From: Clostridiaceae bacterium BL-3
GTDB lineage: Bacteria; Bacillota; Clostridia; Clostridiales; Clostridiaceae
DNA length: 64,000 nucleotides
Direction of reading: 5' to 3'
NCBI GenBank assembly: GCA_902809985.1
Contig: CADDXC010000001.1
Span: forward strand, 2,542,001-2,606,000
A model generated the notes under the pieces. It was not told where the DNA came from. It saw only the letters and a program-made list of their open reading frames with translations, and ran no database searches. The position numbers and the translations under genes are program-made. Positions 1-64,000 of the stretch are shown here, in pieces; the first letter of the stretch is position 1, and each line of letters starts with the position of its first letter.

Positions 1-99
1 TGCTATTGTGAGTAATGCCAATGAAGGGCTCATTCTTGTTTTCAACTTCGTATCCATAGGTCTTGGCAGCATTGCAGGTTGAATCAATTTAATTTTCAT
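1..99 (-). CDS. B12-binding radical SAM protein, N-terminal fragment at window edge
   Basis: The first 33 codons are visible and the rest lies outside the window. The N terminus reads MKIKLIQPAMLPRP and later RMSPSLALLTIA. This resembles the start of cobalamin-binding-domain radical SAM proteins, where a first beta strand is followed by a loop ending in P-SLALLTIAA. A GAGGAGG ribosome binding site lies just upstream. The catalytic CxxxCxxC cluster is not in view, so the assignment rests on the N-terminal pattern only. Confidence 0.55.
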   Translation of the reverse strand, partial: MKIKLIQPAMLPRPMDTKLKTRMSPSLALLTIA

Positions 100-129
100 A
101 CATTGCCTCCTCAAACAAATTCAGCCAAA

Positions 130-342
130 TTATCGCGAATCATTTCTGTATTCCAAAATATCTCCGGGCTGACATTCCAAAGCCCTGCAGATTGCATCTA
201 AAGTTAATAGTCGAATTGCTTTTGCCTTTCCATTTTTTAATATAGAGATGTTTGCCATGGTTATTCCAACTTTTTTCGAAAGTTCTGTGACACTCATTTT
301 CCTTTTGGCCAACATAACATCAATGTTGATTATAATTGCCAT
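130..342 (-). CDS. XRE-family helix-turn-helix regulator (YozG-like)
   Basis: This is a small DNA-binding protein of about 70 residues, almost entirely one Cro/CI helix-turn-helix. The visible pattern is MSVTELSKKVGITMANIS, then LLTLDAICRALECQPGDILEY. That final stretch is the hallmark of the short YozG-type regulators. I use the ATG at 342 because GAGGTG lies at the right distance; the longer reading would start at a GTG inside that Shine-Dalgarno. The DUF2975 gene immediately upstream (stop at 353) is the usual partner of this regulator type, so the two are probably co-transcribed. Target genes are unknown. Confidence 0.85.
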   Translation of the reverse strand: MAIIINIDVMLAKRKMSVTELSKKVGITMANISILKNGKAKAIRLLTLDAICRALECQPGDILEYRNDSR

Positions 343-352
343 GTTATTCACC

Positions 353-829
353 TCAAATCGTTAGATCATTGTCTGATTTTATATCTACCGCATCTTTTAA
401 AAGCTTTTGGAGAACAGCAGCAAAGACTGCGATCACAAATGAAGCAAAAGCAATGACCAATCCCAGTGCTACAATACCCGGGGCATCGTCCGCATTCGCT
501 ATAGGAACTAAAAATGGTATTAGTACTGCATATATAATGCTGATTGTAATAGCACAGTGTTTTATATTCTTCAAAGCTGTTACAGATAATTCCGAGAAGG
601 CTTTGTTTCTGTCAATATAGCCTAAAAGTCTCAAGGCTTGGTACAATGCAGCAAAAAACGGTATTGCTGAAAGATAGGCACCTATTAAAACAGGCCAATA
701 ATGCAACTTTGGATAATGTTCTGCTGCTCCGTTAGCTATTGCAGGCAGCCAAAAAATGCATAATGCAAGTACTATAATTCCAACAAGAAAAACCACTATC
801 TTTAAAAAAATTGTTGATCCTGGTTTCAT
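353..829 (-). CDS. DUF2975 family membrane protein
   Basis: A protein of about 158 residues with four hydrophobic segments: an N-terminal one, one around the YWPVLIGAYLSAIPFFAALY stretch, and two near the C terminus. The motif ALRLLGYIDRNKAFSELSVTALKNIKHCAI matches the DUF2975 family, whose members are integral membrane proteins of unknown biochemical role. They are almost always encoded next to a YozG-like XRE regulator, as here. The start at 829 follows a GAGGTG ribosome binding site; a GTG nine bases earlier lies inside it. A role as the regulator's membrane partner or target is inference from pairing only. Confidence 0.85.
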   Translation of the reverse strand: MKPGSTIFLKIVVFLVGIIVLALCIFWLPAIANGAAEHYPKLHYWPVLIGAYLSAIPFFAALYQALRLLGYIDRNKAFSELSVTALKNIKHCAITISIIYAVLIPFLVPIANADDAPGIVALGLVIAFASFVIAVFAAVLQKLLKDAVDIKSDNDLTI

Positions 830-1045
830 AAAAAGCACCTCACTTATTTATTGTTTATTTGATTTTAACATATATTTTATTGTTTTACAATATATTATTA
901 TCGAATTAGATTGCATATTTATTGTTATTTTATTGTAACCCGATTTACAACCCTCAATAGCAATACGAGAAGCTACTTTGTAAAACTAAATGCAATGTTT
1001 GTAATCAACAACTTAATATTTGTAAAGGAAAATTTATCGAAAGAT

Positions 1046-1074
1046 AAAAAGCATCCAAGTTTTAACCTAGATGC
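1046..1074 (-). terminator. rho-independent terminator downstream of the EFR1 gene
   Basis: On the minus strand an eight-base-pair stem (GCATCTAG paired with CTTGGATGC, with G-U pairs) is followed by TTTTTATCTTT. It sits about 50 bases past the stop of the gene at 1126. The flanking AAAAA on the other side could let it work weakly in both directions. Confidence 0.6.
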
Positions 1075-1125
1075 ATTTTTATACTTAATAATTATCTATT
1101 ATAAACCATGTGATCAGTCCTGCAA

Positions 1126-1920
1126 CTAAATATCTTCACAGGTCAATCCTCTTATAATATCCTCAACTTTAATATTGGGATTGTGATATCTTCTGCGCCC
1201 GATTGTTTTCCTCCCATATTCTATTGCTTCATGTGGGCACCACTGAATACAGGCAAGACACCGCTCACAGCGATGCTGCCAAATCGGATTCCGGTCTTCT
1301 ATTTTTATATTATTTACAGGGCATACTCTGGCACACAGACCGCAGCCGCTGCATTTTCCGCTCACCTCAAATTTTTTGTCCCATTCGGAGATCCCTTTGT
1401 ATAAATAACTGCAATTGGCTATCTTACTAAGAAGCCTGGCCTTTCTTTTAATCGGCCAAACCTTTCCGCCCGCAACTGCCTCTGCAGCTTCATCTGCCTT
1501 TTTCATTGCATTTTCTATAAGCTTTTGTACAACATCTTTGGCAAAGGCTTGATACTTCACGATATAATTTCCAGGCATTTTTACTCCAGCTGCATAGGAC
1601 AGACAAACACCCTTTTCTTTCAAAATATCGTCCAGCATTCCCAAAGTGTCCGCTCCATTCCCACCGAAATTTATAAATGCAAAGCAGTAAGTTCCTCTAA
1701 TGATATTGAGGTTTTGTGCAAAGCGTTTTACAAGTCTCGGTAATCCTATATAAAAAACGGGAAAGACGAAACCAATCGGATTATCAGGACCGCCAACAGG
1801 TTCATCCGTCGCCCCTACAGCCATGGACTTAATTGTACAGTTCTCAAGTCCCTTTGCGATTTGTCGGGCTATTGACAACGAATTGCCCGTAGCGGAAAAA
1901 TAATAAATTGTCGGATTCAT
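1126..1920 (-). CDS. EFR1 family ferredoxin-flavodoxin fusion protein
   Basis: A predicted cytoplasmic electron-transfer protein. The N-terminal half begins IYYFSATGNSLSIARQIA, the phosphate-binding loop of a flavodoxin FMN domain. The C-terminal part carries two 4Fe-4S motifs, CSGCGLCARVCPV and CERCLACIQWCP, each with the CxxCxxCxxxCP spacing of bacterial ferredoxins. This order matches the EFR1 family. Its electron partners are not known and no neighbour suggests one. The ATG at 1920 lies just before the flavodoxin strand and has GAGGAAG upstream; an upstream ATG at 1971 would add 17 residues of no recognisable domain. It is transcribed alone and followed by a terminator. Confidence 0.9.
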   Translation of the reverse strand: MNPTIYYFSATGNSLSIARQIAKGLENCTIKSMAVGATDEPVGGPDNPIGFVFPVFYIGLPRLVKRFAQNLNIIRGTYCFAFINFGGNGADTLGMLDDILKEKGVCLSYAAGVKMPGNYIVKYQAFAKDVVQKLIENAMKKADEAAEAVAGGKVWPIKRKARLLSKIANCSYLYKGISEWDKKFEVSGKCSGCGLCARVCPVNNIKIEDRNPIWQHRCERCLACIQWCPHEAIEYGRKTIGRRRYHNPNIKVEDIIRGLTCEDI

Positions 1921-2138
1921 TACATGTGCTTCCTCTTTTATTGTTCTCCTGACTATTTCCCCAGCATTCATTTATTTCACACCCTTAATAATTATTTATC
2001 ATAATTATACCTTATAATCAGAAAAATTAAATTATCTGATCCAATCATTTAATTTTTATTCACATTTGACGGTCATAAGCCTGTCTATAACCCCAGTTCA
2101 ATGGTTTCAATTAGTATATAAAGTAGGAGTACCGTTTA

Positions 2139-2640
2139 TTATAACAAATTTCCCATAACTTGCACTACTCTGGTTACCCCTCCAAGACTTAGTAGATGTT
2201 CTCCTGCTTTTTTAGAATTATTTATATAAATAGATGTTCTGTTAAAATCATCAATTGTACTCTTAATTGTTTCTGAGGGACCCCATACATCAAGCCTGTC
2301 ATAATGCTATTCTGACTTCCACGATTTATATAGGCTACAGTTTCCGGTATGAGTTTACTAAAATCAAATCTTTTATCAATATAGATATTATTTTTCTCAC
2401 ATGGATTTATTTGTTCCGCTGCAATATATATCTGAAAATCAGTTCCTTCAAATGCTTTAATCAAATTATCTACAACTGTCCTCGGCTTAATTGTTCCATA
2501 ATCCAACTTGTAATCTTCTTTTTTTCTTGAACTCTAAATAATTGTGCCAGCTTGACTAATCTTTTTCCCATAAACATAGGAGCTCCAAATGGTGATGAAA
2601 TTGGTGCATAATAGTTTTTTACATTCTCTATGTTTCTATA
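2139..2640 (-). pseudogene. UDP-glycosyltransferase (MGT/UGT type) remnant
   Basis: C-terminal pieces of a macrolide-type glycosyltransferase are spread over three frames. Near 2520-2640 one frame gives APISSPFGAPMFMGKRLVKLAQLF. After a frameshift the next gives DYGTIKPRTVVDNLIKAFEG and later INRGSQNSIMTGLMYGVPQ, which resembles the donor-binding HGG-S-mEal-yGVP motif with its histidine changed to asparagine. A third frame gives KAGEHLLSLGGVTRVV. The N-terminal acceptor domain is missing. The relic begins immediately after the stop of the phosphotransferase-like gene, so the deletion may have ended there. Not expected to make a working enzyme. Confidence 0.7.
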
Positions 2641-2656
2641 ATTAACATCTTCCCCG

Positions 2657-5314
<2,658 letters not shown>

Positions 5315-5506
5315 TCACATTAACGTGCTATTGCATTATAACACTGGCAGTTGGGAACAAACAGTCTGCATTTACAATTATTTATATGTTATAATTAAGA
5401 TGGGAATTGTTAAATATTCAAAGAAGGAACTTTATTTTCACTTGTAACATCCACTGTTTATCCAGAAAGCATCCATTTTCAATTCACTATGTCACATGCT
5501 CATAAT

Positions 5507-6266
5507 TTATCTCTTATCTTTCCCTGTCATATACCTGGCAGTCATCTTACTCATGATTTTTCCCATTTTTAAAGGAAACAGATAGCAGATCAATATCTGT
5601 ATCTTTTGCCCCAAGCTATGGCAGATAATAAAAGATTTATTTTGTATGTGCTTTGCAAGACCGGTACCGACCTTTTCCGGATCGACCATAAATTCTTTGG
5701 GAACAGGCAGAGGTTCTGCTGATTTTGTCCTGGTAAGAGGCGGGTGAAAAATATGAAAACTGATGCCGTAATTTTGGTACTCAATATTAAGACACTTGGC
5801 AAGTGCTTCAATCGCATCTTTACTTGAAGAATAGGGACTGATATTGACAAATCCCATCACACTAACGCAGGAACTTGTAAATATGACTTTGCTGTTCCTT
5901 TGACTCTTCATATAAGGCAAAAGCCTTGGATAGATGAAGCGCTCCGTAATAGTTCACTTCCATTACATGATGATACGTTTCCTCACTGGTCTGCTCCATA
6001 CTTTCAAATGTACACAGTCAGGCATTATGTACAGCACAATCAATGCTCCCGTATTTTTTGACGCTTTTACTTACGCAAATCTCCATTTGCTTCAAGTCGC
6101 GAACATCACAGGTCAGCGAAAAAAGAGAATCATATTCTTCACACAAACTGCTGAGATTGTCGGTTTTTAAATCCAGAACAGTTACATTATAACCTTCTGA
6201 TAAAAGCTGCCTGGCCAGATAATAACCGATGCCATTTGCTGCCCCCGTAATTAAAATGTTTTTCAT
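5507..6266 (-). pseudogene. short-chain dehydrogenase/reductase, disrupted
   Basis: The N-terminal frame (start 6266) has the NAD(P)-binding motif ITGAANGIG and DLKTDNL, and ends at AVHNA followed by TGA. In this family the tripeptide is NAG, so TGA probably replaced the glycine codon GGA. Reading continues in frame for about 40 codons (EVNYYGALHLSKAFALY) and then needs a frameshift near 5920 to join the C-terminal frame, which carries the catalytic Ser and YxxxK region (TSSCVSVMGFVNISPYSSSK). Two independent lesions make it a pseudogene. It resembles the SDR type that includes 3-ketosphinganine-reductase-like proteins; the substrate is unknown. Confidence 0.8.
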
Positions 6267-6413
6267 AGAAGACCATTCCTTTCAAATGATTTAAAGATTA
6301 TTATCTTTCCACGAACCTAATCCTGCTACTATTTCATCTTCTATATATTCATTCCAAGGTATATTTTTACTTTTAACAATTGTCTTCTTAACGCTCCTTG
6401 TTGATATTTATAT

Positions 6414-6515
6414 TTATGATGTTGATCCTCGGTCTTTTATGTCATAACGCTTCTTACAAAGCGGCTGCCAGTTGCTTTCATACCAGAACAAAGTTCTGCC
6501 ACTTCTGCTTTGAAC
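6414..6515 (-). pseudogene. HNH endonuclease C-terminal remnant
   Basis: About 33 codons include RTLFWYESNWQPLCKKRYDIKD. This resembles the C-terminal half of phage-type HNH nucleases (LFWd-sNWQaLCk-CHd-KT), with the final CH changed to RY. Nothing upstream encodes the rest. A second open stretch just downstream (stop at 6291) ends IEDEIVAGLGSWKDNNL, which I do not recognise. Confidence 0.45.
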
Positions 6516-6518
6516 CCT

Positions 6519-7643
6519 CTAAAAAATCATCTCACCCGGTTTATAGCCCTCAGACAATTCTTCTTCACTTAAAAACTTGAAATTATCATCACCCAGTATG
6601 GGTAAAAATGCTTCATATGGAATTCTGGAAAACTCACAGGCATAATTACTGGCTCCGAACCATTTGCCCTCTTTGCTGCTCAGGTTCAAATCTCTGGCAA
6701 ATTTTGTATAATTTGAACAATCATGAACCACTAAATCCCACTTTTCTTCATCGGCTGTTTTCATGAATTTCAAAGTCAGTTCCCTGCTCCAGATTGGAGA
6801 TATGTAGCCCTGCCTGGAAATATACATGTCTTCTCCATAATAATTGTTTATATTATTCTCATTCAAATGTAATTCTGCACAATTGATAAAATCAAGTTTT
6901 GTCTCCAAAATAGCTTGCTTTTTCATGAAAAAAGTTTGGAAAAACTCAGGAGTCATTGGAGTTTCAATACCTACACTTTTAATATATTTTTTCGCTGTTC
7001 CGATATTTTCAATCACCTTGTCCGAACACTCAGAAGCGCCCAGGTTGAAACGTATCTCGTCAAGACCGGCTTCACCTAATGCTTTCAATGTCTCCTCTGT
7101 AACTAAAATGCCATTTGTATACAAATGTTGATGAACTTGAGCATCACTAAATTTCCTTATTACCGGATAGTACTTTTCTATTTCCATAAATGGCTCTAAA
7201 TAAACGTAGCAAATGCCAGTGGGTTTCTTCTGAATGGAAAGAAGCAAATCAATATCCTTATCATAAAATCTTGTGCCTCCGATTTCCCACATACCTTCAC
7301 CAATTGGAGGAATATCCTCCAGTTCTCCATAATCATAACAGAACTTACACTCCATGTTACACTTGTTGGTTTTTCTGATTGCATTCAGACCAGTACCCAG
7401 CAGACAGGAACGACACCCCTGGGGAAATTTACTTTCATTTCCCACAAAAAAAGTTCTGTTCTTCAAAGTTTTCAAACCTTTAATTTTCGACATCAATATA
7501 TCATTTCTATTATCAACGGCTGCTTCAATTTGTGCAAAAGCAGAATAAACTATCTCCTGCTGTTTTGTCATAATTTCCTCTTCCTCAGGCAGTGTTGAAA
7601 AAAATTCAAACCATTTCAGCGCATCTTTCTTTGAAATCTTCAT
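6519..7643 (-). CDS. radical SAM domain protein
   Basis: A 374-residue radical SAM enzyme. The cluster-binding motif is CNMECKFCYDYG (CxxxCxxC followed by aromatic-Asp-Tyr), near residue 95. It is preceded by a second cysteine pair, CRSCLLG, about 15 residues earlier. Downstream are GICYVYLEPFMEIEKYYPVI and HLYTNGILVTEETLKALGEAGLDEIRFNLG, which fit the partial TIM barrel with its SAM-binding segments. The C terminus has no obvious SPASM cysteine cluster. A GAGGAGG ribosome binding site precedes the ATG. No precursor peptide or partner enzyme lies next to it, so the substrate is unknown. Confidence 0.85.
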   Translation of the reverse strand: MKISKKDALKWFEFFSTLPEEEEIMTKQQEIVYSAFAQIEAAVDNRNDILMSKIKGLKTLKNRTFFVGNESKFPQGCRSCLLGTGLNAIRKTNKCNMECKFCYDYGELEDIPPIGEGMWEIGGTRFYDKDIDLLLSIQKKPTGICYVYLEPFMEIEKYYPVIRKFSDAQVHQHLYTNGILVTEETLKALGEAGLDEIRFNLGASECSDKVIENIGTAKKYIKSVGIETPMTPEFFQTFFMKKQAILETKLDFINCAELHLNENNINNYYGEDMYISRQGYISPIWSRELTLKFMKTADEEKWDLVVHDCSNYTKFARDLNLSSKEGKWFGASNYACEFSRIPYEAFLPILGDDNFKFLSEEELSEGYKPGEMIF

Positions 7644-7830
7644 AATATATCCTCCTCTAATTGATCTTCCTGAAGACTCAATTCAAGCCTTCTTGCTGTA
7701 CTTTTTAATGAATTACTGTCTTTACATGCCAGTAGTCACGCTATTGAGACAATAACTCAAATAGGATAAATTGGGGGTGCAAGATGTCTTATACTCTGCT
7801 TTGTCCGCCAATCCATCTATATTTATACTT

Positions 7831-8298
7831 TTACCCTTGACTATCAACACCTGCATACAACCTGGTAATCATAGTGTAAAACAAATGGATTTCTTCATCA
7901 GAATACTCATGAAACAAACTATTAAGTTTTTCATTGTGAAAATAAAAAACTTCCTCAAAATAGCTATCACCTTTTTCCGTTAGCTGAATTGAGGTGTTTC
8001 GCTTATTAACAGGATTTTTCCGAATGGTTATAAAACCTTTTTTCTCCAGTGATGCAGCCAATTTCTTTATATTTTGTCTGGAGGAACCTGACAATTTCCC
8101 CAAGTGAGTAAAGGTGGTTTTACCAGTTGTATGTTTTATCATCACAAGCAGCATAAATTGTTTCAATGTAAGAAATGGATCGGCTTTATCAAAAATTGTC
8201 TGCAGACGATTTTGCAAAATAAATATACTCGCAAAGATACCACGTGTTTCTTTTTCCCGCTCACCGCTATAATTTTTAATCATATCATCAATCTGCAT
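7831..8298 (-). CDS. MarR family transcriptional regulator
   Basis: A 155-residue winged-helix repressor. Visible elements are the first helix pair (FLTLKQFMLLVMIKH), the recognition part (FTHLGKLSGSSRQNIKKLAASLEKKGFI) and the wing (ITIRKNPVNKRNTSIQLTEKGDSYF), in MarR order. It is transcribed divergently from the membrane protein at 8422. The 124-bp gap between them holds two overlapping palindromes, so it probably represses itself and that gene. Start supported by AAAGGGAAAACGTT upstream. The ligand is unknown. Confidence 0.9.
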   Translation of the reverse strand: MQIDDMIKNYSGEREKETRGIFASIFILQNRLQTIFDKADPFLTLKQFMLLVMIKHTTGKTTFTHLGKLSGSSRQNIKKLAASLEKKGFITIRKNPVNKRNTSIQLTEKGDSYFEEVFYFHNEKLNSLFHEYSDEEIHLFYTMITRLYAGVDSQG

Positions 8299-8339
8299 AA
8301 CGTTTTCCCTTTCATTAACAAAAACTTATCCATTATATC

Positions 8340-8391
8340 CATTTACATTATAGTAACTAGTTGCTATAATGTAAATGGTAACTAGTTACTA
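8340..8391. promoter_or_regulatory. MarR-type operator palindromes in the divergent promoter region
   Basis: Positions 8340-8377 form a 38-bp palindrome with perfect 14-bp arms (8340-8353 and 8364-8377, CATTTACATTATAG and its complement) around TAACTAGTT. A second copy of the core, GGTAACTAGTTACTA, lies at 8377-8391. The shared element is TAGTAACT-AGTTACTA with one mismatch in each copy. Placement between a MarR gene and a divergent gene makes these likely repressor sites; that is inference. Confidence 0.7.
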
Positions 8392-8421
8392 TATTGATGT
8401 CATACATCAAGGAGGGCTGTA

Positions 8422-9312
8422 ATGAAGATGAATAAAACAAGCAACTTATTGGTGATTTTCATTATCATCTTAGCATCAATTGCTTCTGCATATGGTTTTT
8501 TTTCAAATAATGCTATCAATGAAAATCAAACAATTCAGACTATTCATAATGAAACCGTCAGGCTTTATGGGAAAGGATTATATCATAATGAATCAGTATC
8601 TATGGCAGCACAAGTAAGAGCTCAAGACGTTGTTACACTAGTCTTTGCCATTCCCCTACTGCTGGTTTCGTTGATTCTGAACAAGAGGTCCCTCAAAGGA
8701 AAATTGTTGTTGGTAGGAACATTAGGTTATTTTCTATACACCTATATGAGCTATTCGTTTTTAGCAATATACAACAATTTCTTTCTGATTTATGTGTTAC
8801 TGATGTCACTGTCGTTTTTTGCATTTATAATCAATATTACTTCACAGCAACTGCAGAATTTGGAGAAATGCTTTTCAGCCGCCATGCCCAGTAAGCCTGT
8901 TGGAATTTTCATCATCGTTATCGGCATTATTATAAGTTTGATGTGGTTAGGCAGAATCGTTCCCACCATTGGTAATAATACTGTGAATGGTTTGGAGCAT
9001 TATACTACTTTCGTTATTCAAGCAATGGACTTAGGAATTGTCCTTCCAGTGACTGTAGTAAGTGGTGTTTTGCTATTGCGAAAGAAAAGTTTAGGTTACT
9101 TGCTTGCCCCAATCATTATCATTAAGGGCATAACATTACTGTTAGCTATTGATGTGATGGCTATTTCCATGGCAATTAGCGGTGTTTCAGTTTCGCCGAT
9201 TGAATTAATTTTATTTCCATTATTTACCGTAATATTTGCTGTGATTTTGTGGATAATATTAAAAAATTTTAAATCAATAGATAATACTTGCACATATAAA
9301 GAAACGATTTAG
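8422..9312 (+). CDS. polytopic membrane protein of unknown function
   Basis: A 296-residue protein with about seven hydrophobic stretches. There is one at the N terminus (LLVIFIIILASIASAYGFF), then an outside loop rich in Asn and His, then six more spread to the C terminus (last FPLFTVIFAVILWIILKNF). I do not recognise a named family or catalytic motif. It follows AAGGAGGGCTGTA and is controlled, by location, from the palindromic operator shared with the MarR gene. That arrangement is common for stress- or drug-responsive membrane proteins, but no substrate can be inferred. Confidence 0.75.
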   Translation: MKMNKTSNLLVIFIIILASIASAYGFFSNNAINENQTIQTIHNETVRLYGKGLYHNESVSMAAQVRAQDVVTLVFAIPLLLVSLILNKRSLKGKLLLVGTLGYFLYTYMSYSFLAIYNNFFLIYVLLMSLSFFAFIINITSQQLQNLEKCFSAAMPSKPVGIFIIVIGIIISLMWLGRIVPTIGNNTVNGLEHYTTFVIQAMDLGIVLPVTVVSGVLLLRKKSLGYLLAPIIIIKGITLLLAIDVMAISMAISGVSVSPIELILFPLFTVIFAVILWIILKNFKSIDNTCTYKETI

Positions 9313-9417
9313 TTAAATCAAAGCATTTTCATAGCCTTTTAGCACAAACTCTCTCAATGCCGCATTCAAAATTACGCTCCGTCTCTGCAGTTCTAAATCC
9401 AGCAATTTTATAAGCAT
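9313..9417 (-). pseudogene. TetR-family regulator, 34-codon stub
   Basis: A GGGGGAC ribosome binding site and ATG start a 34-codon frame reading LELQRRSVILNAALREFVLKGYENALI before TAA. QRR-ILnAAlreF-KGYENA is the first helix of a TetR DNA-binding domain; the turn and recognition helix and all ligand-binding helices are gone. Its stop codon abuts the stop of the convergent gene at 9312, so a deletion probably ends there. Its promoter and operator are still intact upstream. Confidence 0.7.
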
Positions 9418-9436
9418 GCAATGTCCCCCTTTTTTT

Positions 9437-9479
9437 ATCTGTCAGGTAAATAAATTATATCATTATTTACCTGACAGAT
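9437..9479 (-). promoter_or_regulatory. TetR-type operator with embedded -10 box
   Basis: A perfect 17-bp inverted repeat (9437-9453 and 9463-9479; ATCTGTCAGGTAAATAA and complement) is separated by 9 bp. On the minus strand TATAAT (9454-9459) lies in the spacer, placed to fire the TetR stub. An operator covering its own -10 box is the normal layout for TetR autorepression. Confidence 0.7.
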
Positions 9480-9610
9480 TAAAACTCCCTTGGTTATAAA
9501 GAACTCCAGGACTTTTCTGAGAGTTAACATATATTTCTATATTATTATTCTAACACATACTAACCGGACAAAATGAATTATTAAAATCAATACTTTCAAA
9601 ACTTAGGCAC

Positions 9611-10948
9611 TTAAATTTCATCCAGGGATTTTTGTTTTGTTTCAACTCCTAACACAGCAATAATAAATGCCACTACTACAAGTATGCATCCAAGTACTAT
9701 AAAAACAGTCCTGGTATCATAGTTTTTAAGTATCCATGCTACTCCATAAGGACTGAATATAGTTGCCAGCCTTCCTACTGCATTACAAAATCCTGAGCCT
9801 CTAAGTCTTATGTCTGTGGGAAACAATTCCGGAACATAAATGGCAAGGCCAAGTGTAAGAAGTATATATATAATTACAGTGAGGAAAAAACCCATAGTCA
9901 ATATTACAGTCATAGTATTTTGTGAAGCATATGCATATCCAAGTGCTCCTGCTGCAAGCATAAATATAGTAAGGCACCATTTACGCCCTAATTTATCTAC
10001 AATAAAACTCCCAATTAACGCTCCAAGAGGTGCACCTATCATCATTATAGTTGTATATCCCAATGATTTAGAAACATTTATGCCTTTTCTCAAGAAAAAT
10101 GTAGGTGCCCAGCTTACAAAAGTATATATCAAAGTATTTATTGCAATCAGCACTACACAACCTACAATAGTTCTCGAGATCATATTTTTACTGAATAAAT
10201 CACTAAACTTCCCCGATTCTTTATTATGTTCCTTCCTTATGACATTAGGTTGTGCTATGGAATTATCAGCCTCCTTCTCTGCTTCATCGTAAAATATATT
10301 TACAACATGCTGTGCATCTTCTTCCATTCCTTTGGATTCATACCATCTTGGGGATTCAGGCATACTTTTTCTCATATACCATACAATTACGGAAAATACA
10401 CCTACAAATACAAACATCCATCTCCAGCCAAACCGTGGTATTATAAGATATCCCAGAAATGCAGCCGCCGGTGTAGAAACGTTCGTTATAAGCGAAAGCA
10501 TGGACACCCACTTTCCCCTGGTTTTTGAAGGCACAAATTCTGCAAGCAGTGCATATCCTGTAACAATTTCAGCACCGAGTCCAATTCCCATTATTCCCCT
10601 GCAGGCTATTAAAAAAATCATATTTGGGGAAAATGCAGCTACAAGGGATGCTCCACCAAATATCAAAAGGTTCAGCTGATAAGAAAATTTACGTCCAAAA
10701 CTGTCTCCTAAAAATCCAGTGATAAGCGACCCTATCAAAAGTCCTAAAAAAGTTACAGAAATAAAAGCAGCATTTAAGCTTATGCTTGACCATCCGCTTT
10801 TTAACAGCACACCTAAGACTCCACCTGCCAGATATACATCAAATCCATCTAAAAATATTCCAAGACCGATGAGCCATAAAATTTTATAGTGTAATTTGGA
10901 TATTGGAACATAATCCATTTTTTCCGAAATATAATTGACTTCTTCCAT
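9611..10948 (-). CDS. MFS transporter under tandem T-box control
   Basis: A 445-residue major facilitator with about twelve membrane segments. Family signatures are visible: GFLGDSFGRKFSY after helix 2, the helix-4 RGIMGIGLGAEI segment, PESPRWYESKG in the central loop, and DKLGRKWCL in the second half, which fit the sugar porter/aromatic-acid symporter branch. The central loop is charged and cytoplasmic. The start follows AATGGAGGTATTTTA. About 90 bases of leader separate it from the second of two T-box riboswitches, so expression should rise when an aminoacyl-tRNA runs short. By regulation it is therefore a candidate amino-acid or related-metabolite transporter, although its fold does not identify the substrate. 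Confidence 0.88.
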   Translation of the reverse strand: MEEVNYISEKMDYVPISKLHYKILWLIGLGIFLDGFDVYLAGGVLGVLLKSGWSSISLNAAFISVTFLGLLIGSLITGFLGDSFGRKFSYQLNLLIFGGASLVAAFSPNMIFLIACRGIMGIGLGAEIVTGYALLAEFVPSKTRGKWVSMLSLITNVSTPAAAFLGYLIIPRFGWRWMFVFVGVFSVIVWYMRKSMPESPRWYESKGMEEDAQHVVNIFYDEAEKEADNSIAQPNVIRKEHNKESGKFSDLFSKNMISRTIVGCVVLIAINTLIYTFVSWAPTFFLRKGINVSKSLGYTTIMMIGAPLGALIGSFIVDKLGRKWCLTIFMLAAGALGYAYASQNTMTVILTMGFFLTVIIYILLTLGLAIYVPELFPTDIRLRGSGFCNAVGRLATIFSPYGVAWILKNYDTRTVFIVLGCILVVVAFIIAVLGVETKQKSLDEI

Positions 10949-11029
10949 TAAAATACCTCCATTTAGTAAACAAAAATTTAATATTTTTAATATATAATTT
11001 CACTGGCCAGTAAAAATTATTTTCTAAAA

Positions 11030-11274
11030 ACAAGCATAAAAAATAGACCTTTCCATGGGGCGAAAGGTCTATCGCGGTACCACCCAAATTTATAACTTGA
11101 ATATTTTAACGGCGTCACTGCCGGCAGAATCCTACTAATTTTCAGATTGCAGTTTAAGGGTGAGTTTCAATATAGTATAAATGTGCTTTTTCACCATGAA
11201 CACTCTCTTTAAAAGTATATCTGTATTTACTTATCCCTGGCATTACTTTTACAATATTAAGTTTTCATCAAAAT
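11030..11274 (-). promoter_or_regulatory. T-box riboswitch, promoter-distal copy (second in series)
   Basis: On the minus strand the T-box sequence GGGTGGTACCGCG (11073-11085) is followed by a strong terminator (11043-11072). Upstream are the stem I elements, including the AGTAAATA loop motif, AAAGAGAGTG, and the specifier region TATTGAAACTCACCC. In the shared GAA-CTC-purine context the specifier reads CTC (leucine). The order of parts matches the copy immediately upstream, showing a tandem duplication of the leader. Confidence 0.88.
11043..11072 (-). terminator. T-box terminator hairpin (second leader)
   Basis: Perfect 11-bp arms ATAGACCTTTC and GAAAGGTCTAT around an 8-base loop, followed by TTTTTT on the minus strand. 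The 5' arm begins next to the T-box sequence, which can pair into the competing antiterminator. Confidence 0.9.
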
Positions 11275-11507
11275 AAAAAAGCGGTATTGTTTCTCTTGGA
11301 GCGAGAAACAATACCGCGGTACCATCCAAATTTTTTTCTTTATAAAATAACGGATTCACCCGATACAGTCTACTTGTATTTCAACCGATAACTCAAGGAC
11401 GAGTTTTCAATACATGAGTATTGTGAATTTACAGCAAACATCACTCTCTTTAAATATCATATATTTACTTGATTCCTGTCATAGTTCTTAAATTTAATTT
11501 TTTCTAA
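11275..11507 (-). promoter_or_regulatory. T-box riboswitch, promoter-proximal copy (first in series)
   Basis: On the minus strand: stem I with ATGACAGGAATCAAGTAAATAT, AAAGAGAGTGATG, the specifier region TATTGAAAACTCGTCCTTGAG, then TGGATGGTACCGCGG (T-box sequence, 11314-11328) and a terminator. Comparing both leaders, the conserved trinucleotide followed by a purine is CTC, a leucine codon. ACT (threonine) is also shared but is followed by C. Uncharged tRNA would bridge specifier and T-box to block termination. Confidence 0.88.
11281..11317 (-). terminator. T-box terminator hairpin (first leader)
   Basis: Perfect 15-bp arms (11281-11295 and 11303-11317, GCGGTATTGTTTCTC and complement) around a 7-base loop, followed on the minus strand by TTTTTTATTTT. 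The upstream arm overlaps the GCGG end of the T-box sequence. Confidence 0.92.
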
Positions 11508-11536
11508 ATTATAGTACTAATCTTATATATTGTCAA
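11508..11536 (-). promoter_or_regulatory. consensus sigma-A promoter of the tandem T-box transcript
   Basis: TTGACA (11531-11536) and TATAAT (11508-11513), read on the minus strand, are both exact consensus and separated by exactly 17 bp. They lie just ahead of the first T-box stem I. Such a strong promoter fits a transcript throttled by termination. Confidence 0.88.
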
Positions 11537-11603
11537 GATTTAGATTTGATGAGGGTAGCTGTAATTTGTATATATTTACAGATTAATGCTACACCATATA
11601 TAT

Positions 11604-11867
11604 CTACTTCCAATCTGATATATTATATTTAGCCAATAATTCCCGTGATAATTTCATGCCTTCATCTGTAATTGCTACAGACTTAGAACGATGGCTCCCC
11701 TGCCGGATATAATCTTCCTTATCCAGTTCATTAATAATGTCGAAATCATATCCCTTCCAAGCCATATCCAAATCTGATCCAAAATAATCACGTTCCTTAA
11801 ATCTTGTTAAATACATCAACAGCATGGTCAATTCTTTAACTGCTTTCTTCGGATTAGTCTTATCCAT
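11604..11867 (-). CDS. DUF6429-like small protein next to an IS1096-type passenger
   Basis: An 87-residue protein with MLLMYLTRF, DLDMAWKGYDFDIINELDKEDYI and ITDEGMKLSRELLAKY. The YDFDIINELxxEDYI and ITDEG pattern fits the DUF6429 proteins that accompany TnpR/pRiA4b ORF-3-like genes, as here with the gene just upstream on the same strand. The second half looks like a winged helix, so DNA binding is possible. Start supported by GGAGAGAAGAGATT. Function unknown. Confidence 0.7.
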   Translation of the reverse strand: MDKTNPKKAVKELTMLLMYLTRFKERDYFGSDLDMAWKGYDFDIINELDKEDYIRQGSHRSKSVAITDEGMKLSRELLAKYNISDWK

Positions 11868-11937
11868 AATAAAATCTCTTCTCTCCGTGGTAAAATTACA
11901 ATTTCATTGTTATACAATTTTTATGCCCATCATCATA

Positions 11938-12987
11938 CTACAATATCCTTTTATTGGCAATCTTTTTTTCACTCCAGCCAAGTCTCTTTGACCAAGCACG
12001 AAGCTCATTACTTTCTACCTTGTCTTCACTTTCATAAACAGTCCCTAAAAAATTAGCAAATCCACTTAGTCCACCTACATCATCAATCAAAAAAACTCCA
12101 TCTTTATAAATACAAACCGGCCTATGCTCATTCAGCACAGTATCATTTGCATAGGCAATCTCTTCATGCGAAACAAGCCCGCCTTTAATCAGGTCTCTGT
12201 AATTGTCTTTCTTAGTTATGATAATAGTCCAATTATCCCCAAAATCATATTTATAAATGAGCTCCTTTGCTACCGGAAACAACCTTTTTTCACCAAGCAG
12301 TTCATGTTTACTTGCTAAAATCTTGCTAACTTCCAATCTCTCCAACAAGTTTTTTGTTCCACCCTCAATGATAATAGAAGAATTCATTTCTTCAAGAGTC
12401 AACTCAATCAAAGGAGCTTTACGCAAAATTTTAATCTCCTTGCCCTCAGCCTTTTTAGTCCGTTCTATGTAATCTTTAAATGACTCCCTAACATCAATCA
12501 TCTTAAAATCATCCATGAGCCGCTGCACATCTCTTTTAGCAATTTCCGGATGCTCCAGTTTTCCGCCATAAAAATACGGTCCAATATATTTCTTCTTAAT
12601 CCATGCACTTATACTGCCTTTTTTATAATCATCATCCCAGAAAATATCTCCCTCTGATTCGGACGGAGGCTGAAATAAAATTCCCACTAAATCCGACCAG
12701 CCTTTAACAGTGCCACTGGTCAGTTTTTGATATACTTCTTCCGGTAGATGAAAACTGCGTAAGTGTGAATTTCTCCAGCCATAAAGTTTTTGTATTGTAT
12801 AGTGTAGATTATGAAGCGGCATATCAGATGGTATAAGAATATCTCTGCATATGGACTTCCCCGTAGAAGATTCTCCATATCTTTTAAGCATTATTTTCTG
12901 GTATTCCGTCAGGTATTCATCTTTCAATTCCAAATGAAGATGAACCGATGTGATTTCTTTTTTATCACCTCTTATTTTGTTTTTCAT
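11938..12987 (-). CDS. plasmid pRiA4b ORF-3 family (IS1096 passenger TnpR-like) protein
   Basis: A 349-residue protein. The N-terminal part reads VHLHLELKDE, then DMPLHNLHYTIQKLYGWRNSHLRSF, the motif of the pRiA4b ORF-3 domain. This is repeated in the C-terminal part as ELIYKYDFGDNWTIIITKK, then PVCIYKDGVFLIDDVGGLSGFANFL and LGWSEKKI. YDFGDxW and a glycine-rich PPEDxGG-like loop are typical of the family. These proteins are often annotated as transposon passengers but carry no proven recombinase activity. The start at 12987 follows AAGGAGGACAAA; a longer reading frame lacks a good ribosome site. Confidence 0.82.
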   Translation of the reverse strand: MKNKIRGDKKEITSVHLHLELKDEYLTEYQKIMLKRYGESSTGKSICRDILIPSDMPLHNLHYTIQKLYGWRNSHLRSFHLPEEVYQKLTSGTVKGWSDLVGILFQPPSESEGDIFWDDDYKKGSISAWIKKKYIGPYFYGGKLEHPEIAKRDVQRLMDDFKMIDVRESFKDYIERTKKAEGKEIKILRKAPLIELTLEEMNSSIIIEGGTKNLLERLEVSKILASKHELLGEKRLFPVAKELIYKYDFGDNWTIIITKKDNYRDLIKGGLVSHEEIAYANDTVLNEHRPVCIYKDGVFLIDDVGGLSGFANFLGTVYESEDKVESNELRAWSKRLGWSEKKIANKRIL

Positions 12988-13165
12988 TTTGTCCTCCTTC
13001 CCAATTATCTTTATTTTTAACTTTGAACCACCATATGCCATTCTGCATTACATAATGCATCCATTCACTGCTTTTATCAAATATTCTACCCTTGTTATCA
13101 ATACAACACACTCCACGTATCAGTAGACAAGCTATAGATATAATTATGCAGAAATATTAGCTTTT

Positions 13166-13423
13166 TTATTGCAGAATCTTTCTACTCCAATTGGGAATTG
13201 TATTTCTTTTCCATTTAACTGTTCCGTTGCATATATAGGCTGCGTATTTAAATTCATTTGTATTATCATATATATTTATTTCATTACATATACCCAGTAT
13301 CTTTTTTAAATTATTCAATGATTAATAGTATCTTCTTTCTATATCTCTCTCATAATAAATAGATCTATATATGGATGTTTTTCCGGCACCATTTACTCCT
13401 GCGAATATAGTATAAATAGCCAT
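13166..13423 (-). pseudogene. zeta-toxin-like ATPase, internally deleted
   Basis: The first 20 codons read MAIYTIFAGVNGAGKTSIYR, a classic Walker A start of zeta-toxin-like kinases. They are followed by IERRYY, an in-frame TAA (13322-13324), then SLNNLKKILGICNEINIYDN and later NGTVKWKRNTIPNWSRKIL. RRYY-SL-NL-YDN and G-v-w--iP-W are the C-terminal pattern of the same family, so the middle of the gene (roughly 100 codons) was deleted nearly in frame and a nonsense codon added. The start codon overlaps the stop of the 57-residue gene upstream, as in a two-gene toxin module. Not functional. Confidence 0.75.
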
Positions 13424-13596
13424 TACTCTTTACCTATCACCTTTTTTTGCTCTCTTTGAAGCACTAAATCCGATAAAGCAGCATAAAAATCTTGTTCTTC
13501 TTTTGTCTTTGATTTTTTAAACAGTTCTTTTAAATCCTCATATGAATACCTAAGAAACTGCTTATACAAACTACTTTGCTGATTTATTTTTTCCAT
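13423..13596 (-). CDS. small protein upstream of zeta-like gene (57 aa)
   Basis: A 57-residue charged protein (MEKINQQSSLYKQF, YSYEDLKELFKKSKTKEEQ, LSDLVLQREQKKVIGKE) with GGGGAATC upstream. Its stop overlaps the start of the zeta-like frame (TAATG), showing translational coupling. Its place before a zeta-type kinase suggests an antitoxin or accessory protein; I know no family for it. Truncated copies occur near 19.4 kb and 44.3 kb with the same neighbour, which supports it as a real module member. Confidence 0.55.
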   Translation of the reverse strand: MEKINQQSSLYKQFLRYSYEDLKELFKKSKTKEEQDFYAALSDLVLQREQKKVIGKE

Positions 13597-13780
13597 AACG
13601 ATTCCCCTTCGATAAATATATCTTTATACTATATTGTACCCTAATATAGTGCTCCCATAAATAGCTGTACTTAACTGAATTTAAATTTTCAGGAATCTCA
13701 CCTTTCTTTATTAAAGAGCAATAACTTCTTCAACCATTTTGGCACATGCTTAACTTTTTTATTCTTAGATACAGACTTTA
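13567..13780. repeat. dispersed module repeat, copy A
   Basis: About 210 bp nearly identical to 19419-19624 and partly to 44310-44460. It carries the start of the 57-residue gene, a spacer with ATATTGTACCCTAATATAG, and at 13698-13780 the last codons of a zinc-ribbon protein (KKVKHVPKWLKKLLLFNK) whose intact relative is at 44347. Here only its C terminus remains. Confidence 0.75.
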
Positions 13781-13798
13781 ATTAAATAGTAAATAAAC

Positions 13799-14530
13799 TT
13801 AATCGTTTTTAAGTTTCTCTTTTAAAGAATTCAACATTTTCATTTTCTCACTGTCACCTTTTACATCTGGATGATATTTTTTTGCAAGTGTAGTAAATCC
13901 TGCTTTAAGCAGTTCCTTAAAAAGTTCACTTTCCTCCGCTGTCAGATGATAAGGATTAGAATTCCTCTGCTTGTTAATTTCTTTCCATCCTTGAGATTTG
14001 TAAAATCTTTTAGCCTCATTATATGTATTGAAATTTGTATTGTAGTTATAGTTGATTATATTTACATACCATTTTTTGAAATGCTCTTCATCATTGAAAT
14101 TTTCATCATATTCTTCTTCATAATATATCATATCCTTTATAATCTCATTTTCTTTTTCCTTACGCAAATGCAACCTATACTGGTTTTTAGTGAAATTATC
14201 TTTGAACTCATACTCATAAAAATCCTCAACTGACTCTATTACCATTCGCTCAAAAGACTTTTTCTGTACATTCAACTTATCTTGTACCTTATCAAATACC
14301 TTAAATTCTTCTAAAAGACTCATTATGTCATACCTATAAAACGATGAATCCCCAGTCTCCTCAGCATGGAATATTTCTTTCTCATCAAAATCAAACAGAT
14401 GTATTTTGTTCCCATTGTCAGAGCAATAATCCACTGAGTACTTGTTTCGATACCCTTTTAAATATTTGCTGATTTTTACACACATAATCATTACCGCTCC
14501 CAAAACTACTATTGCCTTAAAACTAGCCAA
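13799..14530 (-). CDS. membrane-anchored protein with C-terminal J-domain-like segment
   Basis: A protein of up to 243 residues with an N-terminal hydrophobic helix (AIVVLGAVMIMCVKI), then a long acidic, Phe/Tyr-rich helical region with EEEYDENFNDEEHFKKWY. The C terminus reads LLKAGFTTLAKKYHPDVKGDSEKMKMLNSLKEKL, with the HPD tripeptide and spacing of a DnaJ J domain although the first J helix is weak. This suggests recruitment of an Hsp70 at the membrane face. The start is uncertain: TTG at 14530 keeps the whole membrane helix, while ATG at 14491 has GGGAGCGG upstream but cuts the helix. The gene stands alone. Confidence 0.65.
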   Translation of the reverse strand: MASFKAIVVLGAVMIMCVKISKYLKGYRNKYSVDYCSDNGNKIHLFDFDEKEIFHAEETGDSSFYRYDIMSLLEEFKVFDKVQDKLNVQKKSFERMVIESVEDFYEYEFKDNFTKNQYRLHLRKEKENEIIKDMIYYEEEYDENFNDEEHFKKWYVNIINYNYNTNFNTYNEAKRFYKSQGWKEINKQRNSNPYHLTAEESELFKELLKAGFTTLAKKYHPDVKGDSEKMKMLNSLKEKLKND

Positions 14531-14745
14531 TAGTTTTGAATCTGCTATAACTAATTTCAGTATATCATGAAATTTAATAGAGTTAAATATTTAAAATTTT
14601 TGAATATAAATCATATAATTATTGATTCTCTATATTACATTATTCCTGCCCGGGCATAAAAGCGCATCATTTTATCAACTCAAATCATTTTAATTCTAGG
14701 TAATAAAAAATCAGCTTATATAACTACAACAAGCCGATTTTAGGA

Positions 14746-14899
14746 ATGTTTTTAAGACAAGTTGTACTGCAACGCGGTATTCCATTTGAAATAAAACTGC
14801 CTGCAAATGCTCCGACTGTCTTTGGTTCACTTACCAAAAAACAATTTGATACTGAAATTAACAAATGTATGGACGATATAAAGAATAGAATATTAATTC
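14746..14899 (+). pseudogene. RelB/DinJ antitoxin C-terminal remnant
   Basis: The frame FLRQVVLQRGIPFEIKLPANAP matches the C-terminal half of RelB/DinJ-type antitoxins (f-r-iv-rG-iPFeiklP). The N-terminal ribbon-helix-helix part is missing, the frame runs on without family similarity after about codon 50, and no RelE-like toxin follows. A terminator overlaps its far end. Confidence 0.6.
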
Positions 14900-14902
14900 T
14901 CA

Positions 14903-14930
14903 AAAGCATCTATCGAAAGATAGGTGCTTT
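14903..14930. terminator. bidirectional hairpin terminator
   Basis: Arms AAAGCATCTATC and GATAGGTGCTTT pair around a GAAA tetraloop, with A-rich and T-rich flanks on both sides. It can end transcription from either direction; the nearest complete gene is the one at 15044 on the minus strand. Confidence 0.75.
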
Positions 14931-15043
14931 TCTTATGCCAATTTTTAGGAAAGGACATGAATACTTATGGGAATACTACCCAGCCTTTCCTGATCACAGG
15001 ATAATCCGGGAGTCAAACACCGACCCATTGCTCTTGGTATAAA

Positions 15044-15862
15044 CTATTTCAACTCAATCAACTTGTCAAGAATTTGTTTTGTCAAATCCTTTTGTTGTGC
15101 CGCTGTTAAATTGGTTGAAGTTCTGATCACAACTGTTCCATGTACTTCGTGAGAACCAGAATTAAACATTTCTGCTCCATCAAACGCTGCTAGGTAAGCA
15201 TTACGAGTTTCTGCATCTTTCTTAGTTGGATAGACTTCAATACATCCACCTGCATCAGTTCCTTTATCAACAATATCTCTGCCATCCACTTCTTCAGTCA
15301 CATCTTTGTCAGTAAAATAAACTGCAGCGGTATATCCACCTTGTTTGTTAAGATTACCGTTCGGATCATTATTTTCTGTTACTGCTTGCGTTCCTGTGAT
15401 TGAAGATACTTCCTTCAATCTTTGAATTACAAAATCGCTTGTTGGATTTGTAATTTGCTTAAGCTGCTTCACGCTGTTTTCAAATGCTTCACTAGCTGAT
15501 TTCAATTCACTAATTTGTGTTGAATAGTCAATTGGCTTTTCTAATTCTTTGGTAGCTTTTTCGATTGCATCAGTCTTTTTAGGAACTTCGGGAACAGATA
15601 CTAATGCTTTCTTGGCACTGTTATCAGCTGATTTTAGCTTACCTAATGCCGATGTATCATAAGCTTCTTTCTTAGAATTTATCAACTTTTCAGAATTATC
15701 AATCGATGTTTGCAGTTCCTTATTTTTTGCTTCAACTTTTTTCTTTGCAGTATCAAACTGAGTAACGGCTTTTTCATGTGGTGAATATACCTCAAAGTAA
15801 TAACCACAACCGCCTGCAGCAATAACCAATAATGTGATAATCCCAATAATAGCTTTTTTCAT
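15044..15862 (-). CDS. membrane-anchored extracellular protein (EbhA-like)
   Basis: A 272-residue protein starting with a short positive N terminus and one hydrophobic segment (AIIGIITLLVIAAGGCGYYF), followed by a long helical Lys/Glu-rich stretch (HEKAVTQFDTAKKKVEAKNKEL) and a compact C-terminal domain (AAVYFTDKDVTEEVDG, DAGGCIEVYPTKKDAETRNAYLAAFD). The layout matches small Gram-positive proteins labelled EbhA-like: membrane anchor, three-helix region, then a globular domain facing outside. The cysteine after AAGG is a poor lipobox. The start at 15862 gives the natural signal-anchor; upstream frame residues look untranslated. Role unknown. Confidence 0.65.
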   Translation of the reverse strand: MKKAIIGIITLLVIAAGGCGYYFEVYSPHEKAVTQFDTAKKKVEAKNKELQTSIDNSEKLINSKKEAYDTSALGKLKSADNSAKKALVSVPEVPKKTDAIEKATKELEKPIDYSTQISELKSASEAFENSVKQLKQITNPTSDFVIQRLKEVSSITGTQAVTENNDPNGNLNKQGGYTAAVYFTDKDVTEEVDGRDIVDKGTDAGGCIEVYPTKKDAETRNAYLAAFDGAEMFNSGSHEVHGTVVIRTSTNLTAAQQKDLTKQILDKLIELK

Positions 15863-16004
15863 TTTGTTCACTTCCGTTTTTTTGTCCATATCCTCATAAT
15901 TCACGCCACACACCCCTGTCCTCAGCATTTATATATTATATTTTCTATTATATACATTCATACTGACATAGACTGTCAGCAACAATAAAATTACCTATAT
16001 GTAA

Positions 16005-16077
16005 AAACAAAAAAGCCAATTAAGATGATTGTTCGCCTTAACCGACTCTTGAATTTCATTATTCAATTACAACCTCT
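16005..16077 (-). repeat. relic of the 3' end and terminator of a serine recombinase gene
   Basis: This stretch aligns with the last codons and terminator of the recombinase at 46609. It shares the GAGGTTGTAATTGAATAA ending (EVVIE-stop, here 16059-16076) and the GCCAATTAA(G/A)ATGAT hairpin followed by a T-run. The rest of the gene is absent; the Cfr-like gene lies upstream where the recombinase body would be. Confidence 0.7.
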
Positions 16078-16147
16078 TAAAAGCTTCTAAAATTAACTTG
16101 AAAGATATAGCAATTTTTAGAGTATATAATAAACCTACACTAATAAG

Positions 16148-16182
16148 AGCACAGCTACTAAAGTCTTCCTGCTGTGCTTTTT
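16148..16182 (+). terminator. orphan hairpin terminator
   Basis: AGCACAGC and GCTGTGCT arms followed by TTTTT on the plus strand. No intact plus-strand gene precedes it, so it probably belonged to a lost gene. Confidence 0.6.
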
Positions 16183-16236
16183 AATGAAATTATCATATCC
16201 ACACGTATTTTGATAGAAAGTCAACACTTAAAAATT

Positions 16237-16262
16237 AGCCCTCTTTTTTAATTGAGAGGGCT
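16237..16262 (-). terminator. terminator of the Cfr-like gene
   Basis: AGCCCTC and GAGGGCT arms followed on the minus strand by AATTTTTAAG. It begins about 30 bases after the stop codon at 16293. Confidence 0.75.
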
Positions 16263-16292
16263 TATTCTTAGAATAATATTTTCGAACCAACA

Positions 16293-17327
16293 TCACAATT
16301 CATTTTCACAATACAATTGTCCGCAGGCAGCGCCAATTTCAGAACCAAATTGTGTCCTAACAGTTGCACTAACGCCTGCTTCCTTTAATGTACTGCAAAA
16401 CTGGTTGATAGCACTCGATGGTTGAAATTTAAAAGTTGTTTTATTCGTAGAATTATAAGATATCAAATCAATATGATATAAATACTCCCATGAACCACGA
16501 TTTTTCAACAAACCTATAACTGCCTTTGCATGTTCTTTAGAATCATTAATCCCTTCAAGCATAATATACGCAAGAAATACTCTTCGTCCCGTATGAATAA
16601 TATGTTCATCTAATGTCTTCATTACCTCATGCAATGGAAATCTTTCATTTATAGGCATTAAATCGCTTCGTTGACTTTCAAATGGTGAATGAAGTGAGAA
16701 AATGAGATTTACTTGTGGAAATTCTTTGGTCAATTTTTGAATTCCTGGTATAACACCAATTGTTGAAATCGTAATTCTTCGTTGACTTAAACCAAATAAA
16801 TTTTGATCAGTCAAAATTTTTAGTGCACCAAATAACTCTGGATTTGCAAAAGCCTCACCCATTCCCATAAATGAAACACTATTCAAACTATGTCTATAGA
16901 AATAAAAATAAAGTAATTGATCAGTTATCTCATCAGCAGTGAGATTTCGTTTAAATCCAGTACTTCCAGTTGCACAAAAACGGCATCCAAAACCGCAACC
17001 ACATTGAGAAGAAATACAAAACGATTCCCACCCCTGTTTATACTGTAATCGAACAGCCTCTATTCTCTTTCCGTCTGTCAATTCAAATAACAATTTTTCA
17101 GCTTGCTTAGAATGTTGTGAAAAAACAGGTATTAAGCTAGATACATTATTCCCAAACTCATTTGTTAAAGCTATCCTTAATACTTTTGGCAACATAGCCA
17201 TATCATCAAAATTATCTATCCTTTGACGAAAAATAGCTTTTGCAAGCTGTATATATCTATAATTTGGTAAATTTAAATCTGATACTATTTGTTTTATTTT
17301 TTCATATTTTGTTTTTGTCTGCTTCAT
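16293..17327 (-). CDS. cfr: Cfr-family 23S rRNA (adenine-2503-C8) methyltransferase
   Basis: A 344-residue radical SAM methyltransferase. It keeps the cluster motif CGCGFGCRFCATG (Cys111, 115, 118) and the two further cysteines used in methyl transfer, Cys104 (ESFC) and Cys335 (AACGQLY), matching Cys105 and Cys338 of staphylococcal Cfr. The motif GMGEAFAN has Cfr-type EA rather than RlmN-type EP. Known Cfr proteins methylate A2503 at C8 and give resistance to phenicols, lincosamides, oxazolidinones, pleuromutilins and streptogramin A. This is a clostridial-type member, clearly different from classical cfr in sequence, so the exact activity needs proof. It lies downstream of the ABC-F gene behind its own leader peptide. 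Confidence 0.85.
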   Translation of the reverse strand: MKQTKTKYEKIKQIVSDLNLPNYRYIQLAKAIFRQRIDNFDDMAMLPKVLRIALTNEFGNNVSSLIPVFSQHSKQAEKLLFELTDGKRIEAVRLQYKQGWESFCISSQCGCGFGCRFCATGSTGFKRNLTADEITDQLLYFYFYRHSLNSVSFMGMGEAFANPELFGALKILTDQNLFGLSQRRITISTIGVIPGIQKLTKEFPQVNLIFSLHSPFESQRSDLMPINERFPLHEVMKTLDEHIIHTGRRVFLAYIMLEGINDSKEHAKAVIGLLKNRGSWEYLYHIDLISYNSTNKTTFKFQPSSAINQFCSTLKEAGVSATVRTQFGSEIGAACGQLYCENEL

Positions 17328-17331
17328 GTAG

Positions 17332-17430
17332 GCTTCCTCCTCGCTATTAATAGTTAGGAAGCAAAGCCAGCATTGGCGACTTATACTACTCCATGCAAAT
17401 GTCGCCTAAAACATCTGACTTTGCATGGAG
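17332..17430 (-). promoter_or_regulatory. translational attenuator of the Cfr-like gene
   Basis: Alternative pairings are visible. CTCCATGCAAA (17420-17430) inside the leader peptide pairs perfectly with TTTGCATGGAG (17389-17399). GGCGAC (17401-17406) pairs with GTCGCC (17375-17380). GCAAAGTCAG can instead pair with CTGGCTTTGC. Just before the gene, GCTTCCT (17356-17362) pairs with AGGAAGC (17332-17338), hiding the GAGGAGG ribosome site. There is no T-run, so control is probably at translation, released when a ribosome stalls in the leader. Confidence 0.65.
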
Positions 17431-17466
17431 CCTATTATGTGTTACTTGTATATTCATATTAAACAT
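17386..17466 (-). CDS. leader peptide of the Cfr-like gene (26 aa)
   Basis: A 26-codon frame starting 12 bases after the ABC-F stop codon. Conserved residues shared with the ABC-F leader are TH at positions 9-10, LH at 13-14, K16, D18, GDI at 21-23 and M25 just before the stop. I choose ATG 17466 over 17457 because it gives the same length as the other leader. The second half of the frame is built into the attenuator hairpins. A stalled ribosome here would alter those pairings. Confidence 0.6.
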   Translation of the reverse strand: MFNMNIQVTHNRLHAKSDVLGDICME

Positions 17467-17478
17467 ATTAATTCCATT

Positions 17479-18963
17479 CTATCCCTTCAATTTTATAGTT
17501 TTTGTTGCAACATTTTCACAAAATGCAATATCATGCTCAACAAATAAAATTGTGGGCTGATATTCAATTAACAATTTCTCAATCTGCATACGAGAAATTA
17601 CATCGATAAAATTCAATGGTTCATCCCAAATATATAAATGTGCCTGTTCACACAAACTTCTTGCAATCAATACCTTTTTCTTCTGTCCTCCACTAAAATC
17701 CTGGATATTCTTTTCAAACTGCTCTCTTGAAAAATCAAGCTTTCTAAGAATTGATTTAAATAAGCTTTCTTCAATACAATATTTATCTGCGTATTCAGAC
17801 AAGTTACCATATAAATCTGATGTATCTTGTGAAACATAAGAAATAATCAACTGACTACTTTTCCTCACAATTCCATTATGCGGGATTTTTTCTCCATAAA
17901 TTAATTTTAATATACTTGATTTCCCACTGCCGTTTTTCCCTTGAACAGCAATTCTTTCACCCTGCTCTATGGTGAAGCTTACTGCTTCACAGATAATTCT
18001 ATTATCGTATTGAATTGAAACATCCGCAAGTTCCACAAGCTTTTTACCATGGAAAGTAAGCGGTACTATTTTTAAGCTTTCATTGGATTCAATATTTTTA
18101 AGAAGCCTTGATTTTTCCTCAATCATATTCTGTTGTCTAGCTTCTATATTTTTAGCACGCTTCATCACTTTTGCAGCTTTATGTCCAACATACCCCTTAT
18201 CCAATTTGCTCCCGGAATTAGCAGCTCCATATTTACTGCTTTCAACACTATCTGACCATGCAGATGTACGTTTTGCTGAACTGGAAAGCCGGCTAATATT
18301 CTTTTTCAATTTTTCGTTTTCTGCTAGTTCAAAACCATCTTGTAAGTCTTTATTTCTCCACCATGAAGAAAAATTTCCTTTCTGTATCTCAATATTAGTT
18401 CTATTAATGGCCAAAATATGGTCAACGCAATTATCTAAAAAATACCTATCATGTGAAATCAGAATAAATCCTTTCTTCTTTTTTAAATAATTGCTTAGTT
18501 TTTTTCTAGCTTCAACATCCAAATGATTTGTAGGTTCATCAATAAGTAAGAAGGAGTTCTCCTTTAAAAACATAGCAGCTAGTAATGCTTTGGTCTGCTC
18601 TCCTTTAGATAGTGTATAAAATTGTCTATATAAAGCATCATAATCCATATCTAACAATGATAATTCTTTAATTATTTCCCAATCCATTGAATTTGGACTG
18701 ATTTCCCTTATGATATCTATGGTGAAATTTCCTTGTTCCTGCACCTTATAAGGAAAATATTCAAAAGTCACATCAGCTGAAATATTTCCATTATATTCGT
18801 ATTTCCCAAGCAGGAGATTTAAAAAAGTGGTTTTTCCCCTTCCATTTCTTCCGGTAAACCCCAATTTCCAATCTGTATCAATTTGAAAACTTATATTTTC
18901 AAAAATATTATCATAACTATCTTCATAAGCAAAGGTTAGGTTTGTAACATTTATTAAAGACAT
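17479..18963 (-). CDS. ABC-F ribosomal protection ATPase (Lsa/CplR-like)
   Basis: A 494-residue protein with two ATP-binding cassettes and no membrane segments. The first has GRNGRGKT (38-45), LSKGEQTKALLAA and LLIDEPTNHLD; the second has GKNGSGKSS, FSGGQKKKVLIA and LYIWDEPLNFID. The linker between them contains ELAENEKLKKNISRLSSSAKR, matching Lsa-type antibiotic-resistance ABC-F proteins. These enter the ribosomal exit site and displace lincosamides, streptogramin A and pleuromutilins. Length (about 495) and the WKLGFTGRNGRGKTT start fit Lsa/CplR. The start at 18963 follows GAGGAGGACAAA. It is the first gene of a likely operon with the Cfr-like gene. Confidence 0.88.
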   Translation of the reverse strand: MSLINVTNLTFAYEDSYDNIFENISFQIDTDWKLGFTGRNGRGKTTFLNLLLGKYEYNGNISADVTFEYFPYKVQEQGNFTIDIIREISPNSMDWEIIKELSLLDMDYDALYRQFYTLSKGEQTKALLAAMFLKENSFLLIDEPTNHLDVEARKKLSNYLKKKKGFILISHDRYFLDNCVDHILAINRTNIEIQKGNFSSWWRNKDLQDGFELAENEKLKKNISRLSSSAKRTSAWSDSVESSKYGAANSGSKLDKGYVGHKAAKVMKRAKNIEARQQNMIEEKSRLLKNIESNESLKIVPLTFHGKKLVELADVSIQYDNRIICEAVSFTIEQGERIAVQGKNGSGKSSILKLIYGEKIPHNGIVRKSSQLIISYVSQDTSDLYGNLSEYADKYCIEESLFKSILRKLDFSREQFEKNIQDFSGGQKKKVLIARSLCEQAHLYIWDEPLNFIDVISRMQIEKLLIEYQPTILFVEHDIAFCENVATKTIKLKG

Positions 18964-18996
18964 ATTTTTGTCCTCCTCTGTAATTAATAGTATAAA

Positions 18997-19075
18997 CAAC
19001 AAAGTCGGAACAACAGGCGACTGTGTTTATTTACTTCATATAAATGTCGCCTTCAGTATCCGGCTTTATATGGAG
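18997..19075 (-). promoter_or_regulatory. attenuator region of the ABC-F gene
   Basis: The same layout as before the Cfr-like gene. CTCCATATAAAGCCG (19061-19075) inside the leader can pair with TTTATATGAA (19035-19044) or, through AAAGCCGG, with CCGACTTT (18998-19005, one mismatch). GGCGAC (19046-19051) can pair with GTCGCC (19016-19021). The order and spacing are conserved between the two leaders while the sequences differ, with compensating changes in the first pairing. Confidence 0.6.
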
Positions 19076-19111
19076 ATTATCATGTGTTAGCAAAGTGTCT
19101 TTGTTTTTCAT
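19031..19111 (-). CDS. leader peptide of the ABC-F gene (26 aa)
   Basis: A 26-codon frame with AAGGAGG 12 bases upstream, a rather long spacing. It shares about 12 of 26 residues with the leader before the Cfr-like gene, including TH, LH, K, GDI and a penultimate Met, and ends at the same point relative to the hairpins. It is likely a drug-sensing upstream ORF. Confidence 0.6.
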   Translation of the reverse strand: MKNKDTLLTHDNLHIKPDTEGDIYMK

Positions 19112-19145
19112 AATATTAATTATCCTCCTTATTCTAATTATCTAT

Positions 19146-19185
19146 AAAAAATAAGAGCCGCAAGAAATTATCATTCTTACAGCTC
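19146..19185 (-). terminator. leader hairpin with T-run upstream of the ABC-F leader peptide
   Basis: On the minus strand GAGCTGTAAGAA pairs with TTCTTGCGGCTC (19155-19185) and is followed by TTATTTTTT. It lies before the 26-codon leader. Very short frames run through it (one reads MIISCGSYFL, another begins MSCKND), so it could be a second, transcriptional attenuation step. Equally it could end transcription from upstream. Confidence 0.5.
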
Positions 19186-19418
19186 ATAGATATACTAATT
19201 AAGCTAATCGTTATAGCATAACACAAGAGTATATATTAAGAGAAAAAAGAATAACTTTCTTGCATAAGTACGACAAAATAAACAAAATACATCCTTTTAT
19301 CTTTTTGTCAATTGTACTTTAAAAATTAGCAAGAAAATTAAATCATCTTTTCACCTCAAACTTCAACTTTTTTACATTGTATCACTATATATTGAAAAAA
19401 TCAACAAAAGCTTGAATC

Positions 19419-19624
19419 AACTACTTTGCTGATTTATTTTTTCCATAACACTTCCACTCCGATAGATATATCTTTTACTATATTGTACCCTAATATAGTA
19501 CTCCCATAAATAGCTGTATTTAACTGAATTTAAATTTTCAGGAATCTCACTTTTTTTATTAGAGAGCAATAACTTCTTCAACCATTTTGTACATGATCAA
19601 CTTTTTTATTTCCTGAAATATATT
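19419..19624. repeat. dispersed module repeat, copy B
   Basis: Nearly identical to 13567-13780. The 57-residue gene is cut after eight codons (MEKINQQSS then TGA), and the zinc-ribbon C terminus is frameshifted by one lost base (HVQNG then stop). No zeta-like frame follows. The remaining bases of 19190-19766 hold no gene. Confidence 0.75.
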
Positions 19625-19729
19625 GATTATTTTATCTTATGAAATTCTATTTGATAGAAGTCAAGTTATACGTATAGATTCTTAAAAAAGATAAAATAAT
19701 AAAAAAGATTCTGTAAATGTTTAAAAAGC

Positions 19730-19758
19730 TATCTCACAATACATATATTTATGAGATA
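19730..19758 (-). terminator. terminator of the TPR-like gene
   Basis: TATCTCA and TGAGATA arms, followed on the minus strand by AGCTTTTTAAAC, 8 bases after the stop at 19767. Confidence 0.65.
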
Positions 19759-19766
19759 TTTTCCCT

Positions 19767-21320
19767 TCACTCTTCTATTTTTTTCCTCATCTCGTCCTTT
19801 AATGCAGGTCTTCTATTGTTTTCTCTTATAATTCCATCATAGTAATCCTTAAACTCATCTTCTTTATCAAGGAAACTAAATATTTCTTTAATTATACTAC
19901 AATAATATGCTGCCTTAGCATATCGTGATCTTTTGGCAGCATCTATATGAAAACTAACCATTTCTTTAAGTATTTTCGTAGCTTCATCTATATAAAAATC
20001 TTTTTTATTTATATCTCCATTTAGTACTAACATGTCTTCAATGCCCTCTGCATCATATTCATCGGTTTTTAATATAAAGTCATTTAAATTTTCATAACTT
20101 AATTTTTTATCATAAAATAAACGGTATAATAAAGATCTGCATGTGTATTTTAAATAATAATATTTATCATATCCACTTGATTTCTCTACAACCTTTAACA
20201 GCTCATCTACTTTCCCTTCATAGGATAGAATCTTTATAAATATCCATGTAGATCCATAACTTTTCATAACTCTTAGTCGTTTTTTAGAATCCCCCATAAA
20301 ACTTTCTAAGTTATTGATCTTTTCCGCAAAATAATGGGCTTTTTTATAGTTTTTATAAGTAGTATCTTCATAGAATAAATTTTTTGCAGCACAGAATGCT
20401 CCCTGAAAATCATTTAATTTTTCAAGGGAAGTTATAAGCATATTTTGTAATTCAACTCTTATTGATTGAATTTTAATCTTATTTAATGCCTCTTCAGTTA
20501 ACTCTATACTTTCTTTCCATCTTTCTAATTCAAAATATGCTTTTACAATGTCGTAATAAAAATTAACGTTATATTTGAAAAAACTTTTAGCAAGCTCTAT
20601 TCTGTTATATCCTTTTTCATACCTTTCATAAAAGTTTTTAAGGAGCTCAAAAATTAACTGTTGTTTACTCCATTCATCATATAACTCTATTTTTTCTCTT
20701 ATAATTTCTTCTAAAATAGAGATATCATTTATATGTGAAAGCATAGCTTTTTCGCATTTTTCTCCAAAATTCAACCATTCTTCAAAACACTTATCTATAC
20801 TTTCTTTCTTGTCTTTTATACAATTTATGATACAGGTATAGTATTCATCAAATACATCTTCCCAATTGATATCTATGTAATATTCAGGGTTTTCTGTTCC
20901 TAGAATTTCTTCATCAAAAGAAGCTTTGTAGATGCAATTTAAAAGTAGTTCAAAGACTTCAAAAGCAACATCATAATTTTTGCTTCTAGAATATAGTAAA
21001 ACTGTATTAAAGTATTCAGTAAACTTTTGTACCCACTCACTATCTTCAAAATTCACATCATCATAATTATCTAAATAATCATCATAATAAACTTCTATAT
21101 AATATTTCCCTTCAAGACAGCTTTTATAAAAGTCTTTAACTTCTTCTAGAAATTCCAGCTCACCTTTTTTATTAGCTGATTCTATAGCCAATTTAGCGTC
21201 TATATTTTTAGAAATAAATTGTATTTTTTCAGTTTCATCAAGTCTATTTAAAAGATCAACAACTAGCCCTGCTAATTTTTCTTTATCAAATTTTAATAGT
21301 ATTTCTATTTTTTCATCCAT
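19767..21320 (-). CDS. large helical-repeat (TPR-like) protein, unrecognised
   Basis: A 517-residue acidic, all-helical protein. TPR-like helix pairs are visible in the middle, such as FFKYNVNFYYDIVKAYFELERWKESIELTEEAL and IRVELQNMLITSLEKLNDFQGAFCAAKNLF. The C terminus reads RSRYAKAAYYCSIIKEIFSFLDKEDEFKDYYDGIIRENNRRPALKDEM, which resembles the tail of SWIM-zinc-finger proteins, but no zinc cysteine set is present. It may be a solitary C-terminal relative of those proteins. The start follows AAAGGTAAAACTT. It is followed by its own terminator and preceded by the UPF0158 gene on the same strand, 72 bases away. Function unknown. Confidence 0.6.
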   Translation of the reverse strand: MDEKIEILLKFDKEKLAGLVVDLLNRLDETEKIQFISKNIDAKLAIESANKKGELEFLEEVKDFYKSCLEGKYYIEVYYDDYLDNYDDVNFEDSEWVQKFTEYFNTVLLYSRSKNYDVAFEVFELLLNCIYKASFDEEILGTENPEYYIDINWEDVFDEYYTCIINCIKDKKESIDKCFEEWLNFGEKCEKAMLSHINDISILEEIIREKIELYDEWSKQQLIFELLKNFYERYEKGYNRIELAKSFFKYNVNFYYDIVKAYFELERWKESIELTEEALNKIKIQSIRVELQNMLITSLEKLNDFQGAFCAAKNLFYEDTTYKNYKKAHYFAEKINNLESFMGDSKKRLRVMKSYGSTWIFIKILSYEGKVDELLKVVEKSSGYDKYYYLKYTCRSLLYRLFYDKKLSYENLNDFILKTDEYDAEGIEDMLVLNGDINKKDFYIDEATKILKEMVSFHIDAAKRSRYAKAAYYCSIIKEIFSFLDKEDEFKDYYDGIIRENNRRPALKDEMRKKIEE

Positions 21321-21392
21321 AAGTTTTACCTTTCATTTTCTTGATTGCTCTGTAAACATCACATTTAATCTCAATGAAATTATCAAAAAAAT

Positions 21393-21863
21393 TTATCTAT
21401 TAATTTCCAATCCATTATCACTACACCAATCTAATGCAATTTTATTAAATTCATCATCCTTAAACTTGTACCATTCCTTTTCTACATTAAATCTTATGAC
21501 TGCATCCTTGAATCTCCTAAAAGCTCCCTTTCCATTTAATGCATTCAATAGTTTATTGGATATTTTATCATTATCTAAGGAATAACAAAATTGAACCATA
21601 ATATCATACTCATTAATATCAAATTTTGATGGCAATGAGATATAGTTATCCCAATTTTCTTCCACGTCAATAGCAGCTTTAACATCATCCAGCTGCCATT
21701 CTAGCAGCCTCTCTACATCATCTTCATCATAATTCTCAGCCATTCTTCTTGTCTCATCATCTATATAAATAATTTTACCTGTAATCTTATTATAATAACA
21801 GTTTCCCCCATCATCAGCTAATTCTATTGCTTGTAATACATCTTCCATTTTAACTTTTCCCAT
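21393..21863 (-). CDS. UPF0158 family protein
   Basis: A 156-residue acidic protein with the UPF0158 pattern: an N-terminal strand pair (YYNKITGKIIYIDDE), a middle YISLPSKFDINEYDIMVQF, and a C-terminal GKGAFRRFKDAVIRFNVEKEWYKFKDDEFNKIALDWCSDNGLE. The family is widespread in Firmicutes and has no known activity. Start supported by TAAGGAGATGT. Confidence 0.85.
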   Translation of the reverse strand: MGKVKMEDVLQAIELADDGGNCYYNKITGKIIYIDDETRRMAENYDEDDVERLLEWQLDDVKAAIDVEENWDNYISLPSKFDINEYDIMVQFCYSLDNDKISNKLLNALNGKGAFRRFKDAVIRFNVEKEWYKFKDDEFNKIALDWCSDNGLEINR

Positions 21864-21912
21864 TTTTTACATCTCCTTAATCATTCCATACTGTAAATCA
21901 TAAAATATATGG

Positions 21913-22026
21913 TTAGCCTTTTATGACCTCTTTTAAATGTTCATATCCATTTTCTGTAAATAAATAGTCAATTACTCTATTTTGTTTCTTAACAATAGTC
22001 CTACAATGTCCAATTAGACAATTTGC
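21913..22026 (-). pseudogene. unidentified C-terminal gene fragment
   Basis: An open stretch of about 37 codons reads CLIGHCRTIVKKQNRVIDYLFTENGYEHLKEVIKG before its stop, with no start or ribosome site. It looks like the protein end of a lost gene. I do not recognise the family. Confidence 0.3.
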
Positions 22027-22059
22027 TTCTTTCTTGCGCAAATACAATCTGCACTGCTT

Positions 22060-23260
22060 TTAGTTGATATCTTCCAAGCTTTTTTCAATATTCTCTAAAG
22101 CTTTCTTCAATATAGTTTTGGGGCATGCAAAGTTGATTCTTTGGAAATGTTCTCCTCCAGCGCCAAATATATAACCATCATCCATTACAACTTTAGCTTT
22201 CTTCCGCTTTAGCTTTCTTCCGCATCAATTGATGAAGCTCTATATCCGTCAAGTTAAAATCACTAAAATCAAGCCATGCCAAATAAGTTCCCTCCGGCCT
22301 AATCATCTTTACTCTTGGAATTCGTTCTTTTAGAAATTTATCAATAAAATCTAGATTATTTTGAAGATATATAATAAGTTGTTCAAGCCATTTCTCGCCT
22401 TTATTGTATGCTGCTATTTGAGCAACAGATGCAAAAGTTCCTGGAGCGATATTGATTGACGATAGTTTACGATTTAATTTTTTCCTTAACTTTTCATTTG
22501 GTACTATAATGTTAGAAACCTGTAACCCTGCAAGATTAAATGTCTTTGAAGACGATGTACATACAATTGAGTTCATCTCAAATTCCTTAGAAACCTTACC
22601 AAATGGAATGTGACGATTGGGAAGGTATATTAAATCCAAATGAATTTCATCTGAAACTACCAATATATCATTCTTTAAACAAATCTCCCCTAATTGCTTC
22701 AGCTCTTCACTTGTCCATACACGCCCAACTGGATTATGTGGACTGCATAAAAACATTAGCTTAGTTTTACTATACTGAGCAATTGTTTCCAATCCCGAAA
22801 AATTCATTTCGTATTTTCCATCATTGAGCACCAACGGATTATTGACAATATGACAGCCATTATTAGTGATAACATTGGCAAATGGATGATAGACAGGATT
22901 TTGAATTATCACTTTATCACCTGGACAGCAAAATGTTTCTACAATAAAATTGAGTGCCGGTATTATTCCCGGCGTAAAAAGCATCCATTCCTTTTCAATA
23001 TTCCATCCATTCCTCTTTTTCTGCCAGTTAACTGCAGCCTCCATAAATTCAGCACTCTTATGACCATACCCAAAAATACCATGCCGCGCCCTATCTGTTA
23101 TCATTTCGACAATTGGCTCAGCTACTTTAAAATCCATGTCTGCAATCCACATTGGAATAATTTTTTCATCTCCAAATTTTTCTTTAAGAAATTTTTCAGA
23201 CCATTTTATAGAATCTGTTTTTCTTCTATCAATGATTTCATCAAAGTTATATTTTATCAT
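22060..23260 (-). pseudogene. patB: MalY/PatB-type aminotransferase, frameshifted by a 16-bp duplication
   Basis: A fold-type I PLP enzyme of the MalY/PatB (cystathionine beta-lyase/aminotransferase) group: PMWIADMDF near the start, GYGHKS, the SPHNPVGRVW loop, VVSDEIHLDL, and the PLP lysine in SSSKTFNLAGLQ. The current frame stops at 22193 after KKAKAEES. Removing one copy of a 16-bp tandem repeat (22191-22222) restores the frame into VVMDDGYIFGAGGEHFQRINFACP, the normal C-terminal arm with the Arg that binds substrate carboxylate, and a stop at 22060. The product as it stands lacks about 45 residues. The start at 23260 follows AAAGGGAAAT. Confidence 0.85.
22191..22222. repeat. 16-bp perfect tandem duplication in patB
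   Basis: CTTTAGCTTTCTTCCG occurs twice in a row. Because 16 is not a multiple of three it shifts the patB frame. The lack of any other lesion in the gene suggests a recent, possibly reversible event. Confidence 0.9.
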
Positions 23261-23614
23261 AATATTTCCCTTTCCCATAATTGTAAATTAACTTTACTAT
23301 ACAATATTATCGCTTAATTTTATACATTGAAATAGTTTTTTACAAATAAAATTGCTTCACTGTCCACATATTGATACTATTAAAATCCGCTATTTAAAAC
23401 AACTTAACATTAAGATACCTGTTAAGAATGCTGCTGAGGTAAAAATTCCAACTACTAAATTCTGACATATGGTTATAATAAGAAAATAGATGTGTTTTTT
23501 CCAATTACTGATTTGCGCATACACTAATTATTTCGGAAAGAATTAAGCAGGCAGCATTTCATTTAAATGATCAGCGTTAGGCAGTTTTCGATAAATCAAA
23601 AGGAGAGATTAATA

Positions 23615-24541
23615 ATGTTAGAAAAAGTAAAAGGAACCGATTTATTTTACCAATATTATTCACAATGGATTTCAGTATACAAAGATGGTGCTATAAGAAA
23701 AGTGACTATGGATAAATATCTTATGACTAAAAAGTGGCTTGAAAAACTTATTCCAAACCTTATAATTTGCGATTTAAACCGTATAACCTATCAGCAATTA
23801 CTTAATGACTATGCTGCATGGCATGAGCGTCAAACGACGATGGATTTTCATCATCAATTAAAAGCTGCAATTTTGGATGCAGTGGATGAAGGTCTAATTG
23901 ACAGGGATCCTACGCGAAAAGCAATAATCAAAGGGAAAACTCCAAAAGATAAAAAAATAAAATACCTGAATCAGTTTGAGCTGCATACTCTATTAAGCAA
24001 TCTCGATTTAAAGCCTGAAGTAAGCTGGGATTGGTTCATACTATTAGTTGCAAAAACCGGGATGCGCTTTTCAGAAGCATTAGCGCTTACACCTAAAGAT
24101 TTTGATTTTTCACATCAGATTCTTTCAATCAGTAAAACATGGGATTATAAAGGAAATGGCGGCTTTCTTCCAACAAAAAATCAATCCTCCGTACGCAAAG
24201 TAGAAATAGACTGGCAAACAGTAATTCAGTTTTCTGAGTTAATAAAGGGATTGCCGGAAGGCAGCCCTATATTTACAGAAAACAAAGTATATAATTCTAC
24301 TGTTAATAACATATTAACAAGACACTGTAGGGATGCAAAGATTCCAGTAATTTCAATTCACGGATTACGCCACACCCATGCCTCTCTTTTGTTATTTGCC
24401 GGTGTATCAATTGCAAGTGTTGCCAGAAGGTTAGGGCATGCTAGTATGACAACAACCCAAAAAACCTATTTACACATTATTCAGGAACTTGAAAATAAAG
24501 ATGTAGATTTGGTTATGCGTTCATTGTCAGGATTAAGTTAA
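23615..24541 (+). CDS. tyrosine recombinase next to hsdS cassette
   Basis: A 308-residue site-specific recombinase. The N-terminal SAM-like core-binding domain starts GTDLFYQYYSQWIS. The catalytic domain has TGMRFSEALAL (first Arg), HGLRHTHAS (His-xx-Arg) and GHASMTTTQKTYLH (His and nucleophile Tyr). AAAAGGAGAG fixes the start at 23615. It converges on a silent hsdS fragment that starts directly at its stop codon. Recombinases in this position are known to invert or exchange hsdS target-recognition segments in Streptococcus and Lactobacillus type I systems, so the same job is likely. A phage or transposon integrase is the alternative, but no such element is attached. Confidence 0.85.
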   Translation: MLEKVKGTDLFYQYYSQWISVYKDGAIRKVTMDKYLMTKKWLEKLIPNLIICDLNRITYQQLLNDYAAWHERQTTMDFHHQLKAAILDAVDEGLIDRDPTRKAIIKGKTPKDKKIKYLNQFELHTLLSNLDLKPEVSWDWFILLVAKTGMRFSEALALTPKDFDFSHQILSISKTWDYKGNGGFLPTKNQSSVRKVEIDWQTVIQFSELIKGLPEGSPIFTENKVYNSTVNNILTRHCRDAKIPVISIHGLRHTHASLLLFAGVSIASVARRLGHASMTTTQKTYLHIIQELENKDVDLVMRSLSGLS

Positions 24542-25004
24542 CTGGAAATCATTATCAGAAATGACTTACGCTGATGAAGGGTGATAAGGTGGTCAATATC
24601 TTGGAAAAAGTCACCTATTTGTTTCTGTTCCTTATAATCAGGTATCAAAACATCTACATTATTAATAGCAGTTTTGGATAAACTTGGCACACCTGTTGAT
24701 TCATCTTTTTGTTTCCACTTTATATTTTGAAAAATATCATAAACAAAATTTAAATTATTATTATTCTCAGGAACCGCATAAAATAAGGTATCCACAGTCC
24801 AAAAAGGTGCTCTCAATATGTATGGTTTATCAATTGTACCTTTTCTCCCAATACCTATCGCATCTTCTTTATATGATAAAGCTTCATTCACACTTAGCAT
24901 ATATCCACCAGTTCCATAGACTGGAATTTTACCCTCTGAAAGGTGCTTATAGTCTCTCCCGCTTTTAACATCAACTATATTTTTTAGCTTACGCTGTTCC
25001 CAAG
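24538..25004 (-). pseudogene. hsdS: silent hsdS target-recognition cassette
   Basis: A promoterless hsdS piece covering one target-recognition domain and its flanking conserved segments (LKNIVDVKSGRDY to FFQDIDHLITLHQRK), with a different 10-residue tail before the stop. From 24572 to 25004 it reads the same as 28800-29232 in the active hsdS. It lacks a start and the other half of the protein. It ends sharply at 25004 in the WEQRKL repeat (cttACGCTGTTCCCAAG), which is where hsdS domain exchange normally happens. Confidence 0.8.
24572..25004. repeat. 433-bp direct repeat with 28800-29232
   Basis: No mismatch was seen by eye between this copy and the active hsdS at offset 4228. Both are on the minus strand. 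Short repeats at the borders, ACTTACG(C/T)TGATGAAGG and TTTTTTAG(C/T)TTACGCTGTTC, occur a third time within the active gene (29331 and 29801). Confidence 0.8.
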
Positions 25005-25297
25005 CAAGCGTGGGAAAGTAAATGCATTAGCTCCAGATTAAAATTCGAATTATTAATTCTTTCCTATAATCATAAAAACTCAATAGTATTTATATTTTTT
25101 AAATCAATTTTTAATCATATCAACAGGAGCTTCTGGTTTCTTATATTTTGCAATATCAATTAAAAGACAGATATCATAATTGGGTATAATCATACTTGTA
25201 AATTCATTAGCCGTTTAACTGTCTCCATAAGCGCTGTTAGATTCATGGTATCATCATTTTCTCAGGCATAATAAGCACCTACTATAAAAGTAAGTAC
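25005..25297. other. gap between hsdS cassette and doc
   Basis: No gene. A minus-strand open stretch near 25107-25220 reads TSMIIPNYDICLLIDIAKYKKPEAPVDMIKN, but it has no usable start and I do not recognise it. The sequence changes abruptly from hsdS-like at 25004. Confidence 0.4.
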
Positions 25298-25672
25298 CTA
25301 TTTATGATTTTCTATCCATGATATTATATCTTTCTGATTTAACTTCCCGGATGCTATATCCACACCTAAATCCACTAATTCTTTTTGGGTAAATTCTAAT
25401 TTAATATTGTTATATTCAAGAAGCATAAGCATAACATATATTCCAGTTCTTTTATTGCAATCCACAAATGCATGATTTTTTATTATATTAAAACAGGTAT
25501 TTGCGCATTTAGATTCAGCAGTTGGATATAAATCTTCCCCACCAAATGTAGCCCTGGAATTTTCTATTGATGATTTCAAAAGTTCTATATCCCTAATTCC
25601 TTTTGATCCTCCTGTAATACCTATCATCTTATCATGCAATTTTATTATATATTCCAAAGATATATATTTCAT
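25298..25672 (-). CDS. doc: Doc-type toxin (Fic/DOC family)
   Basis: A 124-residue toxin. The catalytic motif NHAFVDCNKRTGIYVMLMLL fits HxFxDxNKRT of Doc proteins, which phosphorylate elongation factor Tu and stop translation; the usual G after D is C here. The N-terminal SLEYIIKLHDKMI and GIRDIELLKSSIE are typical. It overlaps the antitoxin gene upstream by four bases (ATGA), so the pair is translated together. It sits in the type I restriction locus, between the silent cassette and hsdM relic, where it could stabilise the locus. Confidence 0.92.
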   Translation of the reverse strand: MKYISLEYIIKLHDKMIGITGGSKGIRDIELLKSSIENSRATFGGEDLYPTAESKCANTCFNIIKNHAFVDCNKRTGIYVMLMLLEYNNIKLEFTQKELVDLGVDIASGKLNQKDIISWIENHK

Positions 25673-25914
25673 CTATCAGCCAGTTCCTTAAAAGCTTCTA
25701 TATTTTCTTCAAGAATTTTATCCGCAATCCTATCAAGGGTCTGTTCTTCAGATACAGCTTCTTTAGTAAATTCTTCAAAGTCCAAAACTACATATTTGGG
25801 CTTGTTATTTTTCATAATAACTACCGATTTGTCCTCATCAACCATCTTGGCTATTTTAGAAAAATTCTGGTTAGCCTCTGACATTGAAACTATCTTTTTA
25901 GTATTTACCAGCAT
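25669..25914 (-). CDS. phd: Phd/YefM-type antitoxin
   Basis: An 81-residue antitoxin. The N-terminal DNA-binding part reads IVSMSEANQNFSKIAKMVDEDKSVVIMKNNKPKYVVLDFEEF, the Phd/YefM fold. The acidic C terminus (KILEENIEAFKELADR) would wrap the toxin. The start at 25914 follows GGAGGGGTTTCA. It likely represses its own promoter as in other phd-doc operons. Confidence 0.9.
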   Translation of the reverse strand: MLVNTKKIVSMSEANQNFSKIAKMVDEDKSVVIMKNNKPKYVVLDFEEFTKEAVSEEQTLDRIADKILEENIEAFKELADR

Positions 25915-26031
25915 TGAAACCCCTCCTAACACTATAATATGTTTATATTATACCATAAGTAGGATAAAAATATCCTACTTATATAAAATTTTAAATCGCA
26001 TCTAACTCACACTGTTCCCAGCACCGGCAAA

Positions 26032-26166
26032 TCTAAATTTTTACGCCTAAGATCTTCAATTGTTCATTAATCCTTGTTTCAAGTTAAACTCATTTTCCCT
26101 GATTTCCTCAATTGATGCCACATGGGCATTATTTAACGTCATATTGTTATATAGAGCAAACTGCCC
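26032..26166 (-). pseudogene. hsdM: hsdM relic made of three joined pieces
   Basis: About 135 bases join fragments of an hsdM gene: YNNMTLNNA (adenine-methylase middle), then HVASIEEIRENEFNL (near the C terminus), then the final codons (LMNN-RS-, frame-shifted from EQLKILGVKI). Each matches a distinct part of the intact hsdM at 27121 with a few base changes. It shows that a second hsdM once stood upstream of the silent hsdS cassette. Confidence 0.7.
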
Positions 26167-26209
26167 TAAAAATCTTTTTATATAATAAGTTTTACTTATA
26201 ACTTCATTT

Positions 26210-26545
26210 TTAGCCTTCTGCGAAGATTCTAATAACCCTATCTGTTACCTCTTTTATTTTTTCTTCATTCAAATGCCCAATCTTATACAAAACTATATCT
26301 CTGTCAGCTGTAAATATCTTATTAGGTCTGATATTACTATTTTTTATCAATGATCCCTCTTCAAAGTCACTATTCTTCAATTTTATTGAATATGAATCAA
26401 ATACATTTTGACTTGTTATTTGGGAAAGAATTAAATCATATCCTTCTAGATCAGCTAATACTAAGGCCGGTCTCTTCTTCGATTGCGATAAATCTGAAAA
26501 GGGGAAAGGTACAACGACTACGTCACCCTTTACAAGTCTTCCCAT
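26210..26545 (-). CDS. MazF/PemK-family toxin
   Basis: A 111-residue toxin of the PemK/MazF fold: VKGDVVVVPFPFSDLSQSKKRPALVLAD at the start (the GDVVxVPFPFSD-KRPALVL signature) and ILTS-like SQITSQN in the middle, with LIKNSNIRPNKIFTADRDIV later. Family members cut mRNA at short motifs. It overlaps the upstream antitoxin gene by 16 bases, so the two form one operon. Confidence 0.88.
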   Translation of the reverse strand: MGRLVKGDVVVVPFPFSDLSQSKKRPALVLADLEGYDLILSQITSQNVFDSYSIKLKNSDFEEGSLIKNSNIRPNKIFTADRDIVLYKIGHLNEEKIKEVTDRVIRIFAEG

Positions 26546-26736
26546 GCTTTATCCTCCTCAGGTTTAAGCCAATCTTTTGCTAGATTCTCTTCACTTGCTA
26601 ATGTTATATCATCTATCTTTAAATTGCTTTTTCTATTTTTTTTAAATTCTATATAATCTATATAATCAGCTACTTCCTGCAATAAGTAAGGTGGTAATGT
26701 TTCAATTTTTTTTACTAAGACATCCTTATTAATCAT
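26530..26736 (-). CDS. DUF2281/VapB-like antitoxin
   Basis: A 68-residue protein reading KIETLPPYLLQEVADYIDYIEFKKN, the DUF2281 pattern (lP-el-qevldfieyL), with an acidic tail (PEEDKAWEDL). This type sits upstream of MazF/PemK-like toxins. The start at 26736 follows AGGAAGGTGATTT. Confidence 0.8.
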   Translation of the reverse strand: MINKDVLVKKIETLPPYLLQEVADYIDYIEFKKNRKSNLKIDDITLASEENLAKDWLKPEEDKAWEDL

Positions 26737-26823
26737 ATAAATCACCTTCCTGTATATTCTTTATTTTACTATTATTATACCATATTAACTAAAATATCAT
26801 TGTCTAAATTCGTTGGTTTCATA

Positions 26824-26992
26824 TTACAATGCCGTACCTTTCTTCGGAATATAGAAAAAATTCTGATATTCCCTTTCTATCTTTAATAACTCTATTTTTC
26901 TGTCCATGCCGCCTGCATATCCCGTAGGGAACTTACCATCACTTATCAATGTTATTTTTCCAAGTGGTGAATTATATCTTTCGATATAATTT
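26824..26992 (-). pseudogene. ogt: methylated-DNA-cysteine methyltransferase (ogt) relic
   Basis: The frame joins YNSPLGKITLISDGKFPTGY (N-terminal strand of Ogt) directly to GGMDRKIELLKIE---FYIPKKGTAL (C-terminal end of the same family). The active-site PCHR segment in between is deleted. Nothing else is found between 26746 and 27120. Confidence 0.7.
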
Positions 26993-27120
26993 CACATTCT
27001 ACATCTCGTCCATTTTCCCGTTTTTATTGCTCCGACGGCACAAAGTTTGAAATCCGTATTCTTTTAAGTTACTTTATCTGAAATTGCACCCGGCTTACTC
27101 TGCTTCCAGCACCGGCAAAT

Positions 27121-28710
27121 TTAAATTTTTACACCTAAAATCTTCAATTGTTCATTGATCTTTGCTTCAAGTTCTGCAATTTCTTTATTGTCTTGCTCTA
27201 ACTGCTTATTTACTTCTTCCAAATCAATTGGAGCTTCTTCTTCAAAAGTATCAACATAACGTGGAATATTCAAGTTAAACTCATTTTCTCTGATTTCCTC
27301 AATTGATGCCAAGTGAGCATATTTATCAACATCTTTGCGTTCTTTAAATGTACTTACGATTTTATCTATATTTTCATCATTCAAGTTATTTTGATTCTTT
27401 CCCTTTTCAAAATCACTGCTTGCATCAATAAATAGTATGTCTTTGGTTTTACGATTCTTCTTAAATACCAAAATGACTGTTGGTATACTTGTCCCATAGA
27501 ATAAGTTAGACGGCAGACCAATAACCGTGTCAAGATAATTTTTTTCAATGAGAGTCTGACGGATTCTGCCTTCTGCTGCACCGCGAAACAGCACACCATG
27601 AGGCAGAATAATAGCCATTGTGCCAGTGTTGTTTAAATGATATATGCCGTGCAATACAAAAGCATAATCTGCTTTTGAGGCCGGTGCCAATTTCCCATAA
27701 TCGCCAAAACGTGGATCTTTTAATTTGGTTTTATCATTATCCCATTTCGCAGAATATGGCGGATTTGCAACCACTGCATCAAAACTGCGCGGGTGGTCAA
27801 TCCCTTTTCCATCTGGTCCATCCGGCCAATCGTTTTCCAGAGTATCAGCATTATTTAGTGTCATATTGTTATAAGACACATTGTGCATCATCAAGTTCAT
27901 ACGGGCCAAGTTATACGTTGTTGTATTCAACTCCTGACCAAAATACTTCATAGGAGTACCATCAGGCAATTCCTGTCCAACAGTAAGCAGCAAGGAACCT
28001 GAACCCATTGCCGGGTCATATATATTGAAAAATTCATCTGATTTTTCTACACCGCTGGTGACTATTTTAGCCAAAATCTTACTTACTTGATGAGGCGTAT
28101 AGAATTCCCCGCCCTTTTTACCAGCACTTGCAGCAAATTTACCAATTAAATATTCATAGATTTCACCTAGAATGTCTTTTCCATCATCTCCCTTGTATTC
28201 AATTTCGTCCACTAACTTAACTACATTGTTAAGTGATTTTGCACGTTCATTTGTAGAACTTCCAAGACGTGAATCCCCCAGGTTAATATCGTTGAATATG
28301 CCACGAAAATCCTTCACCGCTTCTTTATTTAATTCAGCATTTTTATTAAAGTCATCAAAAATAGTCTGATAGTCGCTGGGAATAACTTGTGCATCATTAA
28401 TTTTATTAATCAAAGACTCCCATGTATCATCTGGCGCAATTGCATACCCCAAACTTGATGAAATATCCTGTAAATAGTCATCCAAATCTGCACCTGCCGC
28501 TTGTTTTAGATAAGCATCATTGATAGATTCTCCCTCTGCAATGTCAATAACATTATTTTTCACTAAATACTGCTCTTGATGTTCCGAAAGGTATCTATAA
28601 AACATAAATGCCAAGATATAGTTTTTGTACTCCGACGCATCCATTGTGCCGCGCAGTTCATTTGCCATAGCCCAAAGTTTACTGGTAATTGTTTGTAGAT
28701 TATTGCTCAT
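27121..28710 (-). CDS. hsdM: type I restriction-modification methyltransferase subunit HsdM
   Basis: A 529-residue N6-adenine DNA methylase. The N-terminal HsdM helical domain (LWAMANELRGTMDASEYKNYILAFMFYRYLSEHQE) is followed by the SAM-binding part (FYTPHQVSKILAKI, IYDPAMGSGSLLLTVG) and catalytic NPPYSAKWD near residue 310. It modifies the adenine in the site chosen by HsdS. It is the last gene of an hsdS2-hsdR-hsdS-hsdM operon on the minus strand, 28 bases after hsdS. Start follows AAAGGAATTAAAAC. Confidence 0.95.
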   Translation of the reverse strand: MSNNLQTITSKLWAMANELRGTMDASEYKNYILAFMFYRYLSEHQEQYLVKNNVIDIAEGESINDAYLKQAAGADLDDYLQDISSSLGYAIAPDDTWESLINKINDAQVIPSDYQTIFDDFNKNAELNKEAVKDFRGIFNDINLGDSRLGSSTNERAKSLNNVVKLVDEIEYKGDDGKDILGEIYEYLIGKFAASAGKKGGEFYTPHQVSKILAKIVTSGVEKSDEFFNIYDPAMGSGSLLLTVGQELPDGTPMKYFGQELNTTTYNLARMNLMMHNVSYNNMTLNNADTLENDWPDGPDGKGIDHPRSFDAVVANPPYSAKWDNDKTKLKDPRFGDYGKLAPASKADYAFVLHGIYHLNNTGTMAIILPHGVLFRGAAEGRIRQTLIEKNYLDTVIGLPSNLFYGTSIPTVILVFKKNRKTKDILFIDASSDFEKGKNQNNLNDENIDKIVSTFKERKDVDKYAHLASIEEIRENEFNLNIPRYVDTFEEEAPIDLEEVNKQLEQDNKEIAELEAKINEQLKILGVKI

Positions 28711-28738
28711 TGTTTTAATTCCTTTCTTTTAAATTATT

Positions 28739-29878
28739 TCATATAAACATCTGTTGTAGTAATGCTTTCTTTTGTTCCTGCAAATGATTTAACTTACGTT
28801 GATGAAGGGTGATAAGGTGGTCAATATCTTGGAAAAAGTCACCTATTTGTTTCTGTTCCTTATAATCAGGTATCAAAACATCTACATTATTAATAGCAGT
28901 TTTGGATAAACTTGGCACACCTGTTGATTCATCTTTTTGTTTCCACTTTATATTTTGAAAAATATCATAAACAAAATTTAAATTATTATTATTCTCAGGA
29001 ACCGCATAAAATAAGGTATCCACAGTCCAAAAAGGTGCTCTCAATATGTATGGTTTATCAATTGTACCTTTTCTCCCAATACCTATCGCATCTTCTTTAT
29101 ATGATAAAGCTTCATTCACACTTAGCATATATCCACCAGTTCCATAGACTGGAATTTTACCCTCTGAAAGGTGCTTATAGTCTCTCCCGCTTTTAACATC
29201 AACTATATTTTTTAGCTTACGCTGTTCCCAAGGGTCAGTAAATCCCGGAAAACGAAGTTCTGGAAAATTCTCACCTTTTTTCGGGAACATTTTTTGTAAC
29301 AAACCTTTCTTCTCATCCTTCAGATGATTTAACTTACGCTGATGAAGGGTGATAAGATTATCCAAATCTCTGAATAAAGATCCTATTTTAAATTGTTCGT
29401 CTTTATCAAATGGAACTTTTATTTCAATTTCAGATAAATCATTTGAGTTAATAGCAGGATAACTTGTTCCTGTACTTCTATCCAAAACTGCTTTAACAAA
29501 TCTTTCTTCTTGAAGTCTGCTAAGCAAAAAATAGCTATCAATATTAGGACGCATTTGAGCGTATCCAGTCGAGAAAACATAGTTATCGTAAGGTAAGTCG
29601 TACAAATAATTATTCTTTTGATATGGTCTTACTGTTTGATAAAATACATCACCACGTTTTGCTAAACGCTGTGCTCTTGACGGTGCATTTCCTTTTATTT
29701 CAGTCCTATGACTAATCAAATCTGTACCATTAACACTTTCCAAATCAACGTATTCGAATTCATCTGGTAAAGTAGATTTTGGATTAAATTCTGCTATATT
29801 TTTTAGTTTACGCTGTTCCCAAGGGTCGGTAAATCCTGGAAATCTTATTTTAGGTACATTAGCTTTATTTTTATCCAT
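28739..29878 (-). CDS. hsdS: type I specificity subunit HsdS
   Basis: A 379-residue subunit with two target-recognition domains. Each half starts with FPGFTDPWEQRKLKNI and ends with DLDNLITLHQRKLNHL or its variant, the conserved spacers that set half-site distance. The second domain (codons in 28800-29232) reads the same at nucleotide level as the silent cassette at 24572-25004. The near-identical DNA repeats at each domain border are natural exchange points, so the specificity of this protein is likely variable. The start at 29878 follows AGGAGATAAA. Confidence 0.93.
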   Translation of the reverse strand: MDKNKANVPKIRFPGFTDPWEQRKLKNIAEFNPKSTLPDEFEYVDLESVNGTDLISHRTEIKGNAPSRAQRLAKRGDVFYQTVRPYQKNNYLYDLPYDNYVFSTGYAQMRPNIDSYFLLSRLQEERFVKAVLDRSTGTSYPAINSNDLSEIEIKVPFDKDEQFKIGSLFRDLDNLITLHQRKLNHLKDEKKGLLQKMFPKKGENFPELRFPGFTDPWEQRKLKNIVDVKSGRDYKHLSEGKIPVYGTGGYMLSVNEALSYKEDAIGIGRKGTIDKPYILRAPFWTVDTLFYAVPENNNNLNFVYDIFQNIKWKQKDESTGVPSLSKTAINNVDVLIPDYKEQKQIGDFFQDIDHLITLHQRKLNHLQEQKKALLQQMFI

Positions 29879-29952
29879 TTTATCTCCTATCTTAACTGTC
29901 AATTGATAATTAGCAGTTCAATAATTAATTTTAAAGTTTTATTAGATATGAA

Positions 29953-32900
29953 TTAGCTTTTAGCATGCTCATCAGCCAATTCATAAATGGCTTTACGCAA
30001 ACCATTACGGTACTTGATTTTAGACAAAGATTGTATCTTTTCGTCATGTGCCAACATCTTATAGTCAACGCTTGCTTTGGCAATTATATCCCGGATTTGA
30101 CCAGCATCATCTAAATCCTGCATGCCATAACGATGATGACTAAATAGTTCACGCATCTGAGCACTTGTGATAATGTCTGTAATTCCCCACTTCACCCGAA
30201 AATCCAGGAACATTCTATCAAGGCTGACATTGTTGGCCGCCTGAATAATTTGTTCACTATCTCTCAATTTTACTGGATATTTAAGATTATAACCTTCGAT
30301 TGGAAAATGCCCTTTTATAATAGCAATTGCTGCATTCATAACCTTCGCAGCATAATTTCTGTCTTCCAAGCCAGTGGCAAATTGATCAATTTTCTCTTTC
30401 GTAGCTTGCGCCTCCTGGCTCTTGCCCTCATGCACCTGGTTTAATAATTGTTCAACCAGTTCAGTTAGATAATCATAATCTATTTTCACATCCTTCACAT
30501 GGGTCATTTTCAACTCAATTTGATAAAAAGGAATTTTCTTCTTTTTTGACATATATTGTTTAAGCTCATTGGTTAAAACTGTGGTAAGCATGGTTTCTTG
30601 AGCACTTGTCATACCTAATTTTTCAACTAACTCATCAGGATTGTCGTAATTGAAACCTACTGTATTTCCATCAACTTCTTCAGGGGTATATTGTTTTAAT
30701 TTAGCCATTCCAGCATTATAATCACGCAGTAAATCAAACATATATTCTTTTTGCTTTTCAGAAGGCGGTAATTGCTGGAACTTATTAGTTAAGGTGCCTA
30801 ATTTCTGAGCAACCTCTTTAACTTCATTAAACTCATCTTCAAAAGGTTTAGCGATAATACCATCTCTTTGATTGGATTTACGCTGCTCATTTTCTGATAA
30901 AATTGCTGAATCTTTATTGGCATAAATTGCGAGAGCTTCATTCATCAGCTTCTCATTTTGAGCAGGCCAGCGATAGTTCACAATACGCCCCCAGGGTTTT
31001 TCCTGCATGTCAGCAATACGATTTGTCCTTGAATAGGCTTGAATAAGTCCGGCTCCTTTAAGTGTTCTATCTACATAAAGTGTATTAAGTTCCGGTGCAT
31101 CAAATCCAGTCAAAAGCTGATCTACCACAATCACAATATCCAGGAAGTTCTTGTCCGTAGCAGTTTTATTCAAACGACTAGTAACATCCTGTGTATATCC
31201 AGCTACATCATCCATGCCAAAGCTTGTACCAAATTCTTTGTTATAGGCCTTTATAGCATCATATAAACCTTGATTGGTGGCAAGCATGCTATCATTATTG
31301 GATGAGTTCTGGCTAAATGTAACTGCTACTTTTAATGTCTGACCACCATTTTTCCTATTCTCATCATTTACTTGCTGAAATTCACTAAAATACATCATTG
31401 CCATTGGAGTACTGGCTTTCCCGCCACCAACATGAGTGGTAAAGAGGGCATTATATTTACCTTCATTTGAACGATTTCTCCAGTTCTTGAAAATATCTTC
31501 AACTACTAACTTGATATGATCCGGATTTTCATCATAAAAGCTTGGTTCAACTGCGTCATCCATATCTTCCTGACTTAGATTATTGATCTTATCTTTAATT
31601 TTTTGTTCAGTCCACTTCGGATAGCGTTCCCGGTAGAAATTTGGCAGATATTTGGTTTTCATTTGCTCTTCATCAATGGTTGTTTCAAAATCCACTTTAA
31701 AACCTAAAACATTTCTGTCTGCAATTGCTTCACGAATAGTATAGGCATGTAGCAGTGGTCCAAAAATGTCTTCAGTTCGCAAACCGCTGGTAGTTTCATC
31801 AAACATGGGTGTTCCTGTATAACCAACCCAGGCGGATTTTCTAAAAGCCTTTTGTATCTTTGCAAAACTTTCGCCGCCAGTTGAACGGTGTGCCTCATCC
31901 ACGATAAATACAATATTTTTATCAGGTGCTTTAAAAGATTTACGTTTCACTAAAGTATCAAGTTTTTGAACAGAAGTAACAATGATACTATTATCTTTGC
32001 TCTTTAATTTACGGCTTAAATCAGTAGTATTATTGGTATCTTGAACACTTCCAATCATATCTTCACCAGCATCCGGGTCATAGGCCCTGTAATTTTCATT
32101 TGTCTGTTTCGTTAAAGCAATTCTATCCACTACGAAGACAACTTTGTCAACTTTGGGCATGCGGCTTGCAAGCCATGCTGTTTTAAAACTGGTTATGGTT
32201 TTGCCGGAACCAGTGGTATGCCAAACATAACCTACTTTATTTGTACCCAGTTCAAAATCAACTTTCTTTAATTTTTCAATTACATTCTGAGTGGCGTATA
32301 CCTGATACGGACGCATTACTTTTAACATTTGTTTGTTTTTTGTGCCATCCAAAATCATATAATTAGTAGCCATCTGATGTGCCATTGGAATACTTAGCAT
32401 TGAATCCGCAAACTCTTTCCAATTACGAACAATGGTATTATCACTTTTACGCTGCCAGTTAAAAGCAAAGTCCTTATTGAACTTATCCGGCGTGGTATTA
32501 GCCATATACTTCACGTTATTTGGCGTAATTGCCACTAATATCTGCAAGGTGGAAAAAATATCACGATATTGGTTTTCTTTGGAATATTGATGTATTTGAT
32601 TCAGCGCTTCATTGACATCATGCGTATCACGTTTTTCTTCAATTTGTATGATAGGCAAACCATTAATAAGAAGTGTAGTATCAAAACGACGATTTTGTTT
32701 CCCGGCGATAACTGCAGGGCGTTCAATTTGATTAACCACTTGATATACCGTATCCCCAGCACCGATTTGTTTTTGATCGAAAACCGTTAAAAACACGTGA
32801 CGGCCGTCATCTAAATCAATTTCAATCTGCGATACACCATTAAGTCCATATAAAAATTGTCCGGCTTCATATGGTGTTTGAATATCAGATATAATCTTTT

Positions 32901-33162
32901 TAACTTGATTAAATTCAACAGTACTTAGTGGATGATCAAGTGTATTTTGATTGTGCCTCTCAAGAATTTCTTTGAAGTTATCCCAAAGCTGGTCTGTAGT
33001 TTTAATTTTTGGTTCATACTTCCACAGCTTTGTTTTCACACAGTAATCAGCAGATTTTTCACTAACCTTAAAGCCACCAATTACTTCCAAATGTTCAGGT
33101 TTAGTTATGGTTCCACTGGTAATATATTGTATTAATTCAGTTTCAAATTGCTCTTCATTCAT
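29953..33162 (-). CDS. hsdR: type I restriction endonuclease subunit HsdR
   Basis: A 1069-residue ATP-dependent translocase-nuclease. The N-terminal nuclease domain has LNGLPIIQIEEKR (the D/E-xK-type catalytic region), followed by helicase motifs HTTGSGKTITSFK (Walker A), DEAHRS (motif II), GYTGTPMF (motif III) and DQLLTGFDAPELNTLYVD plus QAYSRTNR (motifs V and VI). It is full length and uninterrupted. Its start overlaps the stop of hsdS2 (ATGA), and the main hsdS gene follows 74 bases later. Confidence 0.95.
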   Translation of the reverse strand: MNEEQFETELIQYITSGTITKPEHLEVIGGFKVSEKSADYCVKTKLWKYEPKIKTTDQLWDNFKEILERHNQNTLDHPLSTVEFNQVKKIISDIQTPYEAGQFLYGLNGVSQIEIDLDDGRHVFLTVFDQKQIGAGDTVYQVVNQIERPAVIAGKQNRRFDTTLLINGLPIIQIEEKRDTHDVNEALNQIHQYSKENQYRDIFSTLQILVAITPNNVKYMANTTPDKFNKDFAFNWQRKSDNTIVRNWKEFADSMLSIPMAHQMATNYMILDGTKNKQMLKVMRPYQVYATQNVIEKLKKVDFELGTNKVGYVWHTTGSGKTITSFKTAWLASRMPKVDKVVFVVDRIALTKQTNENYRAYDPDAGEDMIGSVQDTNNTTDLSRKLKSKDNSIIVTSVQKLDTLVKRKSFKAPDKNIVFIVDEAHRSTGGESFAKIQKAFRKSAWVGYTGTPMFDETTSGLRTEDIFGPLLHAYTIREAIADRNVLGFKVDFETTIDEEQMKTKYLPNFYRERYPKWTEQKIKDKINNLSQEDMDDAVEPSFYDENPDHIKLVVEDIFKNWRNRSNEGKYNALFTTHVGGGKASTPMAMMYFSEFQQVNDENRKNGGQTLKVAVTFSQNSSNNDSMLATNQGLYDAIKAYNKEFGTSFGMDDVAGYTQDVTSRLNKTATDKNFLDIVIVVDQLLTGFDAPELNTLYVDRTLKGAGLIQAYSRTNRIADMQEKPWGRIVNYRWPAQNEKLMNEALAIYANKDSAILSENEQRKSNQRDGIIAKPFEDEFNEVKEVAQKLGTLTNKFQQLPPSEKQKEYMFDLLRDYNAGMAKLKQYTPEEVDGNTVGFNYDNPDELVEKLGMTSAQETMLTTVLTNELKQYMSKKKKIPFYQIELKMTHVKDVKIDYDYLTELVEQLLNQVHEGKSQEAQATKEKIDQFATGLEDRNYAAKVMNAAIAIIKGHFPIEGYNLKYPVKLRDSEQIIQAANNVSLDRMFLDFRVKWGITDIITSAQMRELFSHHRYGMQDLDDAGQIRDIIAKASVDYKMLAHDEKIQSLSKIKYRNGLRKAIYELADEHAKS

Positions 33163-33734
33163 TTTTCACCTGCCTCCTCTAATTTGGATAATATGATTTT
33201 TGTTTCAAGTTCTGCTGCTCTATTCTTAACAGCTTGCAGCCTTAACTGATTAAAATAGACTTGTCCTATAATTTTTTGCTTATCTATGAAAGGTATATTC
33301 GGTATTTTAAGCTCTTTAAGCTGCTTCAGGGTATATTTTAAAACTTGTGAACCCTGCAGTCCCAACACAAACTGTTTCTTGATTGTTTTGTTTTCATTAA
33401 TAAGATAAACCAAAAACTTCGGATCAATGTTATTGCCAGGTAATAACTTAACGTAGTTTTGCGTATAAAGATATCCCTCGTGCTCTTTTCTTACCATGGC
33501 TGCAGTTCCCGTGATTAAACTAAACACCACATCACCATGGCACAAGGTATTTACTTTGTCATTGGTTCTAACTTGTTTATTGTCCGCACCGTTTGAAATA
33601 ATACCCACCAGATCATCCGTTAAATCTGTTTGACTATAATAGGCAAAAAGCGGTGCTTTCTCATCAAACACTTCAGTAATTCTAAACTGGGGGGATCCAC
33701 TTACTAATTCAACCAATTCACTCAACTTTTTCAT
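33159..33734 (-). CDS. half-length type I specificity subunit (HsdS2)
   Basis: A 191-residue protein with one target-recognition domain: KLSELVELVSGSPQF at the start, NKVNTLCHGDVVFSLITGTAAMV, and LKELKIPNIPFIDKQKIIGQVYFN at the end. This is the layout of an HsdS half. It precedes hsdR and overlaps it, an unusual position because a full hsdS is already present. Half subunits can pair to make a complete specificity unit, or modify complex assembly. It may provide an alternative recognition site. Confidence 0.8.
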   Translation of the reverse strand: MKKLSELVELVSGSPQFRITEVFDEKAPLFAYYSQTDLTDDLVGIISNGADNKQVRTNDKVNTLCHGDVVFSLITGTAAMVRKEHEGYLYTQNYVKLLPGNNIDPKFLVYLINENKTIKKQFVLGLQGSQVLKYTLKQLKELKIPNIPFIDKQKIIGQVYFNQLRLQAVKNRAAELETKIILSKLEEAGEK

Positions 33735-33882
33735 AAAATATTGTGCCTTTCTAAAATTAACTTTATTTACTACGATGTAATCATATCATAAAAGAATTTT
33801 TATTGCAACTATAAAAATGTAATTTTTAAAAATTACATTTTTAGATTTTAATTATTTTTTCGATACTTACTTTCGCATTAAA

Positions 33883-34458
33883 TTAATTCATCTCATAAGC
33901 TTTATCAATATATTCCTTAGCCTTCTCAAAATCCTTAGCATTTTTTATTGTAACTTCCAAATCTCCAGTTGCCCAATGTTCAACTTTACTCACATCTCTT
34001 GTAAAACCATTTTCAAGCACAATATCTTCCGGACTTAACCTTAAATATAACATTATGCTTTTCGTTCTAACCTCTACACATACAATATTTTTTATTTTCT
34101 TAAATGCACTATACAATTTCAATTTATTTTCTGTAACATCATCACCTAATGCCAAGATATAGTCTCTAATAGAATAATACAATTCTATTAATTTTGAACT
34201 CGTCGTTTCCAATTGTTCATCAAAGGTTTTATCTGTGCTCTGCTTAACTACTTTTTCTGTATTTGTGTCCTTAAATGCTGTAGCTACATTAGAATTTATG
34301 AGGTCAAACATCAAAAGTTCCTCTCCAAATTTTTTATATCGTATTAAGTCTATATTCCTATTTATTTGTTTTACAGCATATTCATCATATTTGGTAAAAT
34401 CTCCTGCTATGCAAAGTCACAGTAAAAATTTATATGGCGCAGATTTTTCCTCAATATG
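33883..34458 (-). pseudogene. DUF5655 domain protein, truncated with in-frame stop
   Basis: The open part (from 34314) ends with KNIVCVEVRTKSIMLYLRLSPEDI and VEHWATGDLEVTIKNAKDFEKAKEYIDKAYE, the DUF5655 domain. The same frame extends upstream without a start as CIAGDFTKYDEYAVKQINRNIDLIRYKKFGEELLMFD, is broken by TGA at 34417-34419, and resumes as IEEKSAPYKFLL. Full-length relatives are about 300 residues and have a nuclease-like N-terminal part that is gone here. A short product from ATG 34314 cannot be excluded. Confidence 0.65.
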
Positions 34459-34549
34459 AATACTCTTCCTTTTTTATTATGGGCGGAAACTGTCCCTTGT
34501 ATTTTAAAAATGCATTTTTGATACTTATTACAATAATTTTAATGTGAAA

Positions 34550-35995
34550 TTAAATGCCTGACAGGCTTTTTAGTATTTCTCTGGTTCTCGTAACTTTACC
34601 CTGTCCATATATTATGCTGCTTTTCATACTTTCATTATATTTCCCGGCTTTTTTCTGCCCTTTTATAAGCGCTTTCACTTCGGCATTTATGGTTTTCCTG
34701 GATTCTTTCAATTGTTCTTTGATAATTTCATTGATATCTATGAAGTCTATAACCCTCCCATTCCTCAATATAGTCCTTAACTTCCCTTTTAATTCGTCAG
34801 AATGTTTCAGACATAGAATTTTACTCATATGGTTTGCCCCGTCTATAGACCAGGCTGTCCCGTTGCCTTTCATTCTTGAAGCTACTACATTCCTTATAGT
34901 ACTCTCCATAGTACCCAGACCTCTATATTCTATACCTCCAGGCGGCGGTATAGTGATATCATCTCTGTCCTGGTATCTTGCAAGTGCATTAAAATTGTTC
35001 TTATAGTAACTGTACAACTCTTTCAGTTCATCATTTGCTCTTTTATCTGTCTCTAAATTTATAAGTTCCTTAATTTTTTCCAATGCTTCATCGTACTTTT
35101 TTTCTTTTAAGAGCTTTTTTACCGTCTTTCTGGATTCTTCGTCCTTAATCTTACGATTTGCCTTCTGGAATATATGAAATAGATCCAGCTGGTATATTTT
35201 CTGGGTGTCATTTTCTGTTTCAGCGCTAATCCATGGGGCTCCATCACCATTTAGAATAGTATACTGAATTTTATCCTGGTTGTATACTTCTGAAATATGG
35301 CTGTTTATCAGGTTATCAAAGTTACTGCCTTTTTCATACCCTGAAAAATACCTGGTCCCAACAGTCCTGTATCCATCATTCTTTTTAATCCACCCTTCGT
35401 ATATTTTACCCACCTTGAGTTCCTGTTTATTCTTTTTACCCTGTATTTTTAAGTAAACCCCATCCTTTTCTTCAAAGAGCACATTCACTTCTCTTTTACC
35501 TCTAAGTTCTCCTTTAAGGTATTTTGTAACCCTGTTATTTTCAATCTTTTCTATAGCACTGCCAAAGTAGTCTGCTTTATTTTTTATAGTCTGGTGGCTT
35601 ACTTTTGTTAATGTGGATTTTTCTATTTTAGCTGCACTTTTCCTGTAAGAGCTGTCAACCGCGGTATCTATCATTTTCTCAATTAAATTTTCACTTGTTC
35701 TGCCCACCAAATTTAAATTCAGTGCATCATCCATGAGAAAGACTCCCCGGTTATTGTATTTATCTATATAGTATCTCCTGCTGAAGGTCAAATCGCCCAT
35801 TATTGTCTGAATAGTTTTTTCTGTTTTGAACTTATACCTGTATCTTTTGGTATTCCTGCTTTCAAGTATCAAGTTGTCTACATTTTCCAGCATGAGCTTA
35901 ATCCTTGATAGACCTGCTTCACATACAATACCATAAACTTCCTCTTCTATATTGTTGAAATTCAATTCTAATTCATCTAAAATTATATTGTTCAT
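34550..35995 (-). CDS. ISLre2 family transposase
   Basis: A 481-residue transposase of the ISLre2/UPF0236 type. The N terminus has FKTEKTIQTIMGDLTFSRRYYID, the middle has LNGDGAPWISA (acidic catalytic region) and LDLFHIFQKANRKI, and the end has PPGGIEYRGLGTMESTIRNVVASRMKGNGTAWSIDGA with the last catalytic Glu. The gene is complete. I could not define both terminal inverted repeats by eye, so element borders are left open; the left side may begin near 34485. Confidence 0.92.
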   Translation of the reverse strand: MNNIILDELELNFNNIEEEVYGIVCEAGLSRIKLMLENVDNLILESRNTKRYRYKFKTEKTIQTIMGDLTFSRRYYIDKYNNRGVFLMDDALNLNLVGRTSENLIEKMIDTAVDSSYRKSAAKIEKSTLTKVSHQTIKNKADYFGSAIEKIENNRVTKYLKGELRGKREVNVLFEEKDGVYLKIQGKKNKQELKVGKIYEGWIKKNDGYRTVGTRYFSGYEKGSNFDNLINSHISEVYNQDKIQYTILNGDGAPWISAETENDTQKIYQLDLFHIFQKANRKIKDEESRKTVKKLLKEKKYDEALEKIKELINLETDKRANDELKELYSYYKNNFNALARYQDRDDITIPPPGGIEYRGLGTMESTIRNVVASRMKGNGTAWSIDGANHMSKILCLKHSDELKGKLRTILRNGRVIDFIDINEIIKEQLKESRKTINAEVKALIKGQKKAGKYNESMKSSIIYGQGKVTRTREILKSLSGI

Positions 35996-36056
35996 GCTAA
36001 AGCTCCTTTCTATTTTTTTATGGCAATTTAATTATAAAAAGTCTTTAGTATGAATA

Positions 36057-36092
36057 AAAGGCCTTTCAGCCAGGTAATTGCTGAAGGCCTTT
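36057..36092. terminator. strong hairpin upstream of the ISLre2 gene
   Basis: AAAGGCCTTTCAGC and GCTGAAGGCCTTT pair with one bulged base around a 9-base loop, with T-rich sequence on both sides. It probably insulates the transposase from outside transcription. Confidence 0.65.
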
Positions 36093-36203
36093 CCTTATTT
36101 TCTGCCTAAAAATATTTTACTTACTCGTAACGATATATTAGGGTATGTTTTAATTTAATGCTGAAACTTGATATAATTATATTATATTTGATGGAAGGAG
36201 TTC

Positions 36204-36471
36204 ATGACTATGGCAAATTCAAATACTATGATAGAAGAGATAAAAAAATTACCATTACATAAACAAGATCATATATATTCTTTTTTAGAAGAAGTACTTG
36301 TGTTAGGCTCACAAATAAAACAAATTACATAAGAAGTTAAAGAATTTAGATTTTGCAAAGATAAATTCTTCCCTCATTGTGGTGCTGAAACTGTTTCAAG
36401 GAATGGGAAAATGGCATATCAAGAAATAGAAAGGCTCTATAATGACTGTATAGGGGATAATTCTATACTTT
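36204..36471 (+). pseudogene. IS1595-type transposase N-terminal remnant
   Basis: After GGAAGGAG the frame reads MANSNTMIEEIKKLPLHKQDHIYSFLEEVLVLGSQIKQIT, then an in-frame TAA in place of Gln, then EVKEFRF and FFPHCGAETVSRNGK, half of the zinc ribbon of IS1595 transposases. The catalytic domain is missing. The frame continues (YQEIERLYNDC) until lost near the lipoprotein gene. Confidence 0.65.
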
Positions 36472-36517
36472 GTACCGAATATACATTACCAATAAAAATG
36501 GCCATAGGAGGGAAAAT

Positions 36518-37105
36518 ATGAATAAAAAATTTTTTTCAACAATTATCATAGTATCTTTGCTTATGACGGCTTGTGGAAGAACCAATTCAACTAATCCTCC
36601 GCAACAAAATAACCAGTCGACACCTAATACCACTACTCAAAATAGCACAAATACAACAACTTCAAAGTCAGAGTCTGATACTAATAACATAAAAAATATA
36701 AAAGGTTTTGCCGCTATTGAAAATCAGTCTTTTACGGTTGATTTAAATTCATGGGGTAATGTCAAATTTGTATCCGGGAAAATTACAGGTGGCAATCACA
36801 TACCGGCAGTATTTTATTTAACCAATGAAAATGGAGATATTCTTTATAGCTTTGAAGATACACCTTTCCCGTATAATGTAGATGTTAAAGCAGTTTCATT
36901 TCAAGATGTAAATAAAGATGAATTAAAAGATATAATCATCATTGTTATTGACAACGCCAACTTTGGGAAACCAATATCCGCTGTTTGGTTGCAAAATGCT
37001 GATAAAAAGTTTATTTGTGACACGAAACTATCTCAAGAGATGAATGAGTCTGGAAAAAACAAAGATATAAAAACTGTAACGGACTATCTTTCTAAAAAAT
37101 TCTAA
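36518..37105 (+). CDS. lipoprotein of unknown function
   Basis: A 195-residue protein. The N terminus is a type II signal peptide, MNKKFFSTIIIVSLLMTACG, with a good lipobox (LMTAC), then a Thr/Asn/Ser/Gln-rich linker (NNQSTPNTTTQNSTNTTT) and a globular domain (GFAAIENQSFTVDLNSWGNVKFVSG, VSFQDVNKDELKDIIIIVID). The D-x-N-x-D-x-xD segment looks like an FG-GAP or calcium-loop repeat. It is exported and anchored on the outer face of the membrane. The start at 36518 follows GGAGGGAAAAT. Confidence 0.75.
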   Translation: MNKKFFSTIIIVSLLMTACGRTNSTNPPQQNNQSTPNTTTQNSTNTTTSKSESDTNNIKNIKGFAAIENQSFTVDLNSWGNVKFVSGKITGGNHIPAVFYLTNENGDILYSFEDTPFPYNVDVKAVSFQDVNKDELKDIIIIVIDNANFGKPISAVWLQNADKKFICDTKLSQEMNESGKNKDIKTVTDYLSKKF

Positions 37106-37490
37106 ATGCCTTAAAGGCACATTTAGGGAAATCAGAATGACTTCCCTAAAAATTTTGTAAGTGAGTCAGAACGAAATCAGCAAGTAGAAAATAGCCTGGA
37201 TAGAGTTCATAATTCAAATAAGAAAAGTTCGTCAGATTTAACTAATGAAACAAAACAAAATGATAATATTCAAAAAGATAATACGATAAATACAATAGCA
37301 AAAATAAAGGAAAGAAGAAAAGAGTTATTACGGAAAATCTTATGATATATATGATACCTTATATGAGAAAGAAAGAAGTGTAAATATGGGTATGGGAAGA
37401 TGAATATAGATTAGTCTCATTTATGACATAAGATAAATATAATAAATAAGTGATAATAACAAATTTTATTATATTTTGGAGGGAAAATAA
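37106..37490. other. gap with an unrecognised open fragment
   Basis: Plus-strand codons 37130-37345 read FVSESERNQQVENSLDRVHN and end KIKERRKELLRKIL, with no start or ribosome site. The composition is Lys/Asn-rich. Probably a decayed gene; nothing else seen. Confidence 0.35.
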
Positions 37491-37778
37491 ATGAGATCTA
37501 TAATAGATAATAAAGTATATGATACTGAAAAATCTGAAAGGATTATAAAATATAAAAAGGAATATCCACTAGAGGGCCCTTTAGGTCTAATAATAGAACC
37601 TAAGTACGATACTATTTTGTATAGGACCAGAAGAGGTAATTGGTTCTCGGTGGCTATAAAAAGTTTTGACAAGAAGGTAGCATATAAAGAAACTAATGAT
37701 ACGGTGAAAAAATTGTTTAAAAGTTTGAATGAAGTTGAGCTTTATAATAAATATTTTGGTACTTTAGAAGAAGCATAA
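37491..37778 (+). CDS. hypothetical protein (95 aa)
   Basis: A 95-residue basic protein reading IIDNKVYDTEKSERIIKYKKE, LYRTRRGNWFSVAIK and LFKSLNEVELYNKYFG. TILYRTRRGNWF is reminiscent of small proteins found in mobile elements but I cannot name the family. A good GGAGGGAAAATAA site precedes the ATG. It follows a lipoprotein and decayed frames, so it may be a residual immunity or regulatory gene; that is a guess. Confidence 0.6.
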   Translation: MRSIIDNKVYDTEKSERIIKYKKEYPLEGPLGLIIEPKYDTILYRTRRGNWFSVAIKSFDKKVAYKETNDTVKKLFKSLNEVELYNKYFGTLEEA

Positions 37779-37791
37779 GGGGAGGTAGTTA

Positions 37792-37958
37792 ATGTCTATA
37801 AAAGCCGTAGATAAGTCTTATAAATGACGTAGCCAGAGATGCGGGATGTGGTGGATTTGAAATTCAACAAGGATTTGGCACAGGAAACGTATAAGTCAAG
37901 CCGAAATATGCTTAATGCCCTGAGTACAGAGGTTAGTTCTCTGCAGAGTATATTATAA
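37792..37958 (+). pseudogene. remnants of one or two small genes
   Basis: GGGGAGGTAGTTA and ATG start an 11-codon frame (SIKAVDKSYK). After a shift, a 39-codon frame at 37839-37958 reads VVDLKFNKDLAQETYKSSRNMLNALSTEVSSLQSIL. The helical content recalls small WXG100-like or chemotaxis-like helices, but the family is not recognised. The rest of 37960-38405 holds no gene. Confidence 0.35.
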
Positions 37959-38238
37959 GCTAGGCATTATAGAGAATTAAATATTTGCCTAGGCCTCCTT
38001 AAAAGGTGGTCTAAGAGGCATGTTTAAAAAATTGATTTGAATGGATAAATAAAGCAAGCCCTTGAATATAAAAATCCACGTTAATCAATTAGAGATATTC
38101 ATTCTAGGCACAAACTAGGCACAAAGAGCGATTAGAGAAATTTTCAAGAAGGGCGTAAATTGATACCCCCTAAGGAAAACAAGAAAAGGTAGTAGAGTAT
38201 AAAACAATTTTCATATTTTTTCCAGTCAAGTAAAAAAA

Positions 38239-38276
38239 GACAGCATATAAACTATCATTTTAGTTTATATGCTGTC
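38239..38276. terminator. perfect hairpin terminator
   Basis: GACAGCATATAAACT pairs perfectly (15 bp) with AGTTTATATGCTGTC around an 8-base loop, preceded by AAAAAAA on the plus strand (a T-run for the minus strand). It may end the minus-strand transcript from 39452. Confidence 0.75.
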
Positions 38277-38302
38277 TTAGTATACCATTTTTATTCAATG
38301 GT

Positions 38303-38425
38303 GAAAAAAAGCGTTTTTAGAAGAGTATGTGTTTATACCTTGGATAATTTGTCCTACATAATACTGTAGATTTGAAGCTGTATAAACACATATTTCGGGT
38401 GTTTTTTATTTTTCTCTTCTAAAAA
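38303..38425. repeat. inverted repeat around the end of the chimeric permease gene
   Basis: GCGTTTTTAGAAGAG (38311-38325) and TATGTGTTTATAC (38326-38338) are matched, inverted, by GTATAAACACATA (38380-38392) and CTCTTCTAAAAATG (38414-38427). The second overlaps the last codons of the gene at 38406. The block looks like an inverted short duplication of that gene end. Confidence 0.6.
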
Positions 38426-39452
38426 TGTTTTTATAGGATACATGTCCTAATAAAGTGCACCTTTTTATCTGTGTACAAATTATAGTAGCCCAGCAAATTA
38501 AAACCGCAAAAGTTGATATTGACATAATATATTCAAAAACTTTGTCAGGAACATAATAATTTAAGATTACAGCAATTGTTGTAAGTCCGCAGCTAATTAA
38601 GACTCCAACGTAAGGTGATCCAGATTTACTGATCTTACTAAATAGTTTTGGGGCATTGCTTTCTAAAGCCATACTATAAATGATTCTTCTACTAACATAT
38701 AAGTCACTATTCATAGAAGAAAAGGCAGCTGTCAATACTGCAAAATTTATAACAGATGCAGCAGCCGGAATCCCAACTTTTGCAAATACAAGTACGAAAG
38801 GACTGCCATTTACCCCAATTTCACTCCATGGATAAAGAGATAACATAACAAAGAGTGCTCCAATATAAAAAATAAGTACTCTCCAAAATATACTGTTAAT
38901 TACAGTAGGTATGGGTTTTTTAGGATTTTCTGTCTCAGCTGCAGTTATCCCAACAAGTTCTACACCATAAAAAACAAAAGCTACAGCAGTAAAAGACAGA
39001 ATAAACACTTTAAATCCATTAGGGAAAGATCCTCCATTTCCATCAGAATCATTGCCGTTTCCTATAAATATAAGACAGCCAGGAATCTTTTGTAAAAATG
39101 TGCCAAAATCTTCAGGAGCCATCCACTGCTCACAATTTCCATCCACATTATTTTCACCAACAACATTTCGAGCTGCTCTTACCGCAATATCAACACATTT
39201 TGCTGAGTTAACTGTCGGTGCGAATTCGTGGGTATATTCAAATTTACATTCTGCTCCATTTACTTTGCAAATTCTCTCACTAATAATTTGCATCCTTTCT
39301 TCTAACAACTTTTGTACCTCTGAAGCATAACTTCTAGTATCCCCTTTAATCATTACATCTGAAGTATTTGTTTCTTCAAAAGCAGTTTCAGGATACATAT
39401 GAAAATAATGTCTCCACTCAATAAGCTGTTTTTCAAAATCCTCATTGCTCAT
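38406..39452 (-). pseudogene. in-frame chimera: M20 amidohydrolase joined to APC permease
   Basis: A continuous 348-codon frame made of unrelated pieces. Residues 1-35 (WRHYFHMYPETAFEE) are the start of an M20D peptidase/amidohydrolase, where H and E fit the metal site. Residues 36-140 (LLEERMQIISERICKVNGAE, WMAPEDFGTFLQKIPGCLIFIGNG) are its C-terminal part with the central region deleted. From about 142 the frame enters the second half of an amino-acid permease (VFYGVELVGITAAETENPKKPIPTVINSIFWR) with about five membrane helices. Neither part is complete, so I treat it as a fused relic although it is open throughout. Confidence 0.8.
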
Positions 39453-39465
39453 ATTAGTCTATCAC

Positions 39466-39592
39466 TCATAAAATAATTTTTTTAGCCGCTATGAGTTTAG
39501 CAACTACATCAAGTAAAACGTTAGCTCCAGCAGCTAAGTCAGATTTCGCTGTAAACTCTTTAGGGTTATGGCTAATCCCATGAACGCAATGT
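39466..39592 (-). pseudogene. M20 hydantoinase/carbamoylase C-terminal remnant
   Basis: Codons read HGISHNPKEFTAKSDLAAGANVLLDVVAKLIAA, the C terminus of Zn-dependent amidohydrolases of the allantoate/N-carbamoyl amino-acid type, where GiSHnp-E is conserved. The remainder is missing; it directly precedes the chimera end to end. Confidence 0.65.
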
Positions 39593-39628
39593 ACTATTTT
39601 TGAATATATTACCAATTATCTGCTTGTA

Positions 39629-39778
39629 ATAAGTGCCAAATTGCTGCTTACAACTAACGATTCCATTGCTGACGTAGCTTATCAATGTGGTTTTGGCAGT
39701 ACCAGCTATTTTATTGAAAAATTCAAAAACAAAACTGGAGTAACACCCTTCGGCTATCGAAAAGATAAAAATAGATAA
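39629..39778 (+). pseudogene. AraC-family regulator C-terminal remnant
   Basis: ISAKLLLTTNDSIADVAYQCGFGSTSYFIEKFKNKTGVTPFGYRK is the second helix-turn-helix of an AraC protein, with the family signature I-DVAYqCGF-s-sYF-r-FK-k-G-tP--yR. No N-terminal domain or start is present. Confidence 0.8.
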
Positions 39779-39924
39779 ATAGAAAAACAATCCTTACGAC
39801 GATGTAATAAAGAAAAATATATTAGAATATCATATTGTTTTTGTTTTAATATTTATTAGGGTGTGTCTGAAAACTAAATATTGCATAAGAACTGAGTTTT
39901 AGTTAAAATAAGATAAAAAAACTG

Positions 39925-40270
39925 GGGTGGTTACAAATACGGCACAAAAGCGTTATGAAATATCAGATTAACAATTGGATCAGATAAAAAGCTTAATTCC
40001 AGTAGCAAAAACGGGCAGACTTCCAAAGATAATAGATTTATATTTAATGCAATTCTATGGATTACAGGAAGTGGAGCAGCATGACGTAATTTGCCAGAAC
40101 GATTTGGCTCATGGGAAAACGTGTACAACTGTTTTTGCAAGTAGTGTTACACTTGGAGCCTTGATGTCCATTTTTAAACAGTTAAATTCTGATGCAAATT
40201 ATGAGAATATCAGCATCGCAGTTGCCGCCGTATCTGCTACAGGATTTACAAATTCCACTTCGTCATTATA
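39925..40270 (+). pseudogene. IS5-type transposase remnant
   Basis: The reading AQKRYEISD-QLDQIKSLIPVAKTGR and, one frame on, NAILWITGSGAA-RNLPERFGSWENVYNCF matches IS5-group transposases (QW--i--llP---GRP--dnR--lnaILWi-rtGa-WrdLP--fG-w-tvy--F). It has stop codons and a frameshift. A later piece, QLNSDANYENISI, is from the same protein. Confidence 0.75.
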
Positions 40271-40581
40271 GTCAAATTCTTTTAAAGGAACAGCGGCTGA
40301 AATACTTACTTTTATCATACAACCCTGTCCACGGTATTTAAGGCCATAAGTACGCTCTTTTATTTCATCACTTACCGTACATCTCCATTGTTGATATGCA
40401 CCTCACGGCTAAGTGTAGAAAATTTCAGCACTCCAAATGTCTTTCCCTTGTTTAGAATAACGTGCTTTAATTCTATATACTTTAGCCTCTTTTCTTTTTT
40501 ATTTATAATAGTTAAATTGTAATTGTCTCCTTATTCTGCCGGATGTATACCTTTCTTGCCTGTTCTTTATCAAGGGCAAGC

Positions 40582-40830
40582 TTACGTGCTTCGCACCCTT
40601 GACAAAGTCCGGTCAAAAAGGTAAATAGCAGGTAAGCAGAATATTGTATCTCCACACTCTATATCAATTACCACAGAAACGTTGATATAATTTTTTATCT
40701 CTTTATTTCGGCTTTTATCACTATTTTCTATAAACACGATATGCTTGAGAAAGTGCTTAAAATCAAGGATCTCTACATATGTTTTCTTTGTAGCGAAACT
40801 ATAGTCTCCACATGGCAGTAGACAAGCTGT
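40582..40830 (-). pseudogene. unidentified open fragment
   Basis: About 80 codons are open: ACLLPCGDYSFATKKTYVEI, then FLKHIVFIENSDKSRNKEIKNYINVSVVIDIECGDTIFCLPAIY. No start or ribosome site. The upstream edge (CAGTAGACAAGCTGTGGATAAAATTATGC) recurs near 13119, showing a dispersed sequence. The rest of 40271-40966 holds nothing I can name. Confidence 0.35.
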
Positions 40831-40966
40831 GGATAAAATTATGCAAAAATATTTATTTTGCGTAAAGATGTACCCCTGTATATACGAAAGACATGGAATT
40901 TTCAGACTTACTTTTTTAATGTTTTCACCATTTTCTCAATATGACTAACAAAGCTTGGATTAGTGT

Positions 40967-42769
40967 TTATCTTAAAAGCTCTTTGTCAAGTATATCAAAC
41001 ATTTCTTCTTTATGTTTATCTGAAATCTCCTTATTCCACACACCGCCATTTATGCTGATCATTTCTTTCATGATTTTCAATTTAAGACTCTGCTCAATAA
41101 TGCTTGGATATGATTTTACTTTTCCTTCTGGCGGTAAGTTAGAGAATTTAGAATTTCCAGATACAGTTATCAAAGCTAAATTTCCAAAACCATTCAAGTC
41201 ATCAGAGTGCCATTTAATAGATGGTTCTATATCTACCGGATGCTGTGGGTAAAAATGCTCTATTGAACTTCTAAATTGAAACTGCCAATCATCTTTTAAA
41301 GGCAAGATTATTTGTTTCCCTCGGTATGAATAACCATCTCTATATAGAATATAGTCAAGATAAGTAAAAACAATACGCTCTAAATCAAATCCTCTGGCAA
41401 TTTTGTAATTAGATTCGTTTACTTTATCCTTGCAATACCCTTCTAAAACCTCTAAAATGTTGCTATTCTCATCATTCATCAGATTCTTTAATACCAGTGA
41501 AATCCAATGCATTGTCTTAGGTGATGTATAAGTAATACGCAAGCAAGATTGAAGTGTCCTTAACTGCTTGTTCTTATTATCATCGTCTCCACCAAAAGTT
41601 CCTAAATATTTCGGTTTCAAGTATCCTCTTTTCTCATCTTTGTAAGATTCTAAACACTGCAGCGACCATTTCCCCGTTTCCTTATAATCTCTTGCGAATT
41701 CTCTTTTCAAAATGTATTTATCAAACAAAACTCTACATTTTAATAGATTATATAGAAAGGCCTTGGATGTTTCCTCATTTCTCCAATTTATCTCTATATT
41801 TTTTAAGAAATTCTTATCATCGAGCATTGACTCCTTTTCATCAGATTCTGATATTGCCTCATTCACTTGTAAGATAAAATTAGGGAAAGAAATAATCGAT
41901 TCAAATCTTTCATTCTCTTCAATGATATTTGAATTATCAGTTTTGATAGGCTTTGTGTCTTTTAAAATTTCAAACAACGTTTTGGTATCATTAGTTAAAT
42001 TATCAACGTTTTTTCTAATAATTTTTTCTTTAACTTTATCAAAATCATTCACTTCTGTATTTAGTCCAGACCAATTCTTAGAAAAAAGTTCATCTCTGGT
42101 TTCTAAATCAAAATTCATTTGTATATACGTGCCCATGTTAGAACAAGCTTCCCAAATAAGAGAACCTGCCTTTTTGTCCTCATTTGTTGACAGTTTGCTT
42201 AACAGTTTAGCTTTTGCGATTTCGTGGAATTCTAGTTGCTCACCACGTGTATTCATAATCTCAAAATAGTGGTTTAAATCTATGTTTTGTGGCACTTGGA
42301 TACGAATTAATTGCACATTGTTTAATTTTTCTATAAAACTCGTACAATTAAGTCTTTCGCTTTGGAAATATCCTTTAATAATCTTATAACCACGGTTAAG
42401 TTCTTCAGATTGCAGTTCATCTAAAAGGTTATTTGTTTCTTCTGTTCCGATAATCGAAAGTGTGCGATTTGATTTCTCTCTAGCCTCAAAATATAATGAG
42501 CCTCTAAGAACATCCATCTTTAAATATTTTTCTAGCAGATACAAGGTAGTAAGACGTTGTTGCCCATCAATTACTTCATAAACATCAGCTTCTTTTTGAT
42601 TAACAATTAAATTTCCTAAAAAATATGTGCCATTCGAAGTATAAATATCGTCAATTAATTGTTGGATTTGCTTTTCTTCCCAAGCATAATTTCTTTGATA
42701 TATGGGTATTTTATACTTTACATTAGTAAATAATCTTGATACTTGTAATATTTCAGGTCTTTTATTCAT
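40967..42769 (-). CDS. DUF262-DUF1524 protein (GmrSD/SspE-like), candidate restriction factor
   Basis: A 600-residue protein. The N-terminal DUF262 domain has IPIYQRNYAWEEKQIQQLIDDI and VIDGQQRLTTLYLLEKYL (ParB-like fold, DGQQR nucleotide site). The C-terminal DUF1524 domain has SSIEHFYPQHP and LNGFGNLALITVSGNSKFSNL, the His-Me finger nuclease pattern (IEHi-PQ, N-gNL-L--NS--SN). The same domains in GmrSD cut glucosylated DNA and in SspE act against phages in phosphorothioate systems. It starts 3 bases after the stop of the second DUF262 gene, so they are one operon. The target modification is unknown. Confidence 0.85.
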   Translation of the reverse strand: MNKRPEILQVSRLFTNVKYKIPIYQRNYAWEEKQIQQLIDDIYTSNGTYFLGNLIVNQKEADVYEVIDGQQRLTTLYLLEKYLKMDVLRGSLYFEAREKSNRTLSIIGTEETNNLLDELQSEELNRGYKIIKGYFQSERLNCTSFIEKLNNVQLIRIQVPQNIDLNHYFEIMNTRGEQLEFHEIAKAKLLSKLSTNEDKKAGSLIWEACSNMGTYIQMNFDLETRDELFSKNWSGLNTEVNDFDKVKEKIIRKNVDNLTNDTKTLFEILKDTKPIKTDNSNIIEENERFESIISFPNFILQVNEAISESDEKESMLDDKNFLKNIEINWRNEETSKAFLYNLLKCRVLFDKYILKREFARDYKETGKWSLQCLESYKDEKRGYLKPKYLGTFGGDDDNKNKQLRTLQSCLRITYTSPKTMHWISLVLKNLMNDENSNILEVLEGYCKDKVNESNYKIARGFDLERIVFTYLDYILYRDGYSYRGKQIILPLKDDWQFQFRSSIEHFYPQHPVDIEPSIKWHSDDLNGFGNLALITVSGNSKFSNLPPEGKVKSYPSIIEQSLKLKIMKEMISINGGVWNKEISDKHKEEMFDILDKELLR

Positions 42770-42772
42770 TTT

Positions 42773-44074
42773 TTACCACCTGTTTTCCTTACACAAAAAT
42801 TTCCACACCTTTGGATATTTATTTAAATTGTTTTTTGTTTGTGTTTCATCTATTTTCTCAAAAACAATAAGATTCAATTCTTCAGGTTCATTCATCTCAT
42901 TAATCTTAGTGAAAAGGTCCAATCCTTCATTAATTCTCTCATGCTTTCCACTGGCATATTTATTAATAGTCTGTGGATACACTGCTGTCATCATCAATCT
43001 AAGAGAATAACTCCAAGTATATAATTGTTTCATCACTGAATCAGTAATTGAATCAAAACCAAATCTATCTGCAAAAAATAACAATATACTTTCATAAAGT
43101 TGCTTTATATAGATATCTCCAGATCGCTTACTAGGTATTTCATCAACATCCTTGTGGAAATCATTAATCTTCTTTTGAATCTTCTCAAGCAAATCAGCAT
43201 AATGAATCGTATATGCAAAAAATCTCTTTCCAGCAATTACTGGCTGAGTTAATTGAAATTGATTCAAAGTTTTAGCAGTTAATATTTCCACACTGCCATT
43301 ATTATTCAGTTGTTCTACAAAAAGATTTGCAGCCTTTTGATAAATGGCATAATTATAAATATTATTGATTTTAATCCCTTTAAACGTTCCAATTTTTTCA
43401 CTTGAGTAACCTAACCCATTTTTCCCTTTGTACCACTGAGTCAATGGAAATAGGTAAATCTTAAACAATGCTTCTAGTTCCTGCTGGTTCTTATTTTCCC
43501 ACTTGTTAATGATCTTGGTTTTAATATTTTCTTCTTCATTATTCATCTCTCTTAAATGATAAGATTTTAACAGATCATGTGGAACTAATTCCTTGCCTCG
43601 TGAATTTTGGGAGTCAAAAAATTGAAATGCTTCTTGTTCTTCATCAGTTACTATTTTTACGACAGTACAATTCTCTAATAAGTATGACCTATAAAGTTCT
43701 GCCTTTTTGAGTTCAGATACTTTCTTTTTTAATATTTCACGATTATTTATTATGGCATTTACCGAAAGAGAGCTATACTGTTCATTTAGTAAACCTTTAT
43801 CTCTATCTCCAAGGCAATAAAGTAAAATGGACAATGTAGTGATACGCTGCTGTCCATCTACAATATTATAATTTTGATCTTTCTTATGCAGAATAATAGA
43901 ACCAAGCCTATATTCACTAAGCCCTTGCTTATATGCATCATAAGTATCCATAAACAAGGTATTTGTTGAGGCAATATTCCAACTATATGGCCTCTGATAT
44001 TCCGGGATGGCTAAATTCAATTCAAATAGCTCTTTAACTGCAACAATTGATAATTCGCTTTCAATTAGTCCCAT
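42773..44074 (-). CDS. DUF262 domain protein, partner of the DUF262-DUF1524 protein
   Basis: A 433-residue protein with LAIPEYQRPYSWNIASTNTLFMDTYDAY and NIVDGQQRITTLSILLYCL, a DUF262 domain separate in sequence from its neighbour. The later part (FFDSQNSRGKELVPHDLLKSYHLR) fits the usual second segment, but no clear DUF1524 HNH motif follows, so it likely lacks nuclease activity. Two adjacent DUF262 genes suggest a heteromeric sensor-effector pair. The start follows AAAGGGTGATAAG. Confidence 0.8.
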   Translation of the reverse strand: MGLIESELSIVAVKELFELNLAIPEYQRPYSWNIASTNTLFMDTYDAYKQGLSEYRLGSIILHKKDQNYNIVDGQQRITTLSILLYCLGDRDKGLLNEQYSSLSVNAIINNREILKKKVSELKKAELYRSYLLENCTVVKIVTDEEQEAFQFFDSQNSRGKELVPHDLLKSYHLREMNNEEENIKTKIINKWENKNQQELEALFKIYLFPLTQWYKGKNGLGYSSEKIGTFKGIKINNIYNYAIYQKAANLFVEQLNNNGSVEILTAKTLNQFQLTQPVIAGKRFFAYTIHYADLLEKIQKKINDFHKDVDEIPSKRSGDIYIKQLYESILLFFADRFGFDSITDSVMKQLYTWSYSLRLMMTAVYPQTINKYASGKHERINEGLDLFTKINEMNEPEELNLIVFEKIDETQTKNNLNKYPKVWKFLCKENRW

Positions 44075-44284
44075 CTTATCACCCTTTCGCTAAGTGCTTT
44101 TCATTCATAATTTTAGCATATAAAAAGCTTCTTTATAACCTTCTTCAACTGCTGCATTGTATTATTTCATAACAAAGTCTCCAAATAAGGCCGTTATCTT
44201 TTCTCAGTTCTAAGAATGAGTCCTCGCATATACAGATAGTTTCAATAGAATTCTCTCTATTCAGACATGTCCAAATTAAATATA

Positions 44285-44346
44285 ATTACTCTTTACCTAT
44301 GACCCCTTTTTGCTCTCTTTGAACTGAATTTAAATTTTCAAGAATC
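44285..44346 (-). repeat. dispersed module repeat, copy C (57-aa gene remnant)
   Basis: The minus strand reads QREQKGVIGKE and stop (last 11 codons of the small zeta-neighbour gene), joined directly to the sequence after the zinc-ribbon gene. The start of the small gene is deleted and no zeta-like gene follows. Spacing and order match the copy at 13.4-13.8 kb. Confidence 0.65.
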
Positions 44347-44688
44347 TCACTCTTCTTTATTGGAGAGTAATAACTTTTTCAACCATTTTGGTACATGCTC
44401 AACTTTTTTATTCTCTGAAATATTTTTTAAGATTTCAGCAGCATCTTCTTTTCTCCAGAACCTGTCCCTTATATAGCAGTCATGACTGCAATATTTACGA
44501 TTTTTATTTGTAAAAGATTTATATTCTTTCTCGCAATACTCACAATGAAGATTATAGGTTTTATGATGAGTCTTTTCCCATTTTCTTTTACATTCTATAC
44601 TGCAGTATTTTTTTCTACGTCCTCTATTGTTCTGTTCTAATTTTTTACCACAATAAAGGCAGAATTTATAAGTAAATTCATCTGTCAC
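44347..44688 (-). CDS. zinc-ribbon protein (113 aa) of the repeated module
   Basis: A 113-residue protein with paired cysteine motifs: FCLYCGKKL, KKYCSIECKRKWE, LHCEYCEKEY, RKYCSHDCYIRDRFWR. Two or more zinc fingers of the C-x2-C type are expected, followed by a basic tail (KVEHVPKWLKKLLL). It probably binds nucleic acid. GTG is the start codon, preceded by AAGGAG. Its C-terminal codons are repeated as relics at 13.7 and 19.6 kb next to the small ORF, so it belongs to a mobile or duplicated cassette. I do not know a named family. Confidence 0.7.
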   Translation of the reverse strand: MTDEFTYKFCLYCGKKLEQNNRGRRKKYCSIECKRKWEKTHHKTYNLHCEYCEKEYKSFTNKNRKYCSHDCYIRDRFWRKEDAAEILKNISENKKVEHVPKWLKKLLLSNKEE

Positions 44689-44809
44689 TTTTGCATCACT
44701 CCTTGAAAAATATTCATCACTCTAAAAGTTATACTTGTCAAGGCGTAATTTATAAATCTATAATTTTAATATATTTTATCAGTTTGCAATATATATTTTT
44801 TAATAAAAC

Positions 44810-45562
44810 CTATTTTTTGTCTTGGATCTTTTTATTTTCAAATGTTTGTAATAGGAAGGTAGCAAGGGTACCTGCAGCATTTACAGTTAACATTGCATGT
44901 CTTTCGTAAGGACTTATTCTATCTATACCCTGTCCATGTGCATCACTTATTTTGTTTCTTAATGCTCCTATACCTTGCACAATACTAAAACATCCTCCTA
45001 ATATCTGTTTTATAATATCATCAGTATGTTGAGCGGGTGATAAATTTAATTGTTTTGAAGTAATATTATACAATACTGGTAGATCTACACTATCTTTATA
45101 TTTTATTTTTTGTTCATCAAGTATATATTTACAAGTTGTTTCCAATAAAGTTCTTGCTATAGTTATTGCTCCCTTAGGATCTGTATTTCTTCGTAGTAAT
45201 GCCTTATTCCATTCCTCTGTAATATAACCTTGTCCTAAATTTTCTATTGTTATTGACATAACATTATCTGCTGGAGAGACCTCACTAGTCTCTAAAAAAT
45301 TTATTAATGGTCTAAATTGTTCATAAATAAAAACTCTCCTTTGTTGATAATGAGCAAATTTAGCTTTTATAAAAGGCCAAAACTCTCCTCTGCTTCTATA
45401 TTTTTTTAATATTTTAGGTATAAGCTTAGTCAGTGCTACCTCATTAATAATATCAATTCTATATTTTTCATACTTTTCATTCTCATAGTCATCATTTGTA
45501 GCAAATGATATCATTGCATTCTGGAGATATTCAACTTTTTCTAATATTGCATCATAATCCAT
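44810..45562 (-). CDS. abortive infection protein with Abi_C domain
   Basis: A 250-residue protein. The C-terminal half (DPKGAITIARTLLETTCKYILDEQ, LPVLYNITSKQLNL, IIKQILGGCFSIVQGIGALRNKISDAHGQG, AMLTVNAAGTLATFLLQTFE) matches the Abi-like C-terminal domain (PF14355), with the conserved RNk-sdaHG motif of HEPN-like RNases. The N-terminal half is helical. Related proteins stop phage growth, probably by cutting RNA once activated. It lies beside the DUF262 pair and just ahead of the prophage, so it may be either host or prophage borne. Start follows AAAGGTGAGG. Confidence 0.8.
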   Translation of the reverse strand: MDYDAILEKVEYLQNAMISFATNDDYENEKYEKYRIDIINEVALTKLIPKILKKYRSRGEFWPFIKAKFAHYQQRRVFIYEQFRPLINFLETSEVSPADNVMSITIENLGQGYITEEWNKALLRRNTDPKGAITIARTLLETTCKYILDEQKIKYKDSVDLPVLYNITSKQLNLSPAQHTDDIIKQILGGCFSIVQGIGALRNKISDAHGQGIDRISPYERHAMLTVNAAGTLATFLLQTFENKKIQDKK

Positions 45563-45628
45563 GTCCTCACCTTTATTTTCAAAACTTATTCTTATTTATT
45601 ATAAAATCAATATTGCCATATTCACTAT

Positions 45629-46468
45629 TTAATCATGTTTTAGATATGGTAAAGTTTTATTTAAATATTCTTCCCAATAACCATCATCATCTCCTTCCAG
45701 GCTATGGAGCCAATAATACATCATCAAAATTTCAAATTCCTGCTTTCTTCCTTTAGTATATGCTTTTTTAGGCATTTTTCTATATAGGGAATCAAGATTA
45801 AAAAGGTTACTTTTTTGCTTTACATCATAATCATAGTTTCTAAAATTATAAATACTCTTTTTCCTATATGTAATAGGCCATAAATCCTCATTATCACAGA
45901 AATATTCCGTCCACTGATATACAAATGCCCATATATTAACTTGATATCTTTCCCATGTATGCTCAATCCATTCTTGTATTTCATCTGAAATATATTGCTC
46001 TTTAAACTCATCACCCGGCTGACTCATTACTCTATGATAATCTTTAATAAACAAAAACAGCATCTCAGTCTGATCTTTTATAAAGGGAAGTTTTTTTATT
46101 AATTTAGAATAACAATCATATGATAAATTTCTAAATTCTTTATCAGAATTATAGAGGAAAAAGAATTTATCACCCTTTAAAATATTCCCAATATTTCTAT
46201 TTATCTTCTTTCCATATTCTGAACAGATTCCCACAAGCCATTCTCTTACTTCTTGATCATAGTCTCTTAATTGTTTACGATATTTATCCAATTTTTCATC
46301 TTTCAAAGCAGTTTTCTCTTCAGCCTCAGTAATGTTTAAATAATTATTGAAATACTCAAAAATATAATTAACACAACATTTTATATTCTCATTTCTTTCA
46401 TCAACATTAAACTCATCAAGTTTATCTTCTTTTTTTCTTCTTGCAATATATTCTTCAATAGTAAGCAT
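45629..46468 (-). CDS. unrecognised protein upstream of the Abi_C gene (279 aa)
   Basis: A 279-residue acidic, helical protein rich in Tyr and Trp (CVNYIFEYFNNYLNITEAEE; WIEHTWERYQVNIWAFVYQWTEYF; YWLHSLEGDDDGYWEEYLNKTLPYL). No catalytic motif or membrane segment is seen. It is on the same strand as and 66 bases upstream of the Abi_C gene, a position that fits a partner such as a sensor or inhibitor. GGGGTGTC precedes the start. Family unknown. Confidence 0.6.
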   Translation of the reverse strand: MLTIEEYIARRKKEDKLDEFNVDERNENIKCCVNYIFEYFNNYLNITEAEEKTALKDEKLDKYRKQLRDYDQEVREWLVGICSEYGKKINRNIGNILKGDKFFFLYNSDKEFRNLSYDCYSKLIKKLPFIKDQTEMLFLFIKDYHRVMSQPGDEFKEQYISDEIQEWIEHTWERYQVNIWAFVYQWTEYFCDNEDLWPITYRKKSIYNFRNYDYDVKQKSNLFNLDSLYRKMPKKAYTKGRKQEFEILMMYYWLHSLEGDDDGYWEEYLNKTLPYLKHD

Positions 46469-46550
46469 TTTGACACCCCATACTTATATTCTGACAGTTG
46501 TTTACATTATAATCCAATTATAGCACAATTATTATTGATTTATATATTCA

Positions 46551-46598
46551 AAAAATAAAAAAAGCCAATTAAAATGATACTTCATCTTAACTGGCTCT
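46551..46598 (-). terminator. terminator of the recombinase operon
   Basis: AGCCAGTTAAGATGAA pairs with TGATTTTAATTGGCT (46563-46596) with G-U pairs, followed on the minus strand by TTTTTTTATTTTTTG. It lies ten bases after the recombinase stop. A mutated copy is at 16005-16050. Confidence 0.75.
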
Positions 46599-46608
46599 TT
46601 AAAATACC

Positions 46609-48021
46609 TTATTCAATTACAACCTCTACCTCAGTCCCATCAAGCAAGCTTACTATAATCTCCTTTCCTTCAAACACCGTCATCTTCTCTGTTATCTTAC
46701 AAAACAAGTTCATATCAAATTTTTTTATAGGCTCTGCATATTCTATGATTTTTATAAACTGCCCTGCCTTATACCTCACTAAAGCATTCCCGCTTTTTAA
46801 ATGCTCTTTCCACTTTTGCATGAAGTAATCTCTGTTTTCAATCATGGTATTAAAGGTATTTATAAAAGCCTGATACAAAACCTTTTCATATATATGTTTG
46901 TTGTCACACCCCTTTTTACCTTTTATTCTATATCTACTGCTGCATATCCAGACCTTTACTCTAGGTGTTTCCTTAGTGGAACGCCAGGTCTTTCTTCCAA
47001 AGTAACTACCACATTTTCCACATATAATCTTGGCTGCAAAGGGATTATCCGTTGTCGCATAATTAGATTTTTTTAGATTGTATTTTTCAGCAAATGCTCT
47101 CCTTCTTTCTATTTCAAGTTGTACTGCCTCCCACATCTCTTTATCTATTATTGCAGGATGGTTTTCTTCCACATAGTACTTTGGAACCTGCCCTTTATTC
47201 TCCGCTCTTTTCTTTGTGAGAAAATTCACTGTATAAGTTTTCTGAAGAAGTGCATCTCCTTTATATTTTTCATTGCCTAACATTTTTCTTATCGTGCTTT
47301 CATACCATTTGAAAGTTCCATTCCATTTAGGGACTTTATCCTTCTCAAGATCCCTGGCTATACTGTTTATCCCTTTTCCGTCCAGAAATTCTCTGTATAT
47401 TCTTCTTACAGTCTCAGCCTGTTTTTCATTTATTATGAGATTGCCGTCTTTATCCTTATCATATCCTAAAAACTTTTTATCATTTATATGAAGTTTCCCC
47501 TGCTCAAACCTTCTTCTTATTCCCCATGTACTGTTTTCCGAAATATTTCTTGACTCATCCTGGGCAAGGGAACTTAATATGGTAAGCAGAACCTCCCCTT
47601 TGGAATCCAGCGTGTTTATATTTTCCTTTTCAAATATGACTCCGATTCCAAGGTCTTTAAGCTGTCTTACATAATTCAGTGTATCCAAAGTATTTCTTGC
47701 AAATCTTGATATTGATTTTGTAATTATCATATCTATTTTGCCGGCTCTGCAGTCCTCAATCATTTTATTAAACTGTTCTCTCTTTTTGGTATTAGTTCCC
47801 GTAATTCCCTCATCGGCATAAATACCGGCAAGTTCATAGTCAGGATGACCGTTTATAAATGCAGTATAATAATTAACCTGCGCTTCATAACTTGATAATT
47901 GTTCTAATTGGTCTGTGGACACTCTGCAGTAAGCTGCCATTTTCTTTTTCCTTGGCTTTGCATTCTGTGACGGGCTGTTTCTGCCTGTTCCTGCGGGAAT
48001 AACTGTAATGCTTCTTGCCAT
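46609..48021 (-). CDS. large serine recombinase (1)
   Basis: A 470-residue resolvase/invertase-type recombinase. The catalytic domain has AAYCRVSTDQ (nucleophile Ser), GITGTNTKKREQFNKMIEDCRAGKIDMIITKSISRFARNTLDTL, and the recombinase domain (GYDKDKDGNLIINEKQAETVRRIYREFL), followed by the zinc ribbon CGKCGSYFGRKTW---VWICSSRY--KGKKGCDN. Such enzymes integrate and excise phages at att sites without host factors. Its first 45 codons overlap the end of the other recombinase gene in a different frame. GGGAGGAATTC precedes the chosen ATG; ATG at 47940 would remove the overlap. Confidence 0.9.
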   Translation of the reverse strand: MARSITVIPAGTGRNSPSQNAKPRKKKMAAYCRVSTDQLEQLSSYEAQVNYYTAFINGHPDYELAGIYADEGITGTNTKKREQFNKMIEDCRAGKIDMIITKSISRFARNTLDTLNYVRQLKDLGIGVIFEKENINTLDSKGEVLLTILSSLAQDESRNISENSTWGIRRRFEQGKLHINDKKFLGYDKDKDGNLIINEKQAETVRRIYREFLDGKGINSIARDLEKDKVPKWNGTFKWYESTIRKMLGNEKYKGDALLQKTYTVNFLTKKRAENKGQVPKYYVEENHPAIIDKEMWEAVQLEIERRRAFAEKYNLKKSNYATTDNPFAAKIICGKCGSYFGRKTWRSTKETPRVKVWICSSRYRIKGKKGCDNKHIYEKVLYQAFINTFNTMIENRDYFMQKWKEHLKSGNALVRYKAGQFIKIIEYAEPIKKFDMNLFCKITEKMTVFEGKEIIVSLLDGTEVEVVIE

Positions 48022-49165
48022 CTATGAATTCCTCCCTCACAACAATTTCTTCTTTTATATTAAGCCCGGCCGCTGTTTCGTCATCGATTACAGTTCCCCG
48101 GCAGGCATTCTTTCCATTTTGAACATAATTGCTGCACTGCCACACTATTTTTCTGTAGCTGAATCTGCTGTTCCAGGTTCTCCTCCTTAAAACAGCCCCG
48201 CACTTGCTGCAGTACAGCTTTCCTGTCAGAGGGTATCTTCTTTTATACTTGTCTCCCTTAAAATTGCCTTTGGCTTCGGCTCTTATTCTTATTTCCTTCT
48301 GAACTCTATCCCACATATCCCTTGAAATTATTGGAGAATGGTTATCTTCAATATAGTAACTGTCAACTGCTCCGTTATTTCTTATTTTTTTCTTTTTCAG
48401 ATGGTCCAGAATGCAGTATTTCTGTAAAATGGCATCTCCCTTATATTTTTCATTTTTCAATATCTCAAGCACAGTTCTGTCACACCATTTTTTATTTCCC
48501 ACGGTGGCAATTCCGTCTTCATTTAGATCTTTTGCTATGACAAAACTGCCCTTGCCGCTTAAGTACTCGCTGAAAATCCTCTTCACTATTTCTGCCTCTT
48601 TCGGGTTTATAACTAACTCTCCGTACTCATTTTTGTCATATCCCAGGAATCTTGACGTATTTATAATAATCTCTCCCCGCTGAAACTTTTTCCTGATCCT
48701 CCATTTCACATTGTCACTTATATTTTTGCTCTCCTCCTGGGCAAAAGAAGAGAGGATGGCAAGCTTCAGCTCTCCATCCCCTGATAAAGTATTTATATTT
48801 TCTTTTTCAAACCTGATTTCAACATCCATGTTTTTTAACTCTCTCGCTATCTGCAGCGTTATCACCGTATTTCGTGCAAATCTCGAAATGGATTTTGTTA
48901 TGATTAAATCAATTTTTCCTTCCCTGCAGAGTTCCATCATTTTCTGAAACTCCGGTCTTTTATCAACAGTTCCCGTAATGCCCCTGTCAGCAAATATACC
49001 TGCATACTCATAATTCGGATTATCTGATATAAGCTTTTTATAGTAAGTTACCTGGTTTTCCAGGGATTCACCTTGTTTTTCACTTCCTGTTGACACCCTT
49101 GCATAGGCGCAAACCCGTTTCTTTTTATTTACTTCCTTTACAGGCTGTATAATCCTGACTCTCAC
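47885..49165 (-). CDS. large serine recombinase (2)
   Basis: A 426-residue recombinase with AYARVSTGSEKQGESLENQ (nucleophile Ser), GITGTVDKRPEFQKMMELCREGKIDLIITKSISRFARN, a recombinase domain (GYDKNEYGELVINPKEAEIVKRIFSEYL) and a zinc ribbon (YCSKCGAVLRRRTWNS---IVWQCSNYV--GKNACRGT). It is shorter at the C terminus than its neighbour and lacks most of the coiled-coil after the ribbon. The two are related but not copies, and lie head to tail with a 137-bp overlap, which suggests joint expression and perhaps a mixed complex. Confidence 0.9.
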   Translation of the reverse strand: MRVRIIQPVKEVNKKKRVCAYARVSTGSEKQGESLENQVTYYKKLISDNPNYEYAGIFADRGITGTVDKRPEFQKMMELCREGKIDLIITKSISRFARNTVITLQIARELKNMDVEIRFEKENINTLSGDGELKLAILSSFAQEESKNISDNVKWRIRKKFQRGEIIINTSRFLGYDKNEYGELVINPKEAEIVKRIFSEYLSGKGSFVIAKDLNEDGIATVGNKKWCDRTVLEILKNEKYKGDAILQKYCILDHLKKKKIRNNGAVDSYYIEDNHSPIISRDMWDRVQKEIRIRAEAKGNFKGDKYKRRYPLTGKLYCSKCGAVLRRRTWNSRFSYRKIVWQCSNYVQNGKNACRGTVIDDETAAGLNIKEEIVVREEFIDGKKHYSYSRRNRQKQPVTECKAKEKENGSLLQSVHRPIRTIIKL

Positions 49166-49250
49166 AGGCTTCCACTCCTTTCTGTCAAATTTGTATTACT
49201 ATACATCACTCTGAACCTGATAGAAGTCAAGTAATACGAATGTAAAAGGA

Positions 49251-49934
49251 CTATTTACTGAATGTCATAATCACAGCATCAAAGCCGGCGGTCTTAAGTT
49301 TTTTTAGTTGAACTTCGGCATTTTCTCTTGATGAAAAAGAACCTGACATAACTCTGTAAACAGTTTTTCCAGTGGATATCTGCTTTGCCGGTATTTTTTC
49401 TGTATAACTGATTCCTAACTGGGATAATACAGCTTTGGCTATCGCCCTTATTATTTCATTTTTCTTTGCATCAAACAGATTATTATCTGCACTATTGTCA
49501 ATAAAACCAACCTCAATTAAAACAGCAGGTGCCTTGGTCTCCCTGAGAACATGGAAGTTCGCAGTTTTAACTCCCCTGTTTATAAAACCTAAAGCTGCAA
49601 GGAAGGTCTGTATGCTTTGTGCCAGTGATTTAGCCTTTGTTCCTGCGTTTAGATAGGTATAAGTTTCCACTCCTCTGGCTTTTTCAGGCTGGTATGCATT
49701 CCTGTGAAAAGATATGAAATAATCATAAGTACTTCTGTTTTCAAAACTGCTCCTCGCTCCAAGACTCACTGTGACATCTGAAATTCTTGTTTCATCAACA
49801 GTTATTCCGTATTTTCTGACTTCCGCCACTATAGCTTTTCCTATACTCAATACATCAGCACTTTCTTTTCTGCCTTTATAGCAGGCACCGCTGTCCGAAC
49901 CGCCGTGTCCATAATCAAAACATAATTTTGCCAT
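49251..49934 (-). CDS. phage N-acetylmuramoyl-L-alanine amidase (endolysin)
   Basis: A 227-residue lysin. The N-terminal amidase_3 domain has DYGHGGSDSGACYKG (zinc His), Glu in KESADVLSIG, ISFHRNAY (zinc His) and VLIEVGFIDN (catalytic Glu). A C-terminal SPOR domain (TVYRVMSGSFSSRENAEVQLKKLKTAGFDAVIM) should bind denuded peptidoglycan. It cuts the amide between MurNAc and L-Ala to lyse the host. Its start overlaps the stop of the holin gene (TAATG). No signal peptide, so export depends on the holin. Confidence 0.92.
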   Translation of the reverse strand: MAKLCFDYGHGGSDSGACYKGRKESADVLSIGKAIVAEVRKYGITVDETRISDVTVSLGARSSFENRSTYDYFISFHRNAYQPEKARGVETYTYLNAGTKAKSLAQSIQTFLAALGFINRGVKTANFHVLRETKAPAVLIEVGFIDNSADNNLFDAKKNEIIRAIAKAVLSQLGISYTEKIPAKQISTGKTVYRVMSGSFSSRENAEVQLKKLKTAGFDAVIMTFSK

Positions 49935-50338
49935 TATTTATCTCCCCTCTCATTTATCTGTTCTAAAATATTCTTTAGTTTTTCAGGTACAGGAAGTCCA
50001 ACCTTAGCTGAATTTTCCATTATACTGATACCTTCATTGGAAATGTAGAAAAAAATAACAGCAGTGCGTATTGCACTACCGTTTTTAACCAAATGTACAT
50101 CTATTATATTTCCTATTCCCACGAGTACAAATATAAGTATCTTTTTAAATATTCCCCTGAAGCCAATTTCACTTGAAAGCTTTTTCTCAAGAACTGCTGA
50201 CATAAGTCCTGTTATATAATCAACTGCCACAAAAGTAACCAGTGCATACAAAAAGCCATCGAAGCCTCCCAGAAACCACCCGGTATATGCTCCAATGACC
50301 GCAAATATTAATTGAAAACTATTAATTAAATTTTTCAC
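49934..50338 (-). CDS. phage holin (phage_holin_4 / TcdE-type)
   Basis: A 134-residue membrane protein with three to four hydrophobic stretches (FAVIGAYTGWFLGGFDGFLYALVTFVAVDYITGLMSA; ILIFVLVGIGNIID; AVIFFYISNEGISIMEN) and a charged tail (KLKNILEQINERGDK). This pattern is typical of the holin family found before endolysin genes in clostridial phages. It would form membrane holes releasing the amidase. Confidence 0.88.
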   Translation of the reverse strand: MKNLINSFQLIFAVIGAYTGWFLGGFDGFLYALVTFVAVDYITGLMSAVLEKKLSSEIGFRGIFKKILIFVLVGIGNIIDVHLVKNGSAIRTAVIFFYISNEGISIMENSAKVGLPVPEKLKNILEQINERGDK

Positions 50339-50358
50339 TTTATCTCCTCCACATGTTA

Positions 50359-51711
50359 TTAATGCTGCGACATATCCAGCGGATATACATAGTCACAGGT
50401 AAAATCATATTGTATTTTCATAGTATTTGTCGGGGTTTTGGTTATTGCCTCCGGAAGTAGTGTATGTGCTGAAGCCGGAACGATATACTGCTGCTTTAAC
50501 TCTCCATAATTACTATCGCCAGCTGTAAACAAGGTTGATGTATCTTCATCCCATGCAATACTATCGTAATCAGCAGATGTAAAATTTGAAGTGCCGTAAA
50601 TGCTCATATCGCTGTTAAGCTGAAGACAAGTGCCATAATTTATCATTACCCAAAATTTATTATTGGGTATTTTAGTTAAAATAATATTGCCTGAACTTCC
50701 TGTGTATATTTCAGCTTTGCTTGAAAAAGTTCCATCTTTATTATATTTTGCTATACAGCTTTTATATTTGGAACTTGAACCCGAGGAATCCGTACAGCCA
50801 TTGTACGTTATATACACATTGGCAGCATTTACTGCTATATCATAATAATGCACACCTGATACAAGTTCACCTGGAATTGCAGCACTTTTAAGATAAGATT
50901 CTACTAAAGTAAAATTTTTATCCAGCTTTTTAAAAGAACCGTCACTTATAAGTATCCAGAAATTTGTACCATCATAAGCTATAGCTTTAGCGGCTGCAGG
51001 AAGAGTTATATCACTTTTCTTGTCACCTGTAATCTTGTCATATGCATATAGTGTTACTGAGTTAATTTTCAATGCATAGAGATTTGTTTCATCTGTACAC
51101 AGATTATAGTCAGGAAGGTAGTTTCCACTGCTGCCTGCTTCTAAAGTTCTCTTGGTATACAGTGAATTTATCTTCGGACTTTGAGCACTGCTTCCAACTC
51201 CTGCTCCGCCGGTCCAGTATATGCTTTTAAAAGTTCCGTTGGCTGCATTTGTTGGAAAATCCATAACATAATGTTTTGTGTTTTCATTTCTTGTTGTTTC
51301 AACATTATTTACATTACCCTTTAAGCTGTCACTGCTGCTGTACTTATATAGGCTGTCAGCATAGCCTATAATATTTCCCCAGGTGAAATAATCATAAGGA
51401 TCTTCTGCGATATCTCCCGTAGTAAGAACCATTATCCTGAACGGATAAGTTGTATATATTCGGGTGAGCAGATTGTCCTGATCATTATCCAGCATAGGAT
51501 AATAAAAGCCATCAAGATAAGCTATATTGCCGAATACAGCGGATATCCTGTTTTCACTTTTTGCTTCATATGTCTGTTTTCCTGTAAGTGAATCATATAA
51601 CTTTACTGTGGCAGTACCTGTAAAAGGCATTATCAGTTTTTTCTTCAATACTTCTATTTTAGTTCCTTTTATTAAATCTTTGCTGTAAGCTAAACTTTGT
51701 TTGTAAGGCAT
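50359..51711 (-). CDS. phage tail-associated protein, probable beta-propeller
   Basis: A 450-residue protein with repeated strands of the type ITGDKKSDITLPAAAKAIAYDGTNFWILISDG and LVSGVHYYDIAVNAANVYITYNG, suggesting beta-propeller blades. The start (GTKIEVLKKKLIMPFTGTATVKLYDSLTG) is shared in style with phage tail-tip proteins. Its place between tail and lysis genes supports a host-binding or tail-fibre role. No enzymatic motif seen. Start follows GAGGAGGAAGGCA. Confidence 0.6.
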   Translation of the reverse strand: MPYKQSLAYSKDLIKGTKIEVLKKKLIMPFTGTATVKLYDSLTGKQTYEAKSENRISAVFGNIAYLDGFYYPMLDNDQDNLLTRIYTTYPFRIMVLTTGDIAEDPYDYFTWGNIIGYADSLYKYSSSDSLKGNVNNVETTRNENTKHYVMDFPTNAANGTFKSIYWTGGAGVGSSAQSPKINSLYTKRTLEAGSSGNYLPDYNLCTDETNLYALKINSVTLYAYDKITGDKKSDITLPAAAKAIAYDGTNFWILISDGSFKKLDKNFTLVESYLKSAAIPGELVSGVHYYDIAVNAANVYITYNGCTDSSGSSSKYKSCIAKYNKDGTFSSKAEIYTGSSGNIILTKIPNNKFWVMINYGTCLQLNSDMSIYGTSNFTSADYDSIAWDEDTSTLFTAGDSNYGELKQQYIVPASAHTLLPEAITKTPTNTMKIQYDFTCDYVYPLDMSQH

Positions 51712-51769
51712 TGCCTTCCTCCTCTCCGATATTTTTATAATTAAAAATTATGAAATCATCTTTTTATAA

Positions 51770-52339
51770 TTAATCTATAATGTTTTCTTTAATAAATTGC
51801 ATTTCTTTCTTATTTCTCTCATTAATATATGATATGTATATTCTATTAGTATTTTTTAGCTTTTTCACATCACTATTTGAATTAAAAGTAAAATGAAATA
51901 TTTTTTCAATACATTCTTTAGGTTTAATATTAATTACATTTGCTTCACTTAATTCATGGAATACTGACTTTTTTGTTTTAGTATCTTCATCTAATGGTAT
52001 TGTAGTTAGAATGTTTCTGTTTTTGAGAAAGGATTTTTTAAAAAATTCAATTTTAATATCTCTCATTATTTTATTAATCTCAGAACCATTATATATCTCC
52101 AATTTATAAATAATATATATATCTTTCACATTTAAAGAATTTGCTTTAACATAGGTAGTCTCCCCTACTTCATTTTCAGCAGAAGTTGTACACTCCCAAT
52201 TTTTAGTAAAAATTTTTATTTTCCCAAACCGTTTTTTGTAGTCAATTATAAATGTAGTTGCAATCGTAGTTATAATACTTGTTGCTATAGGAATAAGTAC
52301 CGACTTTGACTCTTCCATTAACTCCTTATAATTATCCAT
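51770..52339 (-). CDS. hypothetical membrane-anchored protein
   Basis: A 189-residue protein with an N-terminal hydrophobic segment (SVLIPIATSIITTIATTFII) and then a beta-rich part (IIYKLEIYNGSEINKIMRDIKIEFFKKS; CIEKIFHFTFNSNSD). I do not recognise the family. Its AT content and place inside the late region suggest a cargo gene rather than a structural one. GAAAGGTGAG precedes it. Confidence 0.55.
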   Translation of the reverse strand: MDNYKELMEESKSVLIPIATSIITTIATTFIIDYKKRFGKIKIFTKNWECTTSAENEVGETTYVKANSLNVKDIYIIYKLEIYNGSEINKIMRDIKIEFFKKSFLKNRNILTTIPLDEDTKTKKSVFHELSEANVINIKPKECIEKIFHFTFNSNSDVKKLKNTNRIYISYINERNKKEMQFIKENIID

Positions 52340-52487
52340 TTATACCCAACTCACCTTTCAATTCTTGATTAATAAAATAATTAATTATTCTATATAATTT
52401 ATCTTTCAAAATGATCGTAAATATAATTAAAATATTTTGCTATGCTCTTATAAAACTGTGTTCCAATAAAAATATTAAACCATCATC

Positions 52488-52829
52488 CTATAAAAGTGAT
52501 TCTCCAATTGATTTGAATGCTTTCTTTAATTCGTCATGCTTAACAACTCTAAATAAGGTAATCAATATTTGATTAAATAATGGATCTTCATCTACAGCAA
52601 GAATAACCCTTATGTCAATTGATATTCTCATACTGTATAATGATTGTTCAAAATTATCTTTTAACATAAAAATATAAGGTTTATACACTTTAGAATAAAA
52701 TATGCTGCTATCATTTAACAAAGTACTACAATAACAATTTAACTTTTCGATAATTTTACCTTGATCTTTCTTTTCGAATTTATTTAAATCTTTTTTAAAT
52801 TCTTTAGTTGATTCAAAAACCAATTCCAT
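52488..52829 (-). CDS. RelE/ParE-like small protein in the phage late region
   Basis: A 113-residue protein reading FESTKEFKKDLNKFEKKDQGKIIEKL, SMRISIDIRVILAVDEDPLFNQILITLFRVVKHDELKKAF. The F--dlkkl-kkdq-kI--kL start and the R-i-vD--ilitl-rv-kHdel order fit RelE/ParE-fold toxins or HigB-like proteins. No antitoxin gene is adjacent in this direction, so it may be a lone or cargo toxin. GGGAGAATAA precedes it. The 200 bp upstream are empty. Confidence 0.6.
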   Translation of the reverse strand: MELVFESTKEFKKDLNKFEKKDQGKIIEKLNCYCSTLLNDSSIFYSKVYKPYIFMLKDNFEQSLYSMRISIDIRVILAVDEDPLFNQILITLFRVVKHDELKKAFKSIGESLL

Positions 52830-53038
52830 ATTTATTCTCCCAGTCTTTTTAATGTTCTAAATTACGATAATTTTATATAGCTATTAATTCCGAAAGCTTA
52901 TATAAATATCTTTTATAATAGCAAATTTATACTTTTCAGATTTATTCGTTTATATAATTTATTACATATCTCTAACTAACTTTAGTATACTATGAAATCT
53001 AAGCAAATTAAATTTTTTAGTATACTAATATTATGCTT

Positions 53039-54154
53039 TTATATTACATTATAATTAATCCTCAATTCTTTCAATTTCAAAATATCCGTACTTGAACTAA
53101 CTTCCATATACCATGCAAATCTTATTTTTTTATCCGAAAATCCAAGGGAGGTCCATTGTGCTTCAGTAATTCCCTGAAGCTCCGCAGCAGACATCCCTTT
53201 ACTTTTTACATCCTGCATATTTGTTATATCCACCAATATCCATGAACTGCCATTCCATGCTTTCCATGAAACTCCGCTGTCTGTGCTTACTATAAAAGCT
53301 ATGATTCCACTGCCAATGCTGTCCATGGTCAATACAACATTTGCGATATCCTGTATATAGGCTTCACTAAATGAAACGTCCTCCAGCATTCTTACTATTA
53401 TAGGTTTAGGAACAATTGTCTGGGTTATTTTTGGCGCAGGCAGTTCTTCTGAAGGTGACCATATTTTTAAGACCGGAGATGAAGATACAAGTCCTGTTCT
53501 TTCTTTGTGGCAGATATCATCACCATAGGTTTGAAATTTTTCTGCTGTCAGCGGCAGTTCTGAAATTTTGACATAGCTTTCGCTTACAGTATCCCAGTGT
53601 TTGATATCACTTCCGTCAGCTATAAGATATTTTATATCGGTCTGAATATAGGAACCTTCATTGACAGTATACGCTTTTCCCTGTTCCTGTCCGGGAATAA
53701 AAGCATAGGATTTGCTGTTTTCAAGAGTTAAGGCAGTAGTTCCAAGTACAGGATTTGCAAAGGAGTTCGTACCTGTATTAGGTATTTTGTCAATGACAAG
53801 CACCATAAACAGTATAAGCTCCCACACAAGATCAAGAGTTCCCCAGCTGCTGTAGCTCTGATGTCCTTCCCATCTTATTCTGAATGTTGGTCTGCAATTC
53901 ACTGTTTCTTTTGCATAGTAGATATTATCCGCCCCGGCATCTCTCCTGTTTATTTTAAGCTGTTCAGCTGCACCGGTGAAACCAACCCAGGAATTTCCGC
54001 TTACGCTGATTGCAGTTCTGCAGTTTGTTCCATTATAGAAAAAATCGAAACCAATGTCCGGGAAACTAACTGTGCTGTCATCATTATGAGAACTCAACAA
54101 AGTCATGCCGCTGTTTCCCTTTGGAGAAATCACAGCTGCAGTATATATGCCCAA
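53039..54154 (-). CDS. phage tail/adsorption protein
   Basis: A 371-residue beta-rich protein: GIYTAAVISPKGNSGMTLLSS, FPDIGFDFFYNGTNCRTAISVSGNSWVGFTG and DSGVSWKAWNGSSWILVDITNMQDVKSKGMSAAELQGITEAQW. The tail end resembles fibre-type phage proteins with a C-terminal galactose-binding-like fold. It starts at TTG right after the stop of the tail protein, with GGAGGTGG upstream. Likely part of the host-recognition tip. Confidence 0.65.
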   Translation of the reverse strand: MGIYTAAVISPKGNSGMTLLSSHNDDSTVSFPDIGFDFFYNGTNCRTAISVSGNSWVGFTGAAEQLKINRRDAGADNIYYAKETVNCRPTFRIRWEGHQSYSSWGTLDLVWELILFMVLVIDKIPNTGTNSFANPVLGTTALTLENSKSYAFIPGQEQGKAYTVNEGSYIQTDIKYLIADGSDIKHWDTVSESYVKISELPLTAEKFQTYGDDICHKERTGLVSSSPVLKIWSPSEELPAPKITQTIVPKPIIVRMLEDVSFSEAYIQDIANVVLTMDSIGSGIIAFIVSTDSGVSWKAWNGSSWILVDITNMQDVKSKGMSAAELQGITEAQWTSLGFSDKKIRFAWYMEVSSSTDILKLKELRINYNVI

Positions 54155-56011
54155 TTATTCCACCTCCAGTTTTTCAATGCCTGCAAAATTACCGCTGTCC
54201 AGAAGTTCAAAGCTGTACATTTTACCTGAATCTACAGACTCACTTGCTGCCGTTCCCTCGTAAATTGTCCTGAAGCAGAGTCCATCACTGTCCAGTATTA
54301 ATACATCTTCATCTATTGAATACCTGTACTTGTACTGTGGGGTGAAATACAGGATATCCCCGTATTTTTTAATTGAAACAGCATAGTTTGTGTTCATATT
54401 TTTGCCGTTTATAATTGCTGATATATCTGCTGTTTCATGAATTCCGACTGTCTGGGTAAGAGGATTCTGAAATTCCGTTCCCATATAGTTACTTTTCACT
54501 TTGCTTAAATACAAGCTGTTTATATTCACAAGTTTCTGACTCTCAAGACATTCTGCATGCGGGTGTTGGGCACTTAATCCGCCCTGGAGATTTCTTCCGT
54601 CAATCATACACTGAAGATTGAACATCGGTATATTTATCGTACCTGTATCCACCTTTAAAAACACAGCTATATAATGTGCTCCCTGCTGAACCTGAGGTAT
54701 TCCAAGAGGCATACCTACAACATTATCCCCCTGCTGCAATTTCTGCTTAGGTGTAAATACAATATCCACATTGTCCAGCTGAATCTGAATTGTTATTGTA
54801 CATGAACTTTCTGCTGTGCAGTACATGCTGAAATTTATTGAAAGGTTTGTATCCGCCGCTGCTGTTATCCCGAGATAAACCGGCTCAACGGGCGACGTAC
54901 CTACAGTCAGCGGCACAGGATTGGCATAATAAAGCATTGAGCTGAAAGATGCGGCCACCTTATTTCCCAGTTCATCCAGGGTTGTTTTAATATTTGCCGT
55001 ATCAAGCTTGTTAAATATGCTGTCCCTGGGCTGTCCGAGTTCAACTTCAGCATTTACACCAGTTAAGACATCCTTCTTTATTTTAATTACAGGTACTTTC
55101 ACATCAATGCCAAAGTCTTTATGTCTTACTATAACCAGATCTCCTACATTTACTGTCTGGAGGTGTCTATAATTTTCATACTCCTTTGTCCTGCTAAGTT
55201 CAACAAAATCCACATCAATGTTCACCTTGCTTAAGCCTATTACCTCTGCTGCCTCCTGAGCCAATGATCTTAATGTGACCTCATCTTCCGCATCTTTGAA
55301 TTCCACCTTTTTTATTATGGGAAAAGGCGGATAAGCATCACTGTTCCAGTTGGGGACGCTTATATATTTTTCAGTAAGCTTTACACCATTTTTACCTACG
55401 GGGTAGAGTTTTGTCACAACACTTGTCGTGTCTATATTGAATTTCAATCCTGTTATATTCTTACCCTGGGCAATCAATACTCCTGCATCACTACCTATAG
55501 TTTTTAATATCTTGATATCAAAGTTGTCTCTTTTAAGTTCTCCGCATCCCCATATAGCAATTATTGAAAATATGGCTTCCACAGGATTTTTCTCTGTAAT
55601 ACTGATGGAGTTTGAAGTTATAATATCACTGTCTGCAGAATATATAGTTATCAGGTCTCCTACAAGGGACTTCTGTAGAGCTGTCTTAACACTGCAGTTT
55701 TCAACCTGCATATTTTCTATGAAGTAATACAGAAGATCATAAAATATGTGTTTTGACCATACCTTGATAATATTTTTAACCTCACTGCTTTTTTCCACTT
55801 TATATATCCTGAAAAGCTGCCCTTCTGCTTTAATGATATTCCACTCTGTAAGATATTTTGCCTTTTTAGAATTTGCATAATACTCAAGTTCCAGAGAATA
55901 ATCACCGTTTAATTCTTCAGTTATATAACAGCTTACAGCGTCACTTAATACCCCAAGACCGCTGTTGTCAAAGTTTCCTTTGGCAGTCTTTTTATCATAA
56001 ACACACATCAT
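54155..56011 (-). CDS. phage tail endopeptidase/Prophage_tail protein
   Basis: A 618-residue tail-tip protein. The N-terminal part (DKKTAKGNFDNSGLGVLSDAVSCYITEELNGDYSLELEYYANSKKAKYLTEWNIIKAEGQLFRIYKVEK) is the Prophage_tail start, the same as in siphophage tail hubs. It continues with AEDEVTLRSLAQEAAEVIGLSKVNIDVDFVELSRTKEYENYRHLQTVNVGD. It would form the baseplate hub and may cut peptidoglycan. The ATG at 56011 overlaps the stop of the preceding tail gene (TGATG). Confidence 0.82.
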   Translation of the reverse strand: MMCVYDKKTAKGNFDNSGLGVLSDAVSCYITEELNGDYSLELEYYANSKKAKYLTEWNIIKAEGQLFRIYKVEKSSEVKNIIKVWSKHIFYDLLYYFIENMQVENCSVKTALQKSLVGDLITIYSADSDIITSNSISITEKNPVEAIFSIIAIWGCGELKRDNFDIKILKTIGSDAGVLIAQGKNITGLKFNIDTTSVVTKLYPVGKNGVKLTEKYISVPNWNSDAYPPFPIIKKVEFKDAEDEVTLRSLAQEAAEVIGLSKVNIDVDFVELSRTKEYENYRHLQTVNVGDLVIVRHKDFGIDVKVPVIKIKKDVLTGVNAEVELGQPRDSIFNKLDTANIKTTLDELGNKVAASFSSMLYYANPVPLTVGTSPVEPVYLGITAAADTNLSINFSMYCTAESSCTITIQIQLDNVDIVFTPKQKLQQGDNVVGMPLGIPQVQQGAHYIAVFLKVDTGTINIPMFNLQCMIDGRNLQGGLSAQHPHAECLESQKLVNINSLYLSKVKSNYMGTEFQNPLTQTVGIHETADISAIINGKNMNTNYAVSIKKYGDILYFTPQYKYRYSIDEDVLILDSDGLCFRTIYEGTAASESVDSGKMYSFELLDSGNFAGIEKLEVE

Positions 56012-56718
56012 CACAGCCACCGCCAGTTTGGCAGAAGTTCAGCTTTAACAACATCTCCGCTCCATTCAATTATATTTTGCCCGGGGTTCAGTTTTGGAAA
56101 CTCCCCTGCCATCTTTGCATTCAGATTATTTCCTGCATCATCATAGCAGTCCTGTATAACTGAATTCACTATGATTTTTTCAGTTACATCTTTAAAACTT
56201 ATCTGCTCATCATTTACTTTAAGAACTATATCACCAGAGCCATAGATGTTCATTACAGGTTCGCTTTCCACAGTTCCGGGATTTATTATGACTGTACCTG
56301 AACTTATTATATTTATTATGTGATTTTCCACTGCATATTTGAAAGGTCTGCAGTTAAATATTACAGGAAACTCACTGAAGTATTTATACACCTGCTTAAA
56401 GTCAATGGCATTTACTACCTGGGCAATATATTTCTTATCAGGCTGGAAGCTGAATATCAGATCACTCTCACCTGCTGTAAAAAGCCAGGACTTTATTTCA
56501 TCAATTTTATCTGCAAGATTCTGCGTATCCTTCACTGAACACTCAACAGTCAGCGTTATGTCTTCATAAGTCTTTTCATCAAATCTTAAGTTTGAATCCC
56601 TGCCGGGAATATTTATTGTATTTACCCTGCGTTTAGGAGAAGGAAGATCCGGCCTTCTGGCTATTAAAATTTCAAAGTCATCACAGCTGTTCTTACCGCC
56701 AAAATCAAAACTCAGCAC
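56011..56718 (-). CDS. distal tail protein (Sipho_tail family)
   Basis: A 235-residue distal tail protein with RPDLPSPKRRVNTINIPGRDSNLRFD near the start and IISSGTVIINPGTVESEPVMNIYGSGDIVLKVN near the end, the Sipho_tail (gp19.1-like) layout. It would link tail tube to baseplate. I place the start at GTG 56718, which follows AAGGAGGAGTTTAAT and lies next to the tape-measure stop at 56720. A longer frame to 56778 would overlap that gene without a ribosome site. Confidence 0.85.
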   Translation of the reverse strand: MLSFDFGGKNSCDDFEILIARRPDLPSPKRRVNTINIPGRDSNLRFDEKTYEDITLTVECSVKDTQNLADKIDEIKSWLFTAGESDLIFSFQPDKKYIAQVVNAIDFKQVYKYFSEFPVIFNCRPFKYAVENHIINIISSGTVIINPGTVESEPVMNIYGSGDIVLKVNDEQISFKDVTEKIIVNSVIQDCYDDAGNNLNAKMAGEFPKLNPGQNIIEWSGDVVKAELLPNWRWL

Positions 56719-56719
56719 A

Positions 56720-59170
56720 TTAAACTCCTCCTTTTCCCAGGGCAGTTTTCTGCCTGTAAAATTCAAGTTCATAGGCAAGCTGCTCTATATCTTTTTCAGT
56801 GTAATTATTAAAGTTTTCTATATATAGGGTAAGTCCGTTTTTGCTGCTCATATTTCCTTTTTCTTCTGAACTATTGCTATAATTATAGGATACAGGTATT
56901 TCTGATACACCGGGACTTACTTTCATATCAAGTGACAGTCTGTTTACAGCATCAGAAACAAGGTATCTGCTCCTATTTATTCCTTCAGCAAGACCTTCCA
57001 TAAAGTCCGGCATCCAGCTTTCGTAATCAGTAAGAGGGCCTTCGTCCGGAACTGAAAAGTGAAGATAGCTTCTTATTTTAGCAGCCAGCGCACTTACCGC
57101 ATCTTCAACTCTCCCTATGGCAGATCTTATGCCATTAACAATTCCATTCACGAAATCCACTCCGTAGCTCCAGGCCCTTCCCGGTAAACCTGACAGATAA
57201 CTTAATGCGCTGTTTATGCCTCCTTCTATGGAACTTCTGACACTTCCTATGGTGCTTTTAACTCCATCTCTCATTCTGGTAAACATACTTGAACCATAAT
57301 TATAAAGCTTCCCGGGCAGTCCTGAAAACCAGGACAATACAGAATTCCATATGTTAATCACAGTTTCTTTTATACTGCTGCACAAACCTGTCACAGATTC
57401 TTTAAGTCTGGTCCAGGCATTTGCTGCAGTATTTTTTATAGTTTCCCATATGTTTGTTAAAGCTGTTTTTATATTTGTCCATATATGCTCTGTATCAGAT
57501 TTTAACTTTGTAAAGTTTCCGGTAACTATATCAAAGATTATAAGAACTGCCCCTAAAACAACATTTTTTATAATATCCCAGGTATTCTGAAATATTGTCC
57601 TGTAAAAATTTAAGGCGGGTTCTAAAAAGCTTTTTATACTGTTAAGGCCGCTGCTTACTGTATCTTTTAAAGTTTCCCAGGCAGTAAGTGTAGCAGTTTT
57701 TACATTTTCCCAGGCACCGGATACAGACATTTTGATATTTTCAAAAACAGCGGTAAGATTATTCCAAAGCTGAGCAGCTCCCTGCGAAATAACATCCCAG
57801 TGCTTGTAAATTTCGTATCCTGCAAATATGGCAAGGCCTATGCCAATAACCCAGGGATTAAACACCATTCCTAAGATTTTAGACATACCGCCTAATTTTC
57901 CTGCTGCAGTTGACACCTTTCCTATTGCTGTAGATATATCTCCCACAGCTCTTACCACACTTCCAGCTGCAACAAGAACCGGACCAGCTGCAGCAATTAA
58001 TGCCCCTGTGATTAGTATTATCCTCTGGGAACCCTGGTCCAGTTTTCCAAATGCCTGTATCCATTCATTTAATGCGGCAATTATGGGAGTTATTATAGGG
58101 AGTATATTCTGTCCCATTGTAGCACCCAGTTCTTTTAAACTCTCCTGAAATACTCTCATCTGGTTGGCAGTACCTGCACTGGTACGTTCAAAATCTCCAT
58201 GTGAATTTTTTGTCTTATCCATGACATAGTTATATCTAAGCTGAACTTTTTCTGCTTCGGTCATATCCTGTGTTTTTTTCTGTATGCCTTTTGAATAGGC
58301 ATACTGCTGCAGATTCGTATCTGTCATAACTATACCAAGCATTTTCAGGCTCTCTGTTTCACCGGTAAATATACCATTTAAAGCTTCTTCAGCCTGTTTT
58401 ATATCTATATTTTTAAAACTGGACAGGTCACCGGCAAGTCCAACAAGAGACATAGACATTTTGGCGGCTTCCCTCTGATTTAATCCCATACTTGTTGCCA
58501 TATCTCCATAAAGAGCAGACATATCAAGTGCAGTACCCTTTGCTATGCCGTAGCTTTTTAAAGTTGTATCCGACCAGTTTTTTACACTTTGACTGGTGTT
58601 TCCAAATGCAACTTCAACTTTATTCATACTTTCACTTGTATCTGAAGCAAGCCTTATACTTGCGGCTCCTGCTGCAACAAGCGGGGCAGTTACTGCAAGG
58701 GAAAGTTTAGATCCTGCACCTGTCAGTCCGTCACCTATGGATTTCATTTTATTTCCCACTCCGTCAAGACTTTTACCCAAGGCTGTCCACCTGCTGCTCT
58801 GAACCTCTATTTCTTTATTTGTTCTTGAGAGTTCTCCTTCCATTTGTGAGAGAGACTGTTTAGCCCTGTTGAGTTTTATTTCAAGTTCCTGGGTTGCCCT
58901 GCTGTCTCTGCCTTTAGTCTGTGCACTTTTAGTATAGGCCTGATCAAGAACAGTTACTCTCTGTTTCTGAAGCTCCAATTGTTTTGAAATGCTTTGTAAT
59001 TTTAGCCTGAGTCCTTCAAGTCCCTTTGAATTTTCTCCAAGTGCTGCAGTATTTGCTTTAAATTCACTGTCAAGCACTCTGAGATTTCTGTTGATACTGC
59101 TTATACCATTTTGAAATCCACTCGAATCCAGTCCTATTTTTACAGCCAGACTTCCGAGTTCTTCAGCCAT
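56720..59170 (-). CDS. phage tail tape measure protein
   Basis: An 816-residue protein. The N-terminal coiled-coil (SSINRNLRVLDSEFKANTAALGENSKGL, then LEIKLNRAKQSLSQMEGELSR) precedes the TP901-type tape-measure core (SVKNWSDTTLKSYGIAKGTALDMSALYGDMATSMGLN), a hydrophobic stretch (VIGIGLAIFAGYEIYKHW), and Trp-rich repeats such as LTAWETLKDTV and LTNIWETIKNTAANAWTRLKESV. Length sets tail length; the hydrophobic part aids DNA entry. It follows the frameshifted chaperone pair. Confidence 0.92.
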   Translation of the reverse strand: MAEELGSLAVKIGLDSSGFQNGISSINRNLRVLDSEFKANTAALGENSKGLEGLRLKLQSISKQLELQKQRVTVLDQAYTKSAQTKGRDSRATQELEIKLNRAKQSLSQMEGELSRTNKEIEVQSSRWTALGKSLDGVGNKMKSIGDGLTGAGSKLSLAVTAPLVAAGAASIRLASDTSESMNKVEVAFGNTSQSVKNWSDTTLKSYGIAKGTALDMSALYGDMATSMGLNQREAAKMSMSLVGLAGDLSSFKNIDIKQAEEALNGIFTGETESLKMLGIVMTDTNLQQYAYSKGIQKKTQDMTEAEKVQLRYNYVMDKTKNSHGDFERTSAGTANQMRVFQESLKELGATMGQNILPIITPIIAALNEWIQAFGKLDQGSQRIILITGALIAAAGPVLVAAGSVVRAVGDISTAIGKVSTAAGKLGGMSKILGMVFNPWVIGIGLAIFAGYEIYKHWDVISQGAAQLWNNLTAVFENIKMSVSGAWENVKTATLTAWETLKDTVSSGLNSIKSFLEPALNFYRTIFQNTWDIIKNVVLGAVLIIFDIVTGNFTKLKSDTEHIWTNIKTALTNIWETIKNTAANAWTRLKESVTGLCSSIKETVINIWNSVLSWFSGLPGKLYNYGSSMFTRMRDGVKSTIGSVRSSIEGGINSALSYLSGLPGRAWSYGVDFVNGIVNGIRSAIGRVEDAVSALAAKIRSYLHFSVPDEGPLTDYESWMPDFMEGLAEGINRSRYLVSDAVNRLSLDMKVSPGVSEIPVSYNYSNSSEEKGNMSSKNGLTLYIENFNNYTEKDIEQLAYELEFYRQKTALGKGGV

Positions 59171-59187
59171 ACTCTCTCACCACCTGT

Positions 59188-59660
59188 CTACAATATATTC
59201 AAAACATCATTTAGATTCTTTTTATATTCTTTGTCCGCCCTGTAAATCAAGATATCAAAATAGAAGAATATGTCCGTTTCATCAATATCATTTAGCATCC
59301 ATCCCTGCTCCAGAAGTTTCGAATATATCTCCTTTATAAAATCAAGCGGAGAAAGCTTTTCTTCTGCTCCTCCGCCTACTTGTTTGGGAACTCATTTAAT
59401 TTCTTTCCCAGATTCCCCACTATTCCGTTTATACTGCTGTTAAGAGTCTCTATAAGTTTATCAGCATCCAGACCATCATAAAAATCATCTCTCCCGAATT
59501 TATTCCCGTAAAGTTCAACTACAAAATCAACCAGACCGTCCAGATCCTTTGTTTTCAGATTATTAAAGTCTGTATTTTCATTTATTTCTATGGCTCTTCT
59601 GAGCATTCTTGTTTTCACCCTGGGCATTACATAAATCTTGTCATTTAATGATATTTCCAC
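59188..59660 (-). CDS. tail assembly chaperone pair (G and G-T) with programmed -1 frameshift
   Basis: The short product (94 residues, 59376-59660, GTG start after AAGGAGGG) ends EFPNK. In the codons before its stop lies the slippery heptamer CCCAAAC (59382-59388), in the correct C-CCA-AAC phase. Slipping back one base joins a 66-codon frame ending at 59188 (GGGAEEKLSPLDFIKEIYSKLLEQ; LIYRADKEYKKNLND). This is the standard arrangement of siphophage tail chaperones just upstream of the tape measure. Both products help assemble the tail. Confidence 0.85.
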
Positions 59661-59680
59661 AATTTGTCCCTCCTTTTATA

Positions 59681-60247
59681 TTAAGCTGACGGCTTATAAA
59701 CATTGGTAAACCAGGTATCTCCTCCTGTAAATCCGCTGTCCTCATCGGCAGTATACTTCCACCTGCCGTCCGCCCTTGTGAGAAAAACGCCTTTAAGTTT
59801 TGGCGTCTGAAAATTGGTCTTGTCCTCCTGAGTCGAATGTTCTTCCTCCGGTTCGCTGAATTTACCCTTGAGAAGCCAGACATACCTGTACCTGCCGTTC
59901 GCCTTTTTTATCTTGAATCCAATAGCTGCATAAGGTGCCATGTCATCAGCTGAGTAACTCATCACCTTTGTCGTTTCATCCAAACTATGACCTAAAAGTA
60001 CTGCCTGTACCTCCAAAGGCAGATCCTGAGTTTCAATTTCAACTTCCACTTCTCCCATGCTGGATACTGTCTCAACTGCCCTGTCATCTGCATATAGGGT
60101 GTCCGAATTACTCTTCGGGCTTATCTTCACATTTATTGCCGGTGAAATTAAATCCGGTATTCCGTAAGTTACCGCTGTTTCATCTGTCAAAACTGCATAT
60201 ACTAAATTTTCCACTCCCACAGGAGCACTGTTTACCACCTGAGGCAT
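59681..60247 (-). CDS. phage major tail protein
   Basis: A 188-residue tail-tube protein: VGVENLVYAVLTDETAVTYGIPDLISPAINVKISPKSNSDTLYADDRAVETVSSMGEVEVEIETQDLP, a pattern of the phi13-family major tail protein. Position after the tail completion protein and before the chaperones fits. GGGAGGAAATAAT precedes the ATG. Confidence 0.9.
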   Translation of the reverse strand: MPQVVNSAPVGVENLVYAVLTDETAVTYGIPDLISPAINVKISPKSNSDTLYADDRAVETVSSMGEVEVEIETQDLPLEVQAVLLGHSLDETTKVMSYSADDMAPYAAIGFKIKKANGRYRYVWLLKGKFSEPEEEHSTQEDKTNFQTPKLKGVFLTRADGRWKYTADEDSGFTGGDTWFTNVYKPSA

Positions 60248-60267
60248 ATATTATTTCCTCCCTTTGA

Positions 60268-60588
60268 TCAATCTAAATAGAAAAATCTTAATGCTTTATG
60301 ATATATTTTTGTATCCTTCTCAAATAAATCAGCCGCAGAAGTTCTTATAAACCCTGCGGCTTTCATATGACTTTTTACCCTTTCTGCAAGTTCTGTATAA
60401 TCATTTTTACTCCAGACATCTATCTGAATATAATAACCTGCGGCTTTTTCTTCATTGTCAGCATACTGCTCACCCTGCTCCAGATAGCTGAAAAAGGTTA
60501 TATAGGTATTTTCCCTGCCGTTATATTTCTGAAATGAAACAGGAACATTCAAGGATTTCAAAGCCTGAAGTATCAGACTGTTTATCAC
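60268..60588 (-). CDS. tail completion/terminator-like protein
   Basis: A 106-residue protein (ALKSLNVPVSFQKYNGRENTYITFFSYLEQGEQYADNEEKAAGYYIQIDVWSKNDYTELAERVKSHM) of the type annotated as phage tail completion or DUF3168-like minor capsid protein. GTG start within the stop of the gene upstream (GTGA). Likely caps the tail during assembly. Confidence 0.7.
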   Translation of the reverse strand: MINSLILQALKSLNVPVSFQKYNGRENTYITFFSYLEQGEQYADNEEKAAGYYIQIDVWSKNDYTELAERVKSHMKAAGFIRTSAADLFEKDTKIYHKALRFFYLD

Positions 60589-60971
60589 TTCAAACCCTCC
60601 TTCAAGGTTTCAGCTATAGTTTTCTGTATTTCCTCCTTATTTTTTTCATAGGCCGGCTGCAGAAACGGTCTTGCAGATATTTTTGAAGTTCCGAATTCTA
60701 AAAATTTACCGTAGAATATCTTCGAATTATCACTTTTATCCACACCTACAAGGATATATTTAACTCCTTCTTTCTTTTTCACACCACTTATTTTAAGTCC
60801 TTTTCTGAGTCTGCCGCTCCTGTCATTAAATGCATTTGTGACCTTTGCATCTTCAAGTACAGGTTCTGCGGCATTTTTCAACGCCTTGTTTTCAAGCCTT
60901 ATTATGTTTGCACCCATCCGGCTGAGCTTATCTAGTATTTGATCCACTCCCTTAAGTTCTATATCAGCCAC
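60585..60971 (-). CDS. HK97 gp10-like head-tail joining protein
   Basis: A 128-residue protein with VDQILDKLSRMGANIIRLENKALKNAAEPVLEDAK and the C-terminal FGKFLEFGTSKISARPFLQPAYEKNKEEIQ, the signature of HK97 gp10-type proteins (yg-flEfGTskm-a-PFl-PA). GTG start overlapping the upstream stop. Confidence 0.9.
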   Translation of the reverse strand: MADIELKGVDQILDKLSRMGANIIRLENKALKNAAEPVLEDAKVTNAFNDRSGRLRKGLKISGVKKKEGVKYILVGVDKSDNSKIFYGKFLEFGTSKISARPFLQPAYEKNKEEIQKTIAETLKEGLK

Positions 60972-61290
60972 TTTTCTCCACCTCCACAGCTTTTATTTCT
61001 ATAAATCTATTTTCGTACTTGATATTGTCAGCAGAAGTTATGCTGTACTGTTTACTTTCAAATAATATCCTCATATCACTGGATATACCGTATAAATACC
61101 TTATAGTAAATTTAACAGTTTTCTCTGCCTGGACTGCTGCTGCCTGGTAGTATTCTTTTCCTGATAAATTCGAAACCGATGCCCATACTGTTTTATAATC
61201 CTGCCAGACTTCAGTCTCAAATCCATTTTCATTAACTTCGGTAATAAATTTCTGAAGTGTTATTCTATGCCTTAAATTGCCTATATCCAT
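60964..61290 (-). CDS. phage head closure protein
   Basis: A 108-residue protein with IGNLRHRITLQKFITEVNENGFETEVWQDYKTVWASVSNLSGKEYYQAAAVQAEKTVKFTIRY, the head-tail adaptor (gp16/SPP1-type) family pattern. It overlaps the gp10 gene by 8 bases. Start preceded by GGTGAAAC. Confidence 0.88.
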   Translation of the reverse strand: MDIGNLRHRITLQKFITEVNENGFETEVWQDYKTVWASVSNLSGKEYYQAAAVQAEKTVKFTIRYLYGISSDMRILFESKQYSITSADNIKYENRFIEIKAVEVEKSG

Positions 61291-61294
61291 AGTT

Positions 61295-61570
61295 TCACCA
61301 GCTTTCCTTCCTATAGGAAAACAACAGTCTTGTCATGATATCCAATACCTCTTTTATCTCAAAGTTCTCCCGTTTTTCATACATATTGGCTGCAGCAAAT
61401 AAAACAGCCTGCTTTACTGTATCCGGTACTGTATCAAGTTCTGACAGCGGATACCTTAATATTTCCTCGCAGATTTCTTCTGAAGCAGTTATAAAATCAG
61501 TGATGAGTGTATCTTCCTCATCACCGTCAACTCTCAGATAAAGTTTTGCCTCTTCAAGTGAAATTATCAT
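61295..61570 (-). CDS. head-tail connector (gp6-like)
   Basis: A 91-residue protein reading SLEEAKLYLRVDGDEEDTLITDFITASEEICEEILR, then VKQAVLFAAANMYEKREN, typical of the gp6-like connector family (PhiETA/HK97). GGAGGTGGGTGT precedes the ATG. It lies between capsid and closure genes. Confidence 0.88.
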   Translation of the reverse strand: MIISLEEAKLYLRVDGDEEDTLITDFITASEEICEEILRYPLSELDTVPDTVKQAVLFAAANMYEKRENFEIKEVLDIMTRLLFSYRKESW

Positions 61571-61603
61571 ACACCCACCTCCAATTTAACCCTCTGCTTA
61601 GTT

Positions 61604-61819
61604 TTATGACATAAGTCCGGCATTTTTCAGTTTTGTAAGAAGTGCATTAAAATCATCTTTAAGTCCAGTTATATCTGCGGCAGTACTGTCAGATTGTGAC
61701 TCTGCTCTGGTAAACTGTGTTCCATCAATTTTAATTTCACCGCCATCTGTGATTTCAAGTATGCCTTTTACAACCCATTTGTCTCCGCCCTGCTCTGCAT
61801 AATTTTTTACATTACTCAT
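61604..61819 (-). CDS. head fibre-like small protein
   Basis: A 71-residue protein: KNYAEQGGDKWVVKGILEITDGGEIKIDGTQFTRAESQSDSTAADITGLKDDFNALLTKLKNAG. The VVKG-LEIt--G-i-idG-qf pattern fits the head fibre family (phi29 gp8.5-like). The C-terminal helix could trimerise. Start follows TAGGTGAG. Confidence 0.7.
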   Translation of the reverse strand: MSNVKNYAEQGGDKWVVKGILEITDGGEIKIDGTQFTRAESQSDSTAADITGLKDDFNALLTKLKNAGLMS

Positions 61820-61829
61820 TGAATCTCAC

Positions 61830-63026
61830 CTACGCTTTCATCTGCAAAATCTTAACGGCTTCAGGAAGTATCAGCTTTCCGTCAACTCTTTGTGCCGCCT
61901 TAAATCCAATCTGTCCTGTTGCTGCATAGAGTTCATTTAATCTCTGGAAGGATCTTCCCTGCCTGTCTGCCACCCAGTAGTAACTGAGATCACCAAAGGC
62001 TATAATCTTTGAACCCGATACTATTGCAGGCACATAGGCAGATGTCTTTACAGGTCTGTTAAGTATGGTATCGGGCTGCTGTGCTGTAACAGAAGGCTGC
62101 CAGATGTACTGACCGCTTCCGTCTTTAAGTTTTCTTATGGATTTAACAGTTGAGTCATTCATTAAAAATACAGCATTTTTTCTATATGGAGATTTAAGTG
62201 AGTAGAATAAATCCATAATCTCATCCAGAGTTATAGCTGCCGCACTTGATGCTGTGACCCCGAGTTCTCCTCCGCCTGTCCCGTTAAATATTCCTGTAGG
62301 CTTTCCCGTGCCGTCACCTGTGAAGAAGCTTTCTTCTTCTTTAGCACCGATTCTCCTCGCAAACTCTTTTGCTATATAATTCTCTAAATTAAAAACACTG
62401 TCATTAAGAAGTTCCTCGGAAACCTTAATCATAGTGGCCAGTTTATATGCTCCTATTGATACCTGTGAAAATGCATCATCTGATTCCGGAATGGCTCCTT
62501 CTTCATCCACCCAGGATGCGGTTCCCTTAGATGCGACCACAGGGATTTTCTTATCCCCCGATGATGTGGTGATTATATTTGCAAGCTGCCTGAATATGTT
62601 CTGTTCTTCCAGGCTTTCAATAAGTGTTTTTTCAAACTCGTCCGGTGCAAGGAAACCCCCTTCACTGTCAGTTCCAACCTGCAGTGCATTCTGAATATCA
62701 AAACTGCTCTTATTTCTCATGGTTTTCCAGAAAGCACTTTTATACTCATCTGATGCCCTTCCTGTCTTTTCTCCGGAAATGTTTCCACCGGGATTGTTCC
62801 TGATTGCACTTGAAGTTGCTTTTGAAAGTTCCAGATCCAGTGCTGCCTGTCTTTCAAGCCTGTCTATTTCCTTTCCCAGGTTTACAACATCGGCTTCCAT
62901 CTTTTCGTATGCAGCAGTATCTTCTGCTGATAATAATCTGCTTTCATTTCTCCTGCTGTCCAGAAAAGCCTTTGTACTGTCCCACAATTTAGCTCTCTTT
63001 TCTCTGAGTTCCAATATTTTATTCAT
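61830..63026 (-). CDS. HK97-type major capsid protein
   Basis: A 398-residue capsid protein. The N-terminal coiled-coil scaffold (ILELREKRAKLWDSTKAFLDSRR, then YEKMEADVVNLGKEIDRLERQAALDLELSKAT) is removed during maturation in related phages. The coat domain includes GGFLAPDEFEKTLIESLEEQNIFRQLANII, VPVVASKGTASWVDEEGAIPESDDAFSQVSIGAYKLATMIKVSEELLNDS and GDGTGKPTGIFN. The start at 63026 lies seven bases after GGGAGG; the ATG two codons earlier is too close. Confidence 0.93.
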   Translation of the reverse strand: MNKILELREKRAKLWDSTKAFLDSRRNESRLLSAEDTAAYEKMEADVVNLGKEIDRLERQAALDLELSKATSSAIRNNPGGNISGEKTGRASDEYKSAFWKTMRNKSSFDIQNALQVGTDSEGGFLAPDEFEKTLIESLEEQNIFRQLANIITTSSGDKKIPVVASKGTASWVDEEGAIPESDDAFSQVSIGAYKLATMIKVSEELLNDSVFNLENYIAKEFARRIGAKEEESFFTGDGTGKPTGIFNGTGGGELGVTASSAAAITLDEIMDLFYSLKSPYRKNAVFLMNDSTVKSIRKLKDGSGQYIWQPSVTAQQPDTILNRPVKTSAYVPAIVSGSKIIAFGDLSYYWVADRQGRSFQRLNELYAATGQIGFKAAQRVDGKLILPEAVKILQMKA

Positions 63027-63034
63027 GTACATTC
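63000..63034 (-). promoter_or_regulatory. capsid start-deciding ribosome binding site
   Basis: On the minus strand GGGAGGAATGTAC-ATG places the Shine-Dalgarno at a usable distance only for the second ATG (63026). The first ATG (63032) is one base away from the site. Confidence 0.6.
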
Positions 63035-63042
63035 CTCCCGAT

Positions 63043-63741
63043 TTAATATTTTAGAAGTTCAAGTCTTTTAAAAAGCTGCTCATACTGTATACCTGTTTCT
63101 GCCACAGGCTTCATTTGTTTCGTCTTCGGTATTTTCCTCATTAATGTGTTGGTGACAGTGACCTTGTCAAATATAAAACCGTCAGTTACATCTTTCTCAG
63201 TATCACCGTACAGAACTTCATCTGCAAAACCAAGCTCCACTGCTTTCTTAGAACTGAACCAGGTTTCAGCATCCATCATCTTTGATATCTTATTTCTAGG
63301 GAGTCCTGTCTTTTGCTCATAGGCATTGATTATACTTTCCTTTACCTCTGACAGCATATCAATCCCACTTTGTAAATCAGATTCTTCCCCAAAAATAACT
63401 GTAGATGGATTATGAATCATCATCATTGCTACCGGTGACATTAATATTTCACTTCCTGCCATAGCAATAACTGATGCCGCGCTGGCTGCTATTCCATCAA
63501 TTTTCACTGTTATCTTACCCTTGTATTCCTTTAGCATTGTGTAAATCTGATTTGCGGCAAAAACATCTCCTCCCGGAGAATTAAGCCATACTGTTATGTC
63601 TCCATCAGAAGCTGTAAGTTCATCCTTAAACTGCCTTGGAGTAATGTCATCATCAAACCAGCTGTCCTGTGCAATATATCCATCAAAATAAAGCGTTCTG
63701 CTTTCTTCATTTTTTACCCAGTTCCAAAATTTACGTTTCAT
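63043..63741 (-). CDS. phage head maturation protease (ClpP-like)
   Basis: A 232-residue serine protease with the ClpP fold: WLNSPGGDVFAANQIYTML, DGIAASAASVIAMAGSEILMSP (catalytic Ser in AASAAS) and MMMIHNPST (catalytic His). It cuts capsid and scaffold during head maturation. It overlaps the portal gene end by 11 bases. GAGGAAAG precedes the ATG. Confidence 0.92.
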   Translation of the reverse strand: MKRKFWNWVKNEESRTLYFDGYIAQDSWFDDDITPRQFKDELTASDGDITVWLNSPGGDVFAANQIYTMLKEYKGKITVKIDGIAASAASVIAMAGSEILMSPVAMMMIHNPSTVIFGEESDLQSGIDMLSEVKESIINAYEQKTGLPRNKISKMMDAETWFSSKKAVELGFADEVLYGDTEKDVTDGFIFDKVTVTNTLMRKIPKTKQMKPVAETGIQYEQLFKRLELLKY

Positions 63742-64000
63742 TTTCTTTCCTCCATTTTTTCCCTTTTATATATGCCCCGACATCTTCAAGTTTAAGCATA
63801 TTGCCATTCATGGCATATATATCTCCATTTTCAATAGTATTCATATTCTCCAAAGTCCTGACGTCATTTGGACTTAAAAACCCGTTTTGAATTCCTATTG
63901 CATAGCCCTGCATCCTGGAAGCATAATCACCCCTCAGCAGTCCTTCCACTACAAAACTTACAAAATACTCCCTTTTTTCACTTTCAGTAAACAGGGCTTT
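63731..64000 (-). CDS. phage portal protein, C-terminal part (runs off window)
   Basis: The last 89 codons are visible: ALFTESEKREYFVSFVVEGLLRGDYASRMQGYAIGIQNGFLSPNDVRTLENMN. This is the C-terminal region of HK97-type portal proteins (LLRGD--sR---Y--giqNGw-s-NdvR-lEnmn). The rest lies beyond 64000. Portal rings form the DNA entry vertex of the head. Confidence 0.88.
   Translation of the reverse strand, partial: KALFTESEKREYFVSFVVEGLLRGDYASRMQGYAIGIQNGFLSPNDVRTLENMNTIENGDIYAMNGNMLKLEDVGAYIKGKKWRKENET

Follow-up and report, generated by a model that had tools for sequence, protein, structure and literature searches.

The lsa-type ABC-F gene and the cfr gene of Clostridiaceae bacterium BL-3 are very likely each governed by their own five-segment bistable translational attenuator, which is built on a modular RNA scaffold and in which ribosomes would stall at codons 9 and 10 of a 26-codon leader. 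The scaffold likely defines an undescribed family of modular attenuator RNAs, with one scaffold serving five or more kinds of gene, an exchanged leader peptide and reading frame, a fixed stall position and copies on staphylococcal plasmids; it is probably a reusable alarm before unlike genes that senses drug-stalled ribosomes. Both genes lie on the minus strand of the window (the whole stretch of 64,000 nucleotides that was analyzed), cfr 151 nt downstream of the lsa-type gene, with the following features.

19031..19111 (minus strand): leader ORF of lsa, an upstream frame of 26 codons, MKNKDTLLTHDNLHIKPDTEGDIYMK
19082..19087 (minus strand): Thr9-His10 of the lsa leader, proposed stall site with His10 in the P-site, from conservation and the stall scan
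19000..19087 (minus strand): attenuator RNA scaffold before lsa, from covariance model R2 (87.6 bits) and covariation; segment 1 at 19060-19075, segment 2 at 19034-19051, segment 3 at 19016-19021, segment 4 at 19000-19008
18972..18981 (minus strand): segment 5 and Shine-Dalgarno (SD) sequence of lsa, ACAGAGGAGG, a possible weak partner of segment 4; pooled lsa/cfr pairing is not better than in shuffles
17479..18963 (minus strand): lsa-type ABC-F ribosomal protection gene, 494 amino acids, from NCBIfam Lsa family NF000167
17386..17466 (minus strand): leader ORF of cfr, an upstream frame of 26 codons, MFNMNIQVTHNRLHAKSDVLGDICME
17437..17442 (minus strand): Thr9-His10 of the cfr leader, proposed stall site, from conservation and the stall scan
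17362..17442 (minus strand): attenuator RNA scaffold before cfr, from covariance model R2 (88.9 bits) and covariation; segment 1 at 17415-17430, segment 2 at 17389-17406, segment 3 at 17375-17380, segment 4 at 17362-17370
to 17356 (minus strand): anti-SD extension of cfr segment 4, CUUCCU
17331..17340 (minus strand): segment 5 and SD sequence of cfr, GGAGGAAGCC, pairing with segment 4 and its extension in the minimum-energy fold
16293..17327 (minus strand): cfr gene, predicted member of the 23S rRNA A2503-C8 methyltransferase family, 344 amino acids, from TIGR04432 and NF011024

The identity of both proteins is supported by NCBIfam models. Where the preliminary description had left a choice between Lsa and CplR, the ABC-F protein belongs to the Lsa family (NF000167, 762.8 bits against a cut-off of 750), and CplR was ruled out (NF043038, 211.9 bits against 780). 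The Cfr protein scored 598.4 bits with TIGR04432 (cut-off 550) and 642 bits with NF011024 (cut-off 468).

The two leaders were first noticed because of their likeness, which proved to be real: 12 of 26 residues are identical without gaps, a count reached by none of 200,000 shuffles with Met1 fixed (shuffle maximum, 10), and the leader DNAs are homologous. The short upstream ORF is conserved as an ORF among relatives, except in two species (L015 and L021), where a frameshift after codon 15 removes the frame while the stems are retained. Eight of the 12 common residues (codons 13, 14, 16, 18, 21, 22, 23, and 25) lie in stem codons, and in a divergent homologue Leu-His becomes Leu-Arg and the penultimate Met becomes Thr via a compensatory base pair. 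Since most of the common residues are in stem codons, we rejected the whole 26-residue peptide as the sensor. The earlier idea of one sensor peptide controlling two enzymes holds insofar as many species keep the leader before lsa and cfr, but the common object is mainly RNA, and the scaffold also occurs elsewhere. Strong conservation outside the stems is found only at Thr/Ala9-His10. Among 31 distinct lsa and cfr elements retrieved with the RNA model, codons 9 and 10 encode Thr-His in 28 and Ala-His in 3, with varying third bases; this route does not require the peptide, even though the model was trained on Thr/Ala-His-type sequences. It is the less biased count, because the leader pattern (RCN CAY at codons 9 and 10) and the filters require His or Thr/Ala/Ser-His, so that conservation among pattern-derived leaders is partly built in. 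Thr-His is also retained in a staphylococcal plasmid lsa(B), a Priestia lsa, and L074. The cfr leader of the window has a weak SD sequence (score 0).

The hairpin arms quoted in the preliminary description (CTCCAT.-AAAG, GGCGAC/GTCGCC, and AAAG-C-G/C-G-CTTT) are present in the window. Folding z-scores of the two leaders are -4.02 and -4.25, and for each of them all 200 shuffles folded less stably. The minimum-energy fold of cfr contains both the 1:2 and the SD-masking hairpins; that of the window lsa contains GGCGAC/GTCGCC and lacks the first hairpin (1:2). The leader contains mutually exclusive helices (1:2 as against 1:4 with its nested 2:3), and 1:2, 1:4, and 2:3 covary. On 39 sequences, helix 1:2 was paired in 95.1% of cells with 26 double-changed, and helices 1:4 and 2:3 together in 96.6% with 24 double-changed; none of 500 shuffles equalled the paired percentage, the double changes, or the covariation score, and 62 to 118 of 500 attained the counts of pairs and pair types. 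This 39-row alignment (A2) omits three 28-codon leaders, L018, the frameshifted L015 and L021, the interrupted L026, the long-spacer leaders (L010/L047, L013, and L019/L050), L074, and the motif-missed L040 cfr leader. With divergent members included (35 sequences), there were 70 double-changed cells versus at most 9 when slid, and for helix 1:2, 38 versus at most 3, alignment A5 being fitted to 1:4 plus 2:3.

The stem between segments 4 and 5 behaves differently by class, as scored on 53 of 59 elements (six had no recognized SD and start and were omitted here and in the stall scan). For pooled lsa and cfr, it scored 13.9 versus 13.5 for shuffled segment 4, which is not above shuffles, and the 4:5 pairing in lsa was dropped on this account. 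In the MFS class, the score was 20.9 versus 12.8 for shuffles and versus a mean of 18.0 (largest, 21.8) for segment 4 swapped in from other groups. A scan of positions 16000-19600 found terminator-like sites at 19155-19185 (minus strand), 16980-16996 (minus strand, inside cfr), and 16237-16262 (plus strand), and none between leader and gene for either lsa or cfr; because this interval is free of such a site, we read the layout as that of a translational attenuator. Rfam gave no match at the window element or in the 10 relatives submitted.

A loose leader pattern built from the window leaders and their relatives occurs in the 64 kb only at these two places (0 in 100 shuffles), and a covariance model run on the whole genome matched only the two window elements, the next match having an E value of 3.55. 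A search for the motif before other cfr and ABC-F genes, which the preliminary description had proposed, found it (H..L[HY]) before 28 of the 30 lsa loci retrieved, out of 39 present, and before all 7 cfr loci in a gene-first family sample. Conservation in relatives, on which that description had staked its reading, likewise emerges when 84,980 genomes are scanned for the leader first: of 33 sites, 22 precede lsa, 9 precede cfr, and 2 are cut by contig ends; the scan and the sample overlap (for example, L059 and G046), and their counts are not independent. The same kind of scan gave no match in viral contigs.

The leader-first scan gave the impression that the leader is confined to lsa and cfr. 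Covariance models overturned this impression: the scaffold, with other leader peptides, also stands before Mef-like MFS pumps and before CD3324-family, ceramidase-like, and APH-like genes, drug pumps making up many of these further genes. Scaffold and leader likewise precede lsa(B) on staphylococcal plasmids, by both the model and the sequence; an apparent lack of the leader there was an artefact of a filter requiring His or Tyr at codon 14, which also missed the L040 cfr leader. No covariance-model match up to an E value of 1 was obtained for cfr(C) (L170), cfr(D) (L171), a Paenibacillus lsa (L172), or a Monoglobus ABC-F gene (L174), and among 26 lsa loci of a class sample (L072 to L097) only L074 matched. 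E values were calculated per genome, so that with 206 genomes and a limit of E ≤ 0.05 some 10 matches would nominally arise by chance; 13 sites with E values of 0.003 to 0.05 were retained by judgement, because each precedes, in the same orientation, a gene of one of these kinds.

To locate the switch, we folded the leaders with a ribosome masking them codon by codon. Pairing of segments 1 and 4 is favored with the P-site 12 or 9 nt upstream of segment 1 (-12/-9), His10 being at -9. The 1:4 probability rises from 0.24 to 0.77/0.72 at -12/-9 and returns to 0.24 in cfr; the corresponding values are 0.18, 0.51/0.56, and 0.09 in the MFS class, 0.44, 0.57/0.45, and 0.20 in the CD3324 class, and 0.38, 0.52/0.44, and 0.29 in lsa. 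High values also occur far upstream, in cfr at -27 (0.57) and in the ceramidase type at -27 and -24 (n = 2). The uORF of each element was chosen by script and differs from the choice by eye for L059 cfr, L132, and L147. We used 1:4 pairing as the read-out in place of equilibrium SD opening, which proved nearly flat when calculated for 45 leaders with lengths of 26 or 28 codons. At the predicted stall, opening is slight in cfr (0.17 to 0.28) and in MFS (0.39 to 0.46), and the SD of the lsa class does not open (0.41 to 0.31-0.35). The calculated opening being small or absent, a kinetic effect must therefore be assumed.

In the proposed order of events, segment 1, inside the leader ORF, would pair in the OFF state with segment 2 at the ORF end, so that segment 4 would remain available to segment 5 at the SD and start region. 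A drug-stalled ribosome at codons 9 and 10, with His10 in the P-site and Thr or Ala penultimate, would cover no more than the 5' half of segment 1 and block 1:2; the exposed 3' half would then pair with segment 4 around the nested 2:3 helix, and the ribosome-binding site of the gene would be released. The scaffold would set the required stall, with the P-site about 9 to 12 nt upstream of segment 1, and in relatives, joined to other peptides and frames before other genes, each leader would place its own motif there: Thr-His in lsa and cfr, Cys/Thr-Ile in most MFS leaders (as in those of the form M-[KR]-L-[CT]-I-V), and Lys-Leu-Lys in one CD3324 leader, that of L142. The family would comprise Lsa ABC-F, Cfr, Mef-like MFS, putative regulators of the CD3324 family, ceramidase-like, and perhaps APH-like genes, and copies would have arrived on staphylococcal plasmids together with lsa(B).

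Which drugs would act on the Thr-His leaders is a separate matter. Phenicols or oxazolidinones, which stall with a penultimate Ala, Ser, or Thr according to the accessible part of PMC8987054, are possible inducers, though we lean against them. The penultimate residue at the predicted stall is Thr or Ala in 23 of 23 lsa and cfr leaders tabulated, and cfr genes are listed under phenicol and oxazolidinone resistance. Against this, in the same part of that source, Ala provides a stronger context than Thr, and no increase in the MIC of chloramphenicol or linezolid is seen with LsaA (Table 1, PMC8987054); lsa is far more common than cfr (39 versus 7 of 194 genomes in the family sample), and MFS leaders prefer Cys (10 of 19) over Thr (6 of 19) at this place.

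It is rather unlikely that the attenuator RNA is genuine and the peptide irrelevant, any slow or stalled ribosome throwing the switch and Thr-His being a relic of common descent. Such a reading would fit the location of most common residues in stem codons, the frameshifted 3' half of the peptide in L015 and L021, the considerable 1:4 probability in cfr at -27, and ribosome stalling by lincosamides and pleuromutilins, which takes place at start codons or immediately behind them and depends little on context, as stated in the portions available of PMC10201436 and PMC12421871. However, four of the five larger groups change most sharply at -12/-9 in the stall scan and not at the start codon, all 31 distinct model-first lsa and cfr elements keep Thr/Ala-His while third codon positions vary, and Cys or Thr followed by Ile occupies the corresponding place in 13 of 19 MFS leaders.

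An amino acid starvation attenuator sensing the supply of His-tRNA is very improbable: the His codon at the switch position is invariant and, if in the A-site, would set the P-site at -12, another peak, but it is a single conserved codon and not a run, other scaffold members have Ile, Val, or other residues there, and none of the downstream genes tested belongs to His metabolism. Least probable of all is a recent duplication of upstream DNA without regulatory function, which would account for the homologous leader DNAs and for lsa lying directly upstream of cfr in 6 of the 7 cfr genomes of the family sample but is contradicted by the covarying stems, by cfr leaders kept without an lsa found in the stretch upstream (about 0.8 kb in L051 and 7 kb in L055) or with only an lsa remnant (L061), and by the occurrence of the two leader classes across several genera.

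The stall-responsive attenuators of the window would act downstream of a single transcription attenuator that may gate lsa and cfr as an operon. Judged by sequence, a micro-uORF, an antiterminator, and an intrinsic terminator of the VmlR/CplR type are all present upstream of the lsa leader.

19376..19404 (minus strand): candidate promoter TTGATT-17-TACAAT with extended TG, a consensus match only
19338..19346 (minus strand): first-tier micro-uORF ATG ATT TAA (M-I), from sequence
19252..19263 (minus strand): first-tier antiterminator arm GCAAGAAAGTTA, complementary to the 3' arm of the terminator, from sequence and recurrence in relatives
19155..19185 (minus strand): first-tier intrinsic terminator, from the terminator scan

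The TTTTCTTGC stretch at the micro-uORF occurs in 35 of 40 distinct lsa upstream regions, and most of the listed relatives have a longer, MI[NK]FSC-like uORF. Promoter matches in the region number 21, against a shuffle mean of 18.9.

In ermC, segments pair as 1:2 and 3:4 and rearrange to 2:3. Stalling on the leader peptide of an ermC-type attenuator uncovers the ribosome-binding site, as described in the text available of PMC13410324. The window elements resemble this type in their leader ORF, competing hairpins, masked SD, and presumed switching by a stalled ribosome; they differ in topology (1:2 and 4:5 versus 1:4 around a nested 2:3) and in that one scaffold serves several unrelated gene families with differing peptides and frames. 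The upstream tier (M-I uORF, GCAAGAAAGTTA, and terminator 19155-19185) resembles VmlR/CplR leaders, which in the accessible parts of PMC9226507 and PMC10201436 consist of a micro-uORF, an antiterminator and terminator, and an SD-masking hairpin. In those parts, one 3-codon uORF serves the whole leader, whereas the window adds a 26-codon leader with its own switch and, unlike VmlR/CplR leaders, repeats it before cfr; this leader is absent among the uORFs named there (MIN, MR[I/M], MK[L/Q], and MAGN of LsaA). For cfr of pSCFS1, the portion available of PMC8752094 describes two overlapping uORFs and an upstream RNA element and proposes drug-induced stalling, which is similar to the arrangement before cfr here. 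The staphylococcal cfr of plasmid pGMI17-006 (L070) has no scaffold match, while lsa(B) on the same plasmid matches. The region upstream of lsa(E) on an enterococcal plasmid (L071) can be aligned to the leader region with a best score of 66, where shuffles reach at most 42, and matches the model weakly (29.4 bits); its last 150 bases are identical to those of L009, which belongs to the window's own family and still carries the TTTTCTTGC, GCAAGAAAG, and terminator-arm motifs. Unlike the window elements, it has a degenerate leader frame and several degenerate segments, and by its sequence it is a decayed copy. Our literature search did not find a paper describing this attenuator element.

If this reading is true, a single RNA platform would explain how unlike clostridial resistance and efflux genes may be switched by ribosome-targeting drugs, and the same platform would cover lsa(B) on staphylococcal plasmids. 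The RNA switch would be separated from the sensing peptide, so that the stall codon could be predicted from sequence alone, and leaders of unassigned specificity would form a catalogue of natural drug-sensing peptides. It would also be a warning that the resistance conferred by such genes may stay silent until induced.

The Lsa-type ABC-F gene (lsa), cfr and their two leader frames lie on the minus strand of the window:

18963 to 17479, minus strand: Lsa-type ABC-F gene
17327 to 16293, minus strand: Cfr gene, downstream of lsa
19111-19031, minus strand: 26-codon leader frame of lsa
17466-17386, minus strand: 26-codon leader frame of cfr

The gap between the two genes is 151 nt. The proposal in the preliminary description that the two leaders are homologous was borne out, given that they have 12 of 26 residues in common, while the best of 200,000 shuffles of one leader (Met1 fixed) reached 10 and none reached 12. 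The leader regions can also be aligned as DNA, with identical runs including TAACACAT and AGGCGACATTT. A search of the whole 3.86-Mb genome with R2, a covariance model of the element, yielded two elements, those of lsa and cfr, the next match having an E value of 3.55. The closest named genome met, that of Clostridium luticellarii DSM 29923, carries both genes on one contig, with 100% identical proteins. The neighborhood of the operon also contains a gene for a 517-amino-acid protein without a Pfam match directly upstream (19767-21320), a phage-type integrase gene ∼4 kb upstream (23567-24541), and type I restriction-modification genes (HsdM, HsdS, HsdR, and a second, partial HsdS; 27121-33734).

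The search for the leader motif before other cfr and ABC-F genes, suggested in the same description, was likewise positive. In a sample of 194 genomes from the bacterial family of the window, where Cfr was found in 7 (family cutoff) and Lsa in 39 (E ≤ 1e-150), the motif lies upstream of all 7 cfr loci and, of the 30 lsa loci fetched, 28; two of these 28 lsa leaders carry a frameshift (loci L015 and L021), and an insert interrupts a third (L026). In this last case (L026, also L144 of genome G123), the inserted sequence splits the leader before codon 25 and leaves the distal stem arm downstream of the insert. For a leader-first search, whose sample overlaps with the gene-first one, we used a loose pattern built from such leaders (T/A-H-D/N ... 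G-D ... M-E/K-stop), which had two matches in the window and none in 100 shuffled versions. Scanning genome_contigs (84,980 species) yielded 33 sites on 31 stretches from Clostridium, Tissierella, Terrisporobacter, Metaclostridioides, Lacrimispora, Anaerocolumna, Anaerosolibacter, and unnamed clostridia, followed by Lsa (22), Cfr (9), or the contig end (2), and by no other gene. The same pattern had no match in viral_contigs. By coordinates, lsa is directly upstream of cfr in six of the seven cfr genomes of the family sample, and the seventh has only an lsa remnant there. No lsa was found in the ∼0.8 kb fetched upstream of the leader-bearing cfr of Clostridium sp. KNHs205 (L051) or in the 7 kb fetched upstream of that of an Anaerocolumna metagenome-assembled genome (L055). 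Genome G130 has three element copies within 7 kb (L143): an orphan, a copy before an lsa remnant, and a copy before cfr. Elsewhere in this genome, a fourth precedes another lsa copy (two pieces by tblastn).

The attenuator RNA scaffold comprises five pairing segments: CUCCAUGCAAAGUCAG (segment 1, in the cfr element), GGCGACAUUUGCAUGGAG (segment 2), GUCGCC (segment 3), CUGGCUUUG (segment 4), and segment 5, located at the Shine-Dalgarno (SD) sequence. Helix 1:4 is mutually exclusive with both 1:2 and 4:5; the proposed OFF state combines 1:2 with 4:5, and the proposed ON state forms 1:4 around a nested 2:3 when a ribosome stalls at leader codons 9 and 10. Across 39 lsa and cfr sequences, 95.1% of the cells of helix 1:2 are paired, with 26 double-changed cells, and 96.6% of those of 1:4 plus 2:3, with 24. 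Paired cells, double-changed cells, and covariation score were matched by 0/500 shuffles; for the counts of pairs showing double changes and of pair types, 62 to 118/500 shuffles did as well. These shuffles ignore the relatedness of the sequences, and many double changes distinguish the two classes, lsa and cfr, and may reflect few events. Pairing fell to 24 to 49% and 29 to 47%, respectively, when the partners were slid by one to three columns. In alignment A5 (35 sequences, including divergent members), helices 1:4 and 2:3 have 70 double-changed cells (at most 9 when slid; pair types matched by 0/500 shuffles), and 1:2 has 38 (at most 3 when slid; pairs with double changes matched by 3/500), the latter count being less biased because A5 was fitted to 1:4 and 2:3. 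The hairpin arms that the preliminary description gives for the two window leaders are present; the minimum-energy fold contains 1:2 and 4:5 in cfr, but 2:3 without 1:2 in lsa.

The idea of one shared sensor peptide has to be narrowed, since the Thr/Ala-His pair is kept, but stem codons encode 8 of the 12 residues common to both window leaders. L074 is divergent (Lsa 65% identical; leader MNSAEQIVTHDLLRIVSVPFGEIYTE), and its stem pairing is kept via an A-U to G-C exchange that replaces His14 with Arg and Met25 with Thr; in L015 and L021 the stems are retained although the frame is lost after codon 15. Among 38 distinct 26-residue leaders, codons outside the stems are variable (2 to 3 bits at codons 2, 4, and 7), the exceptions being codon 9, which is Thr apart from one Ala (0.18 bits), and codon 10, which is always His (0 bits), this set having been picked by filters that require a Thr/Ala-His-type motif. 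The lsa/cfr elements found by RNA model (31 distinct) have Thr-His in 28 cases and Ala-His in 3. In 42 leaders, the third base differs at codon 9 (ACA 32, ACG 9, and GCG 1) and codon 10 (CAT 34 and CAC 8, the latter all in cfr), whereas the stem codon His14 is CAT in 41, TAT in 1, and never CAC.

To predict the ribosome position, 53 elements were folded codon by codon, masking everything up to the ribosome leading edge, set at the P-site first base + 15 after the 16-nt toeprint in PMC9226507.

Mean probability of helix 1:4 for P-site offsets of -15, -12, -9, and -6 nt relative to segment 1
cfr (7 elements): 0.24, 0.77, 0.72, 0.24
MFS class (15): 0.18, 0.51, 0.56, 0.09
CD3324 class (11): 0.44, 0.57, 0.45, 0.20
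lsa (15): 0.38, 0.52, 0.44, 0.29
APH-like (1): 0.02, 0.34, 0.35, 0.01
Ceramidase-type (4; weak effect): 0.37, 0.40, 0.47, 0.32

Exceptions are cfr, with 0.57 also at -27, and two ceramidase-type elements, with 0.86 to 0.87 at -27 and -24. The codon at -9 is His in all 23 tabulated lsa and cfr leaders, preceded by Thr (21) or Ala (2); with 1:4 peaking at -12/-9, the modeled RNA therefore indicates the same codon pair as peptide conservation. At equilibrium, the stall was predicted to open the SD itself slightly in cfr and MFS and not at all in lsa. The 4:5 stem of the MFS class reached 20.9 versus 12.8 for shuffles (largest of 200 shuffle means, 15.0), but up to 21.8 with segment 4 from other groups swapped in; that of the pooled lsa/cfr group was not above shuffles (13.9 versus 13.5). 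We infer that the order of folding during transcription matters.

It is possible, if rather doubtful, that phenicols and oxazolidinones induce the Thr-His leader: its penultimate Thr or Ala fits the stall-context rule for these drugs in PMC8987054, and both drug classes are among the resistances listed for Cfr genes, but lsa is far commoner than cfr, and the same paper saw no rise in the chloramphenicol or linezolid MIC with LsaA. Lincosamides, pleuromutilins, and streptogramin A stall ribosomes at or just after start codons, according to PMC10201436 and PMC12421871, and this region lies upstream of the calculated switch point.

The scaffold extends beyond lsa and cfr. R1, a covariance model built from lsa/cfr elements, matched in 5/391 genomes of the class and 41/194 of the family, with weak matches upstream of other genes. 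In the family, R2 yielded 76 places in 59/206 genomes at E ≤ 0.05, a threshold at which ∼10 chance matches are nominally expected, E values being per genome; the gene context argues that most of the weak sites are real. All 36 places away from lsa/cfr, plus the orphan, were read individually and tallied by hand:

lsa or cfr loci, assigned by coordinates (an lsa remnant and an interrupted leader counted in): 39
Orphan beside the lsa-cfr locus of G130: 1
Before MFS transporters (MFS_1 above the Pfam threshold in 18/18, four as gene pieces only): 18
Before CD3324-family proteins (11 pass the NCBIfam cutoff): 12
Before ceramidase-like proteins (L148, L153, L158, L159; Ceramidase_alk in three): 4
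Before an APH-domain protein: 1
L146, esterase frame 92 nt downstream: 1

For four MFS proteins, the nearest NCBIfam models are TIGR00900 and Mef macrolide pumps, all under cutoff. The twelfth CD3324-type protein (L168) is 43% identical to that of L166 (tblastn), and the fourth ceramidase-like protein (L153), without a Pfam match, is 58% identical to that of L159; we know of no link between ceramidase-like proteins and ribosome drugs. The small CD3324-family proteins after the scaffold are weakly Mor-like (L132, L142, L152, L156, L157, L160-L163, L166, L169), and it is possible that they are drug-induced regulators. Further downstream of the CD3324-family gene, L142 has an ABC transporter and L132 a Vat-like acetyltransferase gene, which we do not call Vat since it scored 243 bits with NF000311 against a cutoff of 300. 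The typical MFS leader is M-[KR]-[LF]-[CT]-I-V-[LF]-[AT]-P-C-[KR]-V; such leaders cross segment 1 in another frame, some stop inside the hairpin loop, and the predicted stall falls at Cys/Thr then Ile in 13/19 elements (L146 counted in). In L142, the predicted stall residues Lys-Leu-Lys recall Arg/Lys-X-Arg/Lys, the macrolide motif described in PMC8298421.

The element also occurs on mobile DNA. On the staphylococcal cfr plasmid L070, lsa(B) carries it (38.8 bits by covariance model; L070:2870-3060) with a Thr-His leader, MVLELDVTHELLRISRYNLSNIYGVI. Nine plasmid records contain an identical stretch. In two Priestia plasmids, 69% of it is represented by an 84% version, and one of these plasmids (L173) has Thr-His within a shorter leader. 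A decayed leader-region copy with degenerate frame and segments is found at lsa(E) (L071:2983-3049 and L009:1396-1462). No covariance-model match was obtained at cfr of L070, cfr(C) of L170, or cfr(D) of L171, and among 26 lsa loci of the class sample (L072-L097) the element is present in L074 only.

Leader attenuation that responds to ribosomes is a known kind of regulation. Rfam gave no match at the element in the window or in 10 relatives. Neither the scaffold nor its topology appears to have been described in the literature searched, which included few subscription journals, and the same goes for its reuse with different sensor peptides and its position upstream of clostridial cfr. Upstream of the lsa leader lies a further, transcriptional tier, with a promoter-like site, a micro-uORF, an antiterminator arm, and an intrinsic terminator, resembling the VmlR and CplR leaders (PMC9226507 and PMC10201436). 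The micro-uORF is M-I in the window and L028 and M-I-N/K-F-S-C-like in many relatives; at 19338-19346 of the window an early stop leaves M-I, where many relatives continue to a Cys codon. Similar pieces lie upstream of some lsa genes without the 26-codon leader. If lsa and cfr are cotranscribed, a single transcription switch would gate both genes, and each would have a separate translation switch of its own.
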